Shown piece after piece: positions 1-64,000 of a stretch of 64,000 nt of DNA (position 1 is the stretch's first letter; each line of letters starts with the position of its first letter). The stretch is from Bacteroidota bacterium. GTDB lineage: Bacteria > Bacteroidota > Ignavibacteria > Kryptoniales > JAKASW01. The stretch lies in contig JAKAMG010000015.1 in assembly GCA_021812985.1 (NCBI GenBank), positions 1-64,000 on the forward strand, given 5' to 3'. A program made the translations under genes and the position numbers. Below the pieces are notes generated by a model. It was not told the DNA's origin, did no database searches, and was given only the letters and a program-made list of their open reading frames with translations.

Positions 1-575
1 CTTGAGAATGAAGTGAGGACGGCCAGAAGTATCCATGCAAACTGCCACACCCTGTTCCGCCACAAACCGGCCATTACGACCGAAAGGGCAAAAACAACCG
101 CGACATCTCCTGACGGAAATGAGAGATACGCGTTGGGTCCGAATATAAAAGGATGAAAAGTCAGGTTGCCATGCCATTGGTTTGGCCTCCACCTCCCGAC
201 GAGTGACTTGAGCAAAATCGTAATCAGCCCGGAGTAAAGAAAAGACTGAAGTATCATAAGGCCGCCCAACCTCACTCGTTCGGACCTAGCGATCAAACCG
301 CCAAGGTATATTGCGAGGAAGATATATAGAGACGGTTTTCCGGTTCCGAATGAGTGCACGAAGGCGGCGATTTTATCCTCGAGGGGTCCATGCATCGTCA
401 ATGAGAAGTACCTGACCGATTCGTCGAAGTAGGCCGCTATCCAGACGAGAAGAAGGAACTCAACCAGGATGAGCCATTGCTTCAGCTTCCAACCACGCGG
501 AAGGCTATAGTACTCACCCCATTCCACGAATAATTTCTTGAAATCACCCCCAACTGTCTTCAAACGATTATTCAA
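1..575 (-). CDS. PAP2-family membrane phosphatase (partial, runs off left edge)
   Basis: This membrane protein of the PAP2 (type 2 phosphatidic acid phosphatase) family probably dephosphorylates a lipid phosphate at the inner membrane. About 191 residues are visible and the C-terminus lies outside the window. I translated it from the reverse strand. It begins with TTG at 575, preceded by a strong Shine-Dalgarno (GGAGGAGG, 580-587). An upstream ATG at 595 opens only a six-codon ORF. The first catalytic motif is intact (Lys123, six residues, Arg130-Pro131: KSLVGRWRP). The second motif reads SFPSGD, so Asp157 replaces the usual His of PSGH. Hydrophobic segments lie near residues 34-48, 81-95 and 106-121. 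The third motif (SR...H) would be beyond the edge. The family call is good; activity is uncertain because of the His-to-Asp change. Confidence 0.75.
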   Translation of the reverse strand, partial: MNNRLKTVGGDFKKLFVEWGEYYSLPRGWKLKQWLILVEFLLLVWIAAYFDESVRYFSLTMHGPLEDKIAAFVHSFGTGKPSLYIFLAIYLGGLIARSERVRLGGLMILQSFLYSGLITILLKSLVGRWRPNQWHGNLTFHPFIFGPNAYLSFPSGDVAVVFALSVVMAGLWRNRVWQFAWILLAVLTSFS

Positions 576-696
576 TTGTCCTCCTCCAAATTCATTTTAA
601 AAATTCTCCGATCCGCACCTCTCTGCGGACACTGTCCCGCAGAAAAGATCTCTCCATAAACAGCGAAGCTCATTGATAGCGAATCCAACACAACGC

Positions 697-1212
697 TTAG
701 AAGATAAACGGTACAAGCATCTTTGTCCGTTTCATATACGCATCGTACTTATCCCCAAATTTCAAGAGGTTCGCCTCCTCCTCCGACCTGACAGTTGACA
801 TCAATGTCACGATCACCCCGACCATCAGGATCGAAGTGAACAGCGATGGCCCCTTCAGAAACGCGCCGAACGCCAGAAACAAAAGCGATGAGTAAAGCGG
901 GTGCCTCATATTGCTGTATATGCCGGACTCCTTCAGTTCGCCAGACTCCAGATCTCCCAGTGCGTCTTTAAAACCCAATTCACGAAAGCCCGAGATTGCC
1001 AGAAGGAGTGAGATGATGAGCGCGATCCATGACAAAATATGCAGCGCCGAGAAAGGGTCATCGAACCACACTCTCATATTCCTGACCAGCAGGAGGAGGA
1101 TAAACTCCAACGCAAAGAATCTATAGTACCCGTAGGAGTGGCGCAGCCTCAGCCACTTTATTGAACGAAGGAGTACAAGCGCGGAGCAAACCGCAAAGAT
1201 AGTAAGTTCTAT
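697..1212 (-). CDS. Isoprenylcysteine methyltransferase-like membrane protein; start codon probably ATA
   Basis: Small polytopic membrane protein resembling the isoprenylcysteine carboxyl methyltransferase/NnrU-like group, which use S-adenosylmethionine. The family-like C-terminal signature is present: GIYSNMRHPLYSS, then RSEEEANLLKFGDKYDAYM. The first standard start is TTG at 1110, giving 137 residues. The open frame continues upstream for 34 codons and encodes typical family sequence (LRHSYGYYRFFALEF) plus a further membrane segment. That part contains no ATG, GTG or TTG. A Shine-Dalgarno-like GAGGA lies six bases before an ATA at 1210-1212, which I take as the most likely start (171 residues). 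A sequencing error in an ATG, or a one-base shift relative to the ATG at about 1234, are alternatives. The substrate is unknown. Confidence 0.7.
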   Translation of the reverse strand: MELTIFAVCSALVLLRSIKWLRLRHSYGYYRFFALEFILLLLVRNMRVWFDDPFSALHILSWIALIISLLLAISGFRELGFKDALGDLESGELKESGIYSNMRHPLYSSLLFLAFGAFLKGPSLFTSILMVGVIVTLMSTVRSEEEANLLKFGDKYDAYMKRTKMLVPFIF

Positions 1213-1388
1213 GACAGTTCCTCACCGTAATTCATGACCATGGGTTATTTTAATCCATTTTCCCTTAAAATAATATTGTCAGCCGAGAGGACTTGAGGGG
1301 GACACACGCTGCATTGAATACCCAATCGAACGCAGCGGCCCGTCAGGATAAGCTGGAGCGCGGCACTGTGGCTGCATGGAACTTGGAT

Positions 1389-1427
1389 TAAAAAAAAGGA
1401 GCGATTGCCGCCAGATGCAATCGCTCC
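1389..1427 (-). terminator. Intrinsic terminator of the LiaF-like gene
   Basis: A perfect 10-bp stem (GGAGCGATTG at 1398-1407 with CAATCGCTCC at 1418-1427) and a 10-base loop are followed on the minus strand by a run of eight T residues. It lies about 30 bases beyond the stop codon at 1456. The rest of 1213-1388 shows nothing I can interpret. Confidence 0.9.
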
Positions 1428-1455
1428 ACCAGAAACCGCCGGGGAAATGGTCTGT

Positions 1456-2361
1456 CTAATATCGAATGACCTTCACAGATGAAACACCTGCCTGCACGTC
1501 GATGAAGACTTTTTTCTTAGCGGAGTCATAATTGGGGGAACGATAAAATCCATCGTCCCCTTTCGTGAAACCTGCGAACGATTTGCTTGAGAGTTCCGCA
1601 TTGTCCATGATGCGGCAGCCGGCCGATTCGGGGACATAAATAGCAAGCTTCGATGCCCCCGTTTCCATACGGAGGGAGGTAGTGTCAGCTTTATCGCCGA
1701 CGCGGAGCGTAATCGATGAAGCTCCCGCTTTTATCGAAGCACGTCGCACCTTGTACGGGCTAAGATCAAAATTTACTGAACAAGCACCGACGTTAATGTC
1801 GAGGTCCCATGCAGGCCTGGTATTCAGGCTGAGGTCAAGCGTGTTTTTCGAACTTCCGAAGTGCCAGTTATGCTCCTTCCCCTCGAAAGTAAGATTCAAG
1901 CTCTCGGCAGTACCCTCTTTGTCCGAGTCGAATGAGTAGTGCCCAATGTTAGATTCACTTCTAGCTTCGAGGAGGTCTGAAGTTGTATCCTTCAGTGTGA
2001 ATGCACCTGCTCCGCCGCTGATGGTCAGGCTGGCCCGTTTAACATCCTTGTCCATTTCCTGCGTGAATTCCTGCGACCTTACGTTTCCTCCTTCCCCATC
2101 GAAGACATTACTGAGACTCCTCCATCCTGATGTCGCCGCTGATATCATCCACACGATGACGAGGACGATGGTGACGGCGTACAGGACGGCCTTCCATTTT
2201 GGGTTCGATACGAGGACAGAAATTCCGGCCAAGACCAGGAGCACAGGCCACATCTTAAAGAAATATTCCCAGTCGAAGTGAAGTATGTTATAATTCGAAA
2301 GGAAGAGTGCGATGCCCAGAAGGACGATGAGCACTCCGGCAAAGAGTCGACTAACCTTCAT
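1456..2361 (-). CDS. LiaF-like membrane-anchored protein (cell-envelope response)
   Basis: 301-residue protein with the layout of LiaF/DUF4097-type envelope-stress proteins. Two or three membrane segments occupy residues 5-85, where the first pair resembles the LiaI/LiaF transmembrane domain (DUF5668). A beta-rich domain follows (about 110-301) with repeated short motifs such as ISGGAGAF, INVGACSV, IKAGASSI and VQAGVSSV, suggesting a beta-helix or beta-roll fold. Homologues of this type sense or damp envelope stress; the partner kinase/regulator pair seen in Firmicutes is not in this window. The start ATG has a Shine-Dalgarno (GAGGAG) and lies inside the end of the upstream PspC gene (11-base overlap), so the two are co-transcribed. 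An intrinsic terminator follows. Confidence 0.8.
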   Translation of the reverse strand: MKVSRLFAGVLIVLLGIALFLSNYNILHFDWEYFFKMWPVLLVLAGISVLVSNPKWKAVLYAVTIVLVIVWMISAATSGWRSLSNVFDGEGGNVRSQEFTQEMDKDVKRASLTISGGAGAFTLKDTTSDLLEARSESNIGHYSFDSDKEGTAESLNLTFEGKEHNWHFGSSKNTLDLSLNTRPAWDLDINVGACSVNFDLSPYKVRRASIKAGASSITLRVGDKADTTSLRMETGASKLAIYVPESAGCRIMDNAELSSKSFAGFTKGDDGFYRSPNYDSAKKKVFIDVQAGVSSVKVIRY

Positions 2362-2803
2362 GACCGTCTCCTCTTTCCCCGCGACGGGTCGATTTAAGTA
2401 TTAATCCCGTGCCAACTGCCACGAGGATCAGCGGCCATGTGTTAGAAAAATCAAAGTCTGGCATATAGTTGTTTGCCAGGAAAAGCGCGCCAAGGACGAT
2501 GAGAGTGATCCCACCGACCATCCCTGAGCCGTGCTTCCTGGACGAGGTCCGACGGTCGTTATCATTTTCCGACATTGGTATTTCTCCTTGGGTTGTTTGT
2601 GCCCCTGTTTCAAACGCAAGATTTTCCTTCGGGACTACAACCCAAAGGATTACGTAGGCTAAAAGTCCCCAGGCGCCAGCCAGCGTGGCGAGGACGAACA
2701 CGACCCTGATAAAAACCGGGTCCATGTCAAAGTACTCGCCGATCCCCCCGGCCACTCCGGCCACGATTCGGTTCTTCCTCGAACGATACAGTCTGCGTTC
2801 CAT
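2351..2803 (-). CDS. PspC-domain protein with C-terminal LiaI-like membrane segment
   Basis: 150-residue membrane protein. Residues 2-60 form a PspC domain (LYRSRKNRIVAGVAGGIGEY, then a hydrophobic helix and a PxE end). A hydrophilic linker follows (about 65-95), then a LiaI/DUF5668-like pair of hydrophobic stretches (about 95-145). PspC domains take part in phage-shock and envelope-stress responses. The fusion to a LiaI-like segment, with a LiaF-like gene overlapping its 3' end, points to a local envelope-stress unit. The Shine-Dalgarno AAGGAG is well placed before ATG. The gene lies just after the terminator of the cold-shock gene, so its promoter should be within 2804-2895. I see no convincing -35/-10 pair there. 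Confidence 0.85.
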   Translation of the reverse strand: MERRLYRSRKNRIVAGVAGGIGEYFDMDPVFIRVVFVLATLAGAWGLLAYVILWVVVPKENLAFETGAQTTQGEIPMSENDNDRRTSSRKHGSGMVGGITLIVLGALFLANNYMPDFDFSNTWPLILVAVGTGLILKSTRRGERGDGHEG

Positions 2804-2895
2804 GTTCCGACTCCTTTTGAAAAAGTCTACGCAGAGATATAGGCAATGTTACCGGATTGAGATCATTTCCGGGCCCGACGCGTCGAGCTCCGGAC

Positions 2896-2932
2896 AAAAA
2901 AAAAATCCCGGCTGAAATGATCCAGTCGGGAT
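2896..2932 (-). terminator. Intrinsic terminator of the cold-shock gene
   Basis: A 10-bp stem with one G-U pair (2905-2914 with 2923-2932), an eight-base loop, and a run of about ten T residues on the minus strand. It begins 18 bases after the stop codon at 2951. Confidence 0.9.
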
Positions 2933-2950
2933 TTGAAAGCAAAGACGGCC

Positions 2951-3151
2951 TTACAGCTTCTTTACCTTGGCCGCCTGCAACCCTTTGGGGCCTTGTTCAA
3001 CTTCGAATTGAACTTTGTCCCCTTCTTTCAAAGTCTTGTAGCCTTCACCGATGATGGCTTTGAAATGAACGAACACATCATCACCACTCTCGCGAGAGAT
3101 GAATCCGTATCCCTTGGTTGCGTTGAACCATTTTACGGTTCCTTGCTCCAT
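2951..3151 (-). CDS. Cold-shock protein, CspA family
   Basis: 66-residue single cold-shock domain, the normal length for the family. Both nucleic-acid-binding motifs are present: RNP1 as KGYGFIS (residues 13-19) and RNP2 as DVFVHF (25-30). It binds single-stranded RNA and DNA in the cytoplasm, acting as an RNA chaperone. The ATG has a Shine-Dalgarno AAAGGAT six bases upstream. It is monocistronic: a terminator follows directly and 543 bases separate it from the next gene upstream. That upstream stretch is rich in short hairpins, as expected for a regulated leader (see the 3152-3694 entry). Confidence 0.95.
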
Positions 3152-3694
3152 TGCTGGATCCTTTCACTGATGTTTCTGAATATGTACCCGAGCCGTCGCG
3201 CCAGATGTTCTTGGCTTATACAGAATTGTCCCGACTCCAGTCGGAATCCCGACCGAAAGTCAGACTGGGGAAGCAACGGAAGACCCGCAACTCCACCTCC
3301 GCATACGATGCTACGCCTCGTGTAGGATCCGCAACAACCTAGCACGCAAACCTGCGTGTCATAGCACTTCCAGTTTCCGCCGGAAAGGTGGTGCGTAGAC
3401 ACACGGGGAATTACATCTGCAGCCACAACCCATAAAAGCATGGCCACCTACATCCCAGAGGATGATCGGCCATCACTACCGCCCCACCTAACGGTGAGAG
3501 CGGCATGACGCCATGGGCGTCATTTGGCGCAAACAACGGTGTACTGTTATTTGCGGGTATATGATAGCTTTTGAAAATGTCAAATGCAAACAAAGATTTT
3601 CTCGCAGGAAAAAGATAACCCGCGAAAACAAGCTAAAATTCCCGTTTCGTCCCCTGCAGCCCAAAACGTCGGCAACTCTGCAGTGAATATCCCT
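3152..3694 (-). other. 543-base non-coding stretch: likely structured leader of the cold-shock gene
   Basis: No convincing gene lies here; short ORFs on both strands lack family features and Shine-Dalgarno sites. On the minus strand it holds a series of short inverted repeats: ATGACGCC/GGCGTCAT with a three-base loop (3505-3523), an imperfect CCGC..CACC/GGTG..GCGG hairpin just below it, TTTCC/GGAAA around a GGC loop, CACGCA/TGCGTG with a four-base loop, GCAT/ATGC, and a pair of mutually exclusive hairpins using the repeated GTCGG/CCGAC (about 3228-3253). Long 5' leaders that refold with temperature are known for cspA-type genes. A separate small RNA is the alternative. Confidence 0.45.
3556..3583 (-). 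promoter_or_regulatory. Candidate sigma70-type promoter for the cold-shock transcript
   Basis: A perfect TTGACA (-35, 3578-3583) is followed after 16 bases by TATACC (-10, 3556-3561), reading toward the cold-shock gene. It would give a leader of about 400 bases. Matches of this kind arise by chance, and the promoter consensus of this lineage may differ from the classical one. Confidence 0.35.
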
Positions 3695-6600
3695 CTAAAA
3701 TTTCCCGTCCCCGGGCTTTTCGTTGAGTCCAATGAACTTATCTATGAGCTGAGCACGAATATCCTGAAGCGTGAATGGCTTGTGCAGAAGAGCTATGCCA
3801 CCATTGGTCATGATATCTTCGACCTTCCCTTCCGCGCTGTATCCGGTCGATACGAAGACTGGCAGATTTGACTTCAGGCTTCTGATTTGGAAATAAGTGT
3901 CTCTCCCATCCATGCCGGGCATTATCATATCCAGAACAACCAGATCAACATTCACTCCGCTCTTCAACAGTTCAAGCGCCTTTTCGCCGCTATCAGCAGT
4001 GAGTACCGTAAATCCGAAACGAGTCAGCGAGTCTTCGAGTATGTCTCGAATCTCTTTTTCATCATCGACGACAAGACAGGTTTTGTCTGATATGACTCTC
4101 TCAATCACATCTTCCGCGCGCGAACTCACAGTGGATACGACGTGCGTCGATGCGGGAAGGAATATTCTGAACGTGGTCCCTTTCTGAAGCTCACTCTGCA
4201 CTTCTACTTCGCCCCCATGGTTCTTCACTATTCCGTAGACCATAGAGAGTCCCAACCCTGTACCCTTTCCCTTCGGTTTCGTGGTGAAGAACGGTTCAAA
4301 CATCCTCGACTGAATTTCCTTCGAGACTCCCATGCCCGAGTCTGCCACTTCGACAACTATGTAAACTCTGTCCTCAAGTTCAAGCTTCACGTTCCCGCGT
4401 TGCTCAGGGCTGAGGAAGGAGGTTGATATTCTCAAAGTTCCTCCGTCGGGCATGGCATCTCGCGCGTTGATCGCGAGATTGAGCATAACTTGTGACAGTT
4501 GGGACTCATCTCCCTCAACCGGCGGCAGATTCTCGAAAAGGTCGAGCGTCACGATGATATTCTTTTCTATCAACTTCCTTGTCAGCTCGACCGTCTCCGC
4601 GCAGATACGGTTGAAGTCGACGGTTGTAACGCTAGTCTTGCCCGCCCGTGCGAACCCCAGGAGCTGCTTCGTGAGATCCGAGGCTCTCCTTGCCGATTTC
4701 TCTATTGTCGACAGGTATTTGACGAGCTTCTCGTTGTTCTTCAACTCGACCTTCATGAGCCCTGCGTATCCAAGGATGGCACCGAGAATATTGTTGAAGT
4801 CATGAGCCACACCGCCCGCGAGCGTTCCGAGGCTCTCCATTTTCTGCGAATGTCTGAGCTGTTCTTCAAGCCGCCTGGTCTCTGACTCGGTGACCTGCCG
4901 CTCATATTCGAAAGCCAGCCGCTGTTTGATCAGTTTGAGGATGCTCATCTGGGCGCGGCCCATCGCCAGCACCTTCTCGCTGGCCAGTACGATTAGACCA
5001 ACAGATCGATTGTTGACATCTATCGAGGTGGCATGATATGATTTCCAACCGTTTCCGTTCCTGAAAATCTCCCCGACTTTAATCAGCCCTTCAGGCTCGT
5101 TGCGGAGTAGCAGCTGAACACCCGTGAATGCAAATGTATGGAGATAATTGCTCCCTATTTTGGCGATCTGAGCCAGGCTCGTATCTTCTGAGTCGTTGCA
5201 TTCTCCGATGTAGACAAGCTCGGAGTTAAAAACATCGGACAGTAGGTCTGTGTAGCTCTGCACGAGATCTATTCCGCTCCGATTGAGTCCTACTTCATAC
5301 GCTCTTTCCATCCAATCGCCGGTACGGACGAGGTCGGAAACATCATTGAGGAACAGAATCTTCCGTGGGTTTCCCGCGTCAGTCGCTATACCGCTTGACA
5401 CAACGTCGAAGTGGTGTCTCAAGCCATCAATCACTGACGTCACCCTGTGCCGCTTCTCGGCGGAGCCACGCTTAATCATATCGGCCATGACCGAACGTGA
5501 AGATTCCTCGAAAAGTGGAACCAGGCTCTCACCCCTCAGAGAGGCCGCAGTCCTGCCGAAAGTTTCATCAAACTTGTCATTTGTAAACTCGATCCTCCCT
5601 GATTCATCCGTAACGACGATGAGGTCGCTGCTCGATTCAGTGATGGTCCTGTACCTCGTTTCCGATTCCTTGAGATCAGCATTCATTCTTTCCTTCTTGA
5701 GCGCGAGTGCCGCCTGGTGTGCAATGGCCTCAAGAAATTGAAGCTGCTCTTTGCCGAAGGCATGAGTCCTCGTGAAACTGTCGAGTGAGATTATTCCAAG
5801 GACTTCATTGTCTACCACGAGTGGAGCTGCGATGAAGGACTTGGGGCGGAACTCCTTCGGAAACTCCTTCATGCTGGGAGGTAAGCTCCCCCCCGAGGAA
5901 TCGCCGATTACGACAGGCCTTCCGCCCTCGAAAACCGCCTTAACCCATTCGTTACTTCTGTCAAACGCAAAGGCATCCCTCAAGTGAAGCGGATATCCCG
6001 ATGATGCGCTAAGCTTAAGCGTACCGGTAGATCTGTCATTTATCATGACTGCCCCCGCATCTGCGTTGGGGACGGCGCCACGAGCAGCAGCAATGAGCTT
6101 CTCAAGAAGTTCGTTTGAGTCCCTGCTGTGCATGAGAAGCATGTTGATATCGAGTAGCTCCTGGAGCTGCTGGGTTTTCTGCTCGAGATTCTTCCGCGCG
6201 ATTATCTCATCTGTGATATCACGGGCAACGGCAAGCAGACCAGTAATCTTTCCGTTTTCGGATATCGCCGTTACACTGTACCCCACTGTCCGTATCTCGC
6301 CTGATTTCCTGACCACGCGAAACTCGTACCTCGCGGGAGCTTCCTTACCGGTGATCCTTAGGAGATAGTAGTTCTTTACCATCTGGATGTCTTCCGGATG
6401 AATCAGGAAATCAAACTCCTTACCCAGTACCTCATCAGGCCGATAACCGGTAAGATCCTCGAATTTCGGGTTGACAAATAAAAGCTTTCCTTGAACACCG
6501 ACGAAAAGAACAGGGTCGTTCACGTTCTCGAGGACGAGCCTGTAAAGGCTCTCGCTGCGCTGAAGATTCTGATACAGGCGCGAATTATGGAACGCGATCC

Positions 6601-8053
6601 CGAACTGAGAAGTGAATATCTCAAGTGCCTCTTTATCAGATTCCGAAAACGGCTCGTCTTTGAGCCTCGTCATAGAAATCATTCCGAGAAGCTCATTGTT
6701 GTGGGTTATCGGAACGGCCAGAATATGTTCGACATTCGGACGACCGGAGGAGTAAACCGAGTTCGGGTTAAGGTGAGCGTCGTTCTCCAGGAGCGATCGC
6801 GATTCTAGCGCCGCCTTGCCAAGCAACCCCCTCCCCACTATGATTTCAGGGAACATGAATGAGGGGCGCTTCCCCTTTCTCACAACAATCTTCTTCTCAA
6901 CTAGTACATTTCTGTCCTTCTCAAAGAAGAAGAGCTGAACAACGTCAGCGGGTACTATCGTGTTCAGCTTCTCGTGAATGATATCGAATATCTTTTCGGG
7001 TTCGAGATTCTCGTGAAGCTGAGAGCTTATCTCATGAATCGCCTGGAGCTTGTGGTTTTGAATTATCTGAGATTTTACTGTCTGGTTGTACTCAAACAGT
7101 AGCGAACTAATATGAACGATGGCGTCAAACGCCTCGAGTTCCTCTTCGCTGAAGCTCTTCCGGACGTTGCCGACCACGATTCCGCCGAGAAGCTGGTCCT
7201 TACTATAGAAAGGCGCGTTGTAGATTGAAGACACGCCGGCAAACTTTTGTATCATTCGCGACGCCTGAGCCGGCATCGTCGTACCAAAGACATCTGCAAA
7301 ATCGTTGCCTACCCACGGTTTTCGCTCGAGCGTGTACTGATCAACTATGCAGTGCTCAGGGTCAAAGGGAAAGATGAAGCTGTCGAGCGAAATCCCGAAA
7401 AACATCTGCGCAAACTTGACAAGCTTCCCTTGTGGATATATACCGTAGACCGCGAACCCGTTCTGACGCGGGAAGTAACGCTGGAGGCTGACGGCCTTCA
7501 TGTCCAGCTTCCTGACAATCTGCTCCGCCATTTCTTGCATGACAGACTTCAAGTCGTTGGTTTCCACCATCTTGCGCACGAGGGAGGCAAGAATTTCGAG
7601 CTGATACGACTTAAAAGTCGACTGATGTCTTGATTCTATTGCTTCCCTGATGAACCCAATCCCCTCTACTCTTTCGAGGAGGACACGGGGGAACATTTTG
7701 ATCGCGACCTGTGTGAATGGGATGTAGGTATCAGCCCCCATTTGAATCGCGTCATGGTAGACTGAGTCGCTGTAATTCCTCGAGATGACTATGACCGGCA
7801 TGAAAGGGTCGATCTCTTTCGCCGATTTTATTATCGACTCCGGGTCCCCCACCGCGATGTCGAAATCAAGGACGACCGCGTCATACTTCTTTGTAGTGAG
7901 TTTTTTGTTTAGCCCTACTGAGCTGGGGAGAGTTTCCACGATGAACCCCAGGCGAGAGGCTTCGAGAACACGGATGAACTGCTCCCGCAGGTCCATCGAA
8001 TCCTCGAGTATTAGTACCTCTATCTCCTGAAAGGAACGCTTCTTCGTGGGCAC
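3695..8053 (-). CDS. Very large hybrid sensor histidine kinase (REC-GAF-GAF-PAS-GAF-PAS-GAF-HK-REC)
   Basis: 1452-residue cytoplasmic hybrid kinase without membrane segments. Approximate domains: receiver 11-125 (phospho-acceptor Asp63), GAF-type sensor domains 150-320, 340-495 and 635-790, PAS domains 500-620 and 795-915, a diverged GAF-like region 920-1050, HisKA 1070-1140 (GVAHDFNNI, His1084), ATPase 1185-1300 (with a GKGTGLGL motif) and a C-terminal receiver 1325-1445 (VVLDMIMPGMDG, Asp1375). The N-terminal receiver suggests input from another kinase; the C-terminal one suggests internal phosphotransfer. No partner regulator is adjacent, so it is an orphan. It starts with GTG, with AGGA only three bases away, so the exact start is slightly uncertain. 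Ligands of the GAF and PAS domains cannot be read from sequence. Confidence 0.9.
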   Translation of the reverse strand: MPTKKRSFQEIEVLILEDSMDLREQFIRVLEASRLGFIVETLPSSVGLNKKLTTKKYDAVVLDFDIAVGDPESIIKSAKEIDPFMPVIVISRNYSDSVYHDAIQMGADTYIPFTQVAIKMFPRVLLERVEGIGFIREAIESRHQSTFKSYQLEILASLVRKMVETNDLKSVMQEMAEQIVRKLDMKAVSLQRYFPRQNGFAVYGIYPQGKLVKFAQMFFGISLDSFIFPFDPEHCIVDQYTLERKPWVGNDFADVFGTTMPAQASRMIQKFAGVSSIYNAPFYSKDQLLGGIVVGNVRKSFSEEELEAFDAIVHISSLLFEYNQTVKSQIIQNHKLQAIHEISSQLHENLEPEKIFDIIHEKLNTIVPADVVQLFFFEKDRNVLVEKKIVVRKGKRPSFMFPEIIVGRGLLGKAALESRSLLENDAHLNPNSVYSSGRPNVEHILAVPITHNNELLGMISMTRLKDEPFSESDKEALEIFTSQFGIAFHNSRLYQNLQRSESLYRLVLENVNDPVLFVGVQGKLLFVNPKFEDLTGYRPDEVLGKEFDFLIHPEDIQMVKNYYLLRITGKEAPARYEFRVVRKSGEIRTVGYSVTAISENGKITGLLAVARDITDEIIARKNLEQKTQQLQELLDINMLLMHSRDSNELLEKLIAAARGAVPNADAGAVMINDRSTGTLKLSASSGYPLHLRDAFAFDRSNEWVKAVFEGGRPVVIGDSSGGSLPPSMKEFPKEFRPKSFIAAPLVVDNEVLGIISLDSFTRTHAFGKEQLQFLEAIAHQAALALKKERMNADLKESETRYRTITESSSDLIVVTDESGRIEFTNDKFDETFGRTAASLRGESLVPLFEESSRSVMADMIKRGSAEKRHRVTSVIDGLRHHFDVVSSGIATDAGNPRKILFLNDVSDLVRTGDWMERAYEVGLNRSGIDLVQSYTDLLSDVFNSELVYIGECNDSEDTSLAQIAKIGSNYLHTFAFTGVQLLLRNEPEGLIKVGEIFRNGNGWKSYHATSIDVNNRSVGLIVLASEKVLAMGRAQMSILKLIKQRLAFEYERQVTESETRRLEEQLRHSQKMESLGTLAGGVAHDFNNILGAILGYAGLMKVELKNNEKLVKYLSTIEKSARRASDLTKQLLGFARAGKTSVTTVDFNRICAETVELTRKLIEKNIIVTLDLFENLPPVEGDESQLSQVMLNLAINARDAMPDGGTLRISTSFLSPEQRGNVKLELEDRVYIVVEVADSGMGVSKEIQSRMFEPFFTTKPKGKGTGLGLSMVYGIVKNHGGEVEVQSELQKGTTFRIFLPASTHVVSTVSSRAEDVIERVISDKTCLVVDDEKEIRDILEDSLTRFGFTVLTADSGEKALELLKSGVNVDLVVLDMIMPGMDGRDTYFQIRSLKSNLPVFVSTGYSAEGKVEDIMTNGGIALLHKPFTLQDIRAQLIDKFIGLNEKPGDGKF

Positions 8054-8100
8054 TCTTCCTGTTTTTCAGTGAAGTTAACAACGGTCACAAAGTTTTCAAA

Positions 8101-8131
8101 TAAAAAAGGCATCCAATTTTGTGGATGCCTT
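8101..8131 (-). terminator. Intrinsic terminator of the primary sigma factor gene
   Basis: A perfect 10-bp stem (AAGGCATCCA at 8106-8115 with TGGATGCCTT at 8122-8131), a six-base loop, and a T-rich tail on the minus strand. It lies 20 bases past the stop codon. Confidence 0.9.
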
Positions 8132-8150
8132 CATCGGAGAGATATCCGAT

Positions 8151-9008
8151 TTAACCCAGGTAAGCCCTCAGCGCTTTGCTCCTTGTCGCATGGCGCAAAC
8201 GTCTTATGGCCTTTTCCTTTATCTGCCTCACCCTCTCACGGGTCAGGTTGAACTTTTCACCGATCTCCTCGAGGGTAAGAGGGTGCTCACGCTCTATTCC
8301 GAAGTAGAGACGTATAACCTCCGCTTCCCTGTCGGTCAGAGATTTCAAAGCCCGCTCGACCTCGGTGCGAAGCGACTCCTTCATCAGCGTATAATCGGGC
8401 GGTAGCTGGTTGTCATCCGCCATGACGTCAAGGAGCTTGTTGTCCTCGCCTTGCACGAAAGGTTGGTCGACAGAAAGATGCCTTCCGCTTATTTGCAGCG
8501 TCTTGTCGACCTCATACAAACTCATGTCGAGCTGTTCAGCGATTTCCGAGGGGCTCGGCTCTCTCTCGAACTCCTGTTCAAGCTCACTGAACTTCTTGCC
8601 AATCTTATTGAGGGCTCCGACCCGGTTGAGCGGGAGTCTGACGATCCTCGACTGCTCCGCCAATGCCTGGAGGATTGACTGCCGGATCCACCATACGGCA
8701 TAGGAGATGAACTTGAATCCGCGAGTGGGATCGAATCTCTTTGCGGCCTTTATCAGACCAAGGTTTCCCTCGTTGATGAGGTCACCCAAAGAGAGCCCCT
8801 GGTTCTGGTACTGCTTCGCGACACTTACAACGAACCTTAGATTTGCCTTTATAAGTTTTTCAAGAGATCTCTGGTCATTCTCTCTAACCTTAATCGCCAG
8901 CTCAATCTCCTCCTCGGGGGTCAGAAGATCTACCTTTCCAATCTCCTGCAGGTACTTGTCTATCGTCTGGTTTTCCCGGGAAGGATATTGCTTACCGACT
9001 TTTATCAT
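8151..9008 (-). CDS. rpoD: Primary RNA polymerase sigma factor (short RpoD/SigA type)
   Basis: 285-residue sigma-70 factor. It lacks the long region 1.1 and the non-conserved insert of the E. coli protein, which is the usual form in Bacteroidota and Chlorobi relatives. Visible regions: 1.2 (about 14-45), 2.1-2.4 (about 50-130, with [19 protein letters not shown] and the -10 binding [11 protein letters not shown]), region 3, and region 4.2 with the helix-turn-helix [20 protein letters not shown]. Such a complete region 2/4 pair marks a primary, not an alternative, sigma factor. The ATG has a Shine-Dalgarno GAGGAA. It is monocistronic with its own terminator. Confidence 0.95.
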
Positions 9009-9191
9009 TTAAATTCCTCGTTTGTTTGCAGATACTTCTCTAACAAAACAAGCCACATTAAATTTGACACTGCTCAGGCAAAATGGTTCAAAGTGCTGAC
9101 GTTATTCCAATCACCTTGACACACATTAAATCTCAGATGCCGTAGCAGATGGCTCGTGAAATTGCCGCCGCAAGCACGCGCGGTGTTGAAT

Positions 9192-9250
9192 CGGTCAACT
9201 CCCGTTAAAAGTCCGGGGTCCGGTCAACTGTTCAGCCCGCGGCAACTGTT
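9192..9250. repeat. Short direct repeats (CGGTCAACT twice, CAACTGTT twice)
   Basis: CGGTCAACT occurs at 9192-9200 and 9221-9229, and CAACTGTT at 9225-9232 and 9243-9250, just past the 3' end of the small zinc protein gene. No terminator with a T run is visible in 9009-9251. Function unknown; this may be chance. Confidence 0.4.
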
Positions 9251-9251
9251 G

Positions 9252-9449
9252 TCAGGCGTACACTTCCTTTTCGTTGCACTTGCAAACTTTAACGAAATGC
9301 TGGTTATACTTATAGTGTGCCCTTTCTCCCTTTTCGGCGGAAATAACCAGGACGTTCTGCATGGTTTCTCCGCATTTCGGGCAATCCGACCCCTTCTTTC
9401 CCTGCAAAGCCTTAGCCGCTTTTTCCGCAAAACTCGTCGTCTTAGCCAT
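9252..9449 (-). CDS. Small zinc-ribbon protein of unknown function
   Basis: 65-residue basic protein with an N-terminal Lys/Ala-rich helix and one treble of cysteines: CPKCGE near residue 23 and CKC near residue 56. Four Cys would make one zinc site. I do not recognise a characterised family. The ATG has a strong Shine-Dalgarno (AAAGGAG) and begins 16 bases after the stop of the GAF/GGDEF-like gene, so the two are probably co-transcribed. Its size and basic charge would suit a nucleic-acid- or ribosome-associated factor, but that is speculation. Confidence 0.75.
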   Translation of the reverse strand: MAKTTSFAEKAAKALQGKKGSDCPKCGETMQNVLVISAEKGERAHYKYNQHFVKVCKCNEKEVYA

Positions 9450-9465
9450 CTAATTTTCTCCTTTT

Positions 9466-11154
9466 TTATAAGATCTTCACAACATTTCCACCGCTTGTGT
9501 GAGCCCTTTGAAGTACTTTCTGGGCAGTTATAACAAGTTCGGATGGTTCATTCTTGCTATCTATGTTCAAGACTGCAACACTAATTGTAGCCATATAGTT
9601 TCTTGTCCCAATCGGGTACACTTTTGTGGCCAGGTTCTTTCGGAACTTCTCGCCCCAGGCGAGGGCCTCGTGCTGTGAGAAGCCCTCGAGTATGATGCCG
9701 AAGGAATGGGCAGAGACTTTGCCTATTGCATCGTAAGGCTTAAGCCATCCGCGCACGGTTTCCGCTATGTCGGTCAATATGTAATCGACACCTTCGACTG
9801 AAAACCTGTTTCTTATATCGTCAACCCTGTCGAGTCCCATCAGAACAAGGGCGCTCTTTATCCCGAGATCGCTGACTCTTCCGATCTCTTCCTCTAGTCT
9901 TTCAACGAAAAACCTTTTGTTCAGAGTCCCGGTGGTCCTGTCAAACACTACAAACTTATCAAGGAGCTGAGAGGCCTGGCTCACCTCGGCGGCGAGCGCG
10001 CCCAGATTCACGAGCTGTTTCATCCCGTCAACTTCAAGTGAGGAGAACTTTGCCGGTGTGAGGCTCTCCACGGTAATTGCACCGAAGCACGTGCCCAATC
10101 CGGAAATGGGTATCGCTACAAATGCCCCCTTTGCCAGGGGTTCGGACTGATTGAAGCGATGTTCCTCGACTCTCGAAAGGTCCTCCATATAGAGAGTCCT
10201 GTTCTCCCTCAGAGCCCTGCCGGAGAGGGTATCGCTCAAACTGACCTTGCATCCCTCTTCTACGTACTCGGCGCCTGAGCGTTTCACGATTCTTGTCACC
10301 GCCCAACTGTGCAGTTCACCCTGGGACACTAAACTCACAAACTCCGCGTCTATCGTGTCTGAGATCGCCGTTGCGATCGTCGTCAAAATCGAATTAACGT
10401 CGGCCTTCGACAGGAGCTCATTGCTCAACCATTTGAGCGAATTGAAAGCATTCTTTACGACTGCGAGATCGTACTTGTCAGTTATTGCGCGAAGTATCGC
10501 GGAAAATAGTCTGGTAAAATTCCCGAGGAGCGGAACGGTCTCTCTTCCGAACCCTTCATCAGTTAGGCTATCCGCGACGAGGACGGCAATGACTTCGTCT
10601 CTGAAGAAAATCGGTACACCGATGAGACTCTTGACGCCGGCCGGCGATTCGTAGTACGGGATGACGTCAATCTCGGCGGCCGGGTTTATCTCAGATATGA
10701 TTTCAGGCTTCCCGCTGACGGCAATTCTACTGATGACGTCGTTCCCTATTGGGAGTCGGAGAGCCTTCGTGAATGATGAAGCTTTTGTCATCTTCTCGGC
10801 AACAGCGAGAAGCTGGCGCTCCTTGTTCACCCAGAACAAAGCTGCCGTGTTCGCGAACAGCACTTCCTGAACAAGCTCCAAGAGCTTGTTGAGTATGGAA
10901 TGGAACTCTGCTCTAGGCTCAGCAGGGGCTTGTTCCTCAGGCTTGAAATAGAACGTGTCGATAATACTGAACCGCGGCCCCTCTTTTTTCGGGACGAAGG
11001 TGCGCTGTGGCTCAGGAGGGTTTGGCGGAGCGGGTTGTCGCGGAACTTCCTTTTCCGCGCGGACGACCTGCGGTTCCTCGTACTCCGCGTAATACTCTGA
11101 GCTTATGTCGTCAAAGACATAACGCTTTACCGGTTTATTTTTTTCTTCGTTCAC
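9466..11154 (-). CDS. GAF-GAF-degenerate GGDEF signalling protein
   Basis: 562-residue soluble protein. Residues 1-75 are charged and proline-rich (PRQPAPPNPPEPQ), probably disordered. Two GAF-type domains follow (about 80-220 and 235-395), then a diguanylate-cyclase-like domain (about 410-560, starting FDRTTGTLNKRFF). The catalytic GGDEF loop is replaced by SAHSF (in GKVSAHSFGIIL), so cyclase activity is unlikely. A receptor, adaptor or nucleotide-binding role is more plausible. It starts with GTG without a clear Shine-Dalgarno. A perfect 14-bp palindrome lies 19-32 bases upstream of the start. It is followed by the small zinc protein. Confidence 0.85.
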   Translation of the reverse strand: MNEEKNKPVKRYVFDDISSEYYAEYEEPQVVRAEKEVPRQPAPPNPPEPQRTFVPKKEGPRFSIIDTFYFKPEEQAPAEPRAEFHSILNKLLELVQEVLFANTAALFWVNKERQLLAVAEKMTKASSFTKALRLPIGNDVISRIAVSGKPEIISEINPAAEIDVIPYYESPAGVKSLIGVPIFFRDEVIAVLVADSLTDEGFGRETVPLLGNFTRLFSAILRAITDKYDLAVVKNAFNSLKWLSNELLSKADVNSILTTIATAISDTIDAEFVSLVSQGELHSWAVTRIVKRSGAEYVEEGCKVSLSDTLSGRALRENRTLYMEDLSRVEEHRFNQSEPLAKGAFVAIPISGLGTCFGAITVESLTPAKFSSLEVDGMKQLVNLGALAAEVSQASQLLDKFVVFDRTTGTLNKRFFVERLEEEIGRVSDLGIKSALVLMGLDRVDDIRNRFSVEGVDYILTDIAETVRGWLKPYDAIGKVSAHSFGIILEGFSQHEALAWGEKFRKNLATKVYPIGTRNYMATISVAVLNIDSKNEPSELVITAQKVLQRAHTSGGNVVKIL

Positions 11155-11172
11155 TTGAGGAGTTCAGCAGAG

Positions 11173-11186
11173 ATTGTGGCCACAAT
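11173..11186. promoter_or_regulatory. Perfect 14-bp palindrome, candidate operator
   Basis: ATTGTGGCCACAAT is its own reverse complement. It sits in the divergent intergenic region, close to the start of the GAF/GGDEF-like gene and about 135 bases before the aldehyde dehydrogenase gene. A partial copy (GCCACAAATT) follows at about 11220. This is the form expected of a dimeric repressor or activator site; the protein is unknown. Confidence 0.4.
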
Positions 11187-11319
11187 TATTCATTTTGCAT
11201 GAAAGATAATAGATTTCGCGCCACAAATTCAATCACAGAATAGTTTTCCACCGATAATCTCCCCCCGTTTGCCGCCCCCTGACGTTTGAAATGGAACCCT
11301 CGAAAACGTAAATTTTGGC

Positions 11320-12867
11320 ATGACCATGGAATCGATTAATCCTGCAACGGGAGAGAGGCTAGGGGAAATAGAGCCAACACCGACCAGCAAGATAGTGCGA
11401 CTGCTGACGGAGGCCAGGGCCGCACAGAGAGAGTGGTCTAAGTTGCCGTACAGCGTCCGGGGGCAAACATTACGCGCCTTCGCAAATCTCCTCGTTGAGA
11501 GGAAACGCACCGTCGCCGAGCTAATTTCGAGGGAAAATGGCAAGCCGCTGGTTGAAGCTTATTCATCAGAGATTTTCCCTTCCCTGGACATCGTGAACTA
11601 CTACGTAGCCCGGACGAGGAAGATACTGAAAAGCCGGCGCGTCAAGATAGGAATTCCGCTTCTGAAGACTAAGAAGGCATTTGTCCGATATGAACCATAC
11701 GGCGCGGTCGCGATAATCTCACCATGGAACTACCCTCTCCTGCTTCCGCTCGGACAAATAGTTCCGGCACTGATGGCCGGAAACGCAGTCCTCTTTAAGC
11801 CGTCTGAGTACACCCCGCTCGTCGGAAACCTGATCTCGGAATTCATGTGGGAGGCGGGGGTTCCTCGCTCCCTGCTGACTCTTGTTCAGGGAAAGGGGGA
11901 CGTCGGCTCAGCCCTGATTTCCGCAGGACCTGACAAGGTGTTCTTCACGGGGAGCACGGCCACCGGAAAGAAAGTTGCGGAAGCTTCGGCAAAGAATGCC
12001 ACTCCCGTTTCTCTTGAACTCGGAAGCAAGGACGCCATGATAGTTCTGGAAGACGCCGACATCGACTCGGTCACTAGCGGCGCGCTTTGGGGAGCTTTTA
12101 TGAACGCCGGTCAGACGTGCATCTCGGTGGAGAGGTGCTTCGTTCATGAGAAGGTGTTCGATTCTTTTATCGGTCTCCTCCAGAAGAAGATGAAGGAATT
12201 GAAGATCGGCGCAGGCACAGACCCTGACAATGAAATCGGAGCGATAATTCACCGCGCTCAATACGAAACCATAACAACTCAGGTAAACGAAGCGGTTAAA
12301 AAAGGTGCTCGAATAGTTGAGGGGGGCGATTTTTTTGAGCGAGACGGTGGCTACTTCGTGTCTCCGACCCTGATGGTCGACGTTTGCATGGACTCCCTTC
12401 TAATGACGGAGGAGACATTTGGTCCCGTCCTTCCCGTAATAAAGTTCCGCGACGTTGCCGAAGCGGTGGAGCTGGCAAACGCCTCGAAATTCGGGTTGGG
12501 GGCAAGCATATGGACAGCCGACTCGAAGCGCGGCCTCCAGCTTGCGAGAAAAATTAGTGCCGGCGCGGTAATCGTTAACGATGTAGTGAGCTATTACGGG
12601 ATCGCCGACGGCCTCGTCGGTGGAGTAAGCGAAAGCGGAGCCGGTCGCGTACATGGCAGAGAAGGAATACTCGAGATGGTCTCGCCCAAATACTACGAGG
12701 TGGAACGCGCTCCGAGGATGAAGAAACTATGGTGGTTCAACTACGACGTTAACACGCTGTCTTTCTTCGAGATTGCCATCGATTTTCTGTTTTCACAAAA
12801 GATATACAAGAGAACAAGTTCGTTATTCAAACTGGCACCAAAATTACTAAGGATGAAGAAGTTATGA
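11320..12867 (+). CDS. NAD(P)-dependent aldehyde dehydrogenase
   Basis: 515-residue member of the aldehyde dehydrogenase superfamily, oxidising an aldehyde to the acid in the cytoplasm. Catalytic residues are in place: Asn137 (SPWNYP), Glu233 (LELGSKD) and nucleophile Cys267 (NAGQTC), with the FTGST cofactor motif at 209-213. The last 50 or so residues (after the usual C-terminal core) form a basic, hydrophobic extension that may bind membrane, as in fatty-aldehyde dehydrogenases. The substrate cannot be assigned. No good Shine-Dalgarno precedes the ATG at 11320; a second ATG is at 11326. Its stop overlaps the start of bshB1 by four bases (ATGA), so the two are translationally coupled. Confidence 0.92.
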   Translation: MTMESINPATGERLGEIEPTPTSKIVRLLTEARAAQREWSKLPYSVRGQTLRAFANLLVERKRTVAELISRENGKPLVEAYSSEIFPSLDIVNYYVARTRKILKSRRVKIGIPLLKTKKAFVRYEPYGAVAIISPWNYPLLLPLGQIVPALMAGNAVLFKPSEYTPLVGNLISEFMWEAGVPRSLLTLVQGKGDVGSALISAGPDKVFFTGSTATGKKVAEASAKNATPVSLELGSKDAMIVLEDADIDSVTSGALWGAFMNAGQTCISVERCFVHEKVFDSFIGLLQKKMKELKIGAGTDPDNEIGAIIHRAQYETITTQVNEAVKKGARIVEGGDFFERDGGYFVSPTLMVDVCMDSLLMTEETFGPVLPVIKFRDVAEAVELANASKFGLGASIWTADSKRGLQLARKISAGAVIVNDVVSYYGIADGLVGGVSESGAGRVHGREGILEMVSPKYYEVERAPRMKKLWWFNYDVNTLSFFEIAIDFLFSQKIYKRTSSLFKLAPKLLRMKKL

Positions 12868-13568
12868 AATTGTTCGCATTGGCCTTCGGGGCTCACCCGG
12901 ACGACATAGAGATGAGCTGCGGAGGTACTCTTTCAATGTTGCATAGAAATGGCAAGCCCTTTGGGATGGTTGATTTTACAAGGGGGGAGATGGGTACACG
13001 CGGCAACGCGGCGATTCGGGCCCGCGAAGCAAAGGAGGCAGCCAGGATTCTGGGCGCGGAAGTGCGCGTCAATCTTGGAATTTCAGATTCGCACATCGAA
13101 CTGAATCGCGCCAACCTCATCAAAGTCGTCGAGGTTATCCGAAAGTACCAGCCGGAAATCGTCTTCGCTCCTTATCGCGAAGAGAGGCACCCTGACCATG
13201 TCCACGCGCACCAGCTCGTAAGCGATGCCGTATTTTACTCAGGCCTGAGGAAATTAAAGGTCGGAAAATTCCAGGCATATCGTCCAAAGCACGCTTACTA
13301 CTACATGCAACACCGCACATTCGAGCCGTCTTTTTACATCGACATCTCGCACGATTACGATACGAAGGTCGCATCCATACAGGCACATAAATCGCAATTC
13401 TTCAACCCTTCGAGCAAGGATCCCCAGACAATGCTGTCGACGCCGGAGTTCATGGAGTATCTTCTCGGAAGGATGAGGTATCATGGCCGCGTGGCAGGCG
13501 TCAGATATGCGGAGCCCTTCTGGACGCCTGAGCCGGTCGCCATAATGAACTTCGACTCTATTGTCTGA
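12864..13568 (+). CDS. bshB1: Bacillithiol biosynthesis deacetylase BshB1
   Basis: 234-residue zinc deacetylase of the LmbE/PIG-L fold that converts GlcNAc-malate to GlcN-malate in bacillithiol synthesis. The zinc and base motif GAHPDD is at residues 9-14 and the second metal motif ERHPDHVHAH near 110-120. The ending (VGVRY-type: GVRYAEPFWTPEPV) is typical of BshB1 rather than other PIG-L enzymes. Length matches the family. It overlaps the aldehyde dehydrogenase by four bases. The other bacillithiol genes (bshA, bshC) are not in this window. BshB1 is common in Bacteroidota and Ignavibacteria. Confidence 0.92.
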   Translation: MKLFALAFGAHPDDIEMSCGGTLSMLHRNGKPFGMVDFTRGEMGTRGNAAIRAREAKEAARILGAEVRVNLGISDSHIELNRANLIKVVEVIRKYQPEIVFAPYREERHPDHVHAHQLVSDAVFYSGLRKLKVGKFQAYRPKHAYYYMQHRTFEPSFYIDISHDYDTKVASIQAHKSQFFNPSSKDPQTMLSTPEFMEYLLGRMRYHGRVAGVRYAEPFWTPEPVAIMNFDSIV

Positions 13569-13737
13569 TAGCGGCGTCACGCCGGACAAAACTCACCCGT
13601 CGCGTCTCAAGGCATAGGATGTCACACCGACGGTGCGGGAGTGAATGAAGACGACTCGCAGTTGAGGTTGAGATCATCACACTGACCGTATGGGGCACGT
13701 TTTGATAAAGACCGCCCCACTCGTTAACTTAGATAAA

Positions 13738-14997
13738 ATGGTGGCGAGGAATTATCTAAGCACAGCGGCAGTCACGCTTCTACTGTCGACACCTTCATTG
13801 GCTCAGTCAAATTCGCAAAGCGACGGTTCACACCTCTCAATCTGGCCTCTTGAAGCGCGCGCAGACAGCGTTAGGATTTGCGTTGCGTATTCTATCCCTT
13901 TTGGCCGGATAGTATTTGAGAAGGAGAACGAGGGGAAACACGGTTTCCTGGCGCGCCTAACTTTCTACGTGGACGCCTCAGATTCAGCTCGCCAGATCAA
14001 TTATCCAGCATTCAGCCAGAGCGAAGTGGAGACTGAAACGTTTTCTGTGACCCGATCCAGAAAGGAATCGGCTGAAGATTTCGTAGTCATGAAACTACCA
14101 TCCTCCAGTTATAGGATATCTGCGCAAGTCCGCGACGAAACCCAGGGGATCTCTTATATCAACACGACACTCCAAGGGAGATTCTCAGCTCCGGACTCAA
14201 CTGGCATTCTCGGAGTATCGTTTTTGGATTCGCTGTCAGGAAGAGATTACTTCCCAGTGTTCGACAGAGACTCAGCTCCCTTTCCGCGGAAGATCCGAGT
14301 AGCAGTCCTCAAGTACGCAACACGCGGGCAGGTATCGTTGAGCCTTAACGGAACAGATGGCCGATTGATATGCGACGCGGAATCAACAATTTCACATTCG
14401 GAACGGCTCGAACCGGTTCGCGCCGGTAATCGCGTGCACCTTGTTGGGATGCCGGACAAGTCCCTCCGAATATTCTCCGGAGAATTTCTTTCAGATACGT
14501 TAGGAGAAGGGATGCTGCAGCTCGAAGTCCATTCGGGAGAGAGAAAGAGCTCCTTCCCTTTTTGTTATTCGTGGACGGATAAGCCTAAGACTCTCCGGAA
14601 CTTCAACCTTGCCCTTTCATTACTAAAATACATTGTAGCCGACTCGATTTACTCCTGGATTGACACAGGAAGTGAGGCGGAAGCCAAGCGAAGGTTCGAC
14701 ATGTTTTGGAGGTCCCAGGACCCATCACCAAATACAGCATACAACGAACTTGAGGCAGAATACTACAGAAGAGCTGATTACGCCTTGGAGCATTTCGGAT
14801 CAACTGCGACGCGGAATGGTGCGTCGACTGACCGCGGTAAAGCTTACATCCTGATGGGCCCACCCACGCACATTCGGAGGGAATTCAGGAATGACGGCAC
14901 TTATGAGATATGGGAATATCCAAAGATGAACAGGAAAATGGTCTTCAGGGGACGGAGCTTCGGCGAGTTCAGGCTCTATCAAACGGAGAGTTTATGA
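13738..14997 (+). CDS. Secreted GWxTD-domain protein
   Basis: About 419 residues. From the ATG at 13738 it has a clean signal peptide (hydrophobic core near residues 8-18, cleavage after SLAQ), so I prefer this start to the ATG at 13690, which would add 16 residues before it; neither has a Shine-Dalgarno. The exported middle part is beta-rich. The C-terminal region (about 310-415) matches the GWxTD domain, with the typical GKAYILMGPP and a YEIWEYP segment. GWxTD proteins are found mainly in FCB-group bacteria and have no established function. The stop overlaps the pdxA start (ATGA). Confidence 0.82.
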   Translation: MVARNYLSTAAVTLLLSTPSLAQSNSQSDGSHLSIWPLEARADSVRICVAYSIPFGRIVFEKENEGKHGFLARLTFYVDASDSARQINYPAFSQSEVETETFSVTRSRKESAEDFVVMKLPSSSYRISAQVRDETQGISYINTTLQGRFSAPDSTGILGVSFLDSLSGRDYFPVFDRDSAPFPRKIRVAVLKYATRGQVSLSLNGTDGRLICDAESTISHSERLEPVRAGNRVHLVGMPDKSLRIFSGEFLSDTLGEGMLQLEVHSGERKSSFPFCYSWTDKPKTLRNFNLALSLLKYIVADSIYSWIDTGSEAEAKRRFDMFWRSQDPSPNTAYNELEAEYYRRADYALEHFGSTATRNGASTDRGKAYILMGPPTHIRREFRNDGTYEIWEYPKMNRKMVFRGRSFGEFRLYQTESL

Positions 14998-15995
14998 GTG
15001 TAATTGCGATAACAGTCGGAGACTACAACGGAATAGGGCCTGAAGTGGCACTTAAGTCAGCGGCAAGCCGAACCATCAGGGCAAACTGCACGCCGCTTCT
15101 GATAGGCCCGTACAAAGCATTTGAGTTTTACGCGGAGAAGTACTCACTCAGGAGGAAGATTCTCAAGGTAGATTCCCTCTCGGAGGCAGTCGGCAGAAGT
15201 GAAATTACCATACTTGACATCTGTCCCGACTTCAACGAGAAGATAAGACCCGGGAAAATAGACAAGCAAAGCGGAATGTGGGCGGGACGGAGTATTGAGC
15301 GTGCGGTGCGGCTGTGCGTCGAAGGGGAGGCAGATGCGATGGTTACGGCCCCGGTCTCCAAGGAAAGTCTCCGCCAGGGAGGATACGATTTTCCGGGACA
15401 GACCGAGATGGTCACGACGCTTTCACACTCAAAGGGTTCAATCATGATTATGGCGTCGGGCTTTGGAAGGATTGCCCTCGCCACAATACACATCCCGCTC
15501 TCTCAAGTGGCACAGACACTTACTAAGCAGCTCCTGCTGGAGAGGCTTAGCGTTTTCAACGATTCAATTCGGAAGGATTTCGGAGTCAAGGCGCCTAGAA
15601 TTGCAGTCCTTGGACTGAATCCCCATGCCGGAGAGAACGGGCTTATTGGGACTGAGGAGAAAGCGATAATCAGGCCCGCGATCGACGAGGCCCTTTCAAG
15701 AAAGATCAACGCGGAGGGCCCTTTCCCTGCCGATGCTTTCTTTGGAACGTACAGGGACGGAATGTTTGACGGAATTTTCGCAATGTACCATGATCAGGGG
15801 CTGATCCCTCTCAAGATGAGGTCTTTCAGCACAGGAATTAATTTCACTGCCGGGATCAAAATAATCCGCACTTCGCCCGACCATGGTACGGCATTCGACA
15901 TCGCCGGGAAAGGAATCGCCAATCCTTCGAGCACGATTGAGGCAATCAAACTGGCACTCGAAATCTCACGAAATCGGAAAGCCGCGCGGAACTAA
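14994..15995 (+). CDS. pdxA: 4-hydroxythreonine-4-phosphate dehydrogenase PdxA
   Basis: 333 residues, the usual PdxA length. The enzyme oxidises 4-phosphohydroxy-L-threonine with NAD in the DXP-dependent pathway to pyridoxal phosphate. It begins with the family signature SVIAITVGDYNGIGPEVAL. Metal-ligand histidines lie in IHIPLSQV, LNPHAGENG and MYHDQGLIPLKM. The start is the ATG at 14994, overlapping the GWxTD stop by four bases; an in-frame ATG at 14910 would put 28 unrelated residues in front of the signature. The partner pdxJ is not in the window. Next to it, an open methyltransferase frame starts within a few bases of its stop. Confidence 0.95.
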   Translation: MSVIAITVGDYNGIGPEVALKSAASRTIRANCTPLLIGPYKAFEFYAEKYSLRRKILKVDSLSEAVGRSEITILDICPDFNEKIRPGKIDKQSGMWAGRSIERAVRLCVEGEADAMVTAPVSKESLRQGGYDFPGQTEMVTTLSHSKGSIMIMASGFGRIALATIHIPLSQVAQTLTKQLLLERLSVFNDSIRKDFGVKAPRIAVLGLNPHAGENGLIGTEEKAIIRPAIDEALSRKINAEGPFPADAFFGTYRDGMFDGIFAMYHDQGLIPLKMRSFSTGINFTAGIKIIRTSPDHGTAFDIAGKGIANPSSTIEAIKLALEISRNRKAARN

Positions 15996-16105
15996 ATCTG
16001 AATACGGCCACGAAAACTCCATTTGACACCAACGAGACCGACCTCTTTAAGGGAGCCGCGAAACCGGCCGAGCCCTACTCAGCCTCCGCGAAGATCTACG
16101 ACCAC

Positions 16106-16831
16106 ATGATGAAGGCGGTAGATTACAAGGGGTGGGCGAGGTACATTCAGCTTCTGATGGGTGTCGCTGGAAAGGAGACCAGAAGGTCGAGAATCAAGGG
16201 CGAAACGCTCCTGGAGTTTGCCTGTGGCACCGGCAACATATCGCTCATGATGTCCGGCTTCGGTTATAACGTAACTGGGATGGACTCCTCCGAATCAATG
16301 CTGGAAGTCGCGAGGGCTAAGCTTTCACGCAGGAGAGGAAAACCCCTTCGCCTCCTCTGCGCAGATATGGTTACTGGCTCCTGCGAGGGGGAATTCGATA
16401 GGGCGGTTTGCGTTTACGACAGCATAAACTACATTCCAACACCTGAAGGCCTCCGCCACTTTTTCAGGAACGCATTCGCGAGTCTTAAGGAAGGTGGCGT
16501 CTTTGTCTTCGATGCCAGCCTCGAGTCCAATTCGCTTAACGATGCCTCACTATTCGTCCAGCGCGGCAGATACAAAGGCACTTACTACCACAGAAAATCG
16601 CTCTATGACCCCGTTACGAAGATACACAAGACTTACGTTAGGGTCAGAATCAACGACGAGATAATCGAGGAAGTTCACATGGAGTACGTCTACCAGCTCG
16701 AGCTCATCAGGGAACTGTTCGCTGCCGCCGGGTTTGTTGAGAAGTTCGCAGCAGGCGATTTCACTATGCTCGAAGCCGACGAAAAATCTGAACGAGTTCA
16801 TTTTGTATTGGTGAAACCTAGACATGATTAA
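16106..16831 (+). CDS. SAM-dependent methyltransferase (class I), N-terminus may begin upstream
   Basis: 241 residues from the first ATG. Motif I is LEFACGTGNIS and motif II-type residues follow (TGMDSSESML; LLCADM), so it is a Rossmann-fold SAM methyltransferase. The substrate is unknown; the late part (residues about 155-235) resembles small-molecule methyltransferases. The open frame extends upstream about 36 codons to a CTG at 15998, two bases after the pdxA stop, and encodes PYSASAKIYDHMMKAVDY. The YDxxM...VDYxxW pattern is conserved in such proteins, so translation probably starts upstream of 16106 on a non-standard codon. It overlaps ftsE by eight bases. Confidence 0.82.
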   Translation: MMKAVDYKGWARYIQLLMGVAGKETRRSRIKGETLLEFACGTGNISLMMSGFGYNVTGMDSSESMLEVARAKLSRRRGKPLRLLCADMVTGSCEGEFDRAVCVYDSINYIPTPEGLRHFFRNAFASLKEGGVFVFDASLESNSLNDASLFVQRGRYKGTYYHRKSLYDPVTKIHKTYVRVRINDEIIEEVHMEYVYQLELIRELFAAAGFVEKFAAGDFTMLEADEKSERVHFVLVKPRHD

Positions 16832-17492
16832 GTGCACTAACTTAGCATTTGCTTTCGACGACCACCTGATCTTTTCTGAGGTCAACCTGACAATTCAGAA
16901 GGGCGAATTTGTCTACATAGTGGGTGAAACAGGCTGCGGCAAAACGACATTGATGCGGCTTATCTATATGGATCTTGCCCCCACTTCAGGAGTCGTCAAG
17001 ATAGACGCATTTTCTTCAATATCCGTCAAGAGGCGAAGTCTGTACCAGCTTAGGCGAAAACTTGGAATAATCTTCCAGGATTATAAGCTCCTCGACGATC
17101 GGTCGGTATTTGACAACATTACCTTCGCCCTGCAAGCCGTGGGATACTCGAGCCGCGACATGAAGATGCAGGCGACACAGGCCCTGACTCAGGTGGGGCT
17201 GATTCACCGGAAGAACTCGCCGATCAGCGAATTATCGGGAGGCGAACAGCAGAGACTTTCTATAGCCAGGGCCATTGCCAAGGATCCCATCGCAATCCTT
17301 GCTGATGAGCCTACGGGGAATCTCGACCCGGCAACTTCTGCAGATATCCTTACACTTCTGAAGAAGATCAATCTAGGTGGGACAACCGTCCTACTCGCCA
17401 CGCATAACTACGAGCTCATCCGGAAATTTCCGGCAAGGACGATCATGATAAAGAACTACAAATGTGAGGAACTCGACCCCTTCACATTGTAG
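16824..17492 (+). CDS. ftsE: FtsE-type ABC transporter ATPase
   Basis: 222 residues, the FtsE length. Walker A is GETGCGKT (36-43), the signature LSGGEQQR, Walker [12 protein letters not shown] and the H-loop ATHN. The FtsE hallmark FQDYKLLDDRSVFDNI is present. With FtsX, FtsE links the divisome to peptidoglycan hydrolases at the inner membrane. Here no ftsX follows: the next gene is on the opposite strand and starts within 140 bases. It shares an eight-base overlap with the methyltransferase. A LolD-like role is a less likely alternative. Confidence 0.85.
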   Translation: MIKCTNLAFAFDDHLIFSEVNLTIQKGEFVYIVGETGCGKTTLMRLIYMDLAPTSGVVKIDAFSSISVKRRSLYQLRRKLGIIFQDYKLLDDRSVFDNITFALQAVGYSSRDMKMQATQALTQVGLIHRKNSPISELSGGEQQRLSIARAIAKDPIAILADEPTGNLDPATSADILTLLKKINLGGTTVLLATHNYELIRKFPARTIMIKNYKCEELDPFTL

Positions 17493-17629
17493 AGTCACGC
17501 GACAAGACCCGCCTCGGCGTCTTTCGGAGGATCATGGATCGCTTTAGATTATCGGCATCAGCAAGCACATCAGCCAGTCGCAGAGATATCGGATTAGACA
17601 TTCAGCCTGGTGGGCCGGTGCGGGTCCGA

Positions 17630-17878
17630 TCAGTTGAGCGCGAGCTCAACGCGTCTGACTTCGGCCACCTTGAGCAGGACCGCCCGTTCTACCCCGGCCC
17701 TCAGGGTCATAGGCCTGAGCGGGCAAACCGCGCATGAACCGTGAAACCTCACACGAAGAATTCCGTCATGCTCCAGGTCGACATACTCCACGCTGCCGTG
17801 GTCAATCGCAAGGAACCTGTTAGACTCTGACAGCGCGTCCTTTATTTTTTCCACCACTTCCGGAGCGAAATCGGTCAT
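17630..17878 (-). CDS. NifU-like C-terminal domain Fe-S scaffold protein
   Basis: 82-residue protein equal to the NifU C-terminal (Nfu) domain. The CxxC that binds the cluster is at Cys49 and Cys52 (GSCAVCPL). It carries or transfers an Fe-S cluster in the cytoplasm. It begins three bases after the stop of the Mrp-type ATPase gene, which has the same general task, so the two form an Fe-S unit. Two bacterial families share this domain; the small size fits a stand-alone Nfu protein. It is convergent with ftsE and I see no terminator in 17493-17629. Confidence 0.9.
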   Translation of the reverse strand: MTDFAPEVVEKIKDALSESNRFLAIDHGSVEYVDLEHDGILRVRFHGSCAVCPLRPMTLRAGVERAVLLKVAEVRRVELALN

Positions 17879-17881
17879 AGG

Positions 17882-18970
17882 TCAGAGTGAGATTTCTATC
17901 TTGGACTTGCTATCTGCGGACATATTTGAGATGCTAATCTTCGCGGCAAGCTGTCTTGCTGCGGCCCTTATCATCTGTGACTGTTCCGACTCGGGCTCAG
18001 TAAGCACTATGGGCCTCCCAGTGTCTCCGCCGATTCTTATTGGAGTGTAAATGGGTATTTCTCCGAGGAACGGCACACCAAAAGATTCTGCCGTCTTTTT
18101 GCCGCCGCCGTGGCTGAAAATATCCTCACGATGACCGCAATGGGAACAGACGTAGTAACTCATGTTCTCGATCACGCCCATTATAGGGACATTGACCTTC
18201 TGGAACATTCTCACCCCTCGCCTCACGTCGGCTAGCGAAACATCCTGCGGGGTCGTGACAATAACCGCTCCCGTTAGGGGAAGAGTCTGGACAAGCGTCA
18301 GCTGGACGTCACCTGTACCCGGAGGGAGGTCGAATATCATATAGTCCAAATCATCCCAAACCACGTCAGTCAGGAACTGCTTCACAGCTCCGCTCGCCAT
18401 GGGACCGCGCCATATCATCGGCGTCTCTGTGTCCACTAGAAAACCAATGGACATCATCTTGATTCCGAACTTCTCGACCGGAAAAATCTTGAACCTATTC
18501 TCGTCGATCTTTTCAGTCTCGGGTCTTTCCGTCACTCCAAGCATCAGGGGAAGGGACGGACCATAGACGTCAGCGTCAACTATTCCGACTTTTGCACCAT
18601 CTGCGGCGAGCGCCATTGCAAGATTAACCGCGACTGTCGACTTACCGACACCCCCCTTCCCGCTCGCGACGGCTATAGTGTTCTTTACGCCCGGTAGGAT
18701 TTGCTCCCTTACCTGATTTGAGTGTCCTACGACCTGGCTTGTCATATCAACTTTGATATCGCCCCTGAATCCCAACTTTCTCACTTCCTCAACCGCCTGA
18801 GACTTCATGTCGTCTCTCACGGGACAAGCGGGAGTGGTCAGTTGGATTTCGATATCAACCTTATGATCTGTAATCTCGACCTTCTTAACGAAACCGAGTG
18901 ATACAATATCCTTGTGCAAATCGGGATCTTTTATGTGGGAAAGTGCTGCGATAACTTCATCACGTGTCAT
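17882..18970 (-). CDS. mrp: Mrp/ApbC-type Fe-S cluster carrier ATPase with MIP18 domain
   Basis: 362-residue P-loop ATPase of the Mrp/NBP35 family, which carries Fe-S clusters to apoproteins. Residues 1-75 form an MIP18/DUF59 domain (EVIAALSHIKDPDLH; TTPACP). The deviant Walker A is GKGGVGKST (104-112), followed by the Walker B DADVYGPSLP and the YVCSHCGH motif whose two Cys bind a bridging cluster in a dimer. Length and layout are standard. It is followed after three bases by the NifU-like gene. The start ATG lies after an A/T-rich stretch with no gene for 150 bases upstream. Confidence 0.95.
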   Translation of the reverse strand: MTRDEVIAALSHIKDPDLHKDIVSLGFVKKVEITDHKVDIEIQLTTPACPVRDDMKSQAVEEVRKLGFRGDIKVDMTSQVVGHSNQVREQILPGVKNTIAVASGKGGVGKSTVAVNLAMALAADGAKVGIVDADVYGPSLPLMLGVTERPETEKIDENRFKIFPVEKFGIKMMSIGFLVDTETPMIWRGPMASGAVKQFLTDVVWDDLDYMIFDLPPGTGDVQLTLVQTLPLTGAVIVTTPQDVSLADVRRGVRMFQKVNVPIMGVIENMSYYVCSHCGHREDIFSHGGGKKTAESFGVPFLGEIPIYTPIRIGGDTGRPIVLTEPESEQSQMIRAAARQLAAKISISNMSADSKSKIEISL

Positions 18971-19127
18971 TTAAAAATCTCCAGAGCTTTCATTTTGCTT
19001 AATTGTAAATAAAATTAGCTTCCCCTGCCAAGAATTACAACCCACGTCCTCTTAACGCAGGACGCGCACCCTGCAACTAGTGAAACTCAAAGGGACCAAG
19101 ACCGCCGGAGTTCAGTTCACTCTGATG

Positions 19128-19997
19128 TTACTTCGCACGATACTGGGCTCCCCTCTTCTCCGTGGTTGTCTCCATGAACAATGAATCAAGCTCGACTGTC
19201 CCGACATACGGCACAAACCCGCGTTTCCGTGACCATGAGATGATACCGGACCGTGAAAGAGAATCATCCGGCGCCACGTAGTCGAGCTGCAACACGGTTA
19301 ATCTGTCTTCTCTGGCAATCCTGACTAGAGCATCCGCCTCCCTGCCGGCGATGCTGTCCGGACGAACCGCATATTCTTCCGCGCTGAAGTCATAATAGCC
19401 CTTGAGTCCCTCGACCATGACGGCGTCTGAGTACTTAGCCGCTTCCACCAATATTGGGATTACCCCATCCACGATCAGCAGGTGCCCTATGGATTCCGCC
19501 CTAATCTTTTTCAGAAGCATGATGGCACAAGAATCCATAGCCGGATATTCGTCCACGATACCGGCGAAGTCCACAAGGACACCGCAGAACCCCTTGCTGA
19601 AGATTTCAGGAAGTCGCACATCCCGAATTACCTTCCACCAGCTTGGGTCGCAAATATCGACATAATACCTGTCACTCCAATTCAAATCAGGTGAGAGTAC
19701 CATCGAGGTATCAATCAAATCGAAATAACTTCGGTATGTTTCTACCTCGCCCACGTTCATGTAGGCGATCGGTGTGCATCCGTGGGACTTCAGCACTGCA
19801 ATCGCTGAGGAGTCATAGTTGTCCGGGTCGAGGATGACTAAGTTGAATTTCTCCAGGTCGGTGAGGAGTGTATCCTGATAGTAAACTGCGGCAAATGAGG
19901 CGAGGTCGCCGATTGAAGAACGGCAAGTCTGTTTGGTTCTTGTTTGTGCGCCAGGCTGCGATTGTAGAATTAAGACTAGGACCGCGATATATCTCAC
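19128..19997 (-). CDS. Secreted GH114/TM1410-like glycosidase
   Basis: 289 residues including a signal peptide (hydrophobic 2-15, cleavage after GAQ). The rest is a single TIM-barrel-like domain of the GH114 group (endo-alpha-1,4-polygalactosaminidase and TM1410-like proteins), with family features such as YMNVGEVETYR, CDPSWWKVI and GVLVDFAG near residues 75-145. Family members cleave galactosamine-rich polysaccharides, but most are uncharacterised. It starts with GTG and follows the acyl-CoA dehydrogenase by 25 bases, so it is the last gene of that chain. Export and substrate are inferred. Confidence 0.75.
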   Translation of the reverse strand: MRYIAVLVLILQSQPGAQTRTKQTCRSSIGDLASFAAVYYQDTLLTDLEKFNLVILDPDNYDSSAIAVLKSHGCTPIAYMNVGEVETYRSYFDLIDTSMVLSPDLNWSDRYYVDICDPSWWKVIRDVRLPEIFSKGFCGVLVDFAGIVDEYPAMDSCAIMLLKKIRAESIGHLLIVDGVIPILVEAAKYSDAVMVEGLKGYYDFSAEEYAVRPDSIAGREADALVRIAREDRLTVLQLDYVAPDDSLSRSGIISWSRKRGFVPYVGTVELDSLFMETTTEKRGAQYRAK

Positions 19998-20022
19998 GGC
20001 CGCGGTCTCCGCAAGTCGAGCA

Positions 20023-21165
20023 TCAATTGTCGAGTATGCTCCTGGCTATGACCATTTTCTGAATCTCGCTCGTCCCCTCGCCAATCGTCAAGAGCTTTAC
20101 ATCCCTGTAAAGCTTTTCCACCGGGAAGTCCTTGGTGAATCCGTAGCCACCGTGGATCTGCACCGCCTCCTCTGTGCACTTAACCGCAACTTCGCTGGCA
20201 AAATATTTTGCGGTTGCAGCGGCCAGGTTTATATTTTTCCCGCTGTCCTTCAGGAATGCCGCTTTGTAGGCGAGGAGCCGGGCGGCGTCAATCTTCGTCG
20301 CCATATCCGATATCTTCCACTGTATGGCCTGAAACTCGGAGAGGGTTTTGCCAAACTGAACGCGCTCGGTTGCATACTTGACCGATGCATCCAGTGCCCC
20401 CTGAGCAACTCCAACCGCGAGCGCGGCGATGCCTATCCTGCCTGCATCCAATACCTGTAGCGCCTGTTTAAAACCGTCTCCCTCAGCGCCAACGAGATTC
20501 TCTTTAGGGAGGCGCATATTATCAAATATCATGGTGGCAGTGTCGCTCGCCCGCATCCCCAACTTGTTTTCCTTTCTGCCAACGTGGAATCCCGGCGTAC
20601 CTTTTTCGAAAACGAACGCGCTTATTCCCTTCTTGCCCTTGGAAGGATCTGTTAACGCCATCACAACGATAGTATCTGCGACTGAGCCGTGGGTTGTAAA
20701 CTGTTTCGTCCCATTGATGACATAATAATCGCCTTCGCGAACCGCAGTAGTGCGCATCGCCCCGGAGTCGCTTCCACTTGACGGCTCGGTCAGCCCCCAT
20801 GCCCCGATTTTTCTCCCTGAGGAGAGGTCCGGCAAATATTTCCGCTTTATTTCATCTCCGGCAAAATTATACAAATGACTCACGCAAAGCCCGTTATGCG
20901 CCGCCATCGACAGTCCAACCGATGGGTCAACACGGGATATCTCTTCGACGATGGAGCAGTAGTCTAGGTAGCTTAGGCCCGCACCCCCGTAGTTCTCGGG
21001 GACTGTAACACCCATAAATCCGAGTTCCCCCATCTTTCGCATGAGCTCCATCGGAAACTCCTGCGCCTCATCAAATTTCATGACTGAAGGGGCAATTTCA
21101 GTTCTGGCGAAATTCCGCGCCAGCTCCCTTACCTGTTCGTTCTCGACACTGAGTTTAAAGTCCAT
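20023..21165 (-). CDS. Short-chain acyl-CoA dehydrogenase
   Basis: 380-residue flavoprotein of the butyryl-CoA dehydrogenase type, oxidising acyl-CoA to enoyl-CoA. The catalytic Glu is at 363 in the motif GEGTSEIQ; FAD-binding segments WGLTEPSSGSD and FTTHGSVADT are visible. It shows the conserved QIHGGYGFTKDFPVEKLYRD stretch. Length is normal. It lies 80 bases downstream of meaB and upstream of the GH114 gene. Electron-transfer flavoproteins are not in the window. The exact chain-length preference is not readable from the sequence. Confidence 0.93.
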   Translation of the reverse strand: MDFKLSVENEQVRELARNFARTEIAPSVMKFDEAQEFPMELMRKMGELGFMGVTVPENYGGAGLSYLDYCSIVEEISRVDPSVGLSMAAHNGLCVSHLYNFAGDEIKRKYLPDLSSGRKIGAWGLTEPSSGSDSGAMRTTAVREGDYYVINGTKQFTTHGSVADTIVVMALTDPSKGKKGISAFVFEKGTPGFHVGRKENKLGMRASDTATMIFDNMRLPKENLVGAEGDGFKQALQVLDAGRIGIAALAVGVAQGALDASVKYATERVQFGKTLSEFQAIQWKISDMATKIDAARLLAYKAAFLKDSGKNINLAAATAKYFASEVAVKCTEEAVQIHGGYGFTKDFPVEKLYRDVKLLTIGEGTSEIQKMVIARSILDN

Positions 21166-21245
21166 ACGGCATCAATCTCCTTCGATAGAGTGTCTTGGCG
21201 CTAATCGTACTTTTGAAAGGGCTTACCTTTTGGGCCTGGCCCCTT

Positions 21246-22199
21246 TCATCTCGTCAAATCTTCAGCAAGTTGTATTGCAGATAGTTTGTTTGCAAGTACC
21301 AGATCGAGTTTTCCTTCGAGCTCAGCCAGGCGAGCTTCATTCCAGAAGCTTCGCCTCAGCTTCTCCGCCACAATGTCAAGAACGACATTCCTAATGCGTT
21401 CCCTGCGTCTCGGGAGGAGTTTGTTGGTCGAAGTAAGATAATTATGGTGCTTTTCAATTCCCTTGACAACCTCTTCAACCCCCCTGTTCTCGCTCGCGAT
21501 GGCCTTGACGATGAAAGGAGACCAGATCTCACTGTCCCTTTCTTCCCCCATCTGGGGGTGTGAGATTTGGAGTATCGTGGAAATCGCGTTGTATGACTGA
21601 TCCACACCAGGCCTGTCAGCCTTGTTCAGGACAAAGAAGTCGGCGATTTCCATCAGACCTGCCTTCATGGCCTGGACTGAATCGCCGGACTCAGGAGTCA
21701 GGACGACAACGGTTGTGTCAGCGGCTTCGGCAATGTCAAGCTCCGACTGCCCCACACCGACGGTCTCCATGAAGACGTAATCATAACCCGCCGCATCAAG
21801 AACGTCTGCCGCAAGCTGGGTGGTCTTGCTGAGTCCGCCGAGACTCCCCCGAGTCGCCATGCTGCGGACAAATATCCCTTCTCTCGAGCTCAGTTCCATC
21901 ATCCTCACTCTGTCCCCCAACAGGGCTCCACCGGTAAAGGGACTCGTAGGGTCGACTGCGATAATCGCGACGCGCCTACCGCCATCGTTCAAAAATCTTG
22001 CGAGCTTGCTGACCAGTGTGCTCTTCCCCGCACCCGGAGGTCCCGTCACTCCAACCCGGTAAGCCCTCCCGAGCCTTTGTTGAATCGAGGTCAAGAGCTT
22101 TAGGTGGTCGTTCTCCTGATCCTCGACAGCAGATATCGCCCTCGCGACCGCCCGCTTGTCCGATTCGAAAAGCCTCTCGACGAGATCAGTGACTGCCAT
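21246..22199 (-). CDS. meaB: Methylmalonyl-CoA mutase-associated GTPase MeaB
   Basis: 317-residue G3E-family GTPase that protects or reactivates the B12-dependent methylmalonyl-CoA mutase. Walker A is GPPGAGKS (53-60), switch region AVDPTSPFTGGALLGDR, base-recognition NKAD. The length is that of MeaB/ArgK. The mutase genes themselves are absent here; the neighbour is an acyl-CoA dehydrogenase, fitting branched or odd-chain acyl-CoA breakdown. It begins six bases after the epimerase stop, with a GGAAG-type Shine-Dalgarno, so it is part of the guaB-to-GH114 chain. Confidence 0.93.
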   Translation of the reverse strand: MAVTDLVERLFESDKRAVARAISAVEDQENDHLKLLTSIQQRLGRAYRVGVTGPPGAGKSTLVSKLARFLNDGGRRVAIIAVDPTSPFTGGALLGDRVRMMELSSREGIFVRSMATRGSLGGLSKTTQLAADVLDAAGYDYVFMETVGVGQSELDIAEAADTTVVVLTPESGDSVQAMKAGLMEIADFFVLNKADRPGVDQSYNAISTILQISHPQMGEERDSEIWSPFIVKAIASENRGVEEVVKGIEKHHNYLTSTNKLLPRRRERIRNVVLDIVAEKLRRSFWNEARLAELEGKLDLVLANKLSAIQLAEDLTR

Positions 22200-22205
22200 G
22201 ATTGG

Positions 22206-23123
22206 CTACTTCTTCCTGAAATACTCCACGGTTGTCCTGATCCCTTTGTCGAGACCGACCTGTGGCTCCCATCCCAGAATCTTCTTGGCCTTGGAGTAGT
22301 CAATAACGCTCCTCAACTGCTCGCCAGCCTTTGCAGGTCCGTGCTTCTCAGGCGAATTGATCCCGACCGACTCTCTGATCTTACCGAAGAGGACGTTTAC
22401 GTCGGTCTCCTTTGAAGTGCCAATGTTGAACGTATCAGACTTGTCGTAGTTCAGCGCAAGCACGTTCGCTCTGACAACATCCCCCACGTAAGTGTAGTCT
22501 CTAGTTTGCCTGCCGTCGCCGTTAATGACAGTTTCCTCCCCCTTCAACAACTTGCTTGTAAAAATGGCAACGACTCCGGCCTCACCGTGAGGATTCTGCC
22601 TCGGGCCGTAGATATTGGCATATCGAAGGACGACGTATTTCATGCCGTGAACAGCGTTGTAATAGAATAGATATTTTTCGACCGCGAGCTTCGCGATGCC
22701 GTATGGGGAGAGCGGGCGAGTGGGATGCTGTTCGTCTGCAGGGAAATAATCCTGCTCCCCATAGATCGCGCCACCCGTCGAGGCAAATATGACTTTTCCG
22801 ACTTTATACCTCAGGCAATTCTGAAGGAGGTTCAGCGTCCCGACGACGTTCACCGTCGAATCGAAGACTGGATCGGCGACAGAGCGCCTGACATCCATCT
22901 GTGCCGCGAAGTGGTTCATCACGTCAAACTTGTTTTCCTCAAATATCTTTTCCACGTTCGCGTCACGGATATCAACCTGAAAGAATTTCGCCTTAGGGTT
23001 CACGTTATCCAACGACCCTGAACTTAGGTCATCCACCACGTAGACGTCATGCCCCGCTTCTATGTATGCGTCAACCACATTTGAACCTATGAATCCAGCT
23101 CCGCCCGTCACAAGAATTTTCAC
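22206..23123 (-). CDS. NAD-dependent sugar-nucleotide epimerase (UDP-glucose 4-epimerase-like)
   Basis: 305-residue extended SDR. NAD motif GGAGFIG (7-13), catalytic Ser115 and Tyr141/Lys145 (YGIAK). The NIYGPRQNPHGEAGVV and GDGRQTRDYTYVGDV stretches are typical of UDP-glucose/UDP-GlcNAc 4-epimerases. The product would be a galactose-type sugar nucleotide for surface polysaccharide. It overlaps the start region of purD by four bases and is followed by meaB. Exact substrate not assignable. Confidence 0.9.
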   Translation of the reverse strand: MKILVTGGAGFIGSNVVDAYIEAGHDVYVVDDLSSGSLDNVNPKAKFFQVDIRDANVEKIFEENKFDVMNHFAAQMDVRRSVADPVFDSTVNVVGTLNLLQNCLRYKVGKVIFASTGGAIYGEQDYFPADEQHPTRPLSPYGIAKLAVEKYLFYYNAVHGMKYVVLRYANIYGPRQNPHGEAGVVAIFTSKLLKGEETVINGDGRQTRDYTYVGDVVRANVLALNYDKSDTFNIGTSKETDVNVLFGKIRESVGINSPEKHGPAKAGEQLRSVIDYSKAKKILGWEPQVGLDKGIRTTVEYFRKK

Positions 23124-24418
23124 AGACTGTTTCCTTTCTTTGCTTCAAATTCAATGGCCCTCTTGCCTATATCGTGACGATAAAACATACCGTCAAACCT
23201 TATTTGCTCCAGACGTTTGTACGCCAATTGGGCTGCGGCCCCGATGCTTCCACTTGGATCGGTCCCGACAACGCCGAGCACCCTTCCGCCCGAGGTCAAT
23301 ATCCTCACCCCATCCAGCGTCGATCCTGAATGGAAGACTTTAGTTCCTGCGAGGGTCGATTGAAGACCGCTAATTTCTTTCCCGTTTTCGTGATAATCGG
23401 GATAACCCTTCGATGCGGCAATCACGCAGACGGAGGCTGACCCGTTGAGAGCAAGCCTGTACGAAGACAACGATCTGTCCGCGCTAGCTTCCAGCAGTCC
23501 GACGACAGAGGAATCTATCATCTGCAATACGGCCTGCGTTTCAGGATCACCGAACCTGACATTGAACTCAACAACTTTTGGCCCATCGTTCGTAAGCATC
23601 ATACCACAGTAGAGACATCCCCTGAATGGGTAACCTTCAGCGGATGTGCCTTCAATTACTCTCTCAATCACAGCTGATTTTATGAAGTCGAGGTCGCCTT
23701 GATTGAGAAAAGGTGTTGGAGTGAACGCCCCCATCCCGCCTGTATTCTTGCCGGTGTCGTTGTCTCCAGACCGCTTGTGGTCCTGGGCAGCGGGTAGGAC
23801 GACGTAATCCCTGCCGTCAGTCACCGCAAACACCGAGGCTTCAACACCCTCCATGAATTCTTCCACGACGACACGCTCGCCGGCACCGCCGAACACTTTT
23901 TTGACGAATATTCTTTCGAGCTCCCCTTCCGCGTCCCTGGCGGATTCAACAATCGAGACTCCTTTTCCTGCTGCGAGCCCGTCGGCCTTAAGGACAAGCG
24001 GGTATTTTTCACCCCCCAGATAGTCGAGAAGCTCTTTATGCTGCTGTATCGTGAATGATCTCGAGGCGGCGGTGGGAATCTTCCACCTCTTCATGAATTC
24101 CTTCGCGAACACTTTGCTGGTCTCCAACCGGGCCGCCAGCTTCTTTGGGCCGAAGATCTTTTTTCCCCTGCTTTCAAAAGTGTCGACTATCCCTGCGCCA
24201 AGAGGCTGTTCAGGACCGACGACAGTCAGATCGATCTTATTGTCATCTGCGAAACGGAGTAGATGAAAGACATCATCCGACTTTATGTTGACAATTTCCG
24301 CCTGGCTCGAAATGCCCGCGTTGCCGGGTGCGCAGTAAATTGTCACTCCTTTGTCGCGGGCAATCGCATCAACGATGGCGTGCTCGCGCCCTCCTCCTCC
24401 AATCACCAATACTTTCAA
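23120..24418 (-). CDS. purD: Phosphoribosylamine-glycine ligase PurD
   Basis: 432-residue GARS enzyme that joins glycine to phosphoribosylamine, the second step of purine synthesis. It opens with KVLVIGGGGREHAI and shows the ATP-grasp features LVLKADGLAAGKGV, GGMGAFTP and VEFNVRFGDPETQ. Length is standard. It overlaps the glycosyltransferase upstream and the epimerase downstream by four bases each, so it is embedded in a mixed operon with guaB at the head. purL lies 12 kb away on the same strand. Confidence 0.96.
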   Translation of the reverse strand: MKVLVIGGGGREHAIVDAIARDKGVTIYCAPGNAGISSQAEIVNIKSDDVFHLLRFADDNKIDLTVVGPEQPLGAGIVDTFESRGKKIFGPKKLAARLETSKVFAKEFMKRWKIPTAASRSFTIQQHKELLDYLGGEKYPLVLKADGLAAGKGVSIVESARDAEGELERIFVKKVFGGAGERVVVEEFMEGVEASVFAVTDGRDYVVLPAAQDHKRSGDNDTGKNTGGMGAFTPTPFLNQGDLDFIKSAVIERVIEGTSAEGYPFRGCLYCGMMLTNDGPKVVEFNVRFGDPETQAVLQMIDSSVVGLLEASADRSLSSYRLALNGSASVCVIAASKGYPDYHENGKEISGLQSTLAGTKVFHSGSTLDGVRILTSGGRVLGVVGTDPSGSIGAAAQLAYKRLEQIRFDGMFYRHDIGKRAIEFEAKKGNSL

Positions 24419-25731
24419 TGGACGACTCCGACCTTTTCGTAAGAACCCCGGTAGTCGAGCTGATTTGACAGCTCCCTCGCCAGATCTCCGGCGAGCTTCA
24501 GGCGGTCATAATTGCGCGCAAACTCGGCGTCTATCTCAGGAAGATTATTGCCTTCCCAAAGACGGATGTAGTCTGCCATTGCCGCCTTGATACCTGCGAC
24601 ATCGTCTGGATTCACTACCGTACCAGCTCCGCTCTCGAGTATCGTGCTCCTTGCGACACCTTCAGGGACGAGACCGAGTATCGGTTTCCTGCTTCCGATA
24701 TATTCGTAGAGTTTGCCAGTTGAAATCATGTCCTCGCCGCGTCCATTCCCTATGGTCATCCACAGAACATCACTTGTAAGGAGATATCGGATGGCAGATT
24801 TGTGATCGAGGTATCCGAATATGCGTACGACATCGTTCAACCCAAGTGATTCCACGAGCGCAAGGTTCTCCTTCCTGAACGTGCCCACAAATACAGCCTC
24901 CACCTTCTTCCGGAGCTCCGGCCGCTCGTTGAGAAGCTCCGAGAGGGCACGGAGGAAATACTTCGGGGTCCTGTTTCTGTAGAATGTCCCGGAATACGTA
25001 AATCGCATCTTGTCGGAGAACGGCAACTTTATCGGGTCCTCTACGGTGAAGTCCTCCGGATCATATCCCTGCGGAATCAGCGCAATGTCGTTATAGCTGA
25101 GGAACCTGTAGCGTCTGAGCATCATCTCCTTGATTCTGCGGTTGATCGTAATTATCCGGTACGATGTTCTGAGCACTTTCTTCTCCAACCGTTGATGAAG
25201 AAGCTGATGAATCGGGGTCAGATAGAAATGGAGCGGGTTATCGACCCAGGCATCGCGATAGTCAAGCAGGAGTGGAATGTCAAACTCTTTTGAAAGCTGG
25301 GCACCTATGAGGTGGCACGTGTACGGAGGTGCAGTAGAGAAAATCGCGTCGAATTTCTCCTCGCGAAGGAGCTTTCGTCCGGTCTTAATCGCGTCGCGCT
25401 TCCAGCCGATCTTGTTGTCAGGTATGAATACCGCCTGACTGACCGTGCTCAGGAAGTTCCTCAGTTTCTCTTTTGGCATCTTGACCGGTTTGCCGGCGTC
25501 GAAGAGCCTTGTCGGATCTATGGAATTAGTTCGAACGGTTCTTATCCCGTTGTCGTTTAATTCTCTCAGCATTCCGTAATCGAGCGCGTAGTAAGCCGTC
25601 GGGGTAACAGTCAACACCGTCGGCTCCCAGTCATACTTGGGCAGGTACTTCACAAATTTTAAGGTGCGCTGTACGCCGCTTAAGCCCATTGGGGGAAAAT
25701 AATACGCGATCACAAGTACTTTATTAGGCAT
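24415..25731 (-). CDS. Glycosyltransferase (GT4-like)
   Basis: 438-residue GT-B-fold glycosyltransferase. The N-terminal half begins KVLVIAYYFPPMGLSGVQR, with the glycine-rich acceptor loop common in GT4 enzymes. The C-terminal donor half includes MTIGNGRGEDMISTGKLYEYIGS, resembling the E(x7)E donor motif. It probably transfers a sugar in surface polysaccharide or glycolipid synthesis in the cytoplasm. It lies between pepP (47-base gap) and purD (four-base overlap). Donor and acceptor are unknown. Confidence 0.85.
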   Translation of the reverse strand: MPNKVLVIAYYFPPMGLSGVQRTLKFVKYLPKYDWEPTVLTVTPTAYYALDYGMLRELNDNGIRTVRTNSIDPTRLFDAGKPVKMPKEKLRNFLSTVSQAVFIPDNKIGWKRDAIKTGRKLLREEKFDAIFSTAPPYTCHLIGAQLSKEFDIPLLLDYRDAWVDNPLHFYLTPIHQLLHQRLEKKVLRTSYRIITINRRIKEMMLRRYRFLSYNDIALIPQGYDPEDFTVEDPIKLPFSDKMRFTYSGTFYRNRTPKYFLRALSELLNERPELRKKVEAVFVGTFRKENLALVESLGLNDVVRIFGYLDHKSAIRYLLTSDVLWMTIGNGRGEDMISTGKLYEYIGSRKPILGLVPEGVARSTILESGAGTVVNPDDVAGIKAAMADYIRLWEGNNLPEIDAEFARNYDRLKLAGDLARELSNQLDYRGSYEKVGVVH

Positions 25732-25778
25732 TCAGTAAAAATCCTTTGTCTAGCCCAACGCCATGGTGCATAATTGAA

Positions 25779-26897
25779 TCAACGCCCACCGAAGGATGAA
25801 ATATAGTAATCAGGTTCTTTAGAAAAATGAGAGAGCTGTTCAACCCCGTCACGCGTCACGAGAAAGTCGTCTTCTATTCTGACGCCGCCAAGACGAGGCA
25901 GATATATCCCTGGTTCAATCGTAATCACGTTGCCCTCCTCGAGAACGTCCTCACTTGTCCTAGAGATACGCGGGAGCTCATGGATTCTCAAACCCAGCCC
26001 GTGACCTGTGCCATGACCGAAATACCTGCCGTACCCTTTCAGCTCGATGTAATCGCGGGCGGCCTTGTCCACTGCCTTCCCTTTCTTTCCTGCCCTCGCC
26101 GCATCAATCGCTTTCCGCTGAGCGTCGCGGACAATACTGTAAATCTTCACCAGCTCTCCCCTCGACTTCCTTCCCAGCTGGAAAGTCCTGGTGACGTCTG
26201 ACGCGTATCCGTCGTAGAAGCAACCGAAGTCTACTGTCACAAATTCGTTTCCGCGGATGTCTTTGTTCGAGGCGACACCATGCGGCATCGCACCGCGGCG
26301 CCCGCTCGCGACGATGGTTTCGAAAGACTTGTCGGAGGCGCCGAGGATCTTCTGGTTGAACTCAAGCATGGCGGCCAACTCGTTCTCCGATTTGCCTATC
26401 CAATCCTCCCGCACCAGAACATCGAGGGCGCTCCCGCTGATCGCACAGGCCTTCGATATCCGATCCACCTCCGACTTTGATTTCACCGCTGCCAGCTTCT
26501 CTATCACCATTGAGGTCCGGCTAAATCTGCAGGCCTTCAATTTACTCTCGGCTTCGGCAAGCGTCCCGACTGAAAGAGTATCTTCGATGCCGACCACCAC
26601 ATTTTTTCCAGCGCGAAAGAACCTCCTGGCGATGAAGTCGAGGACATTGCCGGAATAGATTAAGTTTTCGCAACTCCTGACCTGCTCGCGGGCTTGTGCC
26701 CGGTATCGGAAGTCCGTGAGGAAATGAGCGCTATCTCTGAAGATTAGCACGAAGCCTGAAGTCCCGCTGAATGTGGTTAGATAGCGGACATTCTGGATAT
26801 CAGCGACGAAGAAGGCGTCGAGAGAGTTCCTTCGCAGATAGCGCTGGAGCTCTTTGACCGCACGCATCGAGACCTTCTGCAAGTCAGTCATGCTCAT
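25779..26897 (-). CDS. M24-family Xaa-Pro aminopeptidase
   Basis: 372-residue metallopeptidase removing the first residue before proline. An N-terminal creatinase-like domain (about 12-135) precedes the pita-bread catalytic domain. The five metal ligands are recognisable: two Asp in [17 protein letters not shown], His in GHGTGHGLG, Glu in ITIEPGIY and Glu in VRIEDDF. Its start overlaps the guaB stop by four bases. A role in turnover of peptides in the cytoplasm is expected. Confidence 0.93.
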
Positions 26898-28360
26898 ACG
26901 TTATAGTTCGGCGCCTCTTTGACGATATCAATATCGTGAGGGTGGCTCTCGGAGAGTCCTGCGGAAGTGATTCGGACAAATTTTCCTTTGGTCTTCATCT
27001 CTTCAATAGTCCGGCACCCCTGATATCCCATGGCTGCTCGAAGGCCGCCCACCATCTGGTAAACCGTATCGCTCAGCGGTCCCCGATAAGGGACTCTGCC
27101 TTCAATACCTTCCGGCACTAGCTTCTTAATGTCATCCTCAACATCCTGGAAGTACCTGTCGCTGCTCCCCGCCTTCATGGCATCCAGCGACCCCATGCCG
27201 CGATAAGTCTTATAAGCTCGACCTTCGTAAAGCACCTTCTCTCCGGGACTTTCCTCAACTCCAGCAAAGAGATTTCCAATCATGACGCTGTCTGCGCCAG
27301 CGGCTATCGCCTTGGCTATGTCGCCAGTCTGCTTGATGCCTCCGTCGGCAATGAGGGGCACTTTATTTTTTGCGGCTACGGCAGCACACTCCATGACGGC
27401 GCTGATCTGAGGAACTCCAATACCTGCGACGATTCGCGTAGTGCAAATACTTCCAGGTCCAATGCCAACTTTAACCGCATCCACCCCTGCCTTAATCAGA
27501 GCGGCAGCCCCCTCTTTTGTTCCAATATTTCCAGCCACCAGTTGGAGTTCCGGAAATTTCTTCTTAACAGTCTTCACCATTTCGATGACCCCACGTGAAT
27601 GCCCGTGGGCAGTATCGACGATGACAACATCGACGCCAGCCTTTACGAGAGCGGTGACTCGGTCCACGGTCTCAGATTTCACGCCCACCGCCGCACCAAC
27701 ACGGAGTCTGCCACGCTCGTCTTTGCAGGCGAAAGGATGCCGCTTCTTCTTCTGAATATCCTTGAACGTAATTAGGCCTCTCAGTTTCCCCGAGTTGTCT
27801 ACAACCGGCAGCTTTTCGACTTTGTATCTCTGAAGTATCTTCTCCGCATCTTCGAGTGTTGTGCCGACCTTTGCCGTCACGAGGTTCTCGGTCGTCATGA
27901 ACGCCGATAGCTTCTTGTCGTGGTCATCGACGAAACGGAGGTCCCGGTTGGTGAGAATACCGACAAGAAGTTCGCCCTTCACTATGGGTATACCTGATAT
28001 ATGGTACTTGTTCATCAGGGCGATAGCTTCACGGACGGTGTGATCCGGACCAAGTGTGACTGGATCCGATATCATTCCGCTCTCAGATCGCTTGACGTGG
28101 TCGACCTGCTCAGCCTGTTGTTCGATCGAAAAATTCTTGTGGATTATCCCTATTCCACCTTCGCGCGCAAGGGCTATGGCTAGATCACTCTCCGTTACAG
28201 TGTCCATTGCAGCGCTGACTAGCGGGATGTTTAATTCGATTCCCCGTGTAAACTTCGTGCGAACGTCAGTATCCCTTGGAAGCACGTCTGAGTAATGAGG
28301 AACCAGCAACACATCGTCAAATGTCAAGGCATCGCCGGCGATTTTGCTGTTCATCTTCAT
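26894..28360 (-). CDS. guaB: Inosine-5'-monophosphate dehydrogenase GuaB
   Basis: 488-residue IMP dehydrogenase, the first committed step to GMP. A CBS-domain pair is inserted at about 95-210. The catalytic Cys is in GPGSICTTR, and the flap motif [11 protein letters not shown] is present. Length is typical. It is the first gene of a chain with pepP, a glycosyltransferase, purD, an epimerase and meaB. The 164 bases upstream contain an inverted repeat GGCAGG/CCTGCC, but no known purine riboswitch that I recognise. Confidence 0.97.
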
Positions 28361-28524
28361 TTATATTTTCTCCAATCCAATCAGTGTAAACAATCTCCAA
28401 ATAAATCCTATCAATTCCCGGCAGGTCCTGCGATCTCAGTACATGGTCGCCTGCCCCGCTTCTCCATTATCATGGCATAACATCACTGCGTCAGCCCCGC
28501 CAGTTCCGATTCGGCGTATCTTGG

Positions 28525-29694
28525 TCAGTTGAATGCAGGAAGTCCTGTAATGTCCGCGCCAATGATGAGAGTATGAATATCATGTGTTCCTTCGTATGTA
28601 TATACGCTCTCAAGATTAGCCATGTGTCGCATTACCGGATATTCGTCGAGGATTCCATTCGCGCCCAATACCGTTCTGGCCAGTCTTGCAATTTCGAGCG
28701 CCACATGGACGTTGTTTCGCTTCGCCATTGAGATTTGAACCGCCTTTTGCTTCCCCTGGTCCTTCAATCTTCCCAGCTGATGGACGAGGAGCTGCCCTTT
28801 GGTTATCTCCGTCAGCATGTAGACAAGTTTTTCCTGAGTGATTTGAAATGCCGCGATCGGCTTATCGAACTGCACCCTGGACTTGGCATAATTAAGCGCC
28901 GCGTCGTAGCATGCCATGGCAGAACCCATCGCTCCCCAGGCGATGCCGTAACGAGCCTGATCCAGACACATCAGAGGGGACTTGAGCCCCGATGAACCTG
29001 GAAGTATGTTCTCTTCCGGAATTTCGCAATCCTGAAAAACGAGCTCGCTCGTGACCGATGCACGAAGTGAATGCTTTCCCTTCATCTCCGGAGCAGTGAA
29101 ACCCTTGGTTCCCTTCTCAACGAGAAAGCCCCTGACTTTTCCATCGAGCTTCGCCCAAACGACGGCCACGTCTGCAACAGTCCCGTTTGTTATCCACATC
29201 TTCGCGCCGTTCAGGACGTATCGTCCCTCCTTCTTCTCCGCACGAGTCTTCATGCCACCCGGGTTGGAACCGAAGTCAGGTTCTGTCAAGCCGAAGCAAC
29301 CAACCGCTTCGCCGCTCGCGAGTTTCGGGAGCCAATGATCCTTCTGAGCCTCCGAACCGAACGTGAAGATGGGATACATGACCAACCCGCTCTGGACGGA
29401 AGCAAAACTTCTGATGCTTGAATCCCCTCGCTCGAGTTCCTGCATTATCAGACCGTATGACATGTTGTTCATCTCAGCACAACCGTACTTTGCGGGAAGA
29501 GTCGGGCCGAGCAGACCTAGCTCCCCCATTTTCCGAATCAGATGAGAAGGAAAAGTCCCTTCCCTGTAGTGCTTCTCAATGATGGGGATGACTTCATTAG
29601 ACACGAAGTCGCGCACGGTATCCCTGACAAGTTTCTCTTCCGCGGATAGGAGACTTTCAATATTGAAGTAGTCAACGCCGCCAAACTGTACCAT
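28525..29694 (-). CDS. Acyl-CoA dehydrogenase, glutaryl-CoA dehydrogenase-like
   Basis: 389 residues from the ATG at 29694. The catalytic Glu is in YEGTHDIH near the C-terminus. The segment SSIRSFASVQSGLVM matches the glutaryl-CoA dehydrogenase signature whose Arg binds the second carboxylate, so it probably converts glutaryl-CoA to crotonyl-CoA in lysine/tryptophan breakdown. I chose 29694 because GAGGT lies seven bases upstream. The GTG at 29733 sits three bases from a candidate -10 box and has no Shine-Dalgarno. It stands alone between guaB and transketolase. Confidence 0.9.
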   Translation of the reverse strand: MVQFGGVDYFNIESLLSAEEKLVRDTVRDFVSNEVIPIIEKHYREGTFPSHLIRKMGELGLLGPTLPAKYGCAEMNNMSYGLIMQELERGDSSIRSFASVQSGLVMYPIFTFGSEAQKDHWLPKLASGEAVGCFGLTEPDFGSNPGGMKTRAEKKEGRYVLNGAKMWITNGTVADVAVVWAKLDGKVRGFLVEKGTKGFTAPEMKGKHSLRASVTSELVFQDCEIPEENILPGSSGLKSPLMCLDQARYGIAWGAMGSAMACYDAALNYAKSRVQFDKPIAAFQITQEKLVYMLTEITKGQLLVHQLGRLKDQGKQKAVQISMAKRNNVHVALEIARLARTVLGANGILDEYPVMRHMANLESVYTYEGTHDIHTLIIGADITGLPAFN

Positions 29695-29736
29695 CGCAAC
29701 CTCAAGATTTTGGTGGGTTCCCTCCGACGGCACCGA

Positions 29737-29765
29737 ATTGTAATCGAGTGCCGGCGAAACAAATG
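29737..29765 (-). promoter_or_regulatory. Candidate promoter of the glutaryl-CoA dehydrogenase-like gene
   Basis: TACAAT (29737-29742, five of six matches to TATAAT) lies 17 bases from CATTTG (29760-29765), a weak -35. The transcript would start near 29730, just before the gene. The TTTG at -33 also suits the Bacteroidota promoter style. Confidence 0.3.
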
Positions 29766-29870
29766 TTTAGAATAACAGGAGTTCGCTCTCAGCGAACCAG
29801 GTTGGATGAAAAAATAGCCAAGAGAGGGGTGATAATCAAGGATGCGCCGGCCACATCAGGAGCTCTAGGA

Positions 29871-29900
29871 GCGAAAACTGGGGGGCACGCCCTTGCCCCC
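29871..29900 (-). terminator. Probable intrinsic terminator of transketolase
   Basis: A seven-bp G/C-rich stem (GGGGGCA at 29881-29887 with TGCCCCC at 29894-29900) with a six-base loop is followed on the minus strand by CAGTTTTC. The T tract is short. It lies about 70 bases past the transketolase stop. Confidence 0.5.
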
Positions 29901-29967
29901 TCCTTCATCTCGCCTCATCGGAGCCGTCATTCGGACCACGGGCCGGCAGTTTCAGTTGAATACGAAA

Positions 29968-31971
29968 CTAGGCAAGAAGCCTTCGGACGGCATCAACAAC
30001 AGCATCGCTCGTTATGCCGAATTCCTTCATAACGACCTCGCCGGGCGCAGAGGCACCAAATCTATCTATGCCTATTGCTATGCCCTTTGTTCCAATGTAG
30101 CGGCTCCACCCCTTTGTTATCCCCGCCTCTATCGACACTCTTTTTTCAACGGAGGATGGTAGGACAGACTCACGGTATTTATCGTCCTGCGAGTCAAAGA
30201 TCTCCCAGCTTGGCATACTGACGAGTCGAACATTTCTTCCGCTTGACACAAGCGTCTCATAAGCCTTCAACGCGACTGGTACCTCGCTCCCTGTTGCGAT
30301 TATTATCGCCTCCGGCGAACCATTCTCTGCTAGGATGTACCCGCCGCGTAGTGTACCAGTGGCCGGAGCGTACTTCGTTCTATCGACGACCTGTATCTTC
30401 TGTCTCGTCAAAGCCAATGCGACAGGTCCTTCTTTGTGTTGCAGGGCAAACTTCCATGCCTCGGCGGTTTCGTTGGCGTCAGCTGGGCGGATAAACACTA
30501 GCCGAGGTATCGATCTCAGGGCCATGAAGTGCTCTATCGGCTGATGAGTGGGACCATCTTCGCCGAGACCAACGCTGTCATGAGTGAAGACATATATGGC
30601 TTTGAATTTGGAGATCGCCGCGAGCCTGATTGGAGGTCTCATATAATCTGCGAACACAAGGAACGTGGCGCCGAACGGAATTAATCCTCCATGGACAGCC
30701 ATGCCGTTCATGATGGCTCCCATACCGTGCTCCCTGATCCCGAAGTGGAAATTCCTTCCGAGTCTGTCCGTCGAAGAGAACGAGGTCGTGCCCTTCATGA
30801 GCGTATCTGTCGACGGCGAGAGATCCGCCGCACCTCCGAGAAAATTCTTCACCTTTGGAGCCAAAGCGTTTATGACTTTCCCCGATGCGCTTCGGGTGGC
30901 CACGGCACCAGCCGCAGGATCGAACACCGGGACTTCACTGAAAGCGTCCTTCGGCATTTCGCCGGATAGCCATGACTTAAACTCACTTGCGAGTTCCGGG
31001 TACTTCTTCTCGTATTCGCGGAACAATCCGTCCCAGGACTCTTCCGCCTTCTTCCCTTTCTCCACACAGCCTCGGAAGATCCCGAGCGCCTCTTCAGGCA
31101 CAAGGAATTTCGGCTCGATGGGCCAGCCAAGGTTCTTCTTGGTTAGCTCAACCTCTTTGTCTCCGAGCGGTGAACCGTGCGCCTCCCCCGTGTCTTGCTT
31201 GTTCGGCGAGCCGTACCCGATATGCGTCCTCACGGCGATGATCGAGGGCTTGTCCTTAACTCCCTTCGCGGCCTCGATCGCCGACGAGATCGCGCCGACA
31301 TCGTTGCCATCGCCCACGCGCTGAGTATGCCATCCGTACGCAGCGTAGCGTCCAATGACGTCCTCACCGAAGGCGAGAGCGGTATTGCCTTCAATTGTAA
31401 TATGGTTGTCATCATAAAACACTATGAGCTTGCCGAGCTTCAAATGTCCCGCGAGCGAGCATGCCTCGCTCGTCACTCCTTCCATCATGTCGCCATCGCC
31501 TGCGATGACATAGGTGTAATGATCCACGATATTAAATCCTGCGCGGTTGAAATACGCCGCGAGGTGTTCCTCGGCAATAGCCATTCCAACGGCATTGCCC
31601 AACCCTTGACCCAACGGTCCGGTAGTCGTCTCGACGCCGGGAGTCATTCCGTATTCAGGGTGACCAGGCGTAATGCTCCCATATTGCCTGAAGCTTTTGA
31701 GGTCATCCAATGAGACATCGTAACCCGTCAAATGAAGAAGAGAATATAGAAGCATTGAGCCATGCCCGGCGGAGAGGACAAACCTGTCCCTGTCAAACCA
31801 TTTCGGGTCTCTGGGATTGTGCTTGAGGTATTTAGTCCAGAGAACGTATCCGATGGGTGCGGTTCCCATTGGCATACCGGGGTGACCTGAATTTGCCTTC
31901 TGAACGCCATCAACCGCAAGAAATCTAATTGTATTTACACACAGCTCTTCAAGCTTTGTCATCTGCTTCAT
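29968..31971 (-). CDS. tkt: Transketolase
   Basis: 667-residue thiamine-diphosphate enzyme exchanging two-carbon units between sugar phosphates in the pentose-phosphate pathway. The N-terminal motif [10 protein letters not shown], the thiamine-binding [18 protein letters not shown] and the [22 protein letters not shown] stretches are intact. Length is standard for a full transketolase. GAGG lies only two bases before the ATG at 31971 but ten before the in-frame ATG at 31962, so the protein may start three residues later. It is downstream of glucan phosphorylase on the same strand. Confidence 0.97.
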
Positions 31972-32079
31972 ACCTCACTAACTGTTTTCAATTTTGCCAG
32001 TGTCCGAAATGGCGGGGCGGGATCTTCATTTAGCGTCTTGCTCCTTCGCCATCAAGCGATTCCTTCACTTCCGATTTTA

Positions 32080-34194
32080 TTACTTTTCAAGATAATATTT
32101 GTTTATGTAATCCCTAACCATTCTGTCCGTATTATAAACAGGCGCGATGGTCTTCATCGATTCCTTTATCATCTTAATCCACTTGGAAGGGAGTCCGGAG
32201 GCATCCCTGTCATAGAAAGTCGGGACCAAGTGCTTCTCAAGCACTTCGTAAAGGCTTTCCGCGTCGAGCATGTCCTGTTCGTCGACAGGAAGCTTCGAGT
32301 CCTTGTCATCGCCGATCGCGAAGCCGTTCTTTCCGTTGAATGCCTCACGCCACCAGCCGTCCATCACGCTACAGTTGAGACCGCCGTTGAGGATTATCTT
32401 CTCGCCGCTTGTACCACTTGCCTCAAGGGGTCTGCGCGGGTTGTTAAGCCAAACGTCGCAGCCGGCCACAAGCTGCCGCGCGACTCCCATGTCATAGTCC
32501 TCTAAAAAGACCACATGCCCCACGAAACGAGGGTCACGGCTAAGCCTGACAACCTGCTGGATGAACGCCTTCCCCGCATCGTCTCGTGGATGGGCCTTGC
32601 CGCTGAATATAATTTGCACGGGACGCTTAGTGTCACCAAGCAGACGTGAAGCACGCACGGCGTCAGTGAAGACGAGAGGTGCGCGCTTGTAAGTGGCGAA
32701 TCGCCTTGAGAAGCCGATGGTCAGCGCATCAGCTGAAAGGGTTTTCTCGACCCAGTCTGATGAGTTTCCAAACCTGATCTGCTGCCTCCTCATTCGTTCC
32801 CGGACAAATTCAATCAGCCTCCTGCGGAGTGCGTACCGAAGCGCCCAGACCTCTTCCGGGCTCATCTTATCTATGACCTTCTTCCATTCCGCGGGCTTAG
32901 CGAGCTTGTCATGCCATTTCGGCCCCCCAACCTTCTCGAGAAGCGCCCGCGCTTCCATGGACTGCCACGTCAGCGAGTGAATTCCGTTAGTAATATGTCC
33001 GATCGGCACCTGCTCGGCCTTCTTTCCGGGATACAGGCCGGTCCACATTTCCCTGCTCACCTTTCCGTTCAACTGGCTCACCGCATTCGCCGCCCTGCTC
33101 ATCTTCAGCGCGAGGACTGTCATACAGAAATGCTCCGCCTTGTCGTCCGGATTTTCCCTGCCGAACTTCATGAACTCTTCCAGAGATATTCCGAGAGAGG
33201 AGATGAAGCCACTCAGGCTGAAGTTGATCAGGTCCTGAGTGAATCGGTCGTGACCAGCCGCAACCGGAGTATGCGTAGTGAATACGCACTTTTTCCTAAC
33301 TGCATTCATCGCCTTGGAGAGGTTCTTCCCCTTCAGAAATTCTTCGTGAAGAAGCTCGAGCGTGAGGAATGCTGAATGCCCTTCGTTCATATGGTACACC
33401 GCCGGATCGTATTCAAGTTCTCTCAGGAATTTGGCCCCGCCGATTCCAAGTACAATCTCCTGTAAAATCCTCGTGGTGCTGTCCCCGCCATACACTCTCG
33501 ACGTCAGCCCTCTGTAGTGTTCTTCGTTTTCAGGGAGATTCGTCTCAAGAAGATAGAGTATGGAACGTCCGACAACGGCTTTATATGCCGCGACCGAGAC
33601 GAGACTGCTTCCAAGCTGGACCTGCACCTTGACCGGTTTGCCCCCCTCGTCGACAACTAGCGAGACCGGAAGGTTTGCGTGGTCTTGTTGGAGGTATTCC
33701 TCCAGCTGCCAGCCGTCGCTGTTAAGTCGTTGTATAAAGTATCCCTGCCTGTAGAAAAGAGTGACTCCGACGAAATTCAGGCCCAAGTCACTGGCGCTCT
33801 TTGTATGATCACCGGACAATATACCGAGACCGCCGGAGTAAATCGGAAGGCTCTCATGTATGCCGATCTCAGCGCTGAAGTAAGCTACCGGATGTTTCTC
33901 AAAATGCTTCAGTCCCCCAACCGGTTGACGGACCCTTCTTAGATAGTCCACCTGTGATTGATACAGCCTGTTTAGTTCAGCCCGAAGTTCGGTGTTCATG
34001 AGTCGGGACCGGAGCTCATCTTCGCTGATCTCATTCAGGACGGCGATCGGGTTATGATTAGATCTATCCCAAACGCGAGGGCTCAGCTTGGCGAAAAACT
34101 GCTGGGTCGGACAATCGAACGACCATCTCAAATTGTGGGCGAGCTCGTAAACTTTTTTTCGTTCCTTGGCAAAATGAAAAACACTACTGGCCAT
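32080..34194 (-). CDS. glgP: Alpha-glucan phosphorylase (GT35)
   Basis: 704-residue glycogen phosphorylase of the short bacterial-archaeal type, releasing glucose-1-phosphate from alpha-glucan. Residues 1-100 include a DUF3417-like start (LAHNLRWSF). Family motifs include YFSAEIGIHESLPIYSGGLG, FTTHTPVAAGHDRF and the PLP region EASGTSGEK, in which the Lys should bind pyridoxal phosphate. The subfamily usually has Met where Glu precedes that Lys. It lies 12 bases after the SDR gene and 108 before transketolase. Glycogen synthesis genes are not present here. Confidence 0.93.
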   Translation of the reverse strand: MASSVFHFAKERKKVYELAHNLRWSFDCPTQQFFAKLSPRVWDRSNHNPIAVLNEISEDELRSRLMNTELRAELNRLYQSQVDYLRRVRQPVGGLKHFEKHPVAYFSAEIGIHESLPIYSGGLGILSGDHTKSASDLGLNFVGVTLFYRQGYFIQRLNSDGWQLEEYLQQDHANLPVSLVVDEGGKPVKVQVQLGSSLVSVAAYKAVVGRSILYLLETNLPENEEHYRGLTSRVYGGDSTTRILQEIVLGIGGAKFLRELEYDPAVYHMNEGHSAFLTLELLHEEFLKGKNLSKAMNAVRKKCVFTTHTPVAAGHDRFTQDLINFSLSGFISSLGISLEEFMKFGRENPDDKAEHFCMTVLALKMSRAANAVSQLNGKVSREMWTGLYPGKKAEQVPIGHITNGIHSLTWQSMEARALLEKVGGPKWHDKLAKPAEWKKVIDKMSPEEVWALRYALRRRLIEFVRERMRRQQIRFGNSSDWVEKTLSADALTIGFSRRFATYKRAPLVFTDAVRASRLLGDTKRPVQIIFSGKAHPRDDAGKAFIQQVVRLSRDPRFVGHVVFLEDYDMGVARQLVAGCDVWLNNPRRPLEASGTSGEKIILNGGLNCSVMDGWWREAFNGKNGFAIGDDKDSKLPVDEQDMLDAESLYEVLEKHLVPTFYDRDASGLPSKWIKMIKESMKTIAPVYNTDRMVRDYINKYYLEK

Positions 34195-34206
34195 ATCACC
34201 TCTTGA

Positions 34207-35286
34207 TTAAATAAGGATACCTTGCAATTGTTCTTCTTTATGATTCTTAAAGAATTTAATCAAATTCGGAAAATAGTCCGTGAACTTTGGACACACAATT
34301 TTGTGCTTGGCGAGGAGCTTAGCCGTGGCATCAGATTCGTAGTGGACGTTATGCACGAAGTAATCGACAAGCTGGTATGGCATCGTGTAGACTTTTCTCA
34401 CAAGCCCGATCCTCATGGCATATCTGGCCAGGCCGGGGGTCAAGGGATAACTTATGAACTTCTTCCCCAGATACTCGGCGAAGAGTGTCTCGAGCTGGCT
34501 GACTCTCAGCGGCGTCGGGTCGGTAAGGTGAATTGTCCTCCCGATTGACTCACGGTCTCCGGTCAGGGCAGTCATCGCCTTTACGATGAAGTCGATGGGG
34601 ACCAGGTTCACTTCCGTATCCCCTCTTCCAATTTTTGGAAACGGGAAATGATTTGGTAGGGCGTCCATAGTTTTCATCACATAGTACGGCCCGTCATACT
34701 TCGAAGTCTCTCCAGTCACCGAATCACCGACGACGATACCGGGACGGTATATTGTCCACGGCAGGTCCCGTTCCTTCCTGACGACCTCTTCCGCGAGATA
34801 TTTAGTCTCCTCATAGTAGTTCTTGAACTTCTGTCCCACCTCGAAGTCGCTTTCGGAGAAGGAACCCCGATGGTCGCCCGAGACGTAAGCCGTGCTGACG
34901 TAGTCGAAACGCAGGAGATTTCTGCACCCCCGCGCGAAGGCGATCACGTTCTGCGTACCCTCCACATTTATCGTCATTCCGCGCTGTCTTGATATCGCGA
35001 GGTCGTACGCGGCCGCAAGGTGCAGGATACCCGTTATCTCCTCTGACCTGACGCTCCCTTCTCCAAGTCCGAGTTTCTCCTGAGTAATATCTCCCGTCAC
35101 CAGCGCGAACCTTGACGACGCCGAAGGCACTTCAGAGCAGATGCGGGCGCGGGACGTTTCGGCCGCGCCCAGGAATTTCGGCTGCACCAGTGCCACCACT
35201 TCAAACGTTTCATCCTTCCTGAGCAGCTCCGTTAGAAGCCTTGCACCGATGAATCCAGGGAAACCGGTCACGAATACCTTGTTCAT
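34207..35286 (-). CDS. SDR-type reductase/epimerase (NAD_binding_4-like)
   Basis: 359-residue Rossmann-fold protein with the cofactor motif TGFPGFIG (7-14), Ser131 and Tyr158/Lys162 (YEETK). The long N-terminal part and the YRPGIVVGDS segment resemble the thioester-reductase/fatty-acyl-CoA reductase group rather than sugar epimerases. It could reduce an acyl thioester to aldehyde or alcohol, or act on a lipid, but this is inference. It overlaps the YihY gene by four bases and is followed after 12 bases by glgP. Confidence 0.8.
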   Translation of the reverse strand: MNKVFVTGFPGFIGARLLTELLRKDETFEVVALVQPKFLGAAETSRARICSEVPSASSRFALVTGDITQEKLGLGEGSVRSEEITGILHLAAAYDLAISRQRGMTINVEGTQNVIAFARGCRNLLRFDYVSTAYVSGDHRGSFSESDFEVGQKFKNYYEETKYLAEEVVRKERDLPWTIYRPGIVVGDSVTGETSKYDGPYYVMKTMDALPNHFPFPKIGRGDTEVNLVPIDFIVKAMTALTGDRESIGRTIHLTDPTPLRVSQLETLFAEYLGKKFISYPLTPGLARYAMRIGLVRKVYTMPYQLVDYFVHNVHYESDATAKLLAKHKIVCPKFTDYFPNLIKFFKNHKEEQLQGILI

Positions 35287-36176
35287 GTTGCTAATCTCCT
35301 CATAGATTTTGCGTTTGATAGCTCAACGCCGAGCAAGAACACAGTCGTCGAATAGAATATCCAAAGGAGGAGGCCGATGATTACCTCAAGCGTGCCATAG
35401 ACGCGGCTCAGCTCGCTGACGTGTGTTACATATGCCGCGAAGACATATTTCGCCAGTTCGAAGAGCGCCGCCGCCCACACTCCCCCGAAGGCAGCGGGAC
35501 CGGACCTCAACTTTCCGTACGACAAGAACCTGTATATCGAGAAGCAGAGGAGAAAGGTCAAACCGAATCCTGAAAGGAGGGGGACGACTTCTCTCACAAG
35601 GACCAATCGTACGTACCCAAAGGGCAGACGGAGCGCGGCCTCCCGAACTGTGGCGAATAGCGCCGTCACAAGTGTGCTCCCCGTCAGGAAAAAGCCAGCG
35701 ATCAGGAGTACCCGCAGGTCGTATATTGTCTGACGCAGAAATGATTGACTGAGATGAATTGAGAGGATATGGAAGATTGATTTCCGCAAAGTACTGACAA
35801 GACCTAAAGATGTCCAGAAGAAGCCAATAAGACCGATGGCGCCATAAATGCTCTTGTGCCTCGTGAAAACCTCGGCGCGCGAGACAAAGAGCCGCCTGAT
35901 CTCATCCACAGAGTGCACTTGACGGGGCAAAGCAGAAGCGCTCACTATTTCAAGCTGGCGTATCAGCGTCTCACGCGAAAGGACTATTCCAAGAACCCAG
36001 GTCAAAAGGAAGACGGTAGGTATGAGACAAAGGAAGACCTGGAATGAGAGAGCCGACGCGTGGAAGAAAACATCATCTGCAAAGTATCCCCGCGTTGCAG
36101 AGTCAATGTAATAAGCAATGCTTTTCCGCGTACTCGCGACGCCCCGCAGGACAAATTTCAACGGCTTATGCTTCAC
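35283..36176 (-). CDS. YihY/BrkB-family inner-membrane protein
   Basis: 297-residue membrane protein with about six hydrophobic helices (first about 40-62; last near the C-terminus). It matches the YihY/virulence-factor BrkB family (DUF: early FFHASALSFQVFLCLIPT and late GLLLWIFYSTTVFLLGVEL). Function is unclear; older ribonuclease BN naming was an error. It starts 35 bases after the purL stop and overlaps the SDR gene by four bases. Confidence 0.9.
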   Translation of the reverse strand: MKHKPLKFVLRGVASTRKSIAYYIDSATRGYFADDVFFHASALSFQVFLCLIPTVFLLTWVLGIVLSRETLIRQLEIVSASALPRQVHSVDEIRRLFVSRAEVFTRHKSIYGAIGLIGFFWTSLGLVSTLRKSIFHILSIHLSQSFLRQTIYDLRVLLIAGFFLTGSTLVTALFATVREAALRLPFGYVRLVLVREVVPLLSGFGLTFLLCFSIYRFLSYGKLRSGPAAFGGVWAAALFELAKYVFAAYVTHVSELSRVYGTLEVIIGLLLWIFYSTTVFLLGVELSNAKSMRRLAT

Positions 36177-36211
36177 CCTTCGGTTCCCGACGGCTGGTTT
36201 GCCAGGACGAT

Positions 36212-38467
36212 TCAGACCGCGGCGGTGATCCTGAACTTCCCCGGCAGAAGGCCGAAGTAAATCCCTTCGAGTTCCTCAACCTTAACCGCAATAGTATCGT
36301 TTATCTGAAGTGCGTCTCCCGAAACTACTCCCAGAATCTCCACGGGGAGATGATACGCCTTCAATAGGGCGTGGACTTCCTCGGACCTGTCGGGGTGGTA
36401 CGATACGACGACCCTCCCGCCCCCCTCGGCGAAAAGGGTCCAATCCCTTCGCATAGAGAAATCCATTGCAATCTTGGCCCCCAGCTTCGCGTCGCGATCC
36501 AGAATGCAGCACTCCGCGAGCGTGACGGCAATTCCACCCTCTGACACGTCATGGGCCGAATGGAGGAGTCCATTCATCGCCGCTTCCTGCAGGAATGCGT
36601 GCAGGCTCTTTTCGTATGCGTAGTCAACCTTCGGAACTACGCCGCCGACTGTATCATGGACCACCTTCAGGTATTCACTCCCGCCCATTTCCGGCCTCTC
36701 CGGCCCGATGACCGCGATCAAATCGTTTTCCCGCGTGAAGTTCGCGCGCAGCGACTTTGCGGAATCTTCGATCAGACCAAGCATACCAATTACGGGCGTT
36801 GGGTATACTGTCCTGTTCGGACTCTCGTTGTAGAAGCTTACATTACCGCCGGTCACTGGAGTCTCGAGTTCGGTACATGCTTTCGTAATCCCTTCGATCG
36901 CCCGCTCGAACTGGTAGTAAACCTCCGGCTTGTATGGATTGCCAAAATTCAGACAATTCGTAATCGCAAGAGGCTTCCCTCCGACACAGGCTATGTTTCG
37001 CGCGGCCTCGACGACGGCGTGCTCAGCACCGGCCATCGGCTCGAGATAAACGTACCTCGAGTTGCAGTCGGTCTTCATGACTAGTCCGCGTTTCTTCCCC
37101 TTCGAAGAGGCGGCCCATCTTTCAAGCCGGATCACTGCCGCGTCTCCCTGGCCTGGAAGGACGACCGTGTTCGTGCCGACCATGTAATCGTACTGCTCAA
37201 AGACATAGTTCTTTGCGGCAATATTCGGTGAGGAAAGGAGCCTTTTCAGAACGTCGTTGTAATCCGATGGTTCGGGAAGAGAAGCAATGTCGATCCCAGC
37301 GAGTTTGTCCAGGTACTCAGGCCTTTTGCTTTCCCTCACGTAAACCGGCGCGCCTTCACCGAGCGCCAGTGTCTTGGAAGGAACTTCCGCCTCTATCCTG
37401 CCGAACCGGCGGATTCGAAGTATTCCGTCATCCGTGACCTTGCCGACGACCTCAGCATTTAGGTCCCATTTCGTAAAAATCTTCTTGATAGCTTCCTCGT
37501 CCGAAGGCTTAACGACGACGAGCATTCTCTCCTGCGACTCCGAAAGCATTATCTCGTAAGCCGACATGTCCGACTCGCGAAGCGGGACGAGGTCTAGATT
37601 AACATCCATCCCTGTGCTTCCTTTCGCACTCATCTCCGACGTTGAACACGCGATCCCGGCCGCCCCCATGTCCTGGATCCCGACGACCAGGCCCGCATCA
37701 ATAGCTTCAAGAGTCGCCTCCAGAAGAAGTTTCTCGGTGAACGGATCGCCCACCTGTACCGAAGGGCGCTTTGCCTCTGATGCTTCCGATATGTCTTCGG
37801 AGGCGAATGTCGCGCCATGTATCCCGTCTCGTCCGGTAGATGACCCAACAATCATAACGAGGTTACCGACTCCGATAGAAGCGGCCTTCGCAACCCTGTT
37901 GTGTCTGACTATTCCAACCGCCATGGCGTTCACTAAGGGGTTTTCATCATAACACTCGTCGAAATATACTTCGCCCGCCACAGTGGGGACTCCAAACGCA
38001 TTTCCGTAATCGGCTATTCCCTTTACTACATTCTCGAAGAGGTATTTCACTCTGGGTCCCTCAGGATTGCCGAAGCGGAGCGAGTCTAGAGCCGCGACGG
38101 GTCTCGCGCCCATAGTGAAGATATCGCGGAGTATACCTCCGACACCTGTTGCCGCACCCTGGTAAGGCTCGACAGCGCTGGGATGATTATGGCTTTCTAT
38201 CTTGAAAGCGACGGCCAGGCCGTCTCCGATATCCACCAGTCCGGCGTTCTCCTCACCCGCGCTAACGAGAAGATTTTTCCCCGACCTTGGAAGGCGTTTC
38301 AACTGCAGAATTGAGTTTTTGTAGCTCGCGTGCTCAGACCACATCACGGAATAAACTCCAAGCTCCGTGTAAGTTGGGACCCGACCTAGAATCTTTTTTA
38401 TTTCCTCAAACTCATCAGCTGTAAGCCCCATTTCCTGGGCGGTCTTCAGGTTGACTTCTATGCTCAT
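36212..38467 (-). CDS. purL: Phosphoribosylformylglycinamidine synthase subunit PurL
   Basis: 751-residue small-type PurL that makes FGAM from FGAR, ATP and ammonia in purine synthesis, working with PurS and PurQ. The PurM-like fold features are present: [14 protein letters not shown] near residue 40, [30 protein letters not shown] and a later [13 protein letters not shown]. Length matches the multi-subunit form. PurQ and PurS are not in this window. It overlaps the zinc-ribbon membrane gene by four bases at its start. Confidence 0.96.
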
Positions 38468-38760
38468 TCCGGTTTTCCGATCAGTAATCTTATGATTTTT
38501 TCAACGATTTCGGTACTGTGATTAATGATGACCAAAAGAACCACAATACAAACAAGGAGGATGACGGCAAACAGATTAGACCTGAACGCCGTGGCCCTTT
38601 TGCCTCGACCGCGCATAGTGAAGATGACGCCGCGCCAACCGCAGTCCCTGCATCTGAATGGCTTATAGCCCAACAGTCTCGTTAACGCTTCGCCTAAGCC
38701 TCGCGTGCGACTTCGCCTTAGGTTCATTGAACGACAACTTGGACATATCAACGCGGCCAT
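38464..38760 (-). CDS. Small zinc-ribbon membrane protein
   Basis: 98 residues. Residues 6-42 hold CPSC and CRDCGW, a four-Cys zinc ribbon; residues about 60-85 form a single hydrophobic membrane segment ([21 protein letters not shown]). I do not recognise a characterised family. The basic stretch SRTRG/RGRGKR around the ribbon would face the cytoplasm. It starts only 22 bases after the terminator of the GDSL gene and runs into purL by four bases, so its promoter must overlap that terminator or rely on read-through. Confidence 0.75.
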
Positions 38761-38780
38761 TAGGACTCGATCAATTTACA

Positions 38781-38812
38781 AAAAATAAGCCCCGATTACA
38801 CGGGGCTTATTT
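38781..38812 (-). terminator. Terminator of the FadL/GDSL transcript (symmetrical)
   Basis: A perfect 12-bp stem (AAATAAGCCCCG at 38783-38794 with CGGGGCTTATTT at 38801-38812), a six-base loop, and a T run on the minus strand. Because the arms are A/T-rich at both ends it could also stop transcription in the other direction. Confidence 0.9.
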
Positions 38813-38881
38813 CAGACTTCCGGTTCGCCCTTGCCTCTCCCGACGCAATCTTTATCGTCAGGCCGGACCCGGCTGACGAGG

Positions 38882-40288
38882 CTACCTCGAGGAGTTCTCT
38901 CCAAGAATGAGATTAAGGGTGGGCGCGAGGCCTGAATAACGCACATCCGGCCAGCCTCGCTTCGTGAGCGAGACCTTTCCGAGCACTATCGAACTGGGGA
39001 CGGATGAAATTGCCACCTTCGGGACATTGGCCCCAAAGGTACTGTTGATTGCGTTTATAAACTGGTTGGCAACGTAGGCGTAGCCCTGGGAAGTCGGGTG
39101 GACTCCGTCAAGGCCGAAGAAGCCGCCGGTGATGTACGCGCTCGAGAGCTGTACCCCCTGGCCAACGTAACCGTATCGCGCAAAGTCGTTCAAAACGGTA
39201 TAGGCATCAACCAGAGCAATCCTGGTCGGATGAGCCGCCGCAATTGATGCTATGGTGCTGTTATATGCCGCAATGGCCGCACGAGTCTTCGCCACCTCCA
39301 GGGAATCCAGAACAAACCTGTCTGGGAGCGGACGACCCGTACCCCCCGCTATAGTCGGGACGCCTACGCCCGCATCGAGTGAATCGATGGCGGTCAAGAG
39401 TATATAATCAGTCTTCGCATTAACCGTACCAGCATAGAGAGTCCCGTCGGCGCGATGCCTTTCGACGATGAATGCGCCGACCTTCTTACCCGTGAGAGGG
39501 TCAGAGAAACTGTCCGGAACGGTAGTAAAGAAAGGAATCGCCGTCACGTCAGGAATGTTGGCAATCGCGAACTTCGCGCTATCAGCGCCCGCGAGGAGAG
39601 CGTTCATCATATTCGTGTAAAGTGCCTGAAAAGTCGCAGGGTCAGTCGGGCCTGTCCCGGGACCGAGCGTGCCGACGGTCCCACCCGTCGTCGCGTAGCC
39701 CAGGACGTCGTTGTTCCCTATCCACACCGTGACAAAAGTGGGATGAAGCGCGAGCGCCTGAGCGACCGGACTATTCCCAAGCGCGGCCGATCTAAGGACC
39801 ACCTGGAAGAATGGGTTACTCCTGGGCGGGGAGGCTTTCGCGGCAAAGCTCGATGTATCGACCAGATCGTACAAAACCGCGCCAGGGACGCCGAGGTTGT
39901 TGTACGGACGGGCCAGTGTTGAATTCAACGGAACTCCGGCGGCTGCTGGATCGCTCCCGATGACAGGTCCGGCGAGATTCAGTATCTTCATCCTTCCGCC
40001 GATGCCAGGCTCACTAATAAGCGGCTGCTGGAACTGAGCATCAGGAACCCCTGCCTGTCGTGCGATATCAGCGGGGTAACTGTATTTCTGCGCCGACTCG
40101 TAGAGAGCTCCGCTCTGATAACCCGCGGTAAGCGAGTTTCCTAGAGATACGAAAACGGAGAAGTTGACAGAACCGTTGGAAGGAGGCCCGACCACATTCG
40201 TCTTCTTGAAATCTCCGCATGAAATAACAAGGAATGCCACAGCGGAAATGACTGCCGCCACTGTCATCCTGGAATAGAAACTCTTCAT
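38882..40288 (-). CDS. Secreted SGNH/GDSL-type hydrolase lipoprotein
   Basis: 468 residues with a lipoprotein signal (hydrophobic 8-21, lipobox VISCGD; Cys24), so it is lipid-anchored, probably on the outer membrane. It has GDSL/SGNH esterase blocks: SLGNSLTAGY (Ser nucleophile), a GNND block and the Asp-His pair in DGVHPTSQGY. It should hydrolyse esters of lipids or polysaccharide. A loosely conserved insert (about 200-330) is longer than in small GDSL enzymes. It follows the FadL gene by 74 bases on the same strand and a terminator follows. The ATG has AGAGG as Shine-Dalgarno. Confidence 0.88.
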   Translation of the reverse strand: MKSFYSRMTVAAVISAVAFLVISCGDFKKTNVVGPPSNGSVNFSVFVSLGNSLTAGYQSGALYESAQKYSYPADIARQAGVPDAQFQQPLISEPGIGGRMKILNLAGPVIGSDPAAAGVPLNSTLARPYNNLGVPGAVLYDLVDTSSFAAKASPPRSNPFFQVVLRSAALGNSPVAQALALHPTFVTVWIGNNDVLGYATTGGTVGTLGPGTGPTDPATFQALYTNMMNALLAGADSAKFAIANIPDVTAIPFFTTVPDSFSDPLTGKKVGAFIVERHRADGTLYAGTVNAKTDYILLTAIDSLDAGVGVPTIAGGTGRPLPDRFVLDSLEVAKTRAAIAAYNSTIASIAAAHPTRIALVDAYTVLNDFARYGYVGQGVQLSSAYITGGFFGLDGVHPTSQGYAYVANQFINAINSTFGANVPKVAISSVPSSIVLGKVSLTKRGWPDVRYSGLAPTLNLILGENSSR

Positions 40289-40362
40289 TCTTGCGCCTCT
40301 TTGGTTTTGTTATGCTTTATGCTTATAGGCGGATCAATTTCGAGTGCATGACTCTTGCACGG

Positions 40363-41607
40363 TCAGAGTCTATAGCTCAAATCAAGGCCAATCACGTTCG
40401 CCGTGGTATTATACGTGCCGTTGAACCCATAGACCGAATTCGTAATCGTCCTCTGCTTGAACGGGAGGAACATATAAGAGGCACTCAAACCGACATGCTG
40501 CGTGAGGTTTACTCCCACGCCGACATTGACTCCAAACCTGTCTGCATCCGGAAGCACCGGCAAATCGTAAGCATCAGGTATGGGATTCTTGTCATAGAAC
40601 ACACCTGCCCTCGCCGTCCAGACGTCATTGATCATGTACTCTCCGCCCGCGCGCAAGAGGTAAGTGTTGCTATAATTACCGACAAGGCTGCTGTTCTGTT
40701 GCAGCGTCGTGTGAGTCGCGAAGTTTATATCCAACTGTTTGTATGCACTCCAACCCACATACTGGTAGTCTGCTTCAATCGAGTAGTTATCTCCCTTGTA
40801 GGCAATTCCGGCGTACCATGTTTCCGGAAATGGCAGCGAAGTCGAGACCGAGCCACCCGGTAGCTGAGATGCAAGCACTCCTGCCTGGGAGAAAGTCGCA
40901 GTCCCGCTATTCGCCTCAAACGTAATCTTGCTTCTGTAAGAAAAGCCCAGTGACAGATTCTTAACAGGCTTCAGCATAACTCCGAAATTGAAACCTGTAC
41001 CGGAGGCATTGCCGTTCATGTGAATGAAGGGGCTGATCGGGTTTCCGAGTGAATCACTGAATGGAGTAGATATGTATCGTTCCAGCGTGACGCTTCCCAG
41101 AGCGTAGTCGAAACCAACGCCGACTGCGATCACGTCTTTATACGAGTAGGAAATAGTCGGGTTAATGTCAAACGACTGAAGATTGATCTTTGTGACAATA
41201 TACTTGCCGACCCAGTTGGCTGGCCAGCTCGTTCCAAGCCCCTCCGGCGTAAACACGCCAACTCCTGCTGCGAAGCCATTGTCAAAGTTGTATGTCACAT
41301 AGGCATTCGGCGGGAAAAAAGTGAGAGAGTTCATCTTTGTTTCAGTGTTGTTCGGATAAGGGCCGGTGAAAGTTGTGCTCGGCAGAATGAGCGTCCCGCC
41401 CACCATGACGTTGAATCCCTTCACGAAACTCAGTCCAGCCGGGTTGAAATAGATCGCCGACGGATCATCCGCACGGGCGACAAATGCTCCCCCCATCGAC
41501 ACGGCTTTCGCGCCATGTTCGTTAAGCTGGTATCCACTTGCGAACGCTACTGCCGCGGATGATAGAAGCGTGACGACAAGCGCCAATACCCTTTTTGTAG
41601 AAGCCAC
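40363..41607 (-). CDS. FadL/OmpP1/TodX-family outer-membrane channel
   Basis: 414 residues with a signal peptide (cleavage after AFA) and the FadL N-terminal hatch signature SGYQLNEHGAKAVSMGGAF, then ADDPSAIYFNPAG. The remainder is made of alternating hydrophobic strands and ends in the aromatic/hydrophobic LDLSYRL typical of a beta-barrel. The family moves long-chain fatty acids or hydrophobic compounds across the outer membrane. GTG start with a strong Shine-Dalgarno (AGGAGGT). It shares a transcript with the GDSL lipoprotein. Confidence 0.93.
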   Translation of the reverse strand: MASTKRVLALVVTLLSSAAVAFASGYQLNEHGAKAVSMGGAFVARADDPSAIYFNPAGLSFVKGFNVMVGGTLILPSTTFTGPYPNNTETKMNSLTFFPPNAYVTYNFDNGFAAGVGVFTPEGLGTSWPANWVGKYIVTKINLQSFDINPTISYSYKDVIAVGVGFDYALGSVTLERYISTPFSDSLGNPISPFIHMNGNASGTGFNFGVMLKPVKNLSLGFSYRSKITFEANSGTATFSQAGVLASQLPGGSVSTSLPFPETWYAGIAYKGDNYSIEADYQYVGWSAYKQLDINFATHTTLQQNSSLVGNYSNTYLLRAGGEYMINDVWTARAGVFYDKNPIPDAYDLPVLPDADRFGVNVGVGVNLTQHVGLSASYMFLPFKQRTITNSVYGFNGTYNTTANVIGLDLSYRL

Positions 41608-41784
41608 AGACTACCTCCTTTTTGTTTTGGCTGATGCGCTAATTTGCTTCATCCCTGAAACAAATTCAAACTGCCTTGAAGAGGAACCTCCACCTCATAG
41701 TAGAGATTATTTTGCACGATTTCCTCGCTTGTTCAGCTTATCTGGAGGGATTATTTTGTCTCCACCAAACGAAAGGAACCACCC

Positions 41785-43491
41785 ATGGAGATCAAAGGAA
41801 AAACAGTCCTTGTTCTTGGCGGATGGGGCTTGGTGGGCTCTGCTATCTGCCGGAAACTCGTACCGGAACAACCTGAAAAAATCATTGTCTCGTCACTTCT
41901 AAAATCTGAAGCGCTGGACGCGGTCGAACAGCTGCGCAGCGAATACCCAGACCACGATCCCGATTTCTTTGTACCATATTACGGAAACATCTTCGTGCGC
42001 GAGGACTTCAAGGACCTCCGGCGCGAAGACATTCTTGGCAACTCGGAGAGAAGACGAGTACTTATATCGGACACACTCGGCGAACTCTCGGAGGAAACAC
42101 TGAAGGCAAGCGCGGTATACAACCTTATCACGGACTACCGGCCCGAACTAATCATAGACTGTATTAATTCTGCCACGGCAATTGCGTACCAGGATCAGTT
42201 CCAATCGAGTCGCTCCCTGCTAAAGGAACTCGACAAGTCTAAATCTGGAGAGGAAAACATACTCTACGATTCGATCGAGCGTCTCCTCTGCACTCTGTAC
42301 ACACCACAGCTGATAAGACACATTCAGCTTCTCTACCGGTCGATGCATGATGCCGGCACGAAAATGTATCTTAAGATCGGCACGAGCGGAACAGGAGGAA
42401 TGGGACTAAACATTCCTTACACACACAGCGAGGAGAAACCAAGCAGCGTTCTTTTGAGCAAGTCCGCGGTCGCGGGGGCGCATACCCTCCTCATGTTCCT
42501 GATGGGGCGTACTCCAGACGCGCCGATAACAAAGGAAATAAAACCGACGGCGGCCATTGCTTGGAAGCGTGTCGGCTTCGGTGAAATAAAGAGGAGGGGA
42601 AAGCCAATTCTACTTCAGGACTGCTCTCCCGATGACCCGTACGTTATCGGCGACCATCTTGAACTGCGGACCGCGGCCAAGACCCGGATCACAGACGAGA
42701 CCCTTCACTCAGTCTTCATTGACACAGGAGAGAACGGACTCTTCTCGAGGGGCGAGTTTGAAGCCATCACGACACCTGGGCAGATGGAATATGTCACGCC
42801 GGAGGAAATCGCGGAAGACGTCGTCTTCGAGATAAAGGGGGGCAACACGGGCCACGATATTATCAACGCGCTGGACAACGCGACGCTCGCTCCGACTTAC
42901 AGGGCAGGATATTTGTTTCACTCTGCGTTCGACAGGATGCGCGAACTGGAGCACAAGCACAACGTCGACAGCGTGGCGTTTGAACTCCTCGGCCCACCGA
43001 GACTCTCGAAGCTCCTCTACGAGAGCTATCTCCTGTCAAGAGAATTCGGAAGTTTCGATGCCATCGAAAAGACATCACCTGAAACGATGTCCCACGAACT
43101 CGTCAGGATGATCAGGGAAGACGGAAAACTCCGCTCGGAAATAATATCGATTGGAATTCCGATACTTCTTCCAGACGGCAAGAGCCTGCTGAGGGGCGAG
43201 GAAATAAAGATCCCACCCTACCGCGGCGAAGGGACATTACCATCCAGCAAGAAGGCGGTAGATGCGTGGGCCCACGACGGCTGGGTCGATCTGCGCGTCG
43301 CCAACATGTCTCTGTGGAAAGAGAGGCTGAAAGCGATCATTTCAATGACAGAGCCGATACCTCACGGGGATACAAGCTCGAGATTCATTTACACGAAAGA
43401 GTACTGGAATAACTTCGAGACAATTGAGCCAGGCAAGGTAGTTGGATGGATCTTCTCGTACGAGGAAAAGGGGCTGAGGATGAAGGCGTGA
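41785..43491 (+). CDS. Uncharacterised Rossmann-fold (SDR-like) protein, 568 residues
   Basis: I do not recognise a named family. The N-terminus has a dinucleotide-binding pattern VLVLGGWGLVGSAI (GGxGxxG at 12-18). Residues about 115-135 (ELIIDCINSATAIAY) look like the beta4 end of an SDR sheet and GTSGTGGMGLNIPY near 205-220 replaces the usual catalytic Ser region. The rest, about 300 residues, is unlike SDR enzymes: DTGENGLFSRGEFEAIT and GGNTGHDIINALDN are notable. No signal peptide or membrane segment. It is monocistronic, divergent from FadL and convergent with the efflux operon. The ATG has AAGGAA as Shine-Dalgarno, eight bases away. Confidence 0.85.
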   Translation: MEIKGKTVLVLGGWGLVGSAICRKLVPEQPEKIIVSSLLKSEALDAVEQLRSEYPDHDPDFFVPYYGNIFVREDFKDLRREDILGNSERRRVLISDTLGELSEETLKASAVYNLITDYRPELIIDCINSATAIAYQDQFQSSRSLLKELDKSKSGEENILYDSIERLLCTLYTPQLIRHIQLLYRSMHDAGTKMYLKIGTSGTGGMGLNIPYTHSEEKPSSVLLSKSAVAGAHTLLMFLMGRTPDAPITKEIKPTAAIAWKRVGFGEIKRRGKPILLQDCSPDDPYVIGDHLELRTAAKTRITDETLHSVFIDTGENGLFSRGEFEAITTPGQMEYVTPEEIAEDVVFEIKGGNTGHDIINALDNATLAPTYRAGYLFHSAFDRMRELEHKHNVDSVAFELLGPPRLSKLLYESYLLSREFGSFDAIEKTSPETMSHELVRMIREDGKLRSEIISIGIPILLPDGKSLLRGEEIKIPPYRGEGTLPSSKKAVDAWAHDGWVDLRVANMSLWKERLKAIISMTEPIPHGDTSSRFIYTKEYWNNFETIEPGKVVGWIFSYEEKGLRMKA

Positions 43492-43501
43492 TTATGTGTT
43501 A

Positions 43502-43584
43502 GGTGGAATGCCGGTTTTCTGGCCTAAATGCCAAAAGGGATAATGAGAATAATGAACCTGTCCCCGTCAGTCCTGCATTCCACC
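43502..43584. repeat. Inverted repeat between convergent genes
   Basis: GGTGGAATGC at 43502-43511 and GCATTCCACC at 43575-43584 are perfect complements. Inside lies a smaller TGGC/GCCA hairpin flanked by TTTT and AAAA (about 43515-43536). It sits between the 568-residue gene and the efflux operon and may serve as a two-way transcription stop, though no clean T run follows the outer arms. Confidence 0.5.
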
Positions 43585-43614
43585 ACTCCGCCAATTCTTC
43601 ATCCCAATAGTTAA

Positions 43615-44862
43615 TTACTCATATCTCAGGGATTCAATCGGGTCGACGCTGGCAGCTTTGTAGGCGGGATAGACTCCGAAGGTAACGCCGACAAGCGAAC
43701 AGACTACAAGCCCGATCATTGCCCAGTCGAGAGGAAAAGCGGCCTTCATGTGAAGCGCCAGTGCGGCGAGGTTGCCTCCGATTAGGCCAAGAAGAATTCC
43801 GACAACTCCACCTACCTCGCATAGTACCACAGCCTCGAGTAGGAACTGCGCAAGTATGTTCCTCTTCGTAGCGCCGATTGATTTCCGAACTCCTATCTCC
43901 CTTGTCCGCTCCGTCACACCCACGAGCATAATATTCATTATTCCGACACCGGCAGCCAAGAGCGCGATCGCGCTAACCACGATGGCGCCTATCCTGACAT
44001 AAAATGTTATGTCATTGAACTGGCTGATCAGGGATGCGTTCGATACTATTTCAAAGTCATCCGGTTTGCCGGGCGGGACCTTCCTGATAGCTCTCAGAAG
44101 GCCCTCCACTTGTTCTTGCGTTGCCGTAAAGTCCTTCTGATCCTTCGACTGAATATAAAAGTCCAGGCTTCTCTGGCTCCCGTACCTCGCAAAAAAAGTC
44201 GAGATAGGGATAACCATGTAATACTGCTGACCTCCTACCACATTCCCCTGGTCCTGGATTATACCAACGACCCTATAGCCGATCCCGTCCACCTTCACAT
44301 CAGCGCCGAGACCGTCGCTGTGGGGAAAAAGCGTCTTAGCCAAGTCAGGACTCAGTACCGTGGCAAGTCTTCCGACCTCAATATCGCTTTGCGTCAGAGC
44401 GCGTCCCTCGCCAATTTTCTCGTTACGCGCCTGAAAAATATCCGGGGTGACACCGATGACGTCCACGTTTGGGTTCGTCTTCTGGTCTTTGTAAATAACG
44501 ATCTTCCCTCCCCTGTCCGCCATCACCCCTACGGCACTGGCCAGGGTTGCCTTATCCTTGAGTATGTTGGCCTGCTCAAAGGTCAGGTCCTTCCGGTTAC
44601 GATACTTCATCCACCAGCCGGGGCCGCCGGCATGGAACACCGGGAATTTCGTTATGACAAAAACGTTTGAACCGAGGGAGTTCAGCTCGCCTTCGATATT
44701 GTTCTGCAGGACGCGCATCGCAGTGGTCACGGCAATAATCGAAAAAACTCCGATCACAATGCCGAGCAACGTCAGAATCGATCTCAGCTTATTTGATTTG
44801 ATCGCGGCGAGCGCCATCATGAAGCTCTCGGACCATTCAGACCACAAAAAGGATTTATTCAT
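43615..44862 (-). CDS. MacB-type ABC permease (second of two)
   Basis: 415-residue permease of the MacB/FtsX class: one N-terminal membrane helix (about 25-45), a large periplasmic MacB_PCD domain (about 50-275) and three C-terminal helices. The C-terminal coupling region reads VTERTREIGVRKSIGATKRNI. It lacks its own ATPase domain and presumably pairs with the ATPase and the other permease in the operon. It is a diverged relative of its neighbour, 38 bases upstream. Its stop is near the inverted repeat at 43502-43584. Confidence 0.93.
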   Translation of the reverse strand: MNKSFLWSEWSESFMMALAAIKSNKLRSILTLLGIVIGVFSIIAVTTAMRVLQNNIEGELNSLGSNVFVITKFPVFHAGGPGWWMKYRNRKDLTFEQANILKDKATLASAVGVMADRGGKIVIYKDQKTNPNVDVIGVTPDIFQARNEKIGEGRALTQSDIEVGRLATVLSPDLAKTLFPHSDGLGADVKVDGIGYRVVGIIQDQGNVVGGQQYYMVIPISTFFARYGSQRSLDFYIQSKDQKDFTATQEQVEGLLRAIRKVPPGKPDDFEIVSNASLISQFNDITFYVRIGAIVVSAIALLAAGVGIMNIMLVGVTERTREIGVRKSIGATKRNILAQFLLEAVVLCEVGGVVGILLGLIGGNLAALALHMKAAFPLDWAMIGLVVCSLVGVTFGVYPAYKAASVDPIESLRYE

Positions 44863-44900
44863 GGATAAAAATCTCCGGGATTACAGCAACGGAAGAAGTC

Positions 44901-46127
44901 TTATTCATAGCGTAACGCGTCCACCGGATCCAGTCGCGATGCTCTGAGGGCGGGCACTATTCCAGAAACGACTCCCACCGCGAGCGAGATCATTATTCCG
45001 ATAAACGCGAGTGACACGGGCATCGATGTCGGGAGGAATTTGTCCACCAGCATGCTGAGCGGATACGATATGGCGAGCCCCACCAGACCGCCGCCGAGGC
45101 ATATCAAAGAAGACTCAATTAGGAACTGTGCCAGTATAGTTCTTCTCCTCGCGCCCAAAGCCTTTCGAATTCCTATTTCCTTCGTCCTCTCGGTCACACT
45201 CACGAACATAATGTTCATTATTCCTATTCCGCCGACAAAGAGAGAAAGGGCCGTGACGAAGAAGCCTACCCCGCCGATGATAGTCGCGATCTTATCGAAC
45301 GCGTTGCTCAGCAGGTCCTGCTGGTTTATCGAGAAATCATCTTCCTGATACGGAGATAACCCTCTGATCTTCCGCATGATGCCGCGGAGCTCCTCGATGG
45401 CATCTCCCATATCGTTCTTGTTGACGACCCTCGCCTCGATAGTTGGGTGGAAATGGGTGCCGTATATATTCTGGAATTGGCCGATAGGAATTATGACTAG
45501 GTTGTCCAGACTGAACATTCCAAGAAAGCTTCCCTGTTTGCTCCTGACACCGATCACTCGGAAAGTAAGGCCGTTGATCTTCACGGTTTTGCCGACAGGA
45601 TCCTGGTTGGGGAAGAGCTGGTCCGCCACGTCCGACCCAAGGACCGCCAGAGGCCTGTCGCCGCGAGACTCGATATCGGTGAAAAACCTCCCCTCGATAA
45701 AGCTCATGTTGGATACATACGACAGGTCTGATGTTGTTCCTTCGACCATGACATTGTTCGCCACTCGGTTGCTATACTTAAGCGTTCCGAGTCTCTGTAC
45801 AACCGGTGCCACAGCCGAGAGGAGGGTCGCGTCTTTTCTGATCTTGTCCGCGTAGTCTATCTTCATGTCTCTGCGATTGCGGTATTTCCACCATTCCTGG
45901 TCACCGCCGCCCCAGGGCCACTTCTGAACATAGAGCACATCAGCACCGATAGAGGATATGGAATTGTTGAAGGCATTTGTTAAGCCGGAGATGGCCGCGC
46001 CCATAAGCGTAACCGAGACAATGCCGATGATTATGCCAAGCATAGTCAGGGCCGCTCTCGCCTTATTTGCTTTGAGCGCAGCGTAGGATAACTTCAGACC
46101 CTCCTTCAGTTCAGAGCCGAGCGTCAT
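44901..46127 (-). CDS. MacB-type ABC permease (first of two)
   Basis: 408-residue permease with the same layout as its neighbour: membrane helix at about 25-45, periplasmic domain about 50-270, and three helices in the C-terminal third, with [21 protein letters not shown] as coupling helix. It overlaps the ATPase gene by four bases. Two different permease genes in tandem suggest a heterodimer instead of the usual MacB homodimer. Confidence 0.93.
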
Positions 46128-46885
46128 CCCTTGACTCCGATGCTCGAAGCCGCCTTTTCAGCGTCGTGGTGAACCTTGACCTTGCCGTTCTTTTCAATGG
46201 GAAGGTCGCTTTCGATCATTCCGTCCCTGATTCGTATGATGCGCCGCGAGTGTTCGGCGATATACTCCTCATGCGTGACTAATATGATGGTGTTTCCCTT
46301 CTTGTGAAGTTCTTCTAAGAACAGCATTATCTCGTCGCCAGTCTTAGAGTCGAGGTTGCCGGTAGGCTCATCCGCGAGGATAATAGACGGATTGTTGATG
46401 AGAGCCCTTGCGATTGCCACGCGCTGGCGCTGCCCGCCCGAAAGCTCGTTTGGCTTGTGGTGAACCCTTTCTCCGAGTCCCACCATCTCGAGCGTCTTCT
46501 TCGCGCGATCTTTTCGCTCGGCGACCGGCACACCGCTGTAAATCAGTGGAAGTTCCACATTGTGGAGCGCGTCTGATCTCGGAATAAGGTTGAACGTCTG
46601 GAACACGAAACCAATCCCCTGATTCCTTATTTTTGCCAGCTCATTGTCGTTCATGTCGCTGACGTTGACGCCGTCGAACAGATAGAGTCCGCTTGTAGGA
46701 GTGTCAAGGCAGCCCAGGATATTCATCAACGTAGTCTTGCCCGACCCCGAAGGTCCCATGATGGCAACGTATTCGCCCTTCTCAATCACAAGGGAAATAT
46801 CCTTGAGGGCGTTGACCTGAACCTCAGCGCCCATGTCGTAGACCTTGTTTACTTTTACGAGCTCGATTACCTTCTGTCCGCTCAT
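46124..46885 (-). CDS. MacB/LolD-type ABC transporter ATPase
   Basis: 253-residue ATP-binding subunit. Walker A is GPSGSGKT (about 44-51), signature [15 protein letters not shown], Walker [13 protein letters not shown], and the H-loop VTHEE. The FQTFNLIPR stretch is typical of the MacB/LolD family. A C-terminal tail of about 30 residues follows the core. It drives the two neighbouring permeases. It overlaps the genes on both sides by four bases. Confidence 0.95.
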
Positions 46886-48168
46886 CCTCCGACTCCCTTC
46901 ATGGCCACAGTCTTGTTATTCTCGACTCTTACCTTGGATCCGTCGTTGAGTTCCCGGCTTATCGCGACGAAGCTTCCGCTAACGACCTCTTCGCCCTGTT
47001 TCAGGCCGGAAGTGATCTCGACATAATTATCATCACTGATGCCGCGTTTGACCGGAACGGCCTTGACCGTCCCCTTGTTGACAACAAACACAACCTCCTG
47101 AGCCTTCTCGCGGTTCCCCGCCGGCTTTGAAGCGTTCGGGTTCTTCGCCCCCTCCTCGGCTTTCGGCGTCCTTATAGTCACGCTCTGAATGGGTACCGAG
47201 AGCACGTTGTTGTGGGTTGCGGTCTGGATATCAGCAGTCACAGACATGCCGGGCCGGAGCTCGTAAGCAGATGGATTGATTACCCTTATCTTGACAAGAA
47301 AATTTGTTACCTGATCCTGTGTGCCCGCGCCGGTCGTAGAGCCGGAAGTGGCTATCTGGTAGACCACACCTTTTATCTTCACGTCGGGGAGAGCGTCGAC
47401 CGACAGTATTGCTGTATCACCGACGGCAACAAGAACGACATCGTTCTCATCAACATCCACCTGTGCCTCCATGCTCGCCATGTCTGCCACGTCCATGACT
47501 TCCGTGCCGAGACTGAAATTGGTACCGAGCACACGCTCCCCCAATTTGGAATTGAGTGTTGACACGACACCGTCCATCGGGGAATGGATTGTAGTCTTGT
47601 TGAGATTATCCTGAGCGACCTTAAGGGCGCCCTCAGCCTGTGAGACGTCAGAATTTCCCGCGTCGACCTGGGCCTTGGTCACCTCGTACTGAGTCTTCGC
47701 GTTTTCGAGGTCAGAGGCACTCATGAGATGTTTCGCGTACATTTCCTTCGCACGGTTGAAGTCAGCCTGCGCTTTGTTGTTGTTGGCCTTCGCGAGTTCG
47801 AGATTGGCTTGAGCCGCCTGGAGCGCGGCTTCGTTCTGCTGGACCTGAGCCATATAAGTGTCCGGCCTTATCTTAAGCAGTAGCTCCCCCTTCGTTACCC
47901 TCTGCCCTTCGACGACGGGGAGGTCCACGATCTCGCCGCTGACTTCTGGATTTATTTTGACCTCCACTGTAGGCTGAATGGAGCCGGAGGCAGTAACAAC
48001 CTGAGTTATGGTTCTCTGCGCAACCTTCTCAGTCTGGACGGCAATTACTGGTTCCTTCTTTCCTCCAATTATTATGGCCGCCACCAGAATGATAACCAAC
48101 AGGCCCGCCCCTGAGAATATGAATATTTTCTTTTTCTTCTTGTTATTTGTCGCCATTGATTTCCTCAA
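46882..48168 (-). CDS. MacA/HlyD-type periplasmic adaptor
   Basis: 428-residue membrane-fusion protein. An N-terminal signal-anchor lies at about 14-34 after a Lys-rich start. The lipoyl/hairpin region is alpha-helical (about 100-200, Ala/Gln-rich, [15 protein letters not shown]), followed by beta-barrel and membrane-proximal domains. It links the inner-membrane transporter to TolC. It has an insert near 340-360 ([14 protein letters not shown]) that is poorly conserved. It overlaps the TolC-type gene and the ATPase gene by four bases. Confidence 0.94.
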
Positions 48169-49514
48169 TAGTTGATTGTTCCGATGGCATAATCCATCTG
48201 TTGCTTTGCCTGGACATACGTGTACGCTGCCACGACTTGATTAGACAGATCCTGCGTATAGATCGCATTTGCCGTCAAAACGTCCAGAAGAGTCCCGCTA
48301 CCGATTTTATACTTTTCCTGCGCCGTCTCAAGATTGATCTTGGCATATGCCACGGCGTTGACGGCAGATTCGTACCCCTTCTCTGCGGCAAAAAGGTTCA
48401 GCATAGCCTTGTAGACATCGAGCTGGACCTGGCGCTTCGTCGCGTCAAGGGTTTCCTGTGCAGACTTCAGATTGACATCTGCGACCTGTATGTTCGTCTG
48501 CGTCTGGAAACCATTAAAGATCGGGAGGGATATTGAAAGTCCGCCGTACAGTATTCTGTTATCACCTATGTTGCTGGTCTTCGGACCGAACACCTGATAC
48601 TGAGCGAATGCGCTTACCGTTGGAGAATACGCCGCCTCCGCAATCGTCAGAGACGACTTGCTTGCGGCAACGTTTTCGCGAGCAGCTTCATAATCGGCTC
48701 TCGAGTTAAGAGCATCCTGGATAAGGACCGCCGTCTGGTTGTATTTCCTGTTGACCGCCGCGAAGTCCGTCGTGTCTATCTCGCTTGTAATGCCTTCATC
48801 CGCAAACGTGACGCTGTCAGTCACCGGAATTCCGAGAAAGAATCTCAAATTGGCCTGAGCTTGATCGTAGGCGTTCTTCGCCTGTACGAGCGAATACTCG
48901 TCTCCGCTGACCACCGCCTGCTGCTGATAGACATCCGCGAGAGAGGCCGAACCTACGCTGTTCGATTCCTTTATGCTTTCCAACTGTCTCTCATCTCTCT
49001 TAAGGTTATCTTCGCTAATCTTCAGCTGGTCCCTTGCATTGAAGACGGCCAGATAGTTTTGAGTAGTCTGGTACACGGCTGTTTGCTTTGCTCTACGAAA
49101 ACTCAAGTCCGAGGACTGGCTCTGATGTTTCACTAGATTAAGCCCGGCGATATTCGCGGTCCCGTCAAACAACGTGTAATCTGCGCTGAGTGTCCCCTGA
49201 TACCTACGCGATATCGACTTAGTACTAAGGGGAATAATGACACCGCCGACGTTGACGCCGTTAAGGATCTGGCTGTTCTGATACGAGAACTGGCCACTCG
49301 CGTTAACAGTCGGCAGAAGAGCGCCGTACGCTGAAAGGAGCTTAGCGTCCTGACTCTGCGCCTGATACTGTGCCTGAAGCACGCTGGTATTTCGTTTCAT
49401 AGCGATCTTTATGCAATCCTGGAGCGTCAGTTGCGTAATGCCGCTTCCGCTTTGCCCTAATGCCGTTCCTGCAAGTACAAAAATAACACTCAGGGTCATC
49501 AATTTCTTGTACAT
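48165..49514 (-). CDS. TolC-family outer-membrane efflux protein
   Basis: 449-residue outer-membrane factor with a signal peptide (cleavage after LGQ) and two long coiled-coil halves, each with the alanine-rich TolC pattern (for example near residues 150-210 and 360-420). It forms the exit channel of a tripartite efflux pump. It is the first gene of the five-gene operon with adaptor, ATPase and two permeases. Transported compound unknown. Confidence 0.94.
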   Translation of the reverse strand: MYKKLMTLSVIFVLAGTALGQSGSGITQLTLQDCIKIAMKRNTSVLQAQYQAQSQDAKLLSAYGALLPTVNASGQFSYQNSQILNGVNVGGVIIPLSTKSISRRYQGTLSADYTLFDGTANIAGLNLVKHQSQSSDLSFRRAKQTAVYQTTQNYLAVFNARDQLKISEDNLKRDERQLESIKESNSVGSASLADVYQQQAVVSGDEYSLVQAKNAYDQAQANLRFFLGIPVTDSVTFADEGITSEIDTTDFAAVNRKYNQTAVLIQDALNSRADYEAARENVAASKSSLTIAEAAYSPTVSAFAQYQVFGPKTSNIGDNRILYGGLSISLPIFNGFQTQTNIQVADVNLKSAQETLDATKRQVQLDVYKAMLNLFAAEKGYESAVNAVAYAKINLETAQEKYKIGSGTLLDVLTANAIYTQDLSNQVVAAYTYVQAKQQMDYAIGTINY

Positions 49515-49593
49515 CTAAAGACTCCTCGGAATTTGGACTAATTCAGACTTTTAATTGCCTCAAATACTTAGACGGATTAATGGCGTAACTGTT

Positions 49594-51018
49594 TCAATTT
49601 TCGGCCAATATTTTTTCAGCATTCTCCCTCAAATAGGATACAGCGGCGTCATGATCGTTTGGTATTCGCCCGTCAAGGACCGCGCTCTCCACTGCCTTTT
49701 TGAGTATGCCGACCGCCTTCCCAGCCCCCAGTCCGAAGAGTTCCATGATCTCGTTCCCATTGATTGGAGGTTTCCAGTTCCTCACCCTGTCCTTTTCCTC
49801 GACGATCTTGGCCTTCTCCTCGACCAAATCGTAGTTCCGGGTATATTCGGTCACTAGTTTCTTGTTTTTGCTTGTTATATCGGCCCGGCAGAGCTTCATA
49901 AGATCTTCGAAATCGTCCCCCGCCTCGAACAACAGCCTCCGGACGGCAGAATCAGTTACCCCTTCGACCGCAAGCGCCATTGGCCTCAGGTGGAGTCTTA
50001 CGAGTTTCTCAACGTACGTTAGCTTATCCATGGGGAGCCTCATACGCTGAAACAACTTCTTCATCCGCCTCGCGCCAACTTCGTCATGCCCGTGAAAGGT
50101 CCAACCGATTCCCTCAATGAATTTCTTCGTGTAAGGCTTCGCGATATCGTGGACGAGGCCGGCGAAGAGGAGCCAGACGTTGTCCGACACTTCTGCAAGG
50201 TGGTCCACTACGCCAAGTGTGTGAAGGAAAACGTCCTTGTGGTGGTGATCCTGGCGCTGCTCAACCCCCGGCATATCGCTTATCTCAGGGAACACAATCT
50301 TCATCACCCCGGTGTCCTGCATGAGCTTCAGACCGATTGACGGGCGCGCTGCCGAGAGCATCTTCATGAATTCATCGGTGATGCGCTCCTGGGAAACGAT
50401 GGAGAGTCTTTCACTCATCGCTTCAACGGCGGATTTCACTCTCGGCGCAAGCAAAAAACCGAACCTGCAGGAGAAACGGATCGCCCTCAGAATTCTCAGC
50501 GGGTCTTCACTGAATGTCTCCCTGGGATCGAGAGGGGTGTCTATAATGCCTGCACGGAGTGCCTCTGCCCCATCGAACGGGTCTACCAGGTCACCAAGCT
50601 TACTCTTCGATTTCTCGGATCTGTTAAGCCCGATGGCCATCGCGTTTATCGTGAAATCACGCCTTGATAGGTCCTCCTCGACTGTGGCTGACTCGACAAG
50701 CGGCTTTCGTGAGCCGGGATCGTAGGCTTCTTTCCTGGCCCCGACCACTTCCAGCTTCACTTCGCCCACTGTCATCTGCGCTGTCCTGAACTTCTCGAAG
50801 ACAACCATATTCTTTCCGTCGAGAGCATGCGCGAGCTTTCGTGAATAATTGACCGGGTCTCCAACCACCATCACGTCAATATCCTTCCCCTCCGCGCCGA
50901 GCATTAGGTCCCGCACGAATCCGCCGACGACATACGCATCGAGCCCAAGCTCGTCAGCGAGTCTCCCGCATCCGAGGAGGACAGGGTCGCTTATTTTGAA
51001 TTTCCGGCTTCCTGTCAT
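49594..51018 (-). CDS. CCA tRNA nucleotidyltransferase / poly(A) polymerase-family protein with HD domain
   Basis: 474-residue class II nucleotidyltransferase. The catalytic VGGFVRD is at 31-37 and the metal-binding Asp46/Asp48 pair in GKDIDVM. The arginine-rich RRDFTINAMA segment follows. An HD domain lies at about 250-360 (HDIAKP). It adds CCA to tRNA 3' ends or A tails to RNA; the two activities cannot be told apart reliably from sequence. It is the last gene of the wecB chain, one base after the Gfo/Idh gene. Confidence 0.93.
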   Translation of the reverse strand: MTGSRKFKISDPVLLGCGRLADELGLDAYVVGGFVRDLMLGAEGKDIDVMVVGDPVNYSRKLAHALDGKNMVVFEKFRTAQMTVGEVKLEVVGARKEAYDPGSRKPLVESATVEEDLSRRDFTINAMAIGLNRSEKSKSKLGDLVDPFDGAEALRAGIIDTPLDPRETFSEDPLRILRAIRFSCRFGFLLAPRVKSAVEAMSERLSIVSQERITDEFMKMLSAARPSIGLKLMQDTGVMKIVFPEISDMPGVEQRQDHHHKDVFLHTLGVVDHLAEVSDNVWLLFAGLVHDIAKPYTKKFIEGIGWTFHGHDEVGARRMKKLFQRMRLPMDKLTYVEKLVRLHLRPMALAVEGVTDSAVRRLLFEAGDDFEDLMKLCRADITSKNKKLVTEYTRNYDLVEEKAKIVEEKDRVRNWKPPINGNEIMELFGLGAGKAVGILKKAVESAVLDGRIPNDHDAAVSYLRENAEKILAEN

Positions 51019-51019
51019 T

Positions 51020-52018
51020 TTATATACTTAGTAACTTTTTTGAATCCTCGATTTGTCTAACGATTGAATCGGCAACTTCCATAACCTTAAGCGCATCCTC
51101 CGGAGTCACGGCGGTTGGCTTGTCTTCAATTATGCTTTGAGTGAAGAGCTCTAGCTCCATCTTAAGCGAGTTCACTTGAGGAGCTTCGGGTTGTTCATAA
51201 GTTACTACACGCGCAGCGTCTCCTATGCCTATCGTCCCAAGAGATAACCCGGTCGCCGGATTTGCACCGGGCTTCGTCGCCCTGTACACCTCGGCCACCC
51301 CTTCTGCAAAGTCGATCGATATATATCCATCCCTCTGGAACATCCGCATCTTCCTCATGGGATGCTGTGAGATGCGGCTTGAGGTGAGGTTCGCCACGGC
51401 GCCATTTTGGAATTTGATGCGTGCGTTTGCAATGTCTACGGTATCCGATATCACCCCAACACCGCTCGCGTCGATGCTCACGACTGGACTCTTCACGAAG
51501 CTGAGGATAAGGTCGATGTCATGAACCATAAGGTCGAGGACGACTGCGACGTCGATACCCCGCGGCTTGAACTGAGCGAGACGATGGCACTCGACAAACA
51601 TCGGTTCCAGTTTCAGGTGAGCCAGAGCGAGGACGGCCGGATTAAATCGTTCTATGTGCCCCACCTGCACCTTCAACTTCTTCTTTTCCGCAAGGGCGCT
51701 GATAGCTTTCGCCTCCTTGACCGTGACAGTAACAGGCTTCTCTATAAAGCAATGCTTCCCGGCATTCATCAGACCTTCAGCAAGCTGATAATGAAGGCTC
51801 GTCGGTGCGACGATCGACACAGCTTCAGTCGAACTCGAAAGTTCATCGATCGAACCGAAGGCCATCACTCCAAGTTCTGCGGCAAGGGCCTCGGCCTTCA
51901 CCGAGTCAACATCGTAGACCCCGACCAGATCGGCGGTCTTTACCTGCTTGAGAAGACGCGCGTGAGTCTGTCCAAGATGACCAACGCCAATGACCCCGAT
52001 TTTTACCTTGTCACTCAT
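51020..52018 (-). CDS. Gfo/Idh/MocA-family oxidoreductase
   Basis: 332-residue NAD(P)-dependent sugar oxidoreductase. Cofactor motif GVIGVGHLG (8-16) and the conserved EKP triad (93-95). The GHIERFNPA stretch is seen in enzymes acting on UDP-GlcNAc derivatives (for example 3-dehydrogenases of amino-sugar lipid A synthesis), which would fit the wecB nearby. That assignment is weak. It overlaps the polytopic membrane gene by four bases and precedes the nucleotidyltransferase. Confidence 0.9.
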   Translation of the reverse strand: MSDKVKIGVIGVGHLGQTHARLLKQVKTADLVGVYDVDSVKAEALAAELGVMAFGSIDELSSSTEAVSIVAPTSLHYQLAEGLMNAGKHCFIEKPVTVTVKEAKAISALAEKKKLKVQVGHIERFNPAVLALAHLKLEPMFVECHRLAQFKPRGIDVAVVLDLMVHDIDLILSFVKSPVVSIDASGVGVISDTVDIANARIKFQNGAVANLTSSRISQHPMRKMRMFQRDGYISIDFAEGVAEVYRATKPGANPATGLSLGTIGIGDAARVVTYEQPEAPQVNSLKMELELFTQSIIEDKPTAVTPEDALKVMEVADSIVRQIEDSKKLLSI

Positions 52019-53370
52019 TTACCATCCCCGCATTTTACGACCTGCACGAAGTAATTCTTGTCTCCTTCATCGTATGACGTAGTCAACATCAGCCTGCATC
52101 TTCCGATGGTGTCTCCAACCTTTGATGTACGTTTCGCCACATAGACCACGGAACTGCCGGAGAACTCAAAGCCGCCGATCGGAACGGCGACGCCTTCCAC
52201 CGAGTACACGGTTCGGCCCAGTTTAACCGACAGCTCGTGAGGGGCGAAGTTGCTGACAACCTTCGTATCGGGTGAAGAAGCCGCGACAGACCGAACAACG
52301 TCGCTTACGGCTTCGCTCCTCTGATATGAATCGCTGAGCACCGTATTCTTCAAGAAGGTGTTGTTCGAATAGAGATCGCTGAAGAGAAAAATAACTACGA
52401 ACACAAACACGAAGGTATCGGCGGAGACCAGCCTAACGCTCCAGAGCGAGCTGAACCCCTGCAGGAAAAACATGGATAGGACGGTAGACACCGTAAGGGC
52501 GACGAGGAGATTGAGCGTCGAGGGTTGAGCCATGCAGACGGCGCAGGTCGTAATCCACAGCATTAGCGCGTGAAAGTGCGTCTTGTACACGTCGTAGCGC
52601 CTGTTGACGACCACGTAGGCGATCCCGGCAATGTTGAGTATATTCGCTGCCACAAGTGCGAGCGCGCCGTCCATATTCCATTTCAGGTCAGATTCTACCA
52701 CCGGTATTGAAAACAACCTGCCGTTCCCGGAATAGAGCGAATAGAGATAGACAAGCGCCAGCACGGCCGAGAATCCCGCCGTCGTATAAATGAGACGAGA
52801 TATCAGCTTCTTCCTTTCCTGAAGGTTCTGCAGAAGATCGAGCACAGAAATGAGAAACATTATTAGACCGGGGAGGTTCGCCGCCACTGCCACGGCTGAC
52901 AACATTGCGGCGTAGACATACTGGTTTCGGTAGAGAGCCATAAGAAAGAGCAAGGCTAAGGCGCTTGCCGCCGCCGCTGAGCTTCCTGAGACTGCTGCCA
53001 CGACTGCGAAAGGTGAAAGTGCAATGAGAAACATCCCGAGGAATCCCCAAAACTTCTGCGCGAGTATGTAATCAAGGAGCTTCGAAGCCAGGTAGGAGTC
53101 AATTATCACCATCAGAAGCCCTGTCCAACGGAGGAGAGTAATTTCGTGAGGAGTGATCATCCTGTCAACCAACCCGAAGAAATCCCAAACTATGCTTCTC
53201 GCAGTCACAATTCCCTGACCCACAACGGAGCGGATGACATCCCCCTGAGCTACGTAGGCGTAAACGCCTGAGATTTCTATCGAGTGGAACCTCCAGTACG
53301 TAAGGAGCGCAATCAGGACGGCAGCCCCCTTGAGGTATGGCGCAAACCTGTCAAACTGGCTGAACTTCAT
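52015..53370 (-). CDS. Polytopic membrane protein of unknown function (GT-C-like layout)
   Basis: 451 residues with roughly nine hydrophobic helices over residues 10-350, then a soluble C-terminal domain (about 350-451). This layout, with short periplasmic loops near the N-terminus, resembles GT-C glycosyltransferases such as dolichol-mannose-type enzymes. I cannot find the DxD/ExD catalytic pair with confidence. It overlaps both neighbours (HAD gene and Gfo/Idh gene) by four bases, so it probably acts in the same surface-sugar or lipid pathway as WecB. Confidence 0.8.
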   Translation of the reverse strand: MKFSQFDRFAPYLKGAAVLIALLTYWRFHSIEISGVYAYVAQGDVIRSVVGQGIVTARSIVWDFFGLVDRMITPHEITLLRWTGLLMVIIDSYLASKLLDYILAQKFWGFLGMFLIALSPFAVVAAVSGSSAAAASALALLFLMALYRNQYVYAAMLSAVAVAANLPGLIMFLISVLDLLQNLQERKKLISRLIYTTAGFSAVLALVYLYSLYSGNGRLFSIPVVESDLKWNMDGALALVAANILNIAGIAYVVVNRRYDVYKTHFHALMLWITTCAVCMAQPSTLNLLVALTVSTVLSMFFLQGFSSLWSVRLVSADTFVFVFVVIFLFSDLYSNNTFLKNTVLSDSYQRSEAVSDVVRSVAASSPDTKVVSNFAPHELSVKLGRTVYSVEGVAVPIGGFEFSGSSVVYVAKRTSKVGDTIGRCRLMLTTSYDEGDKNYFVQVVKCGDGK

Positions 53371-54029
53371 AACGGACTCACATCAGTATTAAGGCTCGCC
53401 AGAAGACTTTTTAGTGCAGCGACCGACTCAGCCTTTTGACAATCGATTCCATCGAACTTGCTCCTCGACACCGAATCATACGTCACCGCAATGAAACCTG
53501 TTCCGGCAGATGTCGCGGCTTTATAGTCAGAAGGTGAGTCTCCGACAACGATCGTCTCGGATGCCGGCACGCCCAGTTTCTCTAGCGCGAGATGCACACC
53601 CTCCGGATGGGGCTTGTGGTTTCTGACGAGCGAGCCGGTAACCACGATGTCAAAGAGATTCCACAAACCATAATACTCGAGCGTGAGCTCTGTGGTCGTG
53701 GAGCCCTTGGCCGTGAAGACGCCTATACGCTTTCCGGCATTTTTCAGGGAAACGAGAAGCTCCCTGACGCCGTGGAAAAGCGAACTCTCCTCAAGATGGG
53801 ATCTGTAGTAGTCTATGAAATCCGCCCACATGTCATCGAAACCTTCAGTACCGATTATGTTGCGGATGCACACTTCTTCGGTCGGGCCGAAGTAGGACAG
53901 AATTTCCTTTGGCGATTTCTCGGCCCCTGTGTATTTGCGCAATATGAAATTGAAGCTGTCGAATATCAGCTGATGTGTATCGGCGAGAGTGCCGTCGAGA
54001 TCAAACAAGATCAGAGAATAATCTGCCAC
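53367..54029 (-). CDS. HAD-superfamily phosphatase (phosphoglycolate phosphatase-like)
   Basis: 220 residues from GTG at 54029. The catalytic FDLDGT is at residues 9-14 (Asp10/Asp12), with later TAKGS and GDSPSDYKAA motifs. The cap domain insertion (about 20-90) marks a class C1 phosphatase. An earlier start at 54086 would add 19 residues and overlap wecB by 44 bases; the GTG 13 bases after the wecB stop is the better start, though it has only a weak Shine-Dalgarno. Its substrate could be a sugar phosphate in the same pathway. Confidence 0.88.
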   Translation of the reverse strand: MADYSLILFDLDGTLADTHQLIFDSFNFILRKYTGAEKSPKEILSYFGPTEEVCIRNIIGTEGFDDMWADFIDYYRSHLEESSLFHGVRELLVSLKNAGKRIGVFTAKGSTTTELTLEYYGLWNLFDIVVTGSLVRNHKPHPEGVHLALEKLGVPASETIVVGDSPSDYKAATSAGTGFIAVTYDSVSRSKFDGIDCQKAESVAALKSLLASLNTDVSPL

Positions 54030-54042
54030 GTCAGTCAGTCCG

Positions 54043-55188
54043 TTATTCCCTTTTTGCTTTCGACTCGCCGGCAAGGCTCTCTTCAATAATCCTGACTATT
54101 CGTTCGGATGCTTTGCCATCTCCATACGGATTGTGTGCACGACTCATCGCGGCGTACTCTTCCGGATCGCTCAAAAGCTTCGTGACATTTCCAACTATCT
54201 TCTCGCGATCAGTGCCCACCAGCTTTACGGTACCTGCCGTGACGGCTTCGGGACGCTCAGTGGTGTCTCGCATCACGAGAACGGGCTTTCCGAGCGACGG
54301 GGCTTCCTCCTGCACGCCGCCGGAATCGGTGAGGATCAGGTAAGATCTATCCATGGCGTACACAAACGGCTCATAGTCAAGAGGCTCGATCAGATGAATA
54401 TTCGGTATTCCTTTCAGTATCCTGTTCACCGGCTCCCTGACGTTTGGGTTGAAGTGAACCGGGTAAACGAACTCTACGTCATTCCATTTTCTAGCGAGCT
54501 CGCTTATGGATTCGCATATATTCTTAAATCCTTCGCCGAAGTTTTCTCTCCTGTGCCCCGTTATCAGGACAATCCTCTTTGAGAAATCTATGCCCTGAAA
54601 CAGATTGCCAAAATCCGGTTTCGATGCGCGCAGCATACCGACAACGTGCAGGAGCGCATCGATGACGGTATTGCCTGTGACGAAGATATGCTTCGGATCA
54701 ACGCCCTCCCTGACAAGGTTCTCCCTGGCCCATTCGGTTGGCGGAAGGTGGATATCAGCGATCACGCTAGTGATCCTGCGGTTGATCTCTTCCGGGAACG
54801 GTGCAAATTTGTTTTGAGTCCGAAGCCCCGCCTCGACGTGTGCCACCTTCGTTCTGGTGTAGTAAGCCGCGAGGGCACCGGCGAAAGTGGTCGTCGTGTC
54901 CCCCTGCACCACAACTAGGTCAGGCTTCTCTGCCTCGAGTACCTGATGCATTTTCGAAATTATTCTTGAAGTTATATCGAAGAGGCTCTGGTTGCTTGTC
55001 ATGATGTTGAGATCGTGGTGCGCCTGGATCTGGAATATTTTAAGGACCTGGTCCAACATTTGGCGATGCTGTGCCGTAACGCAAATCCGCGCTTCAAGGG
55101 CAGGCGATTTTTCGACTTCCTTGATGAGGGGTGCCATTTTTATCGCTTCCGGCCTCGTTCCAAAGACGAATAATACCTTATGAGACAC
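54043..55188 (-). CDS. wecB: UDP-N-acetylglucosamine 2-epimerase WecB
   Basis: 381-residue enzyme interconverting UDP-GlcNAc and UDP-ManNAc, a precursor of surface polysaccharide. The signature HVEAGLRTQNKF and the VQGDTTTTF and LTDSGGVQEEAPSLG stretches are all present. Standard length. GTG start with a good Shine-Dalgarno CAGGAG six bases upstream. First gene of a chain with HAD phosphatase, membrane protein, Gfo/Idh oxidoreductase and nucleotidyltransferase. The next upstream gene (HIT) is 125 bases away. Confidence 0.95.
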   Translation of the reverse strand: MSHKVLFVFGTRPEAIKMAPLIKEVEKSPALEARICVTAQHRQMLDQVLKIFQIQAHHDLNIMTSNQSLFDITSRIISKMHQVLEAEKPDLVVVQGDTTTTFAGALAAYYTRTKVAHVEAGLRTQNKFAPFPEEINRRITSVIADIHLPPTEWARENLVREGVDPKHIFVTGNTVIDALLHVVGMLRASKPDFGNLFQGIDFSKRIVLITGHRRENFGEGFKNICESISELARKWNDVEFVYPVHFNPNVREPVNRILKGIPNIHLIEPLDYEPFVYAMDRSYLILTDSGGVQEEAPSLGKPVLVMRDTTERPEAVTAGTVKLVGTDREKIVGNVTKLLSDPEEYAAMSRAHNPYGDGKASERIVRIIEESLAGESKAKRE

Positions 55189-55312
55189 GATTTCTCCTGT
55201 TCAAGATCATTTATGGTTGTAATTTAGGCAAAAACGGGGAGAATTCTCTGCCGGAGCCCGCTGCCGGCCGTGATCCAGAACTGCGCGACCGCCCTAATGA
55301 GCCGCCCGGATG

Positions 55313-55819
55313 TTACTTCTTAATTGAGCCGAAAGCCTCTTTGAGCTTCTTGTATGTCTGATCCAGCCCCTCAGATATCACCTTCGCATCAGCCAGAACG
55401 GGCATGAAATTGACGTCGCCGCTCCATCTGGGTACGATGTGGAAGTGCACGTGCTCGGCGATTCCCGCCCCGCTGACTCTCCCGAGGTTGGCTCCAAAAT
55501 TAAAACCGTCCGGGTTCGAGCTGACCCTAAGGAGACTTATCGCCAGGCGTGTCTGGCGCATGACATCGAGTCCCTCATCTTCCGTAAGCTCCTCGAAACT
55601 CCCCTTGTGGGAGAAAGGCACAATCATGAGGTGGCCGCTGTTGTAAGGGTAAATGTTCATGACGATTGCGGAAAGCCCTCCGCGATGGATAATCAGATTC
55701 TTCTCGTCGTCATTGTCGGCAAGCTTTTCGCAAAAGACGCATCTCTTTTCGCTATCGTCCCGCTTCTCTGAAAAAGATTCGATATACTTCGATCTCCATG
55801 GTGACCACAATCTTTCCAT
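55313..55819 (-). CDS. HIT-family nucleotide hydrolase or phosphorylase
   Basis: 168-residue histidine-triad protein. The triad is HVHFHIV with His123, His125 and His127. Upstream CVFCEK (residues 27-32) is the common zinc-binding pair and NIYPYNSGHLMI is typical of this clade. Such enzymes act on Ap4A-type dinucleotides or nucleoside phosphoramidates. It is a single gene between wecB and the EF-G-like gene. Confidence 0.93.
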   Translation of the reverse strand: MERLWSPWRSKYIESFSEKRDDSEKRCVFCEKLADNDDEKNLIIHRGGLSAIVMNIYPYNSGHLMIVPFSHKGSFEELTEDEGLDVMRQTRLAISLLRVSSNPDGFNFGANLGRVSGAGIAEHVHFHIVPRWSGDVNFMPVLADAKVISEGLDQTYKKLKEAFGSIKK

Positions 55820-55946
55820 ACGCTGCTCTACTATGAATTCCTTATCGCGATTTAATAGTTACGGCCGGATTCCGAGAAGCACGCCGTGGCCCGGGCAATG
55901 CATGCCCGAATCGAGGATTACTTTAATACAGGATGGCTGTGCGGAC

Positions 55947-58043
55947 TTAATCCTGCTCTACTTTGTCCTTCTGTGCCTCGGTTATGATTCTATCGGCGAC
56001 TTCCTTCGGAACTTCCTCATAATGTGAAAACTTCTGGACGAAGACGCCTCGTCCCTGAGTCATGCTTCTTAATATGTTTGCATACTTGTACAATTCTTTA
56101 AGCGGAACGTGTGCCTTTATTTTTTGATAGGAGCCCTCTCCCTCCATGCCGAGTATTTTACCCCTCCGGCCGGAGATGTCCCCCATTATATCTCCCATGT
56201 GTTCGTCAGGCACGAGGACTTCGAGTTCGTATATCGGTTCGAGGAGTATCGGCTTTGCGTCCTTGAAACCCTTCCTGAAGGCCATGGACGCGGCGATCTT
56301 GAAAGAGATTTCGTCGGAATCGACCGGATGAGAAGAGCCGTCGAAGAGTGTCACTTTAACGTCAACGACCTTGTGTCCTGAAATGACTCCGCGATCCATC
56401 GCTTCGACGACACCCTTCTCTACCGCGGGGATGAACCTTCCCGGCACCACGCCGCCGACAACTCCGTCAACAAACTCGTATCCCTTCCCGCGGTGCAATG
56501 GCTCAAGCTTGAGGTGAACGTGTCCGTACTGGCCCCTTCCGCCTGATTGCTTCTTGTGTTTGTATTCTGAATCGGCCACGACTCCCCTAATCGTTTCTCT
56601 GTATGGAATGTCAGGCTCGACCATTTCGACTTCGACTCCGTACCGCTCCTTCAGTCTTTTCACGACGACCTGAAGGTGCATTTCTCCCTGGCCGCTCAAC
56701 ACAGTCTGCTTGAGTTCTGGATCAACCTCAACGAGGAACGTTGGATCCTCCTCGTGAAGAGCGTGGAGGCCGGAAGCAACCTTGTCCTCGTCGTGCCTGT
56801 TCTTCGACACGATAGCAACTCTCATGATGGGAGGGGGAAAATCTATTCGCTTCATCACGAACGGATGATTCTTCGCGCTCAAGGTGTTGTTCGTATGCGT
56901 ATCCTTAAGCTTCACGACGGCGGCAATATCGCCCGCTATTACCTTCGGGGTTTCTTTGCGGTCCTTACCGTTAAGCATGTACAAAGTTCCGAGGCGCTCC
57001 GATTTCCCGTTCGCCTGATTGACAAGATCCATCCCAGCCATGACAACACCCGAATAAACTCTGAAGAGGGAGAGCTCTCCGATGTTTCGCTCGGAAATTG
57101 TCTTAAATATAAAGAGAACGGTATCGCCGCCCGGATCACACGGGATAGTTGTCTCTTCAGTCCCCCCGTTGGGCTTATACCCGATCGGCGCCGGCATCAC
57201 TTCGGGCGAGGGGGCAAAAGCTGATATGAAGTCAAGAATGGACGCCACCCCTGTGAGCTTCTGTCCGGCGGCCGCAAAGACGGGAAACATCTTCCTGTCC
57301 ACGATCGCCTTCCGCAGTCCTACCGCGATCTCGTCAGCGCTCAGAGCTCCCTTTTCAAGGAAAACATTCAGGAGGGCCTCGTTAGTCTCAGAAAGTTGTT
57401 CGACAAACTCCTCTCGATACTTGTCCGCCATGGGTTTAAGCGATACCGGTATTTCCTCCTCGGTATACTTTCCTTTCGAGTTCGCGCTGAACTTCAGGAG
57501 CTTCATCCTGATCACGTCGACGACGGATTCAAAGCCGGGACCCTCGGAGACCGGAAACTGTACCACCACGGCATCGTGCGAGAATTTCTCCCGTATTTCT
57601 CCCACTCTCTTTTCAAAGGCGGAATTCTCCGCATCGACTTTGTTTACAACGAAGAAAACGGGCGTCCTATACTCTTTCGCAAAACTCCAGTCTATCTCAG
57701 TTCCAACTTCAATTCCTTCGACAGCTTTTACCAGGATTAAAGCCAGGTCAGAGACCCTCAGCGCCCCCTTGACTTCACCGAGAAAATCGGGATAACCAGG
57801 AGCGTCCAGCATGTTGAGTTTCGTTTCGGACCATTCGGCGTGGATAAGGGATGTGCTGACCGAGAACTTGCGCTCGATCTCATCGTGGTTGTAGTCTGAT
57901 ACGGTATTTCCTTCTGCTACCGTTCCCATGCGGTTTGTTGCTCCCGCGGCATAGAGAACCCCTTCAGCGAATGTCGTTTTGCCACAGCCACCGTGGCCGA
58001 CAAGTGCTACGTTCCTAAGGCTGGACGGAAGGTATTCCTTCAT
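55947..58043 (-). CDS. Elongation factor G paralogue (EF-G-2-like)
   Basis: 698-residue translational GTPase with all five EF-G domains. Walker A is GHGGCGKTT (16-24) rather than the usual AHIDAGKTT. Switch II is DAPGYPDF (80-87), so Tyr84 replaces the catalytic His of canonical EF-G (DTPGH). Base recognition is NKVD (134-137). These features match the EF-G-2/FusA2 paralogues such as that of Thermus, which are not the main translocase. The ATG has AAGGAG as Shine-Dalgarno. It follows the DUF948 gene. Confidence 0.92.
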   Translation of the reverse strand: MKEYLPSSLRNVALVGHGGCGKTTFAEGVLYAAGATNRMGTVAEGNTVSDYNHDEIERKFSVSTSLIHAEWSETKLNMLDAPGYPDFLGEVKGALRVSDLALILVKAVEGIEVGTEIDWSFAKEYRTPVFFVVNKVDAENSAFEKRVGEIREKFSHDAVVVQFPVSEGPGFESVVDVIRMKLLKFSANSKGKYTEEEIPVSLKPMADKYREEFVEQLSETNEALLNVFLEKGALSADEIAVGLRKAIVDRKMFPVFAAAGQKLTGVASILDFISAFAPSPEVMPAPIGYKPNGGTEETTIPCDPGGDTVLFIFKTISERNIGELSLFRVYSGVVMAGMDLVNQANGKSERLGTLYMLNGKDRKETPKVIAGDIAAVVKLKDTHTNNTLSAKNHPFVMKRIDFPPPIMRVAIVSKNRHDEDKVASGLHALHEEDPTFLVEVDPELKQTVLSGQGEMHLQVVVKRLKERYGVEVEMVEPDIPYRETIRGVVADSEYKHKKQSGGRGQYGHVHLKLEPLHRGKGYEFVDGVVGGVVPGRFIPAVEKGVVEAMDRGVISGHKVVDVKVTLFDGSSHPVDSDEISFKIAASMAFRKGFKDAKPILLEPIYELEVLVPDEHMGDIMGDISGRRGKILGMEGEGSYQKIKAHVPLKELYKYANILRSMTQGRGVFVQKFSHYEEVPKEVADRIITEAQKDKVEQD

Positions 58044-58110
58044 GTCATCTCCTTTTTTCCGATCAGGAAATTAGGCGGGCCGGATGCGACGTTGGTATAT
58101 GCCTGTCCGG

Positions 58111-58497
58111 CTAGCTCTTTAAGACTCGCAGGAAAGTTCTTGCTCCCTTAGTGAGTGCGGCTATGAAACCGGCCGTGTCCATGACTGGATCCTCAATTCT
58201 GGACTTCACTCGCTTCTCAAACTCTACAATTTCATTGACGGCTCCGACGAGAGAATCGACCGCCTCCTTCACGCTGGTGATCTCGCCATCGACACTTTCG
58301 GCCACTGCTCTCACCTTGCCCGCGATGACGCCCGAATGCTCAAGGAGCGGGCGAGAGGTCTCGGATATCTCTTTCACCGAGCTCTCCAGCTGATTCAAAA
58401 CCTTCTTTGCGTCCTTCATCAGGACGATCGAGTAAATGCTTGCGGCCGCAATCGCCAGGAGGGCAACCGAGGCCACTATCAAGAAAATCGTCGCCAC
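58111..58497 (-). CDS. DUF948-domain membrane protein
   Basis: 128-residue protein with one N-terminal membrane helix (about 3-26) and a long coiled coil (about 28-125), as in the DUF948 family, which resembles bacterial general stress proteins. It lies 12 bases after the YtxH gene and 67 before the EF-G-like gene. YtxH and DUF948 genes often occur together, but the function is unknown. Confidence 0.88.
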   Translation of the reverse strand: MATIFLIVASVALLAIAAASIYSIVLMKDAKKVLNQLESSVKEISETSRPLLEHSGVIAGKVRAVAESVDGEITSVKEAVDSLVGAVNEIVEFEKRVKSRIEDPVMDTAGFIAALTKGARTFLRVLKS

Positions 58498-58509
58498 GGA
58501 ATTATCCTC

Positions 58510-58890
58510 TCAAATATTCTTTGCCCGTTCTTCCCTGAATGCGTCTGTTCCCGCTTTGACCGCGGACTTCAGCTTACTTCCCTCGCCCTTCGCCTGACTG
58601 ATCGCCCTCTCGGCATCGGAGAGAAGCGCTTCGGCCTTCTCCTTCGCGTGGCTGATCATTTCGTCTGACCGCTTCTTTCCCTCCTTGAGAAGGTCCTCGG
58701 CCACGCTTCGCGCCTGCTTCAACTGGTTCTGCGCCGCGTCTTTGAGCTGATCTGATTTCTCCTTGATATCTTTCCTCAATTCCTTCCCCGATTTGGGCGC
58801 CAGGAGAAGAGCCGTGACCGCGCCTACCACACTTCCTGCGATGAATCCTATTATCAGCCCGCTAGCGAGACCTTCGTTGTCGTGTGCCAT
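58510..58890 (-). CDS. YtxH-domain membrane protein
   Basis: 126-residue protein with a glycine-rich membrane helix (GLIIGFIAGSVVGAVTALLLAP, about 11-33; only this segment is hydrophobic) and a long Lys/Glu-rich helical tail. The YtxH family is linked to general stress. A strong Shine-Dalgarno (AGGAGGTG) precedes its ATG, and it leads the YtxH-DUF948 pair. Confidence 0.88.
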   Translation of the reverse strand: MAHDNEGLASGLIIGFIAGSVVGAVTALLLAPKSGKELRKDIKEKSDQLKDAAQNQLKQARSVAEDLLKEGKKRSDEMISHAKEKAEALLSDAERAISQAKGEGSKLKSAVKAGTDAFREERAKNI

Positions 58891-59071
58891 GATACACCTC
58901 CTGTTATTTGAAACTCAATCTGAAGTTATCAACGCCTCCAGAAAAAATCAAGAAAACGAATCCCTGCCGTAATTACCTCTGGCGGTCCCGCACATAGAAT
59001 CGGGAAGCCAGGATTGTCGCAAGGAACCTGCCAGAATTAGATTTGACCAGAACATTGCCCGGCGTGTCTCC

Positions 59072-60460
59072 CTATTTAGGGGGAGACTGCAGCCGCAGCT
59101 GATTCAGATACCGCTGAAGTTCCTCCTCGTCGACGGAGCTGTCAGCCAGGTGTCCCTGCAGATAGTCATCATAAGCTCCCATGTCGAAGTAACCATGCCC
59201 TGACAGGTTGAACACAATGACCTCCCTCTTCCCTTCCGACTTGGCCCGGAGCGCCTCGTCGATCGCGGCCCTGATTGCGTGCGACGACTCAGGAGCCGGC
59301 ACTATTCCTTCACTCCGCGCGAACTTAACGGCCGCATCGAAAACTTCGTTCTGGGTGTAGGCCACCGGACTGATGAGCCCCGCGTTCACGAGGGAGGAAA
59401 TCAAAGGCGCCACACCGTGATACCGCAATCCTCCCGAGTGAATGGCAGGCGGTATATAGTCGTGTCCCAGAGAATGCATCGCAAGGAGCGGCGTCAGGCC
59501 GGCAGTGTCGCCGTAATCGTAAGTGAAGACGCCTCGTGTCAATGTCGGACACGCCGACGGTTCAACGGCGATCACTCTCATGTTTCTCGCCCTGGCCTTT
59601 TCTTCGAGCTTCTCTCTTATGAACGGGAATGCGAACCCGCCAAAGTTCGAGCCACCTCCGACGCATCCGATAATCGTGTCCGGAAACTCTCCCGCCTTCT
59701 CCATCTGCTTGAGTGCCTCCTCGCCGATCACTGTCTGGTGGAGGAGGACATGGTTCAGCACGGAACCCAGTGAATACTTCGTCTCTACGTCGCTAGCGGC
59801 GACTTCCACTGCCTCGCTTATCGCTATTCCGAGACTTCCGGTGGAATCAGGATGCGTTTCGAGGATGTTCTTCCCCGCGTTCGTCTCCTCGCTGGGACTC
59901 GCCGATATCTCCGCACCCCACATCTGCATCATGGCACGGCGGTACGGCTTTTGGTCGTAAGACGATCTGACCATGAAGACCTTGCAGCCGAGCTCGAAAT
60001 AATTGCAGGCCATCGAGAGGGCCGTGCCCCACTGTCCCGCGCCTGTCTCAGTGGCCAGCCGCTTGACTCCCTCAAGTTTGTTGTAGTAAGCCTGGGCTAG
60101 CGCCGTGTTGAGTTTGTGACTCCCGGAGGGACTGAGGCTCTCGTTCTTGAAATAGATATGTGCCGGCGTCTCGAGAAGCTCTTCAAGCCCCCTCGCCCTC
60201 ACGAGCGGAGTCGGACGCCATTTCGCATAGACCTTCAAAAGCTCCTGAGGTATCCTGACGAACTTCTTGTCTGTTACCTCCTGTTCAATTAGACTCTGCG
60301 GAAAAATGGCGCTCAACCTGTCCGGAGAGATCGGCTGTCGAGTTTGCGGGTCCAGGGGTGGCGCCGGCTTCTCTTCGAGATCGGCGGCAATGTTATACCA
60401 CTTCTTCGGTATTTCCCGTTCGCTTAATAAAATCCTGTTGGGAGACTGTTTTGACTTCAT
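59072..60460 (-). CDS. TrpB2-type tryptophan synthase beta-like enzyme
   Basis: 462-residue PLP enzyme of the TrpB2 class. The PLP Lys is Lys116 in GSHKLNTA; the phosphate-binding loop VGGGSNFGG is later. TrpB2 enzymes make tryptophan from indole or act as indole scavengers; no trpA is nearby. I start at the ATG at 60460 because AAGGAAT lies five bases upstream; the GTG at 60475 overlaps the previous gene. A 7-bp hairpin (59066-59087) surrounds its stop codon. Confidence 0.92.
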   Translation of the reverse strand: MKSKQSPNRILLSEREIPKKWYNIAADLEEKPAPPLDPQTRQPISPDRLSAIFPQSLIEQEVTDKKFVRIPQELLKVYAKWRPTPLVRARGLEELLETPAHIYFKNESLSPSGSHKLNTALAQAYYNKLEGVKRLATETGAGQWGTALSMACNYFELGCKVFMVRSSYDQKPYRRAMMQMWGAEISASPSEETNAGKNILETHPDSTGSLGIAISEAVEVAASDVETKYSLGSVLNHVLLHQTVIGEEALKQMEKAGEFPDTIIGCVGGGSNFGGFAFPFIREKLEEKARARNMRVIAVEPSACPTLTRGVFTYDYGDTAGLTPLLAMHSLGHDYIPPAIHSGGLRYHGVAPLISSLVNAGLISPVAYTQNEVFDAAVKFARSEGIVPAPESSHAIRAAIDEALRAKSEGKREVIVFNLSGHGYFDMGAYDDYLQGHLADSSVDEEELQRYLNQLRLQSPPK

Positions 60461-60471
60461 AGATTCCTTTT

Positions 60472-61359
60472 TCACCAGAACTTAGGCTTGCCTGCGTTCA
60501 CCCAGGCCGTGTACCAGTACGAGGCAACCGCGCGCATCGCCGAACGCATCTGAGATTCGACCATACCGTTCAGTTCGGCGTTGAATTTATTGTAATACTC
60601 GTCCGAGTAGATGTACTGTTTCTTGCCGTCTTTTGTCTCAACCCTGTAAAGCTTGTCTTTGGGAATACCAGCCTTGGCAATGCTGTCCGCCCTGAAGACC
60701 TGATCGAGGAGAGAATAACTGTGCGTGAGAATCTTGATTGCATGCTCTTCCGGATTCTTTATATAAACAGCCCCTTCAATGCCACCGAAGCTGTAATCCT
60801 TGCCGAAGTGTTCTGGTACACCGGTCTCCCAACGGTAATGGACACCGATGTTACCGGTGAGCTGGCCGTCGTAATTCTTGGTTGCGTGCAACGGCACGTT
60901 CATATCGGCCACGTAGTGGCCGATATCTGCCGAGAGATGCAATACAAGCGGAATATCCCTGGCCTTCATGGCCGCAGTCAGGCTGTCTACGTCCACGGCG
61001 ACGCGCCAAGGCACCATCCCGGCCTTGATTACCGTCTCCTCGCCGTACTTCTTGACGGCATCATCATAAGTTGGGGGAACCTTAAAATTCGGATATGTGC
61101 CATAGTCATCCAAATCCATGTAATGGTAGTTCCCCTCGTTCTTCCACTTTCCCCTTCTCATATCGGGGTCGACGGCATGCTCAATGACGTATTCAGAGTT
61201 CGCCTGGTAGAATTCCCTGAGTGGAGGGGGGAGGAGCCCGATGGCCGCCTTATTTATCGACTTGTGCGCCCAGAATCCCCAACCGAATGCGGCCTGGGAG
61301 ATGAGTGTAAGAGCAATCGTTGAAAAAAGATAGAGAGAAACCCGCCCAACCGTTTTCAT
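60472..61359 (-). CDS. Secreted zinc phospholipase C / S1-P1 nuclease-like enzyme
   Basis: 295 residues from the ATG at 61359, with AGGGA upstream. Signal peptide (hydrophobic 8-22). After cleavage the mature protein would start at Trp27, a zinc ligand in this fold, with His32 five residues on, as in P1 nuclease (W1, H6). Later HYVADMNVPLHA keeps the His-x3-Asp-x5-His spacing. The final ligand pair is HYRWE, with Glu as in zinc phospholipase C where P1 has Asp. It could therefore act on phospholipid or nucleic acid in the periplasm. It overlaps the trpB2 region only at the alternative GTG. Confidence 0.82.
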   Translation of the reverse strand: MKTVGRVSLYLFSTIALTLISQAAFGWGFWAHKSINKAAIGLLPPPLREFYQANSEYVIEHAVDPDMRRGKWKNEGNYHYMDLDDYGTYPNFKVPPTYDDAVKKYGEETVIKAGMVPWRVAVDVDSLTAAMKARDIPLVLHLSADIGHYVADMNVPLHATKNYDGQLTGNIGVHYRWETGVPEHFGKDYSFGGIEGAVYIKNPEEHAIKILTHSYSLLDQVFRADSIAKAGIPKDKLYRVETKDGKKQYIYSDEYYNKFNAELNGMVESQMRSAMRAVASYWYTAWVNAGKPKFW

Positions 61360-61392
61360 TCTACATTTCCCTGTGATGATTTTTGAATTTGA

Positions 61393-61425
61393 TCCCGCCT
61401 CTCCCCGTTCAGGAGAGAGGCAGGA
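61393..61425 (-). terminator. Strong hairpin between bS22 and the phospholipase-like gene
   Basis: A 14-bp stem with one or two wobble pairs (61393-61406 with 61412-61425) and a five-base loop lies 16 bases after the bS22 stop. On the minus strand it is followed by TCAAATTC, not a clean T run, so it may be an attenuator or mRNA-stabilising element rather than a full terminator. Confidence 0.5.
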
Positions 61426-61440
61426 CAAATCTAAAAGAGA

Positions 61441-61536
61441 CTAACGGATCTTCTTTTTGTGACGCATCTTGCGGAGCCGCTTTTTCCTCTTGTGCGTCGC
61501 CATCTTGTGGCGTTTTCTCTTTTTACCACTCGGCAT
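61441..61536 (-). CDS. Small ribosomal protein of the bS22/COX24 (AURKAIP1) type
   Basis: 31 residues, almost all basic: MPSGKKRKRHKMATHKRKK then RLRKMRHKKKIR. This is the short bacterial AURKAIP1/COX24-domain protein, which in mycobacteria is ribosomal protein bS22 of the small subunit. It is too short for most gene finders. Translation is well supported: a near-perfect Shine-Dalgarno (AGGAGGTGA) lies six bases before the ATG, inside the end of the upstream TPR gene. The stop is followed by a strong hairpin. Confidence 0.9.
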   Translation of the reverse strand: MPSGKKRKRHKMATHKRKKRLRKMRHKKKIR

Positions 61537-61537
61537 T

Positions 61538-62491
61538 TTACTTCACCTCCTGAGATGTAATGTTTGCGTGTTGTTCCAAAGTTTGTGCTGCCTTCTTGCC
61601 GATATCGCTGTTCGGATCTACCTTGACGCATTGCTTGAAAGCGGCGTTCGCCTTCTCAAAATCACCGGCGTTCAGATAGACTATCCCTAGATTGAATAAT
61701 CCTATCTGATGCTTCGGCTGAATCTTAAGAGCCTCTTTCAGCTGCGAGATAGCATCCTGCGTGTGCCCCGACTCGAAGAGCGTTACTCCGTAGTCGACGC
61801 GCGCATCAACGTTATCAGGCTCCTTGTCTAGATATCGTTTGTAGTATATCGCAGCCTGATCATAGAACCCGTTATCCTGAAGCATGTTGGACAATCTCAG
61901 AACGGAGCCGAGATCATCAGGCTGTTTATTGACAACTTCCCTTAATCTGTCAATCTCTTTTAAAACGTCCGGGCTTGGCTGAGCTGCAGTTGAAGTCTGT
62001 TGCTGCGGCGGCATGTTACCCATGCCACTGTCGGGAGTCGTTGACTTGGAGCTCATCAATCCGTAGATCAAGACCCCGCCGAGGAGCAGCGCGGCTGCGA
62101 TGGCGACGATCTGAGTCGTCTCGAGACGGAACCCCTTCTTGCTGGATGGCTGCGGCTTCGGGGCATCCCTCTTCTTTTCAGCTCTGGGACGTGACGCCTT
62201 CCTCTGAGTGTCCTCCCTTTCAGGCGCAGCAACCGGTCTGCTTTCAGACACGGCCCTTCTGGGCGACACACTTCCTTCACCTCCGAGGAAAGTGCCGCAC
62301 GATTCACAGGCGCGCGCGCCGGGAGCATTTTCAAACCCGCACGTCTGGCAAACGGTCACTCCACGTTCTTCCTCATTCGCTGCTGGTTCAACCTTGCTTT
62401 CACTCTGCGGCAGCCGCGCACCGCAGGTCGGACAAAATTTAAACTCTCCGTTGATTTCAGTACCGCACTGGGGACAAAACTTTGCGATCAT
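61538..62491 (-). CDS. Double zinc-ribbon, membrane and TPR protein
   Basis: 317 residues. Two zinc ribbons at the N-terminus (CPQCG..CPTCG, about 6-24; CQTCG..CESCG, about 48-66), a charged Pro/Lys-rich linker, a membrane helix (about 127-147), then tetratricopeptide repeats (about 190-310). The ribbons would face the cytoplasm and the TPR part the periplasm. Function unknown. It overlaps the HU gene by four bases and its 3' end holds the bS22 ribosome site. Confidence 0.85.
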   Translation of the reverse strand: MIAKFCPQCGTEINGEFKFCPTCGARLPQSESKVEPAANEEERGVTVCQTCGFENAPGARACESCGTFLGGEGSVSPRRAVSESRPVAAPEREDTQRKASRPRAEKKRDAPKPQPSSKKGFRLETTQIVAIAAALLLGGVLIYGLMSSKSTTPDSGMGNMPPQQQTSTAAQPSPDVLKEIDRLREVVNKQPDDLGSVLRLSNMLQDNGFYDQAAIYYKRYLDKEPDNVDARVDYGVTLFESGHTQDAISQLKEALKIQPKHQIGLFNLGIVYLNAGDFEKANAAFKQCVKVDPNSDIGKKAAQTLEQHANITSQEVK

Positions 62492-62829
62492 CCCTGGGCC
62501 GCCTCCTCAACGCCCCCCTTCTCCCCGGATTCTTCCCGGCCGAGATGTTCATCTACGAAAGCCTTGAATTCCTTGGAGACCTTGAAGTACGGTACGAACT
62601 GTTCTTTAACGGGGTAAGCCTGGCCGGTCTTCGGGTTTCGAGCCATCCTTCCCTTCCGCTTGCGGATCTTAAAACTTCCGAAGCCCCTTATCTCAATCGC
62701 CTTTCCCTCCGCAAGAGCATTCCGGACGGAGGCGAGAAATCCCTCGACGACCGCCTGGGTCTCTATCTTCGTCAAGCCAGTCTGCATGGCGATCTCTTCA
62801 ACGATGTCTGCTTTGGTTACGCTCATCAT
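62488..62829 (-). CDS. HU/IHF-family DNA-binding protein
   Basis: 113 residues. The core (1-94) matches HU, with IRGFGSFKIRKRKGRMARNP forming the DNA-binding beta-arm; its Pro (RNPKTG) intercalates into DNA. A Glu-rich tail of about 20 residues follows, longer than in simple HU. Start may be either of two adjacent ATGs (62829 or 62826) behind AGGGGAG. It overlaps the zinc-ribbon/TPR gene by four bases and follows sppA by nine. Confidence 0.93.
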   Translation of the reverse strand: MMSVTKADIVEEIAMQTGLTKIETQAVVEGFLASVRNALAEGKAIEIRGFGSFKIRKRKGRMARNPKTGQAYPVKEQFVPYFKVSKEFKAFVDEHLGREESGEKGGVEEAAQG

Positions 62830-62838
62830 CTCCCCTTT

Positions 62839-63735
62839 CTATTGCCCGAATCTGTACTGCAAGATCGGCTGTTCGACAAAATCCTTCTCAAAGAAATGGA
62901 ACTTCGAGAGAAAATCTCCGAAGATAAGGTCTGCCAGACTGCGAGGCCTCTTCTCCTCCACAACGACGGGTTTCCCTTTTATCCCTCCCAACTTCGCCGC
63001 AATAGAGACGGCGTCTTCGAATGACCCAAGAGTGTCGACAAGACCGAGCCCTAAAGCCTGTTCTCCGGTGAACACGCGTCCGTCAGCAAATTTTTTCAAC
63101 TTGTCAATCGGAAGTTTTCGCTCCCTTGAAACGGCGTCGAGGAACTGCCCATAGCTGCTTTCGACCACGCCCTGAAAATACTGCCGGTCAGCCTCTGTCA
63201 TTTTTCTAAACGGTGAACCGGAGTCTTTATACTTCCCGCTCTTTATTACGTCCATCTCCAGTCCAAGCTTGCCCATCAGCTTCTGGTAATTTGGAAACAT
63301 CGCGATGACCCCGATGCTCCCGGTTATCGTTCCGGGATTGGCGACGATTCTGGTCGCGCCGCAGCTGACGTAGTATCCACCGCTCGCAGCCATCGATCCC
63401 ATGGAAACCACTATCGGCTTCATTGAGTCGCGTATCGCTTTGACTTCTTCGAATATCTCCTGACTTGCCGCAACGCCACCGCCGGGTGAATCGACACGGA
63501 GCACTATCGCCTTGACGCTCCTGTTTTCTGCCAGTGACTTCAGCTGAGAGACTATAGGCCTGGAAGCAAGGATTGTTCCCGTCAGATTGACCACGGCAAC
63601 CTTCGCGCCCGGTCCGGATAGGTCGGATTCAATTCTCCCGGGACCGAGGCTTGAGATCACCAACACGATGACTACCCCAACCGCGAGGAGGATACCTATT
63701 ACCCAGAGGAATACTTTAGTCGATTCTTTCATCAC
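62839..63735 (-). CDS. sppA: Signal peptide peptidase SppA (short form)
   Basis: 298-residue membrane-bound serine peptidase that degrades cleaved signal peptides. One N-terminal membrane helix (about 8-28). The Ser/Lys dyad is Ser118 (MAASGGYY) and Lys170 (GKYKDSGSP). The length is that of the single-domain, Bacillus-like form. Likely first gene of the run leading to HU and the zinc-ribbon/TPR gene. The start could be GTG 63735 or ATG 63732; no clear Shine-Dalgarno. Confidence 0.93.
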   Translation of the reverse strand: MMKESTKVFLWVIGILLAVGVVIVLVISSLGPGRIESDLSGPGAKVAVVNLTGTILASRPIVSQLKSLAENRSVKAIVLRVDSPGGGVAASQEIFEEVKAIRDSMKPIVVSMGSMAASGGYYVSCGATRIVANPGTITGSIGVIAMFPNYQKLMGKLGLEMDVIKSGKYKDSGSPFRKMTEADRQYFQGVVESSYGQFLDAVSRERKLPIDKLKKFADGRVFTGEQALGLGLVDTLGSFEDAVSIAAKLGGIKGKPVVVEEKRPRSLADLIFGDFLSKFHFFEKDFVEQPILQYRFGQ

Positions 63736-63845
63736 TGTAAGTCTTAAATACTCGGTATTTTACAACATCGGGCCATCAAAATCAAACACAGGAATGCTCC
63801 CCCGTCGGACAGGAGGAGGAGCCCAATGTCCCTGGACCAGGAGTC

Positions 63846-64000
63846 TCAACCGAGGTTCAACTTGAAGACGCTCCCGATCAGGACGCTTACGAGGATCACC
63901 AGGAATACGACGATGGTGACGCCAACGTACTTATAGTCCTTTTCCTTCCAGAACGCGAAGACCGAAATAAGGACTCTGCTAACCGGCGTCAGTATCAGCG
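63846..64000 (-). CDS. DUF1634-like membrane protein (C-terminal end only)
   Basis: The last 51 codons are visible on the minus strand and end with TGA at 63846. They encode LTPVSRVLISVFAFWKEKDY then a membrane helix (about VGVTIVVFLVILVSVLIG). This is the usual C-terminal pattern of DUF1634 predicted membrane proteins. The N-terminus is beyond the right edge. Low information; no function known. Confidence 0.6.
   Translation of the reverse strand, partial: LILTPVSRVLISVFAFWKEKDYKYVGVTIVVFLVILVSVLIGSVFKLNLG

Follow-up and report, generated by a model that had tools for sequence, protein, structure and literature searches.

What kind of protein is encoded at positions 41785–43491 of the window, as we call the whole stretch of 64,000 nucleotides that was analysed? 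The initial annotation had described a lone Rossmann-fold protein of 568 residues outside any recognisable family, and as an observation this description was confirmed. The open reading frame list and the translation give a plus-strand frame of 568 aa with an ATG at 41785 and a stop codon ending at 43491, and all parts of the gene located below by coordinate lie on the same strand. GGWGLVG is found at residues 12–18 of the translation together with both motifs that had been quoted, and direct reading of the sequence shows the Shine-Dalgarno-like AAAGGA (41772–41777) 7 nt before the ATG, matching the Shine-Dalgarno previously noted. In a greedy ORF map of the window with a minimum ORF length of 80 aa, no plus-strand ORF other than this gene was kept from 17.5 to 64 kb, a region in which it had been called the sole gene of this strand. 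Both neighbours, labelled by eye as a FadL-like outer-membrane protein and an ABC permease, are on the opposite strand and separated from the gene by gaps of 177 nt upstream and 123 nt downstream. Its description as monocistronic thus agrees with the gene layout and is read from this layout only, as a consensus scan of 41500–43720 detected neither promoter-like nor terminator-like sites for the plus strand; the two promoter-like and two terminator-like sites detected are all on the minus strand and not above shuffled sequences. A genome search with homologue matches gave one match for the family in the genome of the window.

Profile searches, as suggested in the initial annotation, led to weak and mostly N-terminal Rossmann matches in Pfam, NCBIfam and the PDB sequences. 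The protein reached 13.5 bits with PF02719 (Polysacc_synt_2, gathering cut-off 20.2) and 13.4 bits with PF01370 (cut-off 20.9), both below the cut-off, and its best NCBIfam match (E 0.0032) was far under the cut-off as well, so that, by the curated cut-offs of Pfam-A and NCBIfam, the protein indeed has no recognisable family. Against the PDB sequences the best E-value was 0.01 for the single sequence and 4e-4 for the profile, and all matches but one (E 0.76) fall within the first 107 residues. The best PDB match of the profile is a UDP-GlcNAc 4,6-dehydratase (residues 5–60), 37 of 46 family members match PF02719 with E-values up to 0.1 (best 7.2e-6), and a homologue from another family has weak matches (E 6e-4 and 0.07) to two genes on plasmids, whose annotation is nucleoside-diphosphate-sugar epimerase/dehydratase. 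A search that included the phylum of one Wallbacteria bin gave ten weak places outside the family, and all four that were read carry STDKAVNPTS[VI]MGATK and are hence of the Mx3K type described below, two of them sharing the same local string. Among the outside proteins seen, those closest to the family by sequence and predicted model are UDP-GlcNAc dehydratases, some of them of the Tyr-less Mx3K type. These weak sequence links to dehydratases span about the first 60–155 residues and count less for this reason, as any Rossmann fold could share this part.

Structure prediction, the second check that had been proposed, located an SDR-fold Rossmann core in the full-length protein. The AlphaFold2 model was built from 46 sequences (pLDDT 82.9, pTM 0.79) and falls below a pLDDT of 50 in residues 201–220 and 354–367. 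With VIA the best alignment of this predicted model had a Z-score of 16.6 (rmsd 3.5, 232 residues), and the 50 rows contain SDRs at Z 14.7–16.6 over 186–242 residues with classical SDRs leading. Foldseek placed Pen and PglF on top (E 1.3e-6 to 1.8e-6), with low query-normalised TM-scores of 0.16–0.29 in the 50 rows. From the 50 VIA alignments 32 end at residues 368–386 and 18 reach a last aligned residue at 561–568, and by these ends about 195 of the 568 residues look extra, so the earlier statement that more than half of the protein is not SDR-like was too strong. The SDR-like region ends in a conserved block at residues 314–373 (42724–42903), defined by alignment, VIA and the model, which includes the low-confidence segment 354–367. 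Folded alone, the mostly helical C-terminal 201 residues (368–568, 42886–43488) gave a pLDDT of 80.5, weaker in the first 40 residues, and neither Foldseek (best E 3.5) nor VIA (best Z 2.5, rmsd 5.3, 86 residues, among 95 chains aligned) found a convincing structural match in the PDB. A DNA-glycosylase-like fold was rejected for this part, since its Z-scores of 2.0–2.5 only were treated as chance. We regard the C-terminal part as a candidate for a new fold, which the absence of a PDB match does not prove, and in the model the last helix may pack on the SDR core. The earlier interpretation was thus supported in part: the core and its helical extension agree with the proposal of a large SDR that carries an added domain.

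The GxxGxxG nucleotide-binding loop near the N-terminus (residues 12–18, 41818–41838) is present, with G12, G15, V17 and G18 found in all of the 116 unique homologues in our alignment, for which the lowest identity to the window protein is 45%. Strand 2 ends with I-V-S-S-L (S37 in 114/116) and possesses no acidic residue, which by general rule leans to NADP(H) and would suggest this cofactor from the sequence. In the model, strand 194–198 is followed by the near-invariant 22-residue loop GTSGTGGMGLNIPYTHSEEKPS (residues 199–220, 42379–42444), the least confident part of the model, and by helix 221–242. At the end of strand 5 T200 is present in 116/116 sequences, followed by S (109), T (6) or A (1) at position 201, and His214, Ser215 and Glu216 are found in 115 of the 116 with one X. 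The loop layout S..VYG...E...P..xY..[ST]K of extended SDRs from the same genome reads onto TSGTGGMG...E..P..xV..SK of the family, and this fit places Val222 (42448–42450) on the catalytic Tyr and Lys226 (42460–42462) on the catalytic Lys, a register that comes from motif reading and predicted secondary structure and not from a residue-level structural alignment. Motif reading in 15 sequences gave nine plausible S...Yx3K windows, one ambiguous (L164), one wrong (W1) and four none; two hhalign runs against SDRs of the same genome gave probabilities of 49.7% and 85.5% with the active-site columns out of register in both. In the motif register the Lys of the catalytic Yx3K is kept in 116/116 sequences and Tyr is absent from all of them, position 222 being V in 103, M in nine, P in two and Q in two. 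The Met variants come from three genomes in the phylum of one Wallbacteria bin (G272–G274), from families f21 and f29 and from one f11 sequence, and the named Wallbacteria sequence L098 carries Val. The dehydratase motif [ST]DK is absent after strand 5, where T-S/T/A-G stands instead of T-D-K. With the usual catalytic Tyr absent in this register, the new oxidoreductase family suggested before stays a proposal.

SDR enzymes without this Tyr are known to be active. Passages of three papers (PMC8987622, PMC3699295, PMC5774825) describe active Mx3K enzymes, a type that the first of them defines by a TDK motif behind strand 5 together with Met in place of the Tyr. PglF and WbpM are active without Tyr, and PglF uses a Thr-Asp pair to remove the C4-OH proton and the next Lys for the dehydration (PMC8987622); CapE and WbjB likewise have Met instead of Tyr (PMC3699295 and PMC5774825), and a table in PMC8987622 lists Pen as a Tyr-containing 5,6-dehydratase. 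With the Mx3K UDP-GlcNAc dehydratases PglF and WbpM the family shares the SDR fold, GxxGxxG, the Thr after strand 5, the conserved Lys and the lack of a catalytic Tyr, and Met occurs at the Tyr position in the nine members mentioned. In contrast, the Asp-Lys of TDK is replaced by Ser/Thr/Ala-Gly, the loop before the helix is longer, Val is the main residue at the Tyr position and the C-terminal part of about 195 residues is added. The combination of TDK and Met that marks a Mx3K 4,6-dehydratase was thus not found, and membership in the 4,6-dehydratases was rejected as the acid/base pair Asp-Lys is missing. PF01370 or GalE-type extended SDRs have the same loop layout, whereas the family lacks their Tyr and the window protein stays below the Pfam cut-off. 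Classical SDR reductases (FabG, PhqE/MalC, 15-PGDH and others) share the core fold over the VIA range given above, but show only 9–17% identity in the 50 rows, possess the YxxxK that is missing here and are about half as long.

By sequence and predicted model, the protein combines a Rossmann nucleotide loop and the SDR fold with the invariant Lys226 and Thr200, no Tyr, a conserved loop of 22 residues and an extra part at the C-terminus. With moderate confidence we read it as an NAD(P)-binding member of a Tyr-less subfamily of extended-type SDRs, which would probably act on a polar activated substrate in an NAD(P)-dependent reaction and use the mobile loop in the chemistry. Bound NAD(P)+ would take a hydride from the substrate, or NAD(P)H would give one, and the substrate would be polar and probably nucleotide- or phosphate-activated. 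The proton might be handled by Thr200 and Lys226 instead of Tyr, by analogy to the Mx3K enzyme PglF, where the Thr/Asp pair replaces Tyr, and His214, Ser215 or Glu216 of the mobile loop could assist. The C-terminal part may close over the substrate and add conserved Arg, Lys and Glu side chains. As Thr is kept and the Asp-Lys pair lost, Tyr-independent redox chemistry appears plausible, and oxidation, reduction or epimerisation would be more likely than 4,6-dehydration, which is not favoured. The Tyr in the top fold match Pen, the absence of [ST]DK and the low Foldseek TM-scores speak against this model, as do the motif-based register of residue 222, the confinement of the weak sequence links to the N-terminal part, the low model confidence in the loop and the lack of a recurrent sugar-nucleotide gene nearby. 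The family is real, strongly conserved and unnamed; it does not represent an entirely new enzyme type, and it may show another way in which SDR enzymes work without their tyrosine. A further reading, which we consider unlikely, sees in it an Ignavibacteria/Kryptonia-type core enzyme with a new SDR active site, in which Thr-Lys and the His-Ser-Glu loop replace Ser-Tyr-Lys and Asp-Lys, a new-fold C-terminal domain and a reaction undescribed in these bacteria.

The genome neighbourhood, whose comparison had also been recommended, revealed no partner gene common across lineages and different partners at clade level. Neighbour counts include some genomes twice, as the sets of relatives, named contigs and phylum genomes overlap, and automatic neighbour calls are imperfect in GC-rich loci, where 4 of 129 loci lack an anchor; the family gene was recovered in L139, L150 and L156 despite the missing anchor, and the neighbours of L149 were compared with those of L139, L140 and L148. 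The opposite strand carries a PtsN-like gene (below the NCBIfam cut-off) in 58 loci, eight Kryptonia-type loci have an isochorismatase-type gene (PF00857) downstream, and FtsZ, PriA, PurN and cytidylate kinase were identified by eye in others. Sugar pathways are not reflected, as no recurrent sugar-nucleotide gene was found beside the family gene in the loci compared, and such a pathway was rejected as a conclusion from neighbours; a UDP-glucose-dehydrogenase-like gene (by eye) occurs in three loci, on median not adjacent, and a possible glycosyltransferase (by eye) lies upstream in L093. Some contexts would fit an enzyme of acyl, keto-acid or aldehyde metabolism, a reductase or dehydrogenase that depends on NAD(P) and has a substrate unrelated to nucleotide sugars. 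A fused 2-oxoacid-dehydrogenase E1-like gene is found upstream on the same strand in four loci of the same-phylum families f23 and f33, directly so in L139, L148 and L149 and with an E2-like lipoyl sequence (by eye) in between in L140, with enoyl-CoA hydratase genes in the vicinity. Seven loci contain an aldehyde dehydrogenase gene on the same strand (directly upstream in five), an L-glutamate-semialdehyde dehydrogenase adjoins the family gene on the opposite strand in L141, and classical SDRs head the VIA table. However, none of these contexts extends beyond one or two clades, neighbours elsewhere are unrelated, and the active site without Tyr is unlike that of classical SDR reductases, so we regard this function as possible but doubtful. 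Since the neighbour sets differ by clade no common pathway emerges, and function inferred from neighbours was rejected in general for want of a cross-lineage partner.

Three other features were seen in these loci. L140 contains an IS110-type-transposase-like ORF (by eye) between the enoyl-CoA hydratase gene and the fused E1-like gene (L140:3968–4900 and 4913–8301). Several families of the same class (L143, L145, L146, L153, L155, L158) encode a secreted-looking protein of about 1,600 aa close to the family gene and in its orientation, and from the two that were scanned the one in L143 has a C-terminal FlgD Ig-like stretch and the one in L146 a weak sortase-like stretch. In an f21 genome a 459-aa metallo-beta-lactamase-domain protein (PF00753) follows the family gene (L157:10066–11445), with a similar protein by eye in L147.

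MAT2B is a non-catalytic SDR-fold protein of the NAD(P)H-sensing or structural-subunit type, and its chains are among the weak profile matches (E 0.14–0.17). A similar role as sensor or structural subunit would agree with the loss of Tyr throughout the alignment and with the mobile loop, but we consider it improbable: the (near-)invariant Lys226, Thr200 and His/Ser/Glu loop are more typical of an active than of a retired site, no partner gene is found across lineages, and the related Tyr-less enzymes are active (passages in PMC8987622). Very unlikely is a characterised enzyme missed by incomplete profile libraries, as the comparison, which covered Pfam, NCBIfam, PADLOC and the PDB sequences, revealed in Pfam, NCBIfam or the PDB sequences no characterised family that matches over the full length at more than 40% identity. 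The window protein also had no plasmid match, and the papers searched contain nothing on the family including its motif string GTGGMGLN, though papers seldom print such strings.

To describe the distribution we counted matches at E <= 0.001. They occur in 46 of 61 relatives, in 203 of 293 genomes of the class (201 of 289 of good quality; a few are fragments only) and in 51 of 198 genomes of the phylum; of the latter 45 hold a nearly full-length copy, five give a weak N-terminal match and one has a fragment containing a stop. Families f3, f14 and f15 are examples of groups with no match among the rows listed for these three sets. Nearly all listed genomes have one match and some have two, and the second matches listed among relatives and phylum genomes are contig-end fragments or one weak match. 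Among named contigs 130 stretches encode relatives, and the best 80 of the 130 bear titles of Ignavibacteria, Kryptonia, Melioribacteraceae, unspecified Bacteroidetes, Chlorobiota, one Deferribacteres bin and two bins of Wallbacteria. When the phylum of one of these last two was searched, 15 of 39 genomes gave a match (five full length, one cut by a contig end, nine weak N-terminal). The reach is thus limited mostly to one class with scattered members elsewhere.

The motifs that had been called conserved-looking are near-invariant over the 116 homologues and not a result of chance; 99 positions are at least 98.5% identical, and many charged residues are invariant in both halves of the protein. 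Compared with ten same-genus loci the window protein shows 80–86% identity, whereas the two genes upstream of the family gene show 59–72% and 63–80%, always below the family protein of the same locus. The adjacent ABC permease (69–90%) is below it in seven of nine loci, and the ABC ATPase is more conserved in the one locus compared (88 vs 82%). From its presence in the 203 class genomes and its conservation above the two upstream genes, the family presumably has a regular cellular role, yet it is unnamed in Pfam and NCBIfam.

In a quick tree of the 116 sequences, with 28 of 113 inner branches open and long branches flagged, the window genus (13 rows) and the order-mates f2 (five rows) form one clade each and several other families also cluster, the pattern that mainly vertical descent would give. 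For the named bins, NCBI phylum labels, limited by many titles reading only 'Bacteroidetes bacterium', sort poorly (five groups required 13 changes against a mean of 15.0 after shuffling, and 17 of 200 shuffles reached so low a number) and genus and family handles sort better; transfers of the gene between lineages are not excluded. A mobile-element, phage or defence gene was rejected, as the window protein had no match on plasmids, no relative was found in viral contigs, though 13 stretches fit a pattern, and no PADLOC family matched. Two copies in other genomes may be decayed or interrupted: a 100-residue remnant with one TAG (G197:C16:8291–8590) and a full-length copy reported with one in-frame TAA (G129:C150:10208–11905).
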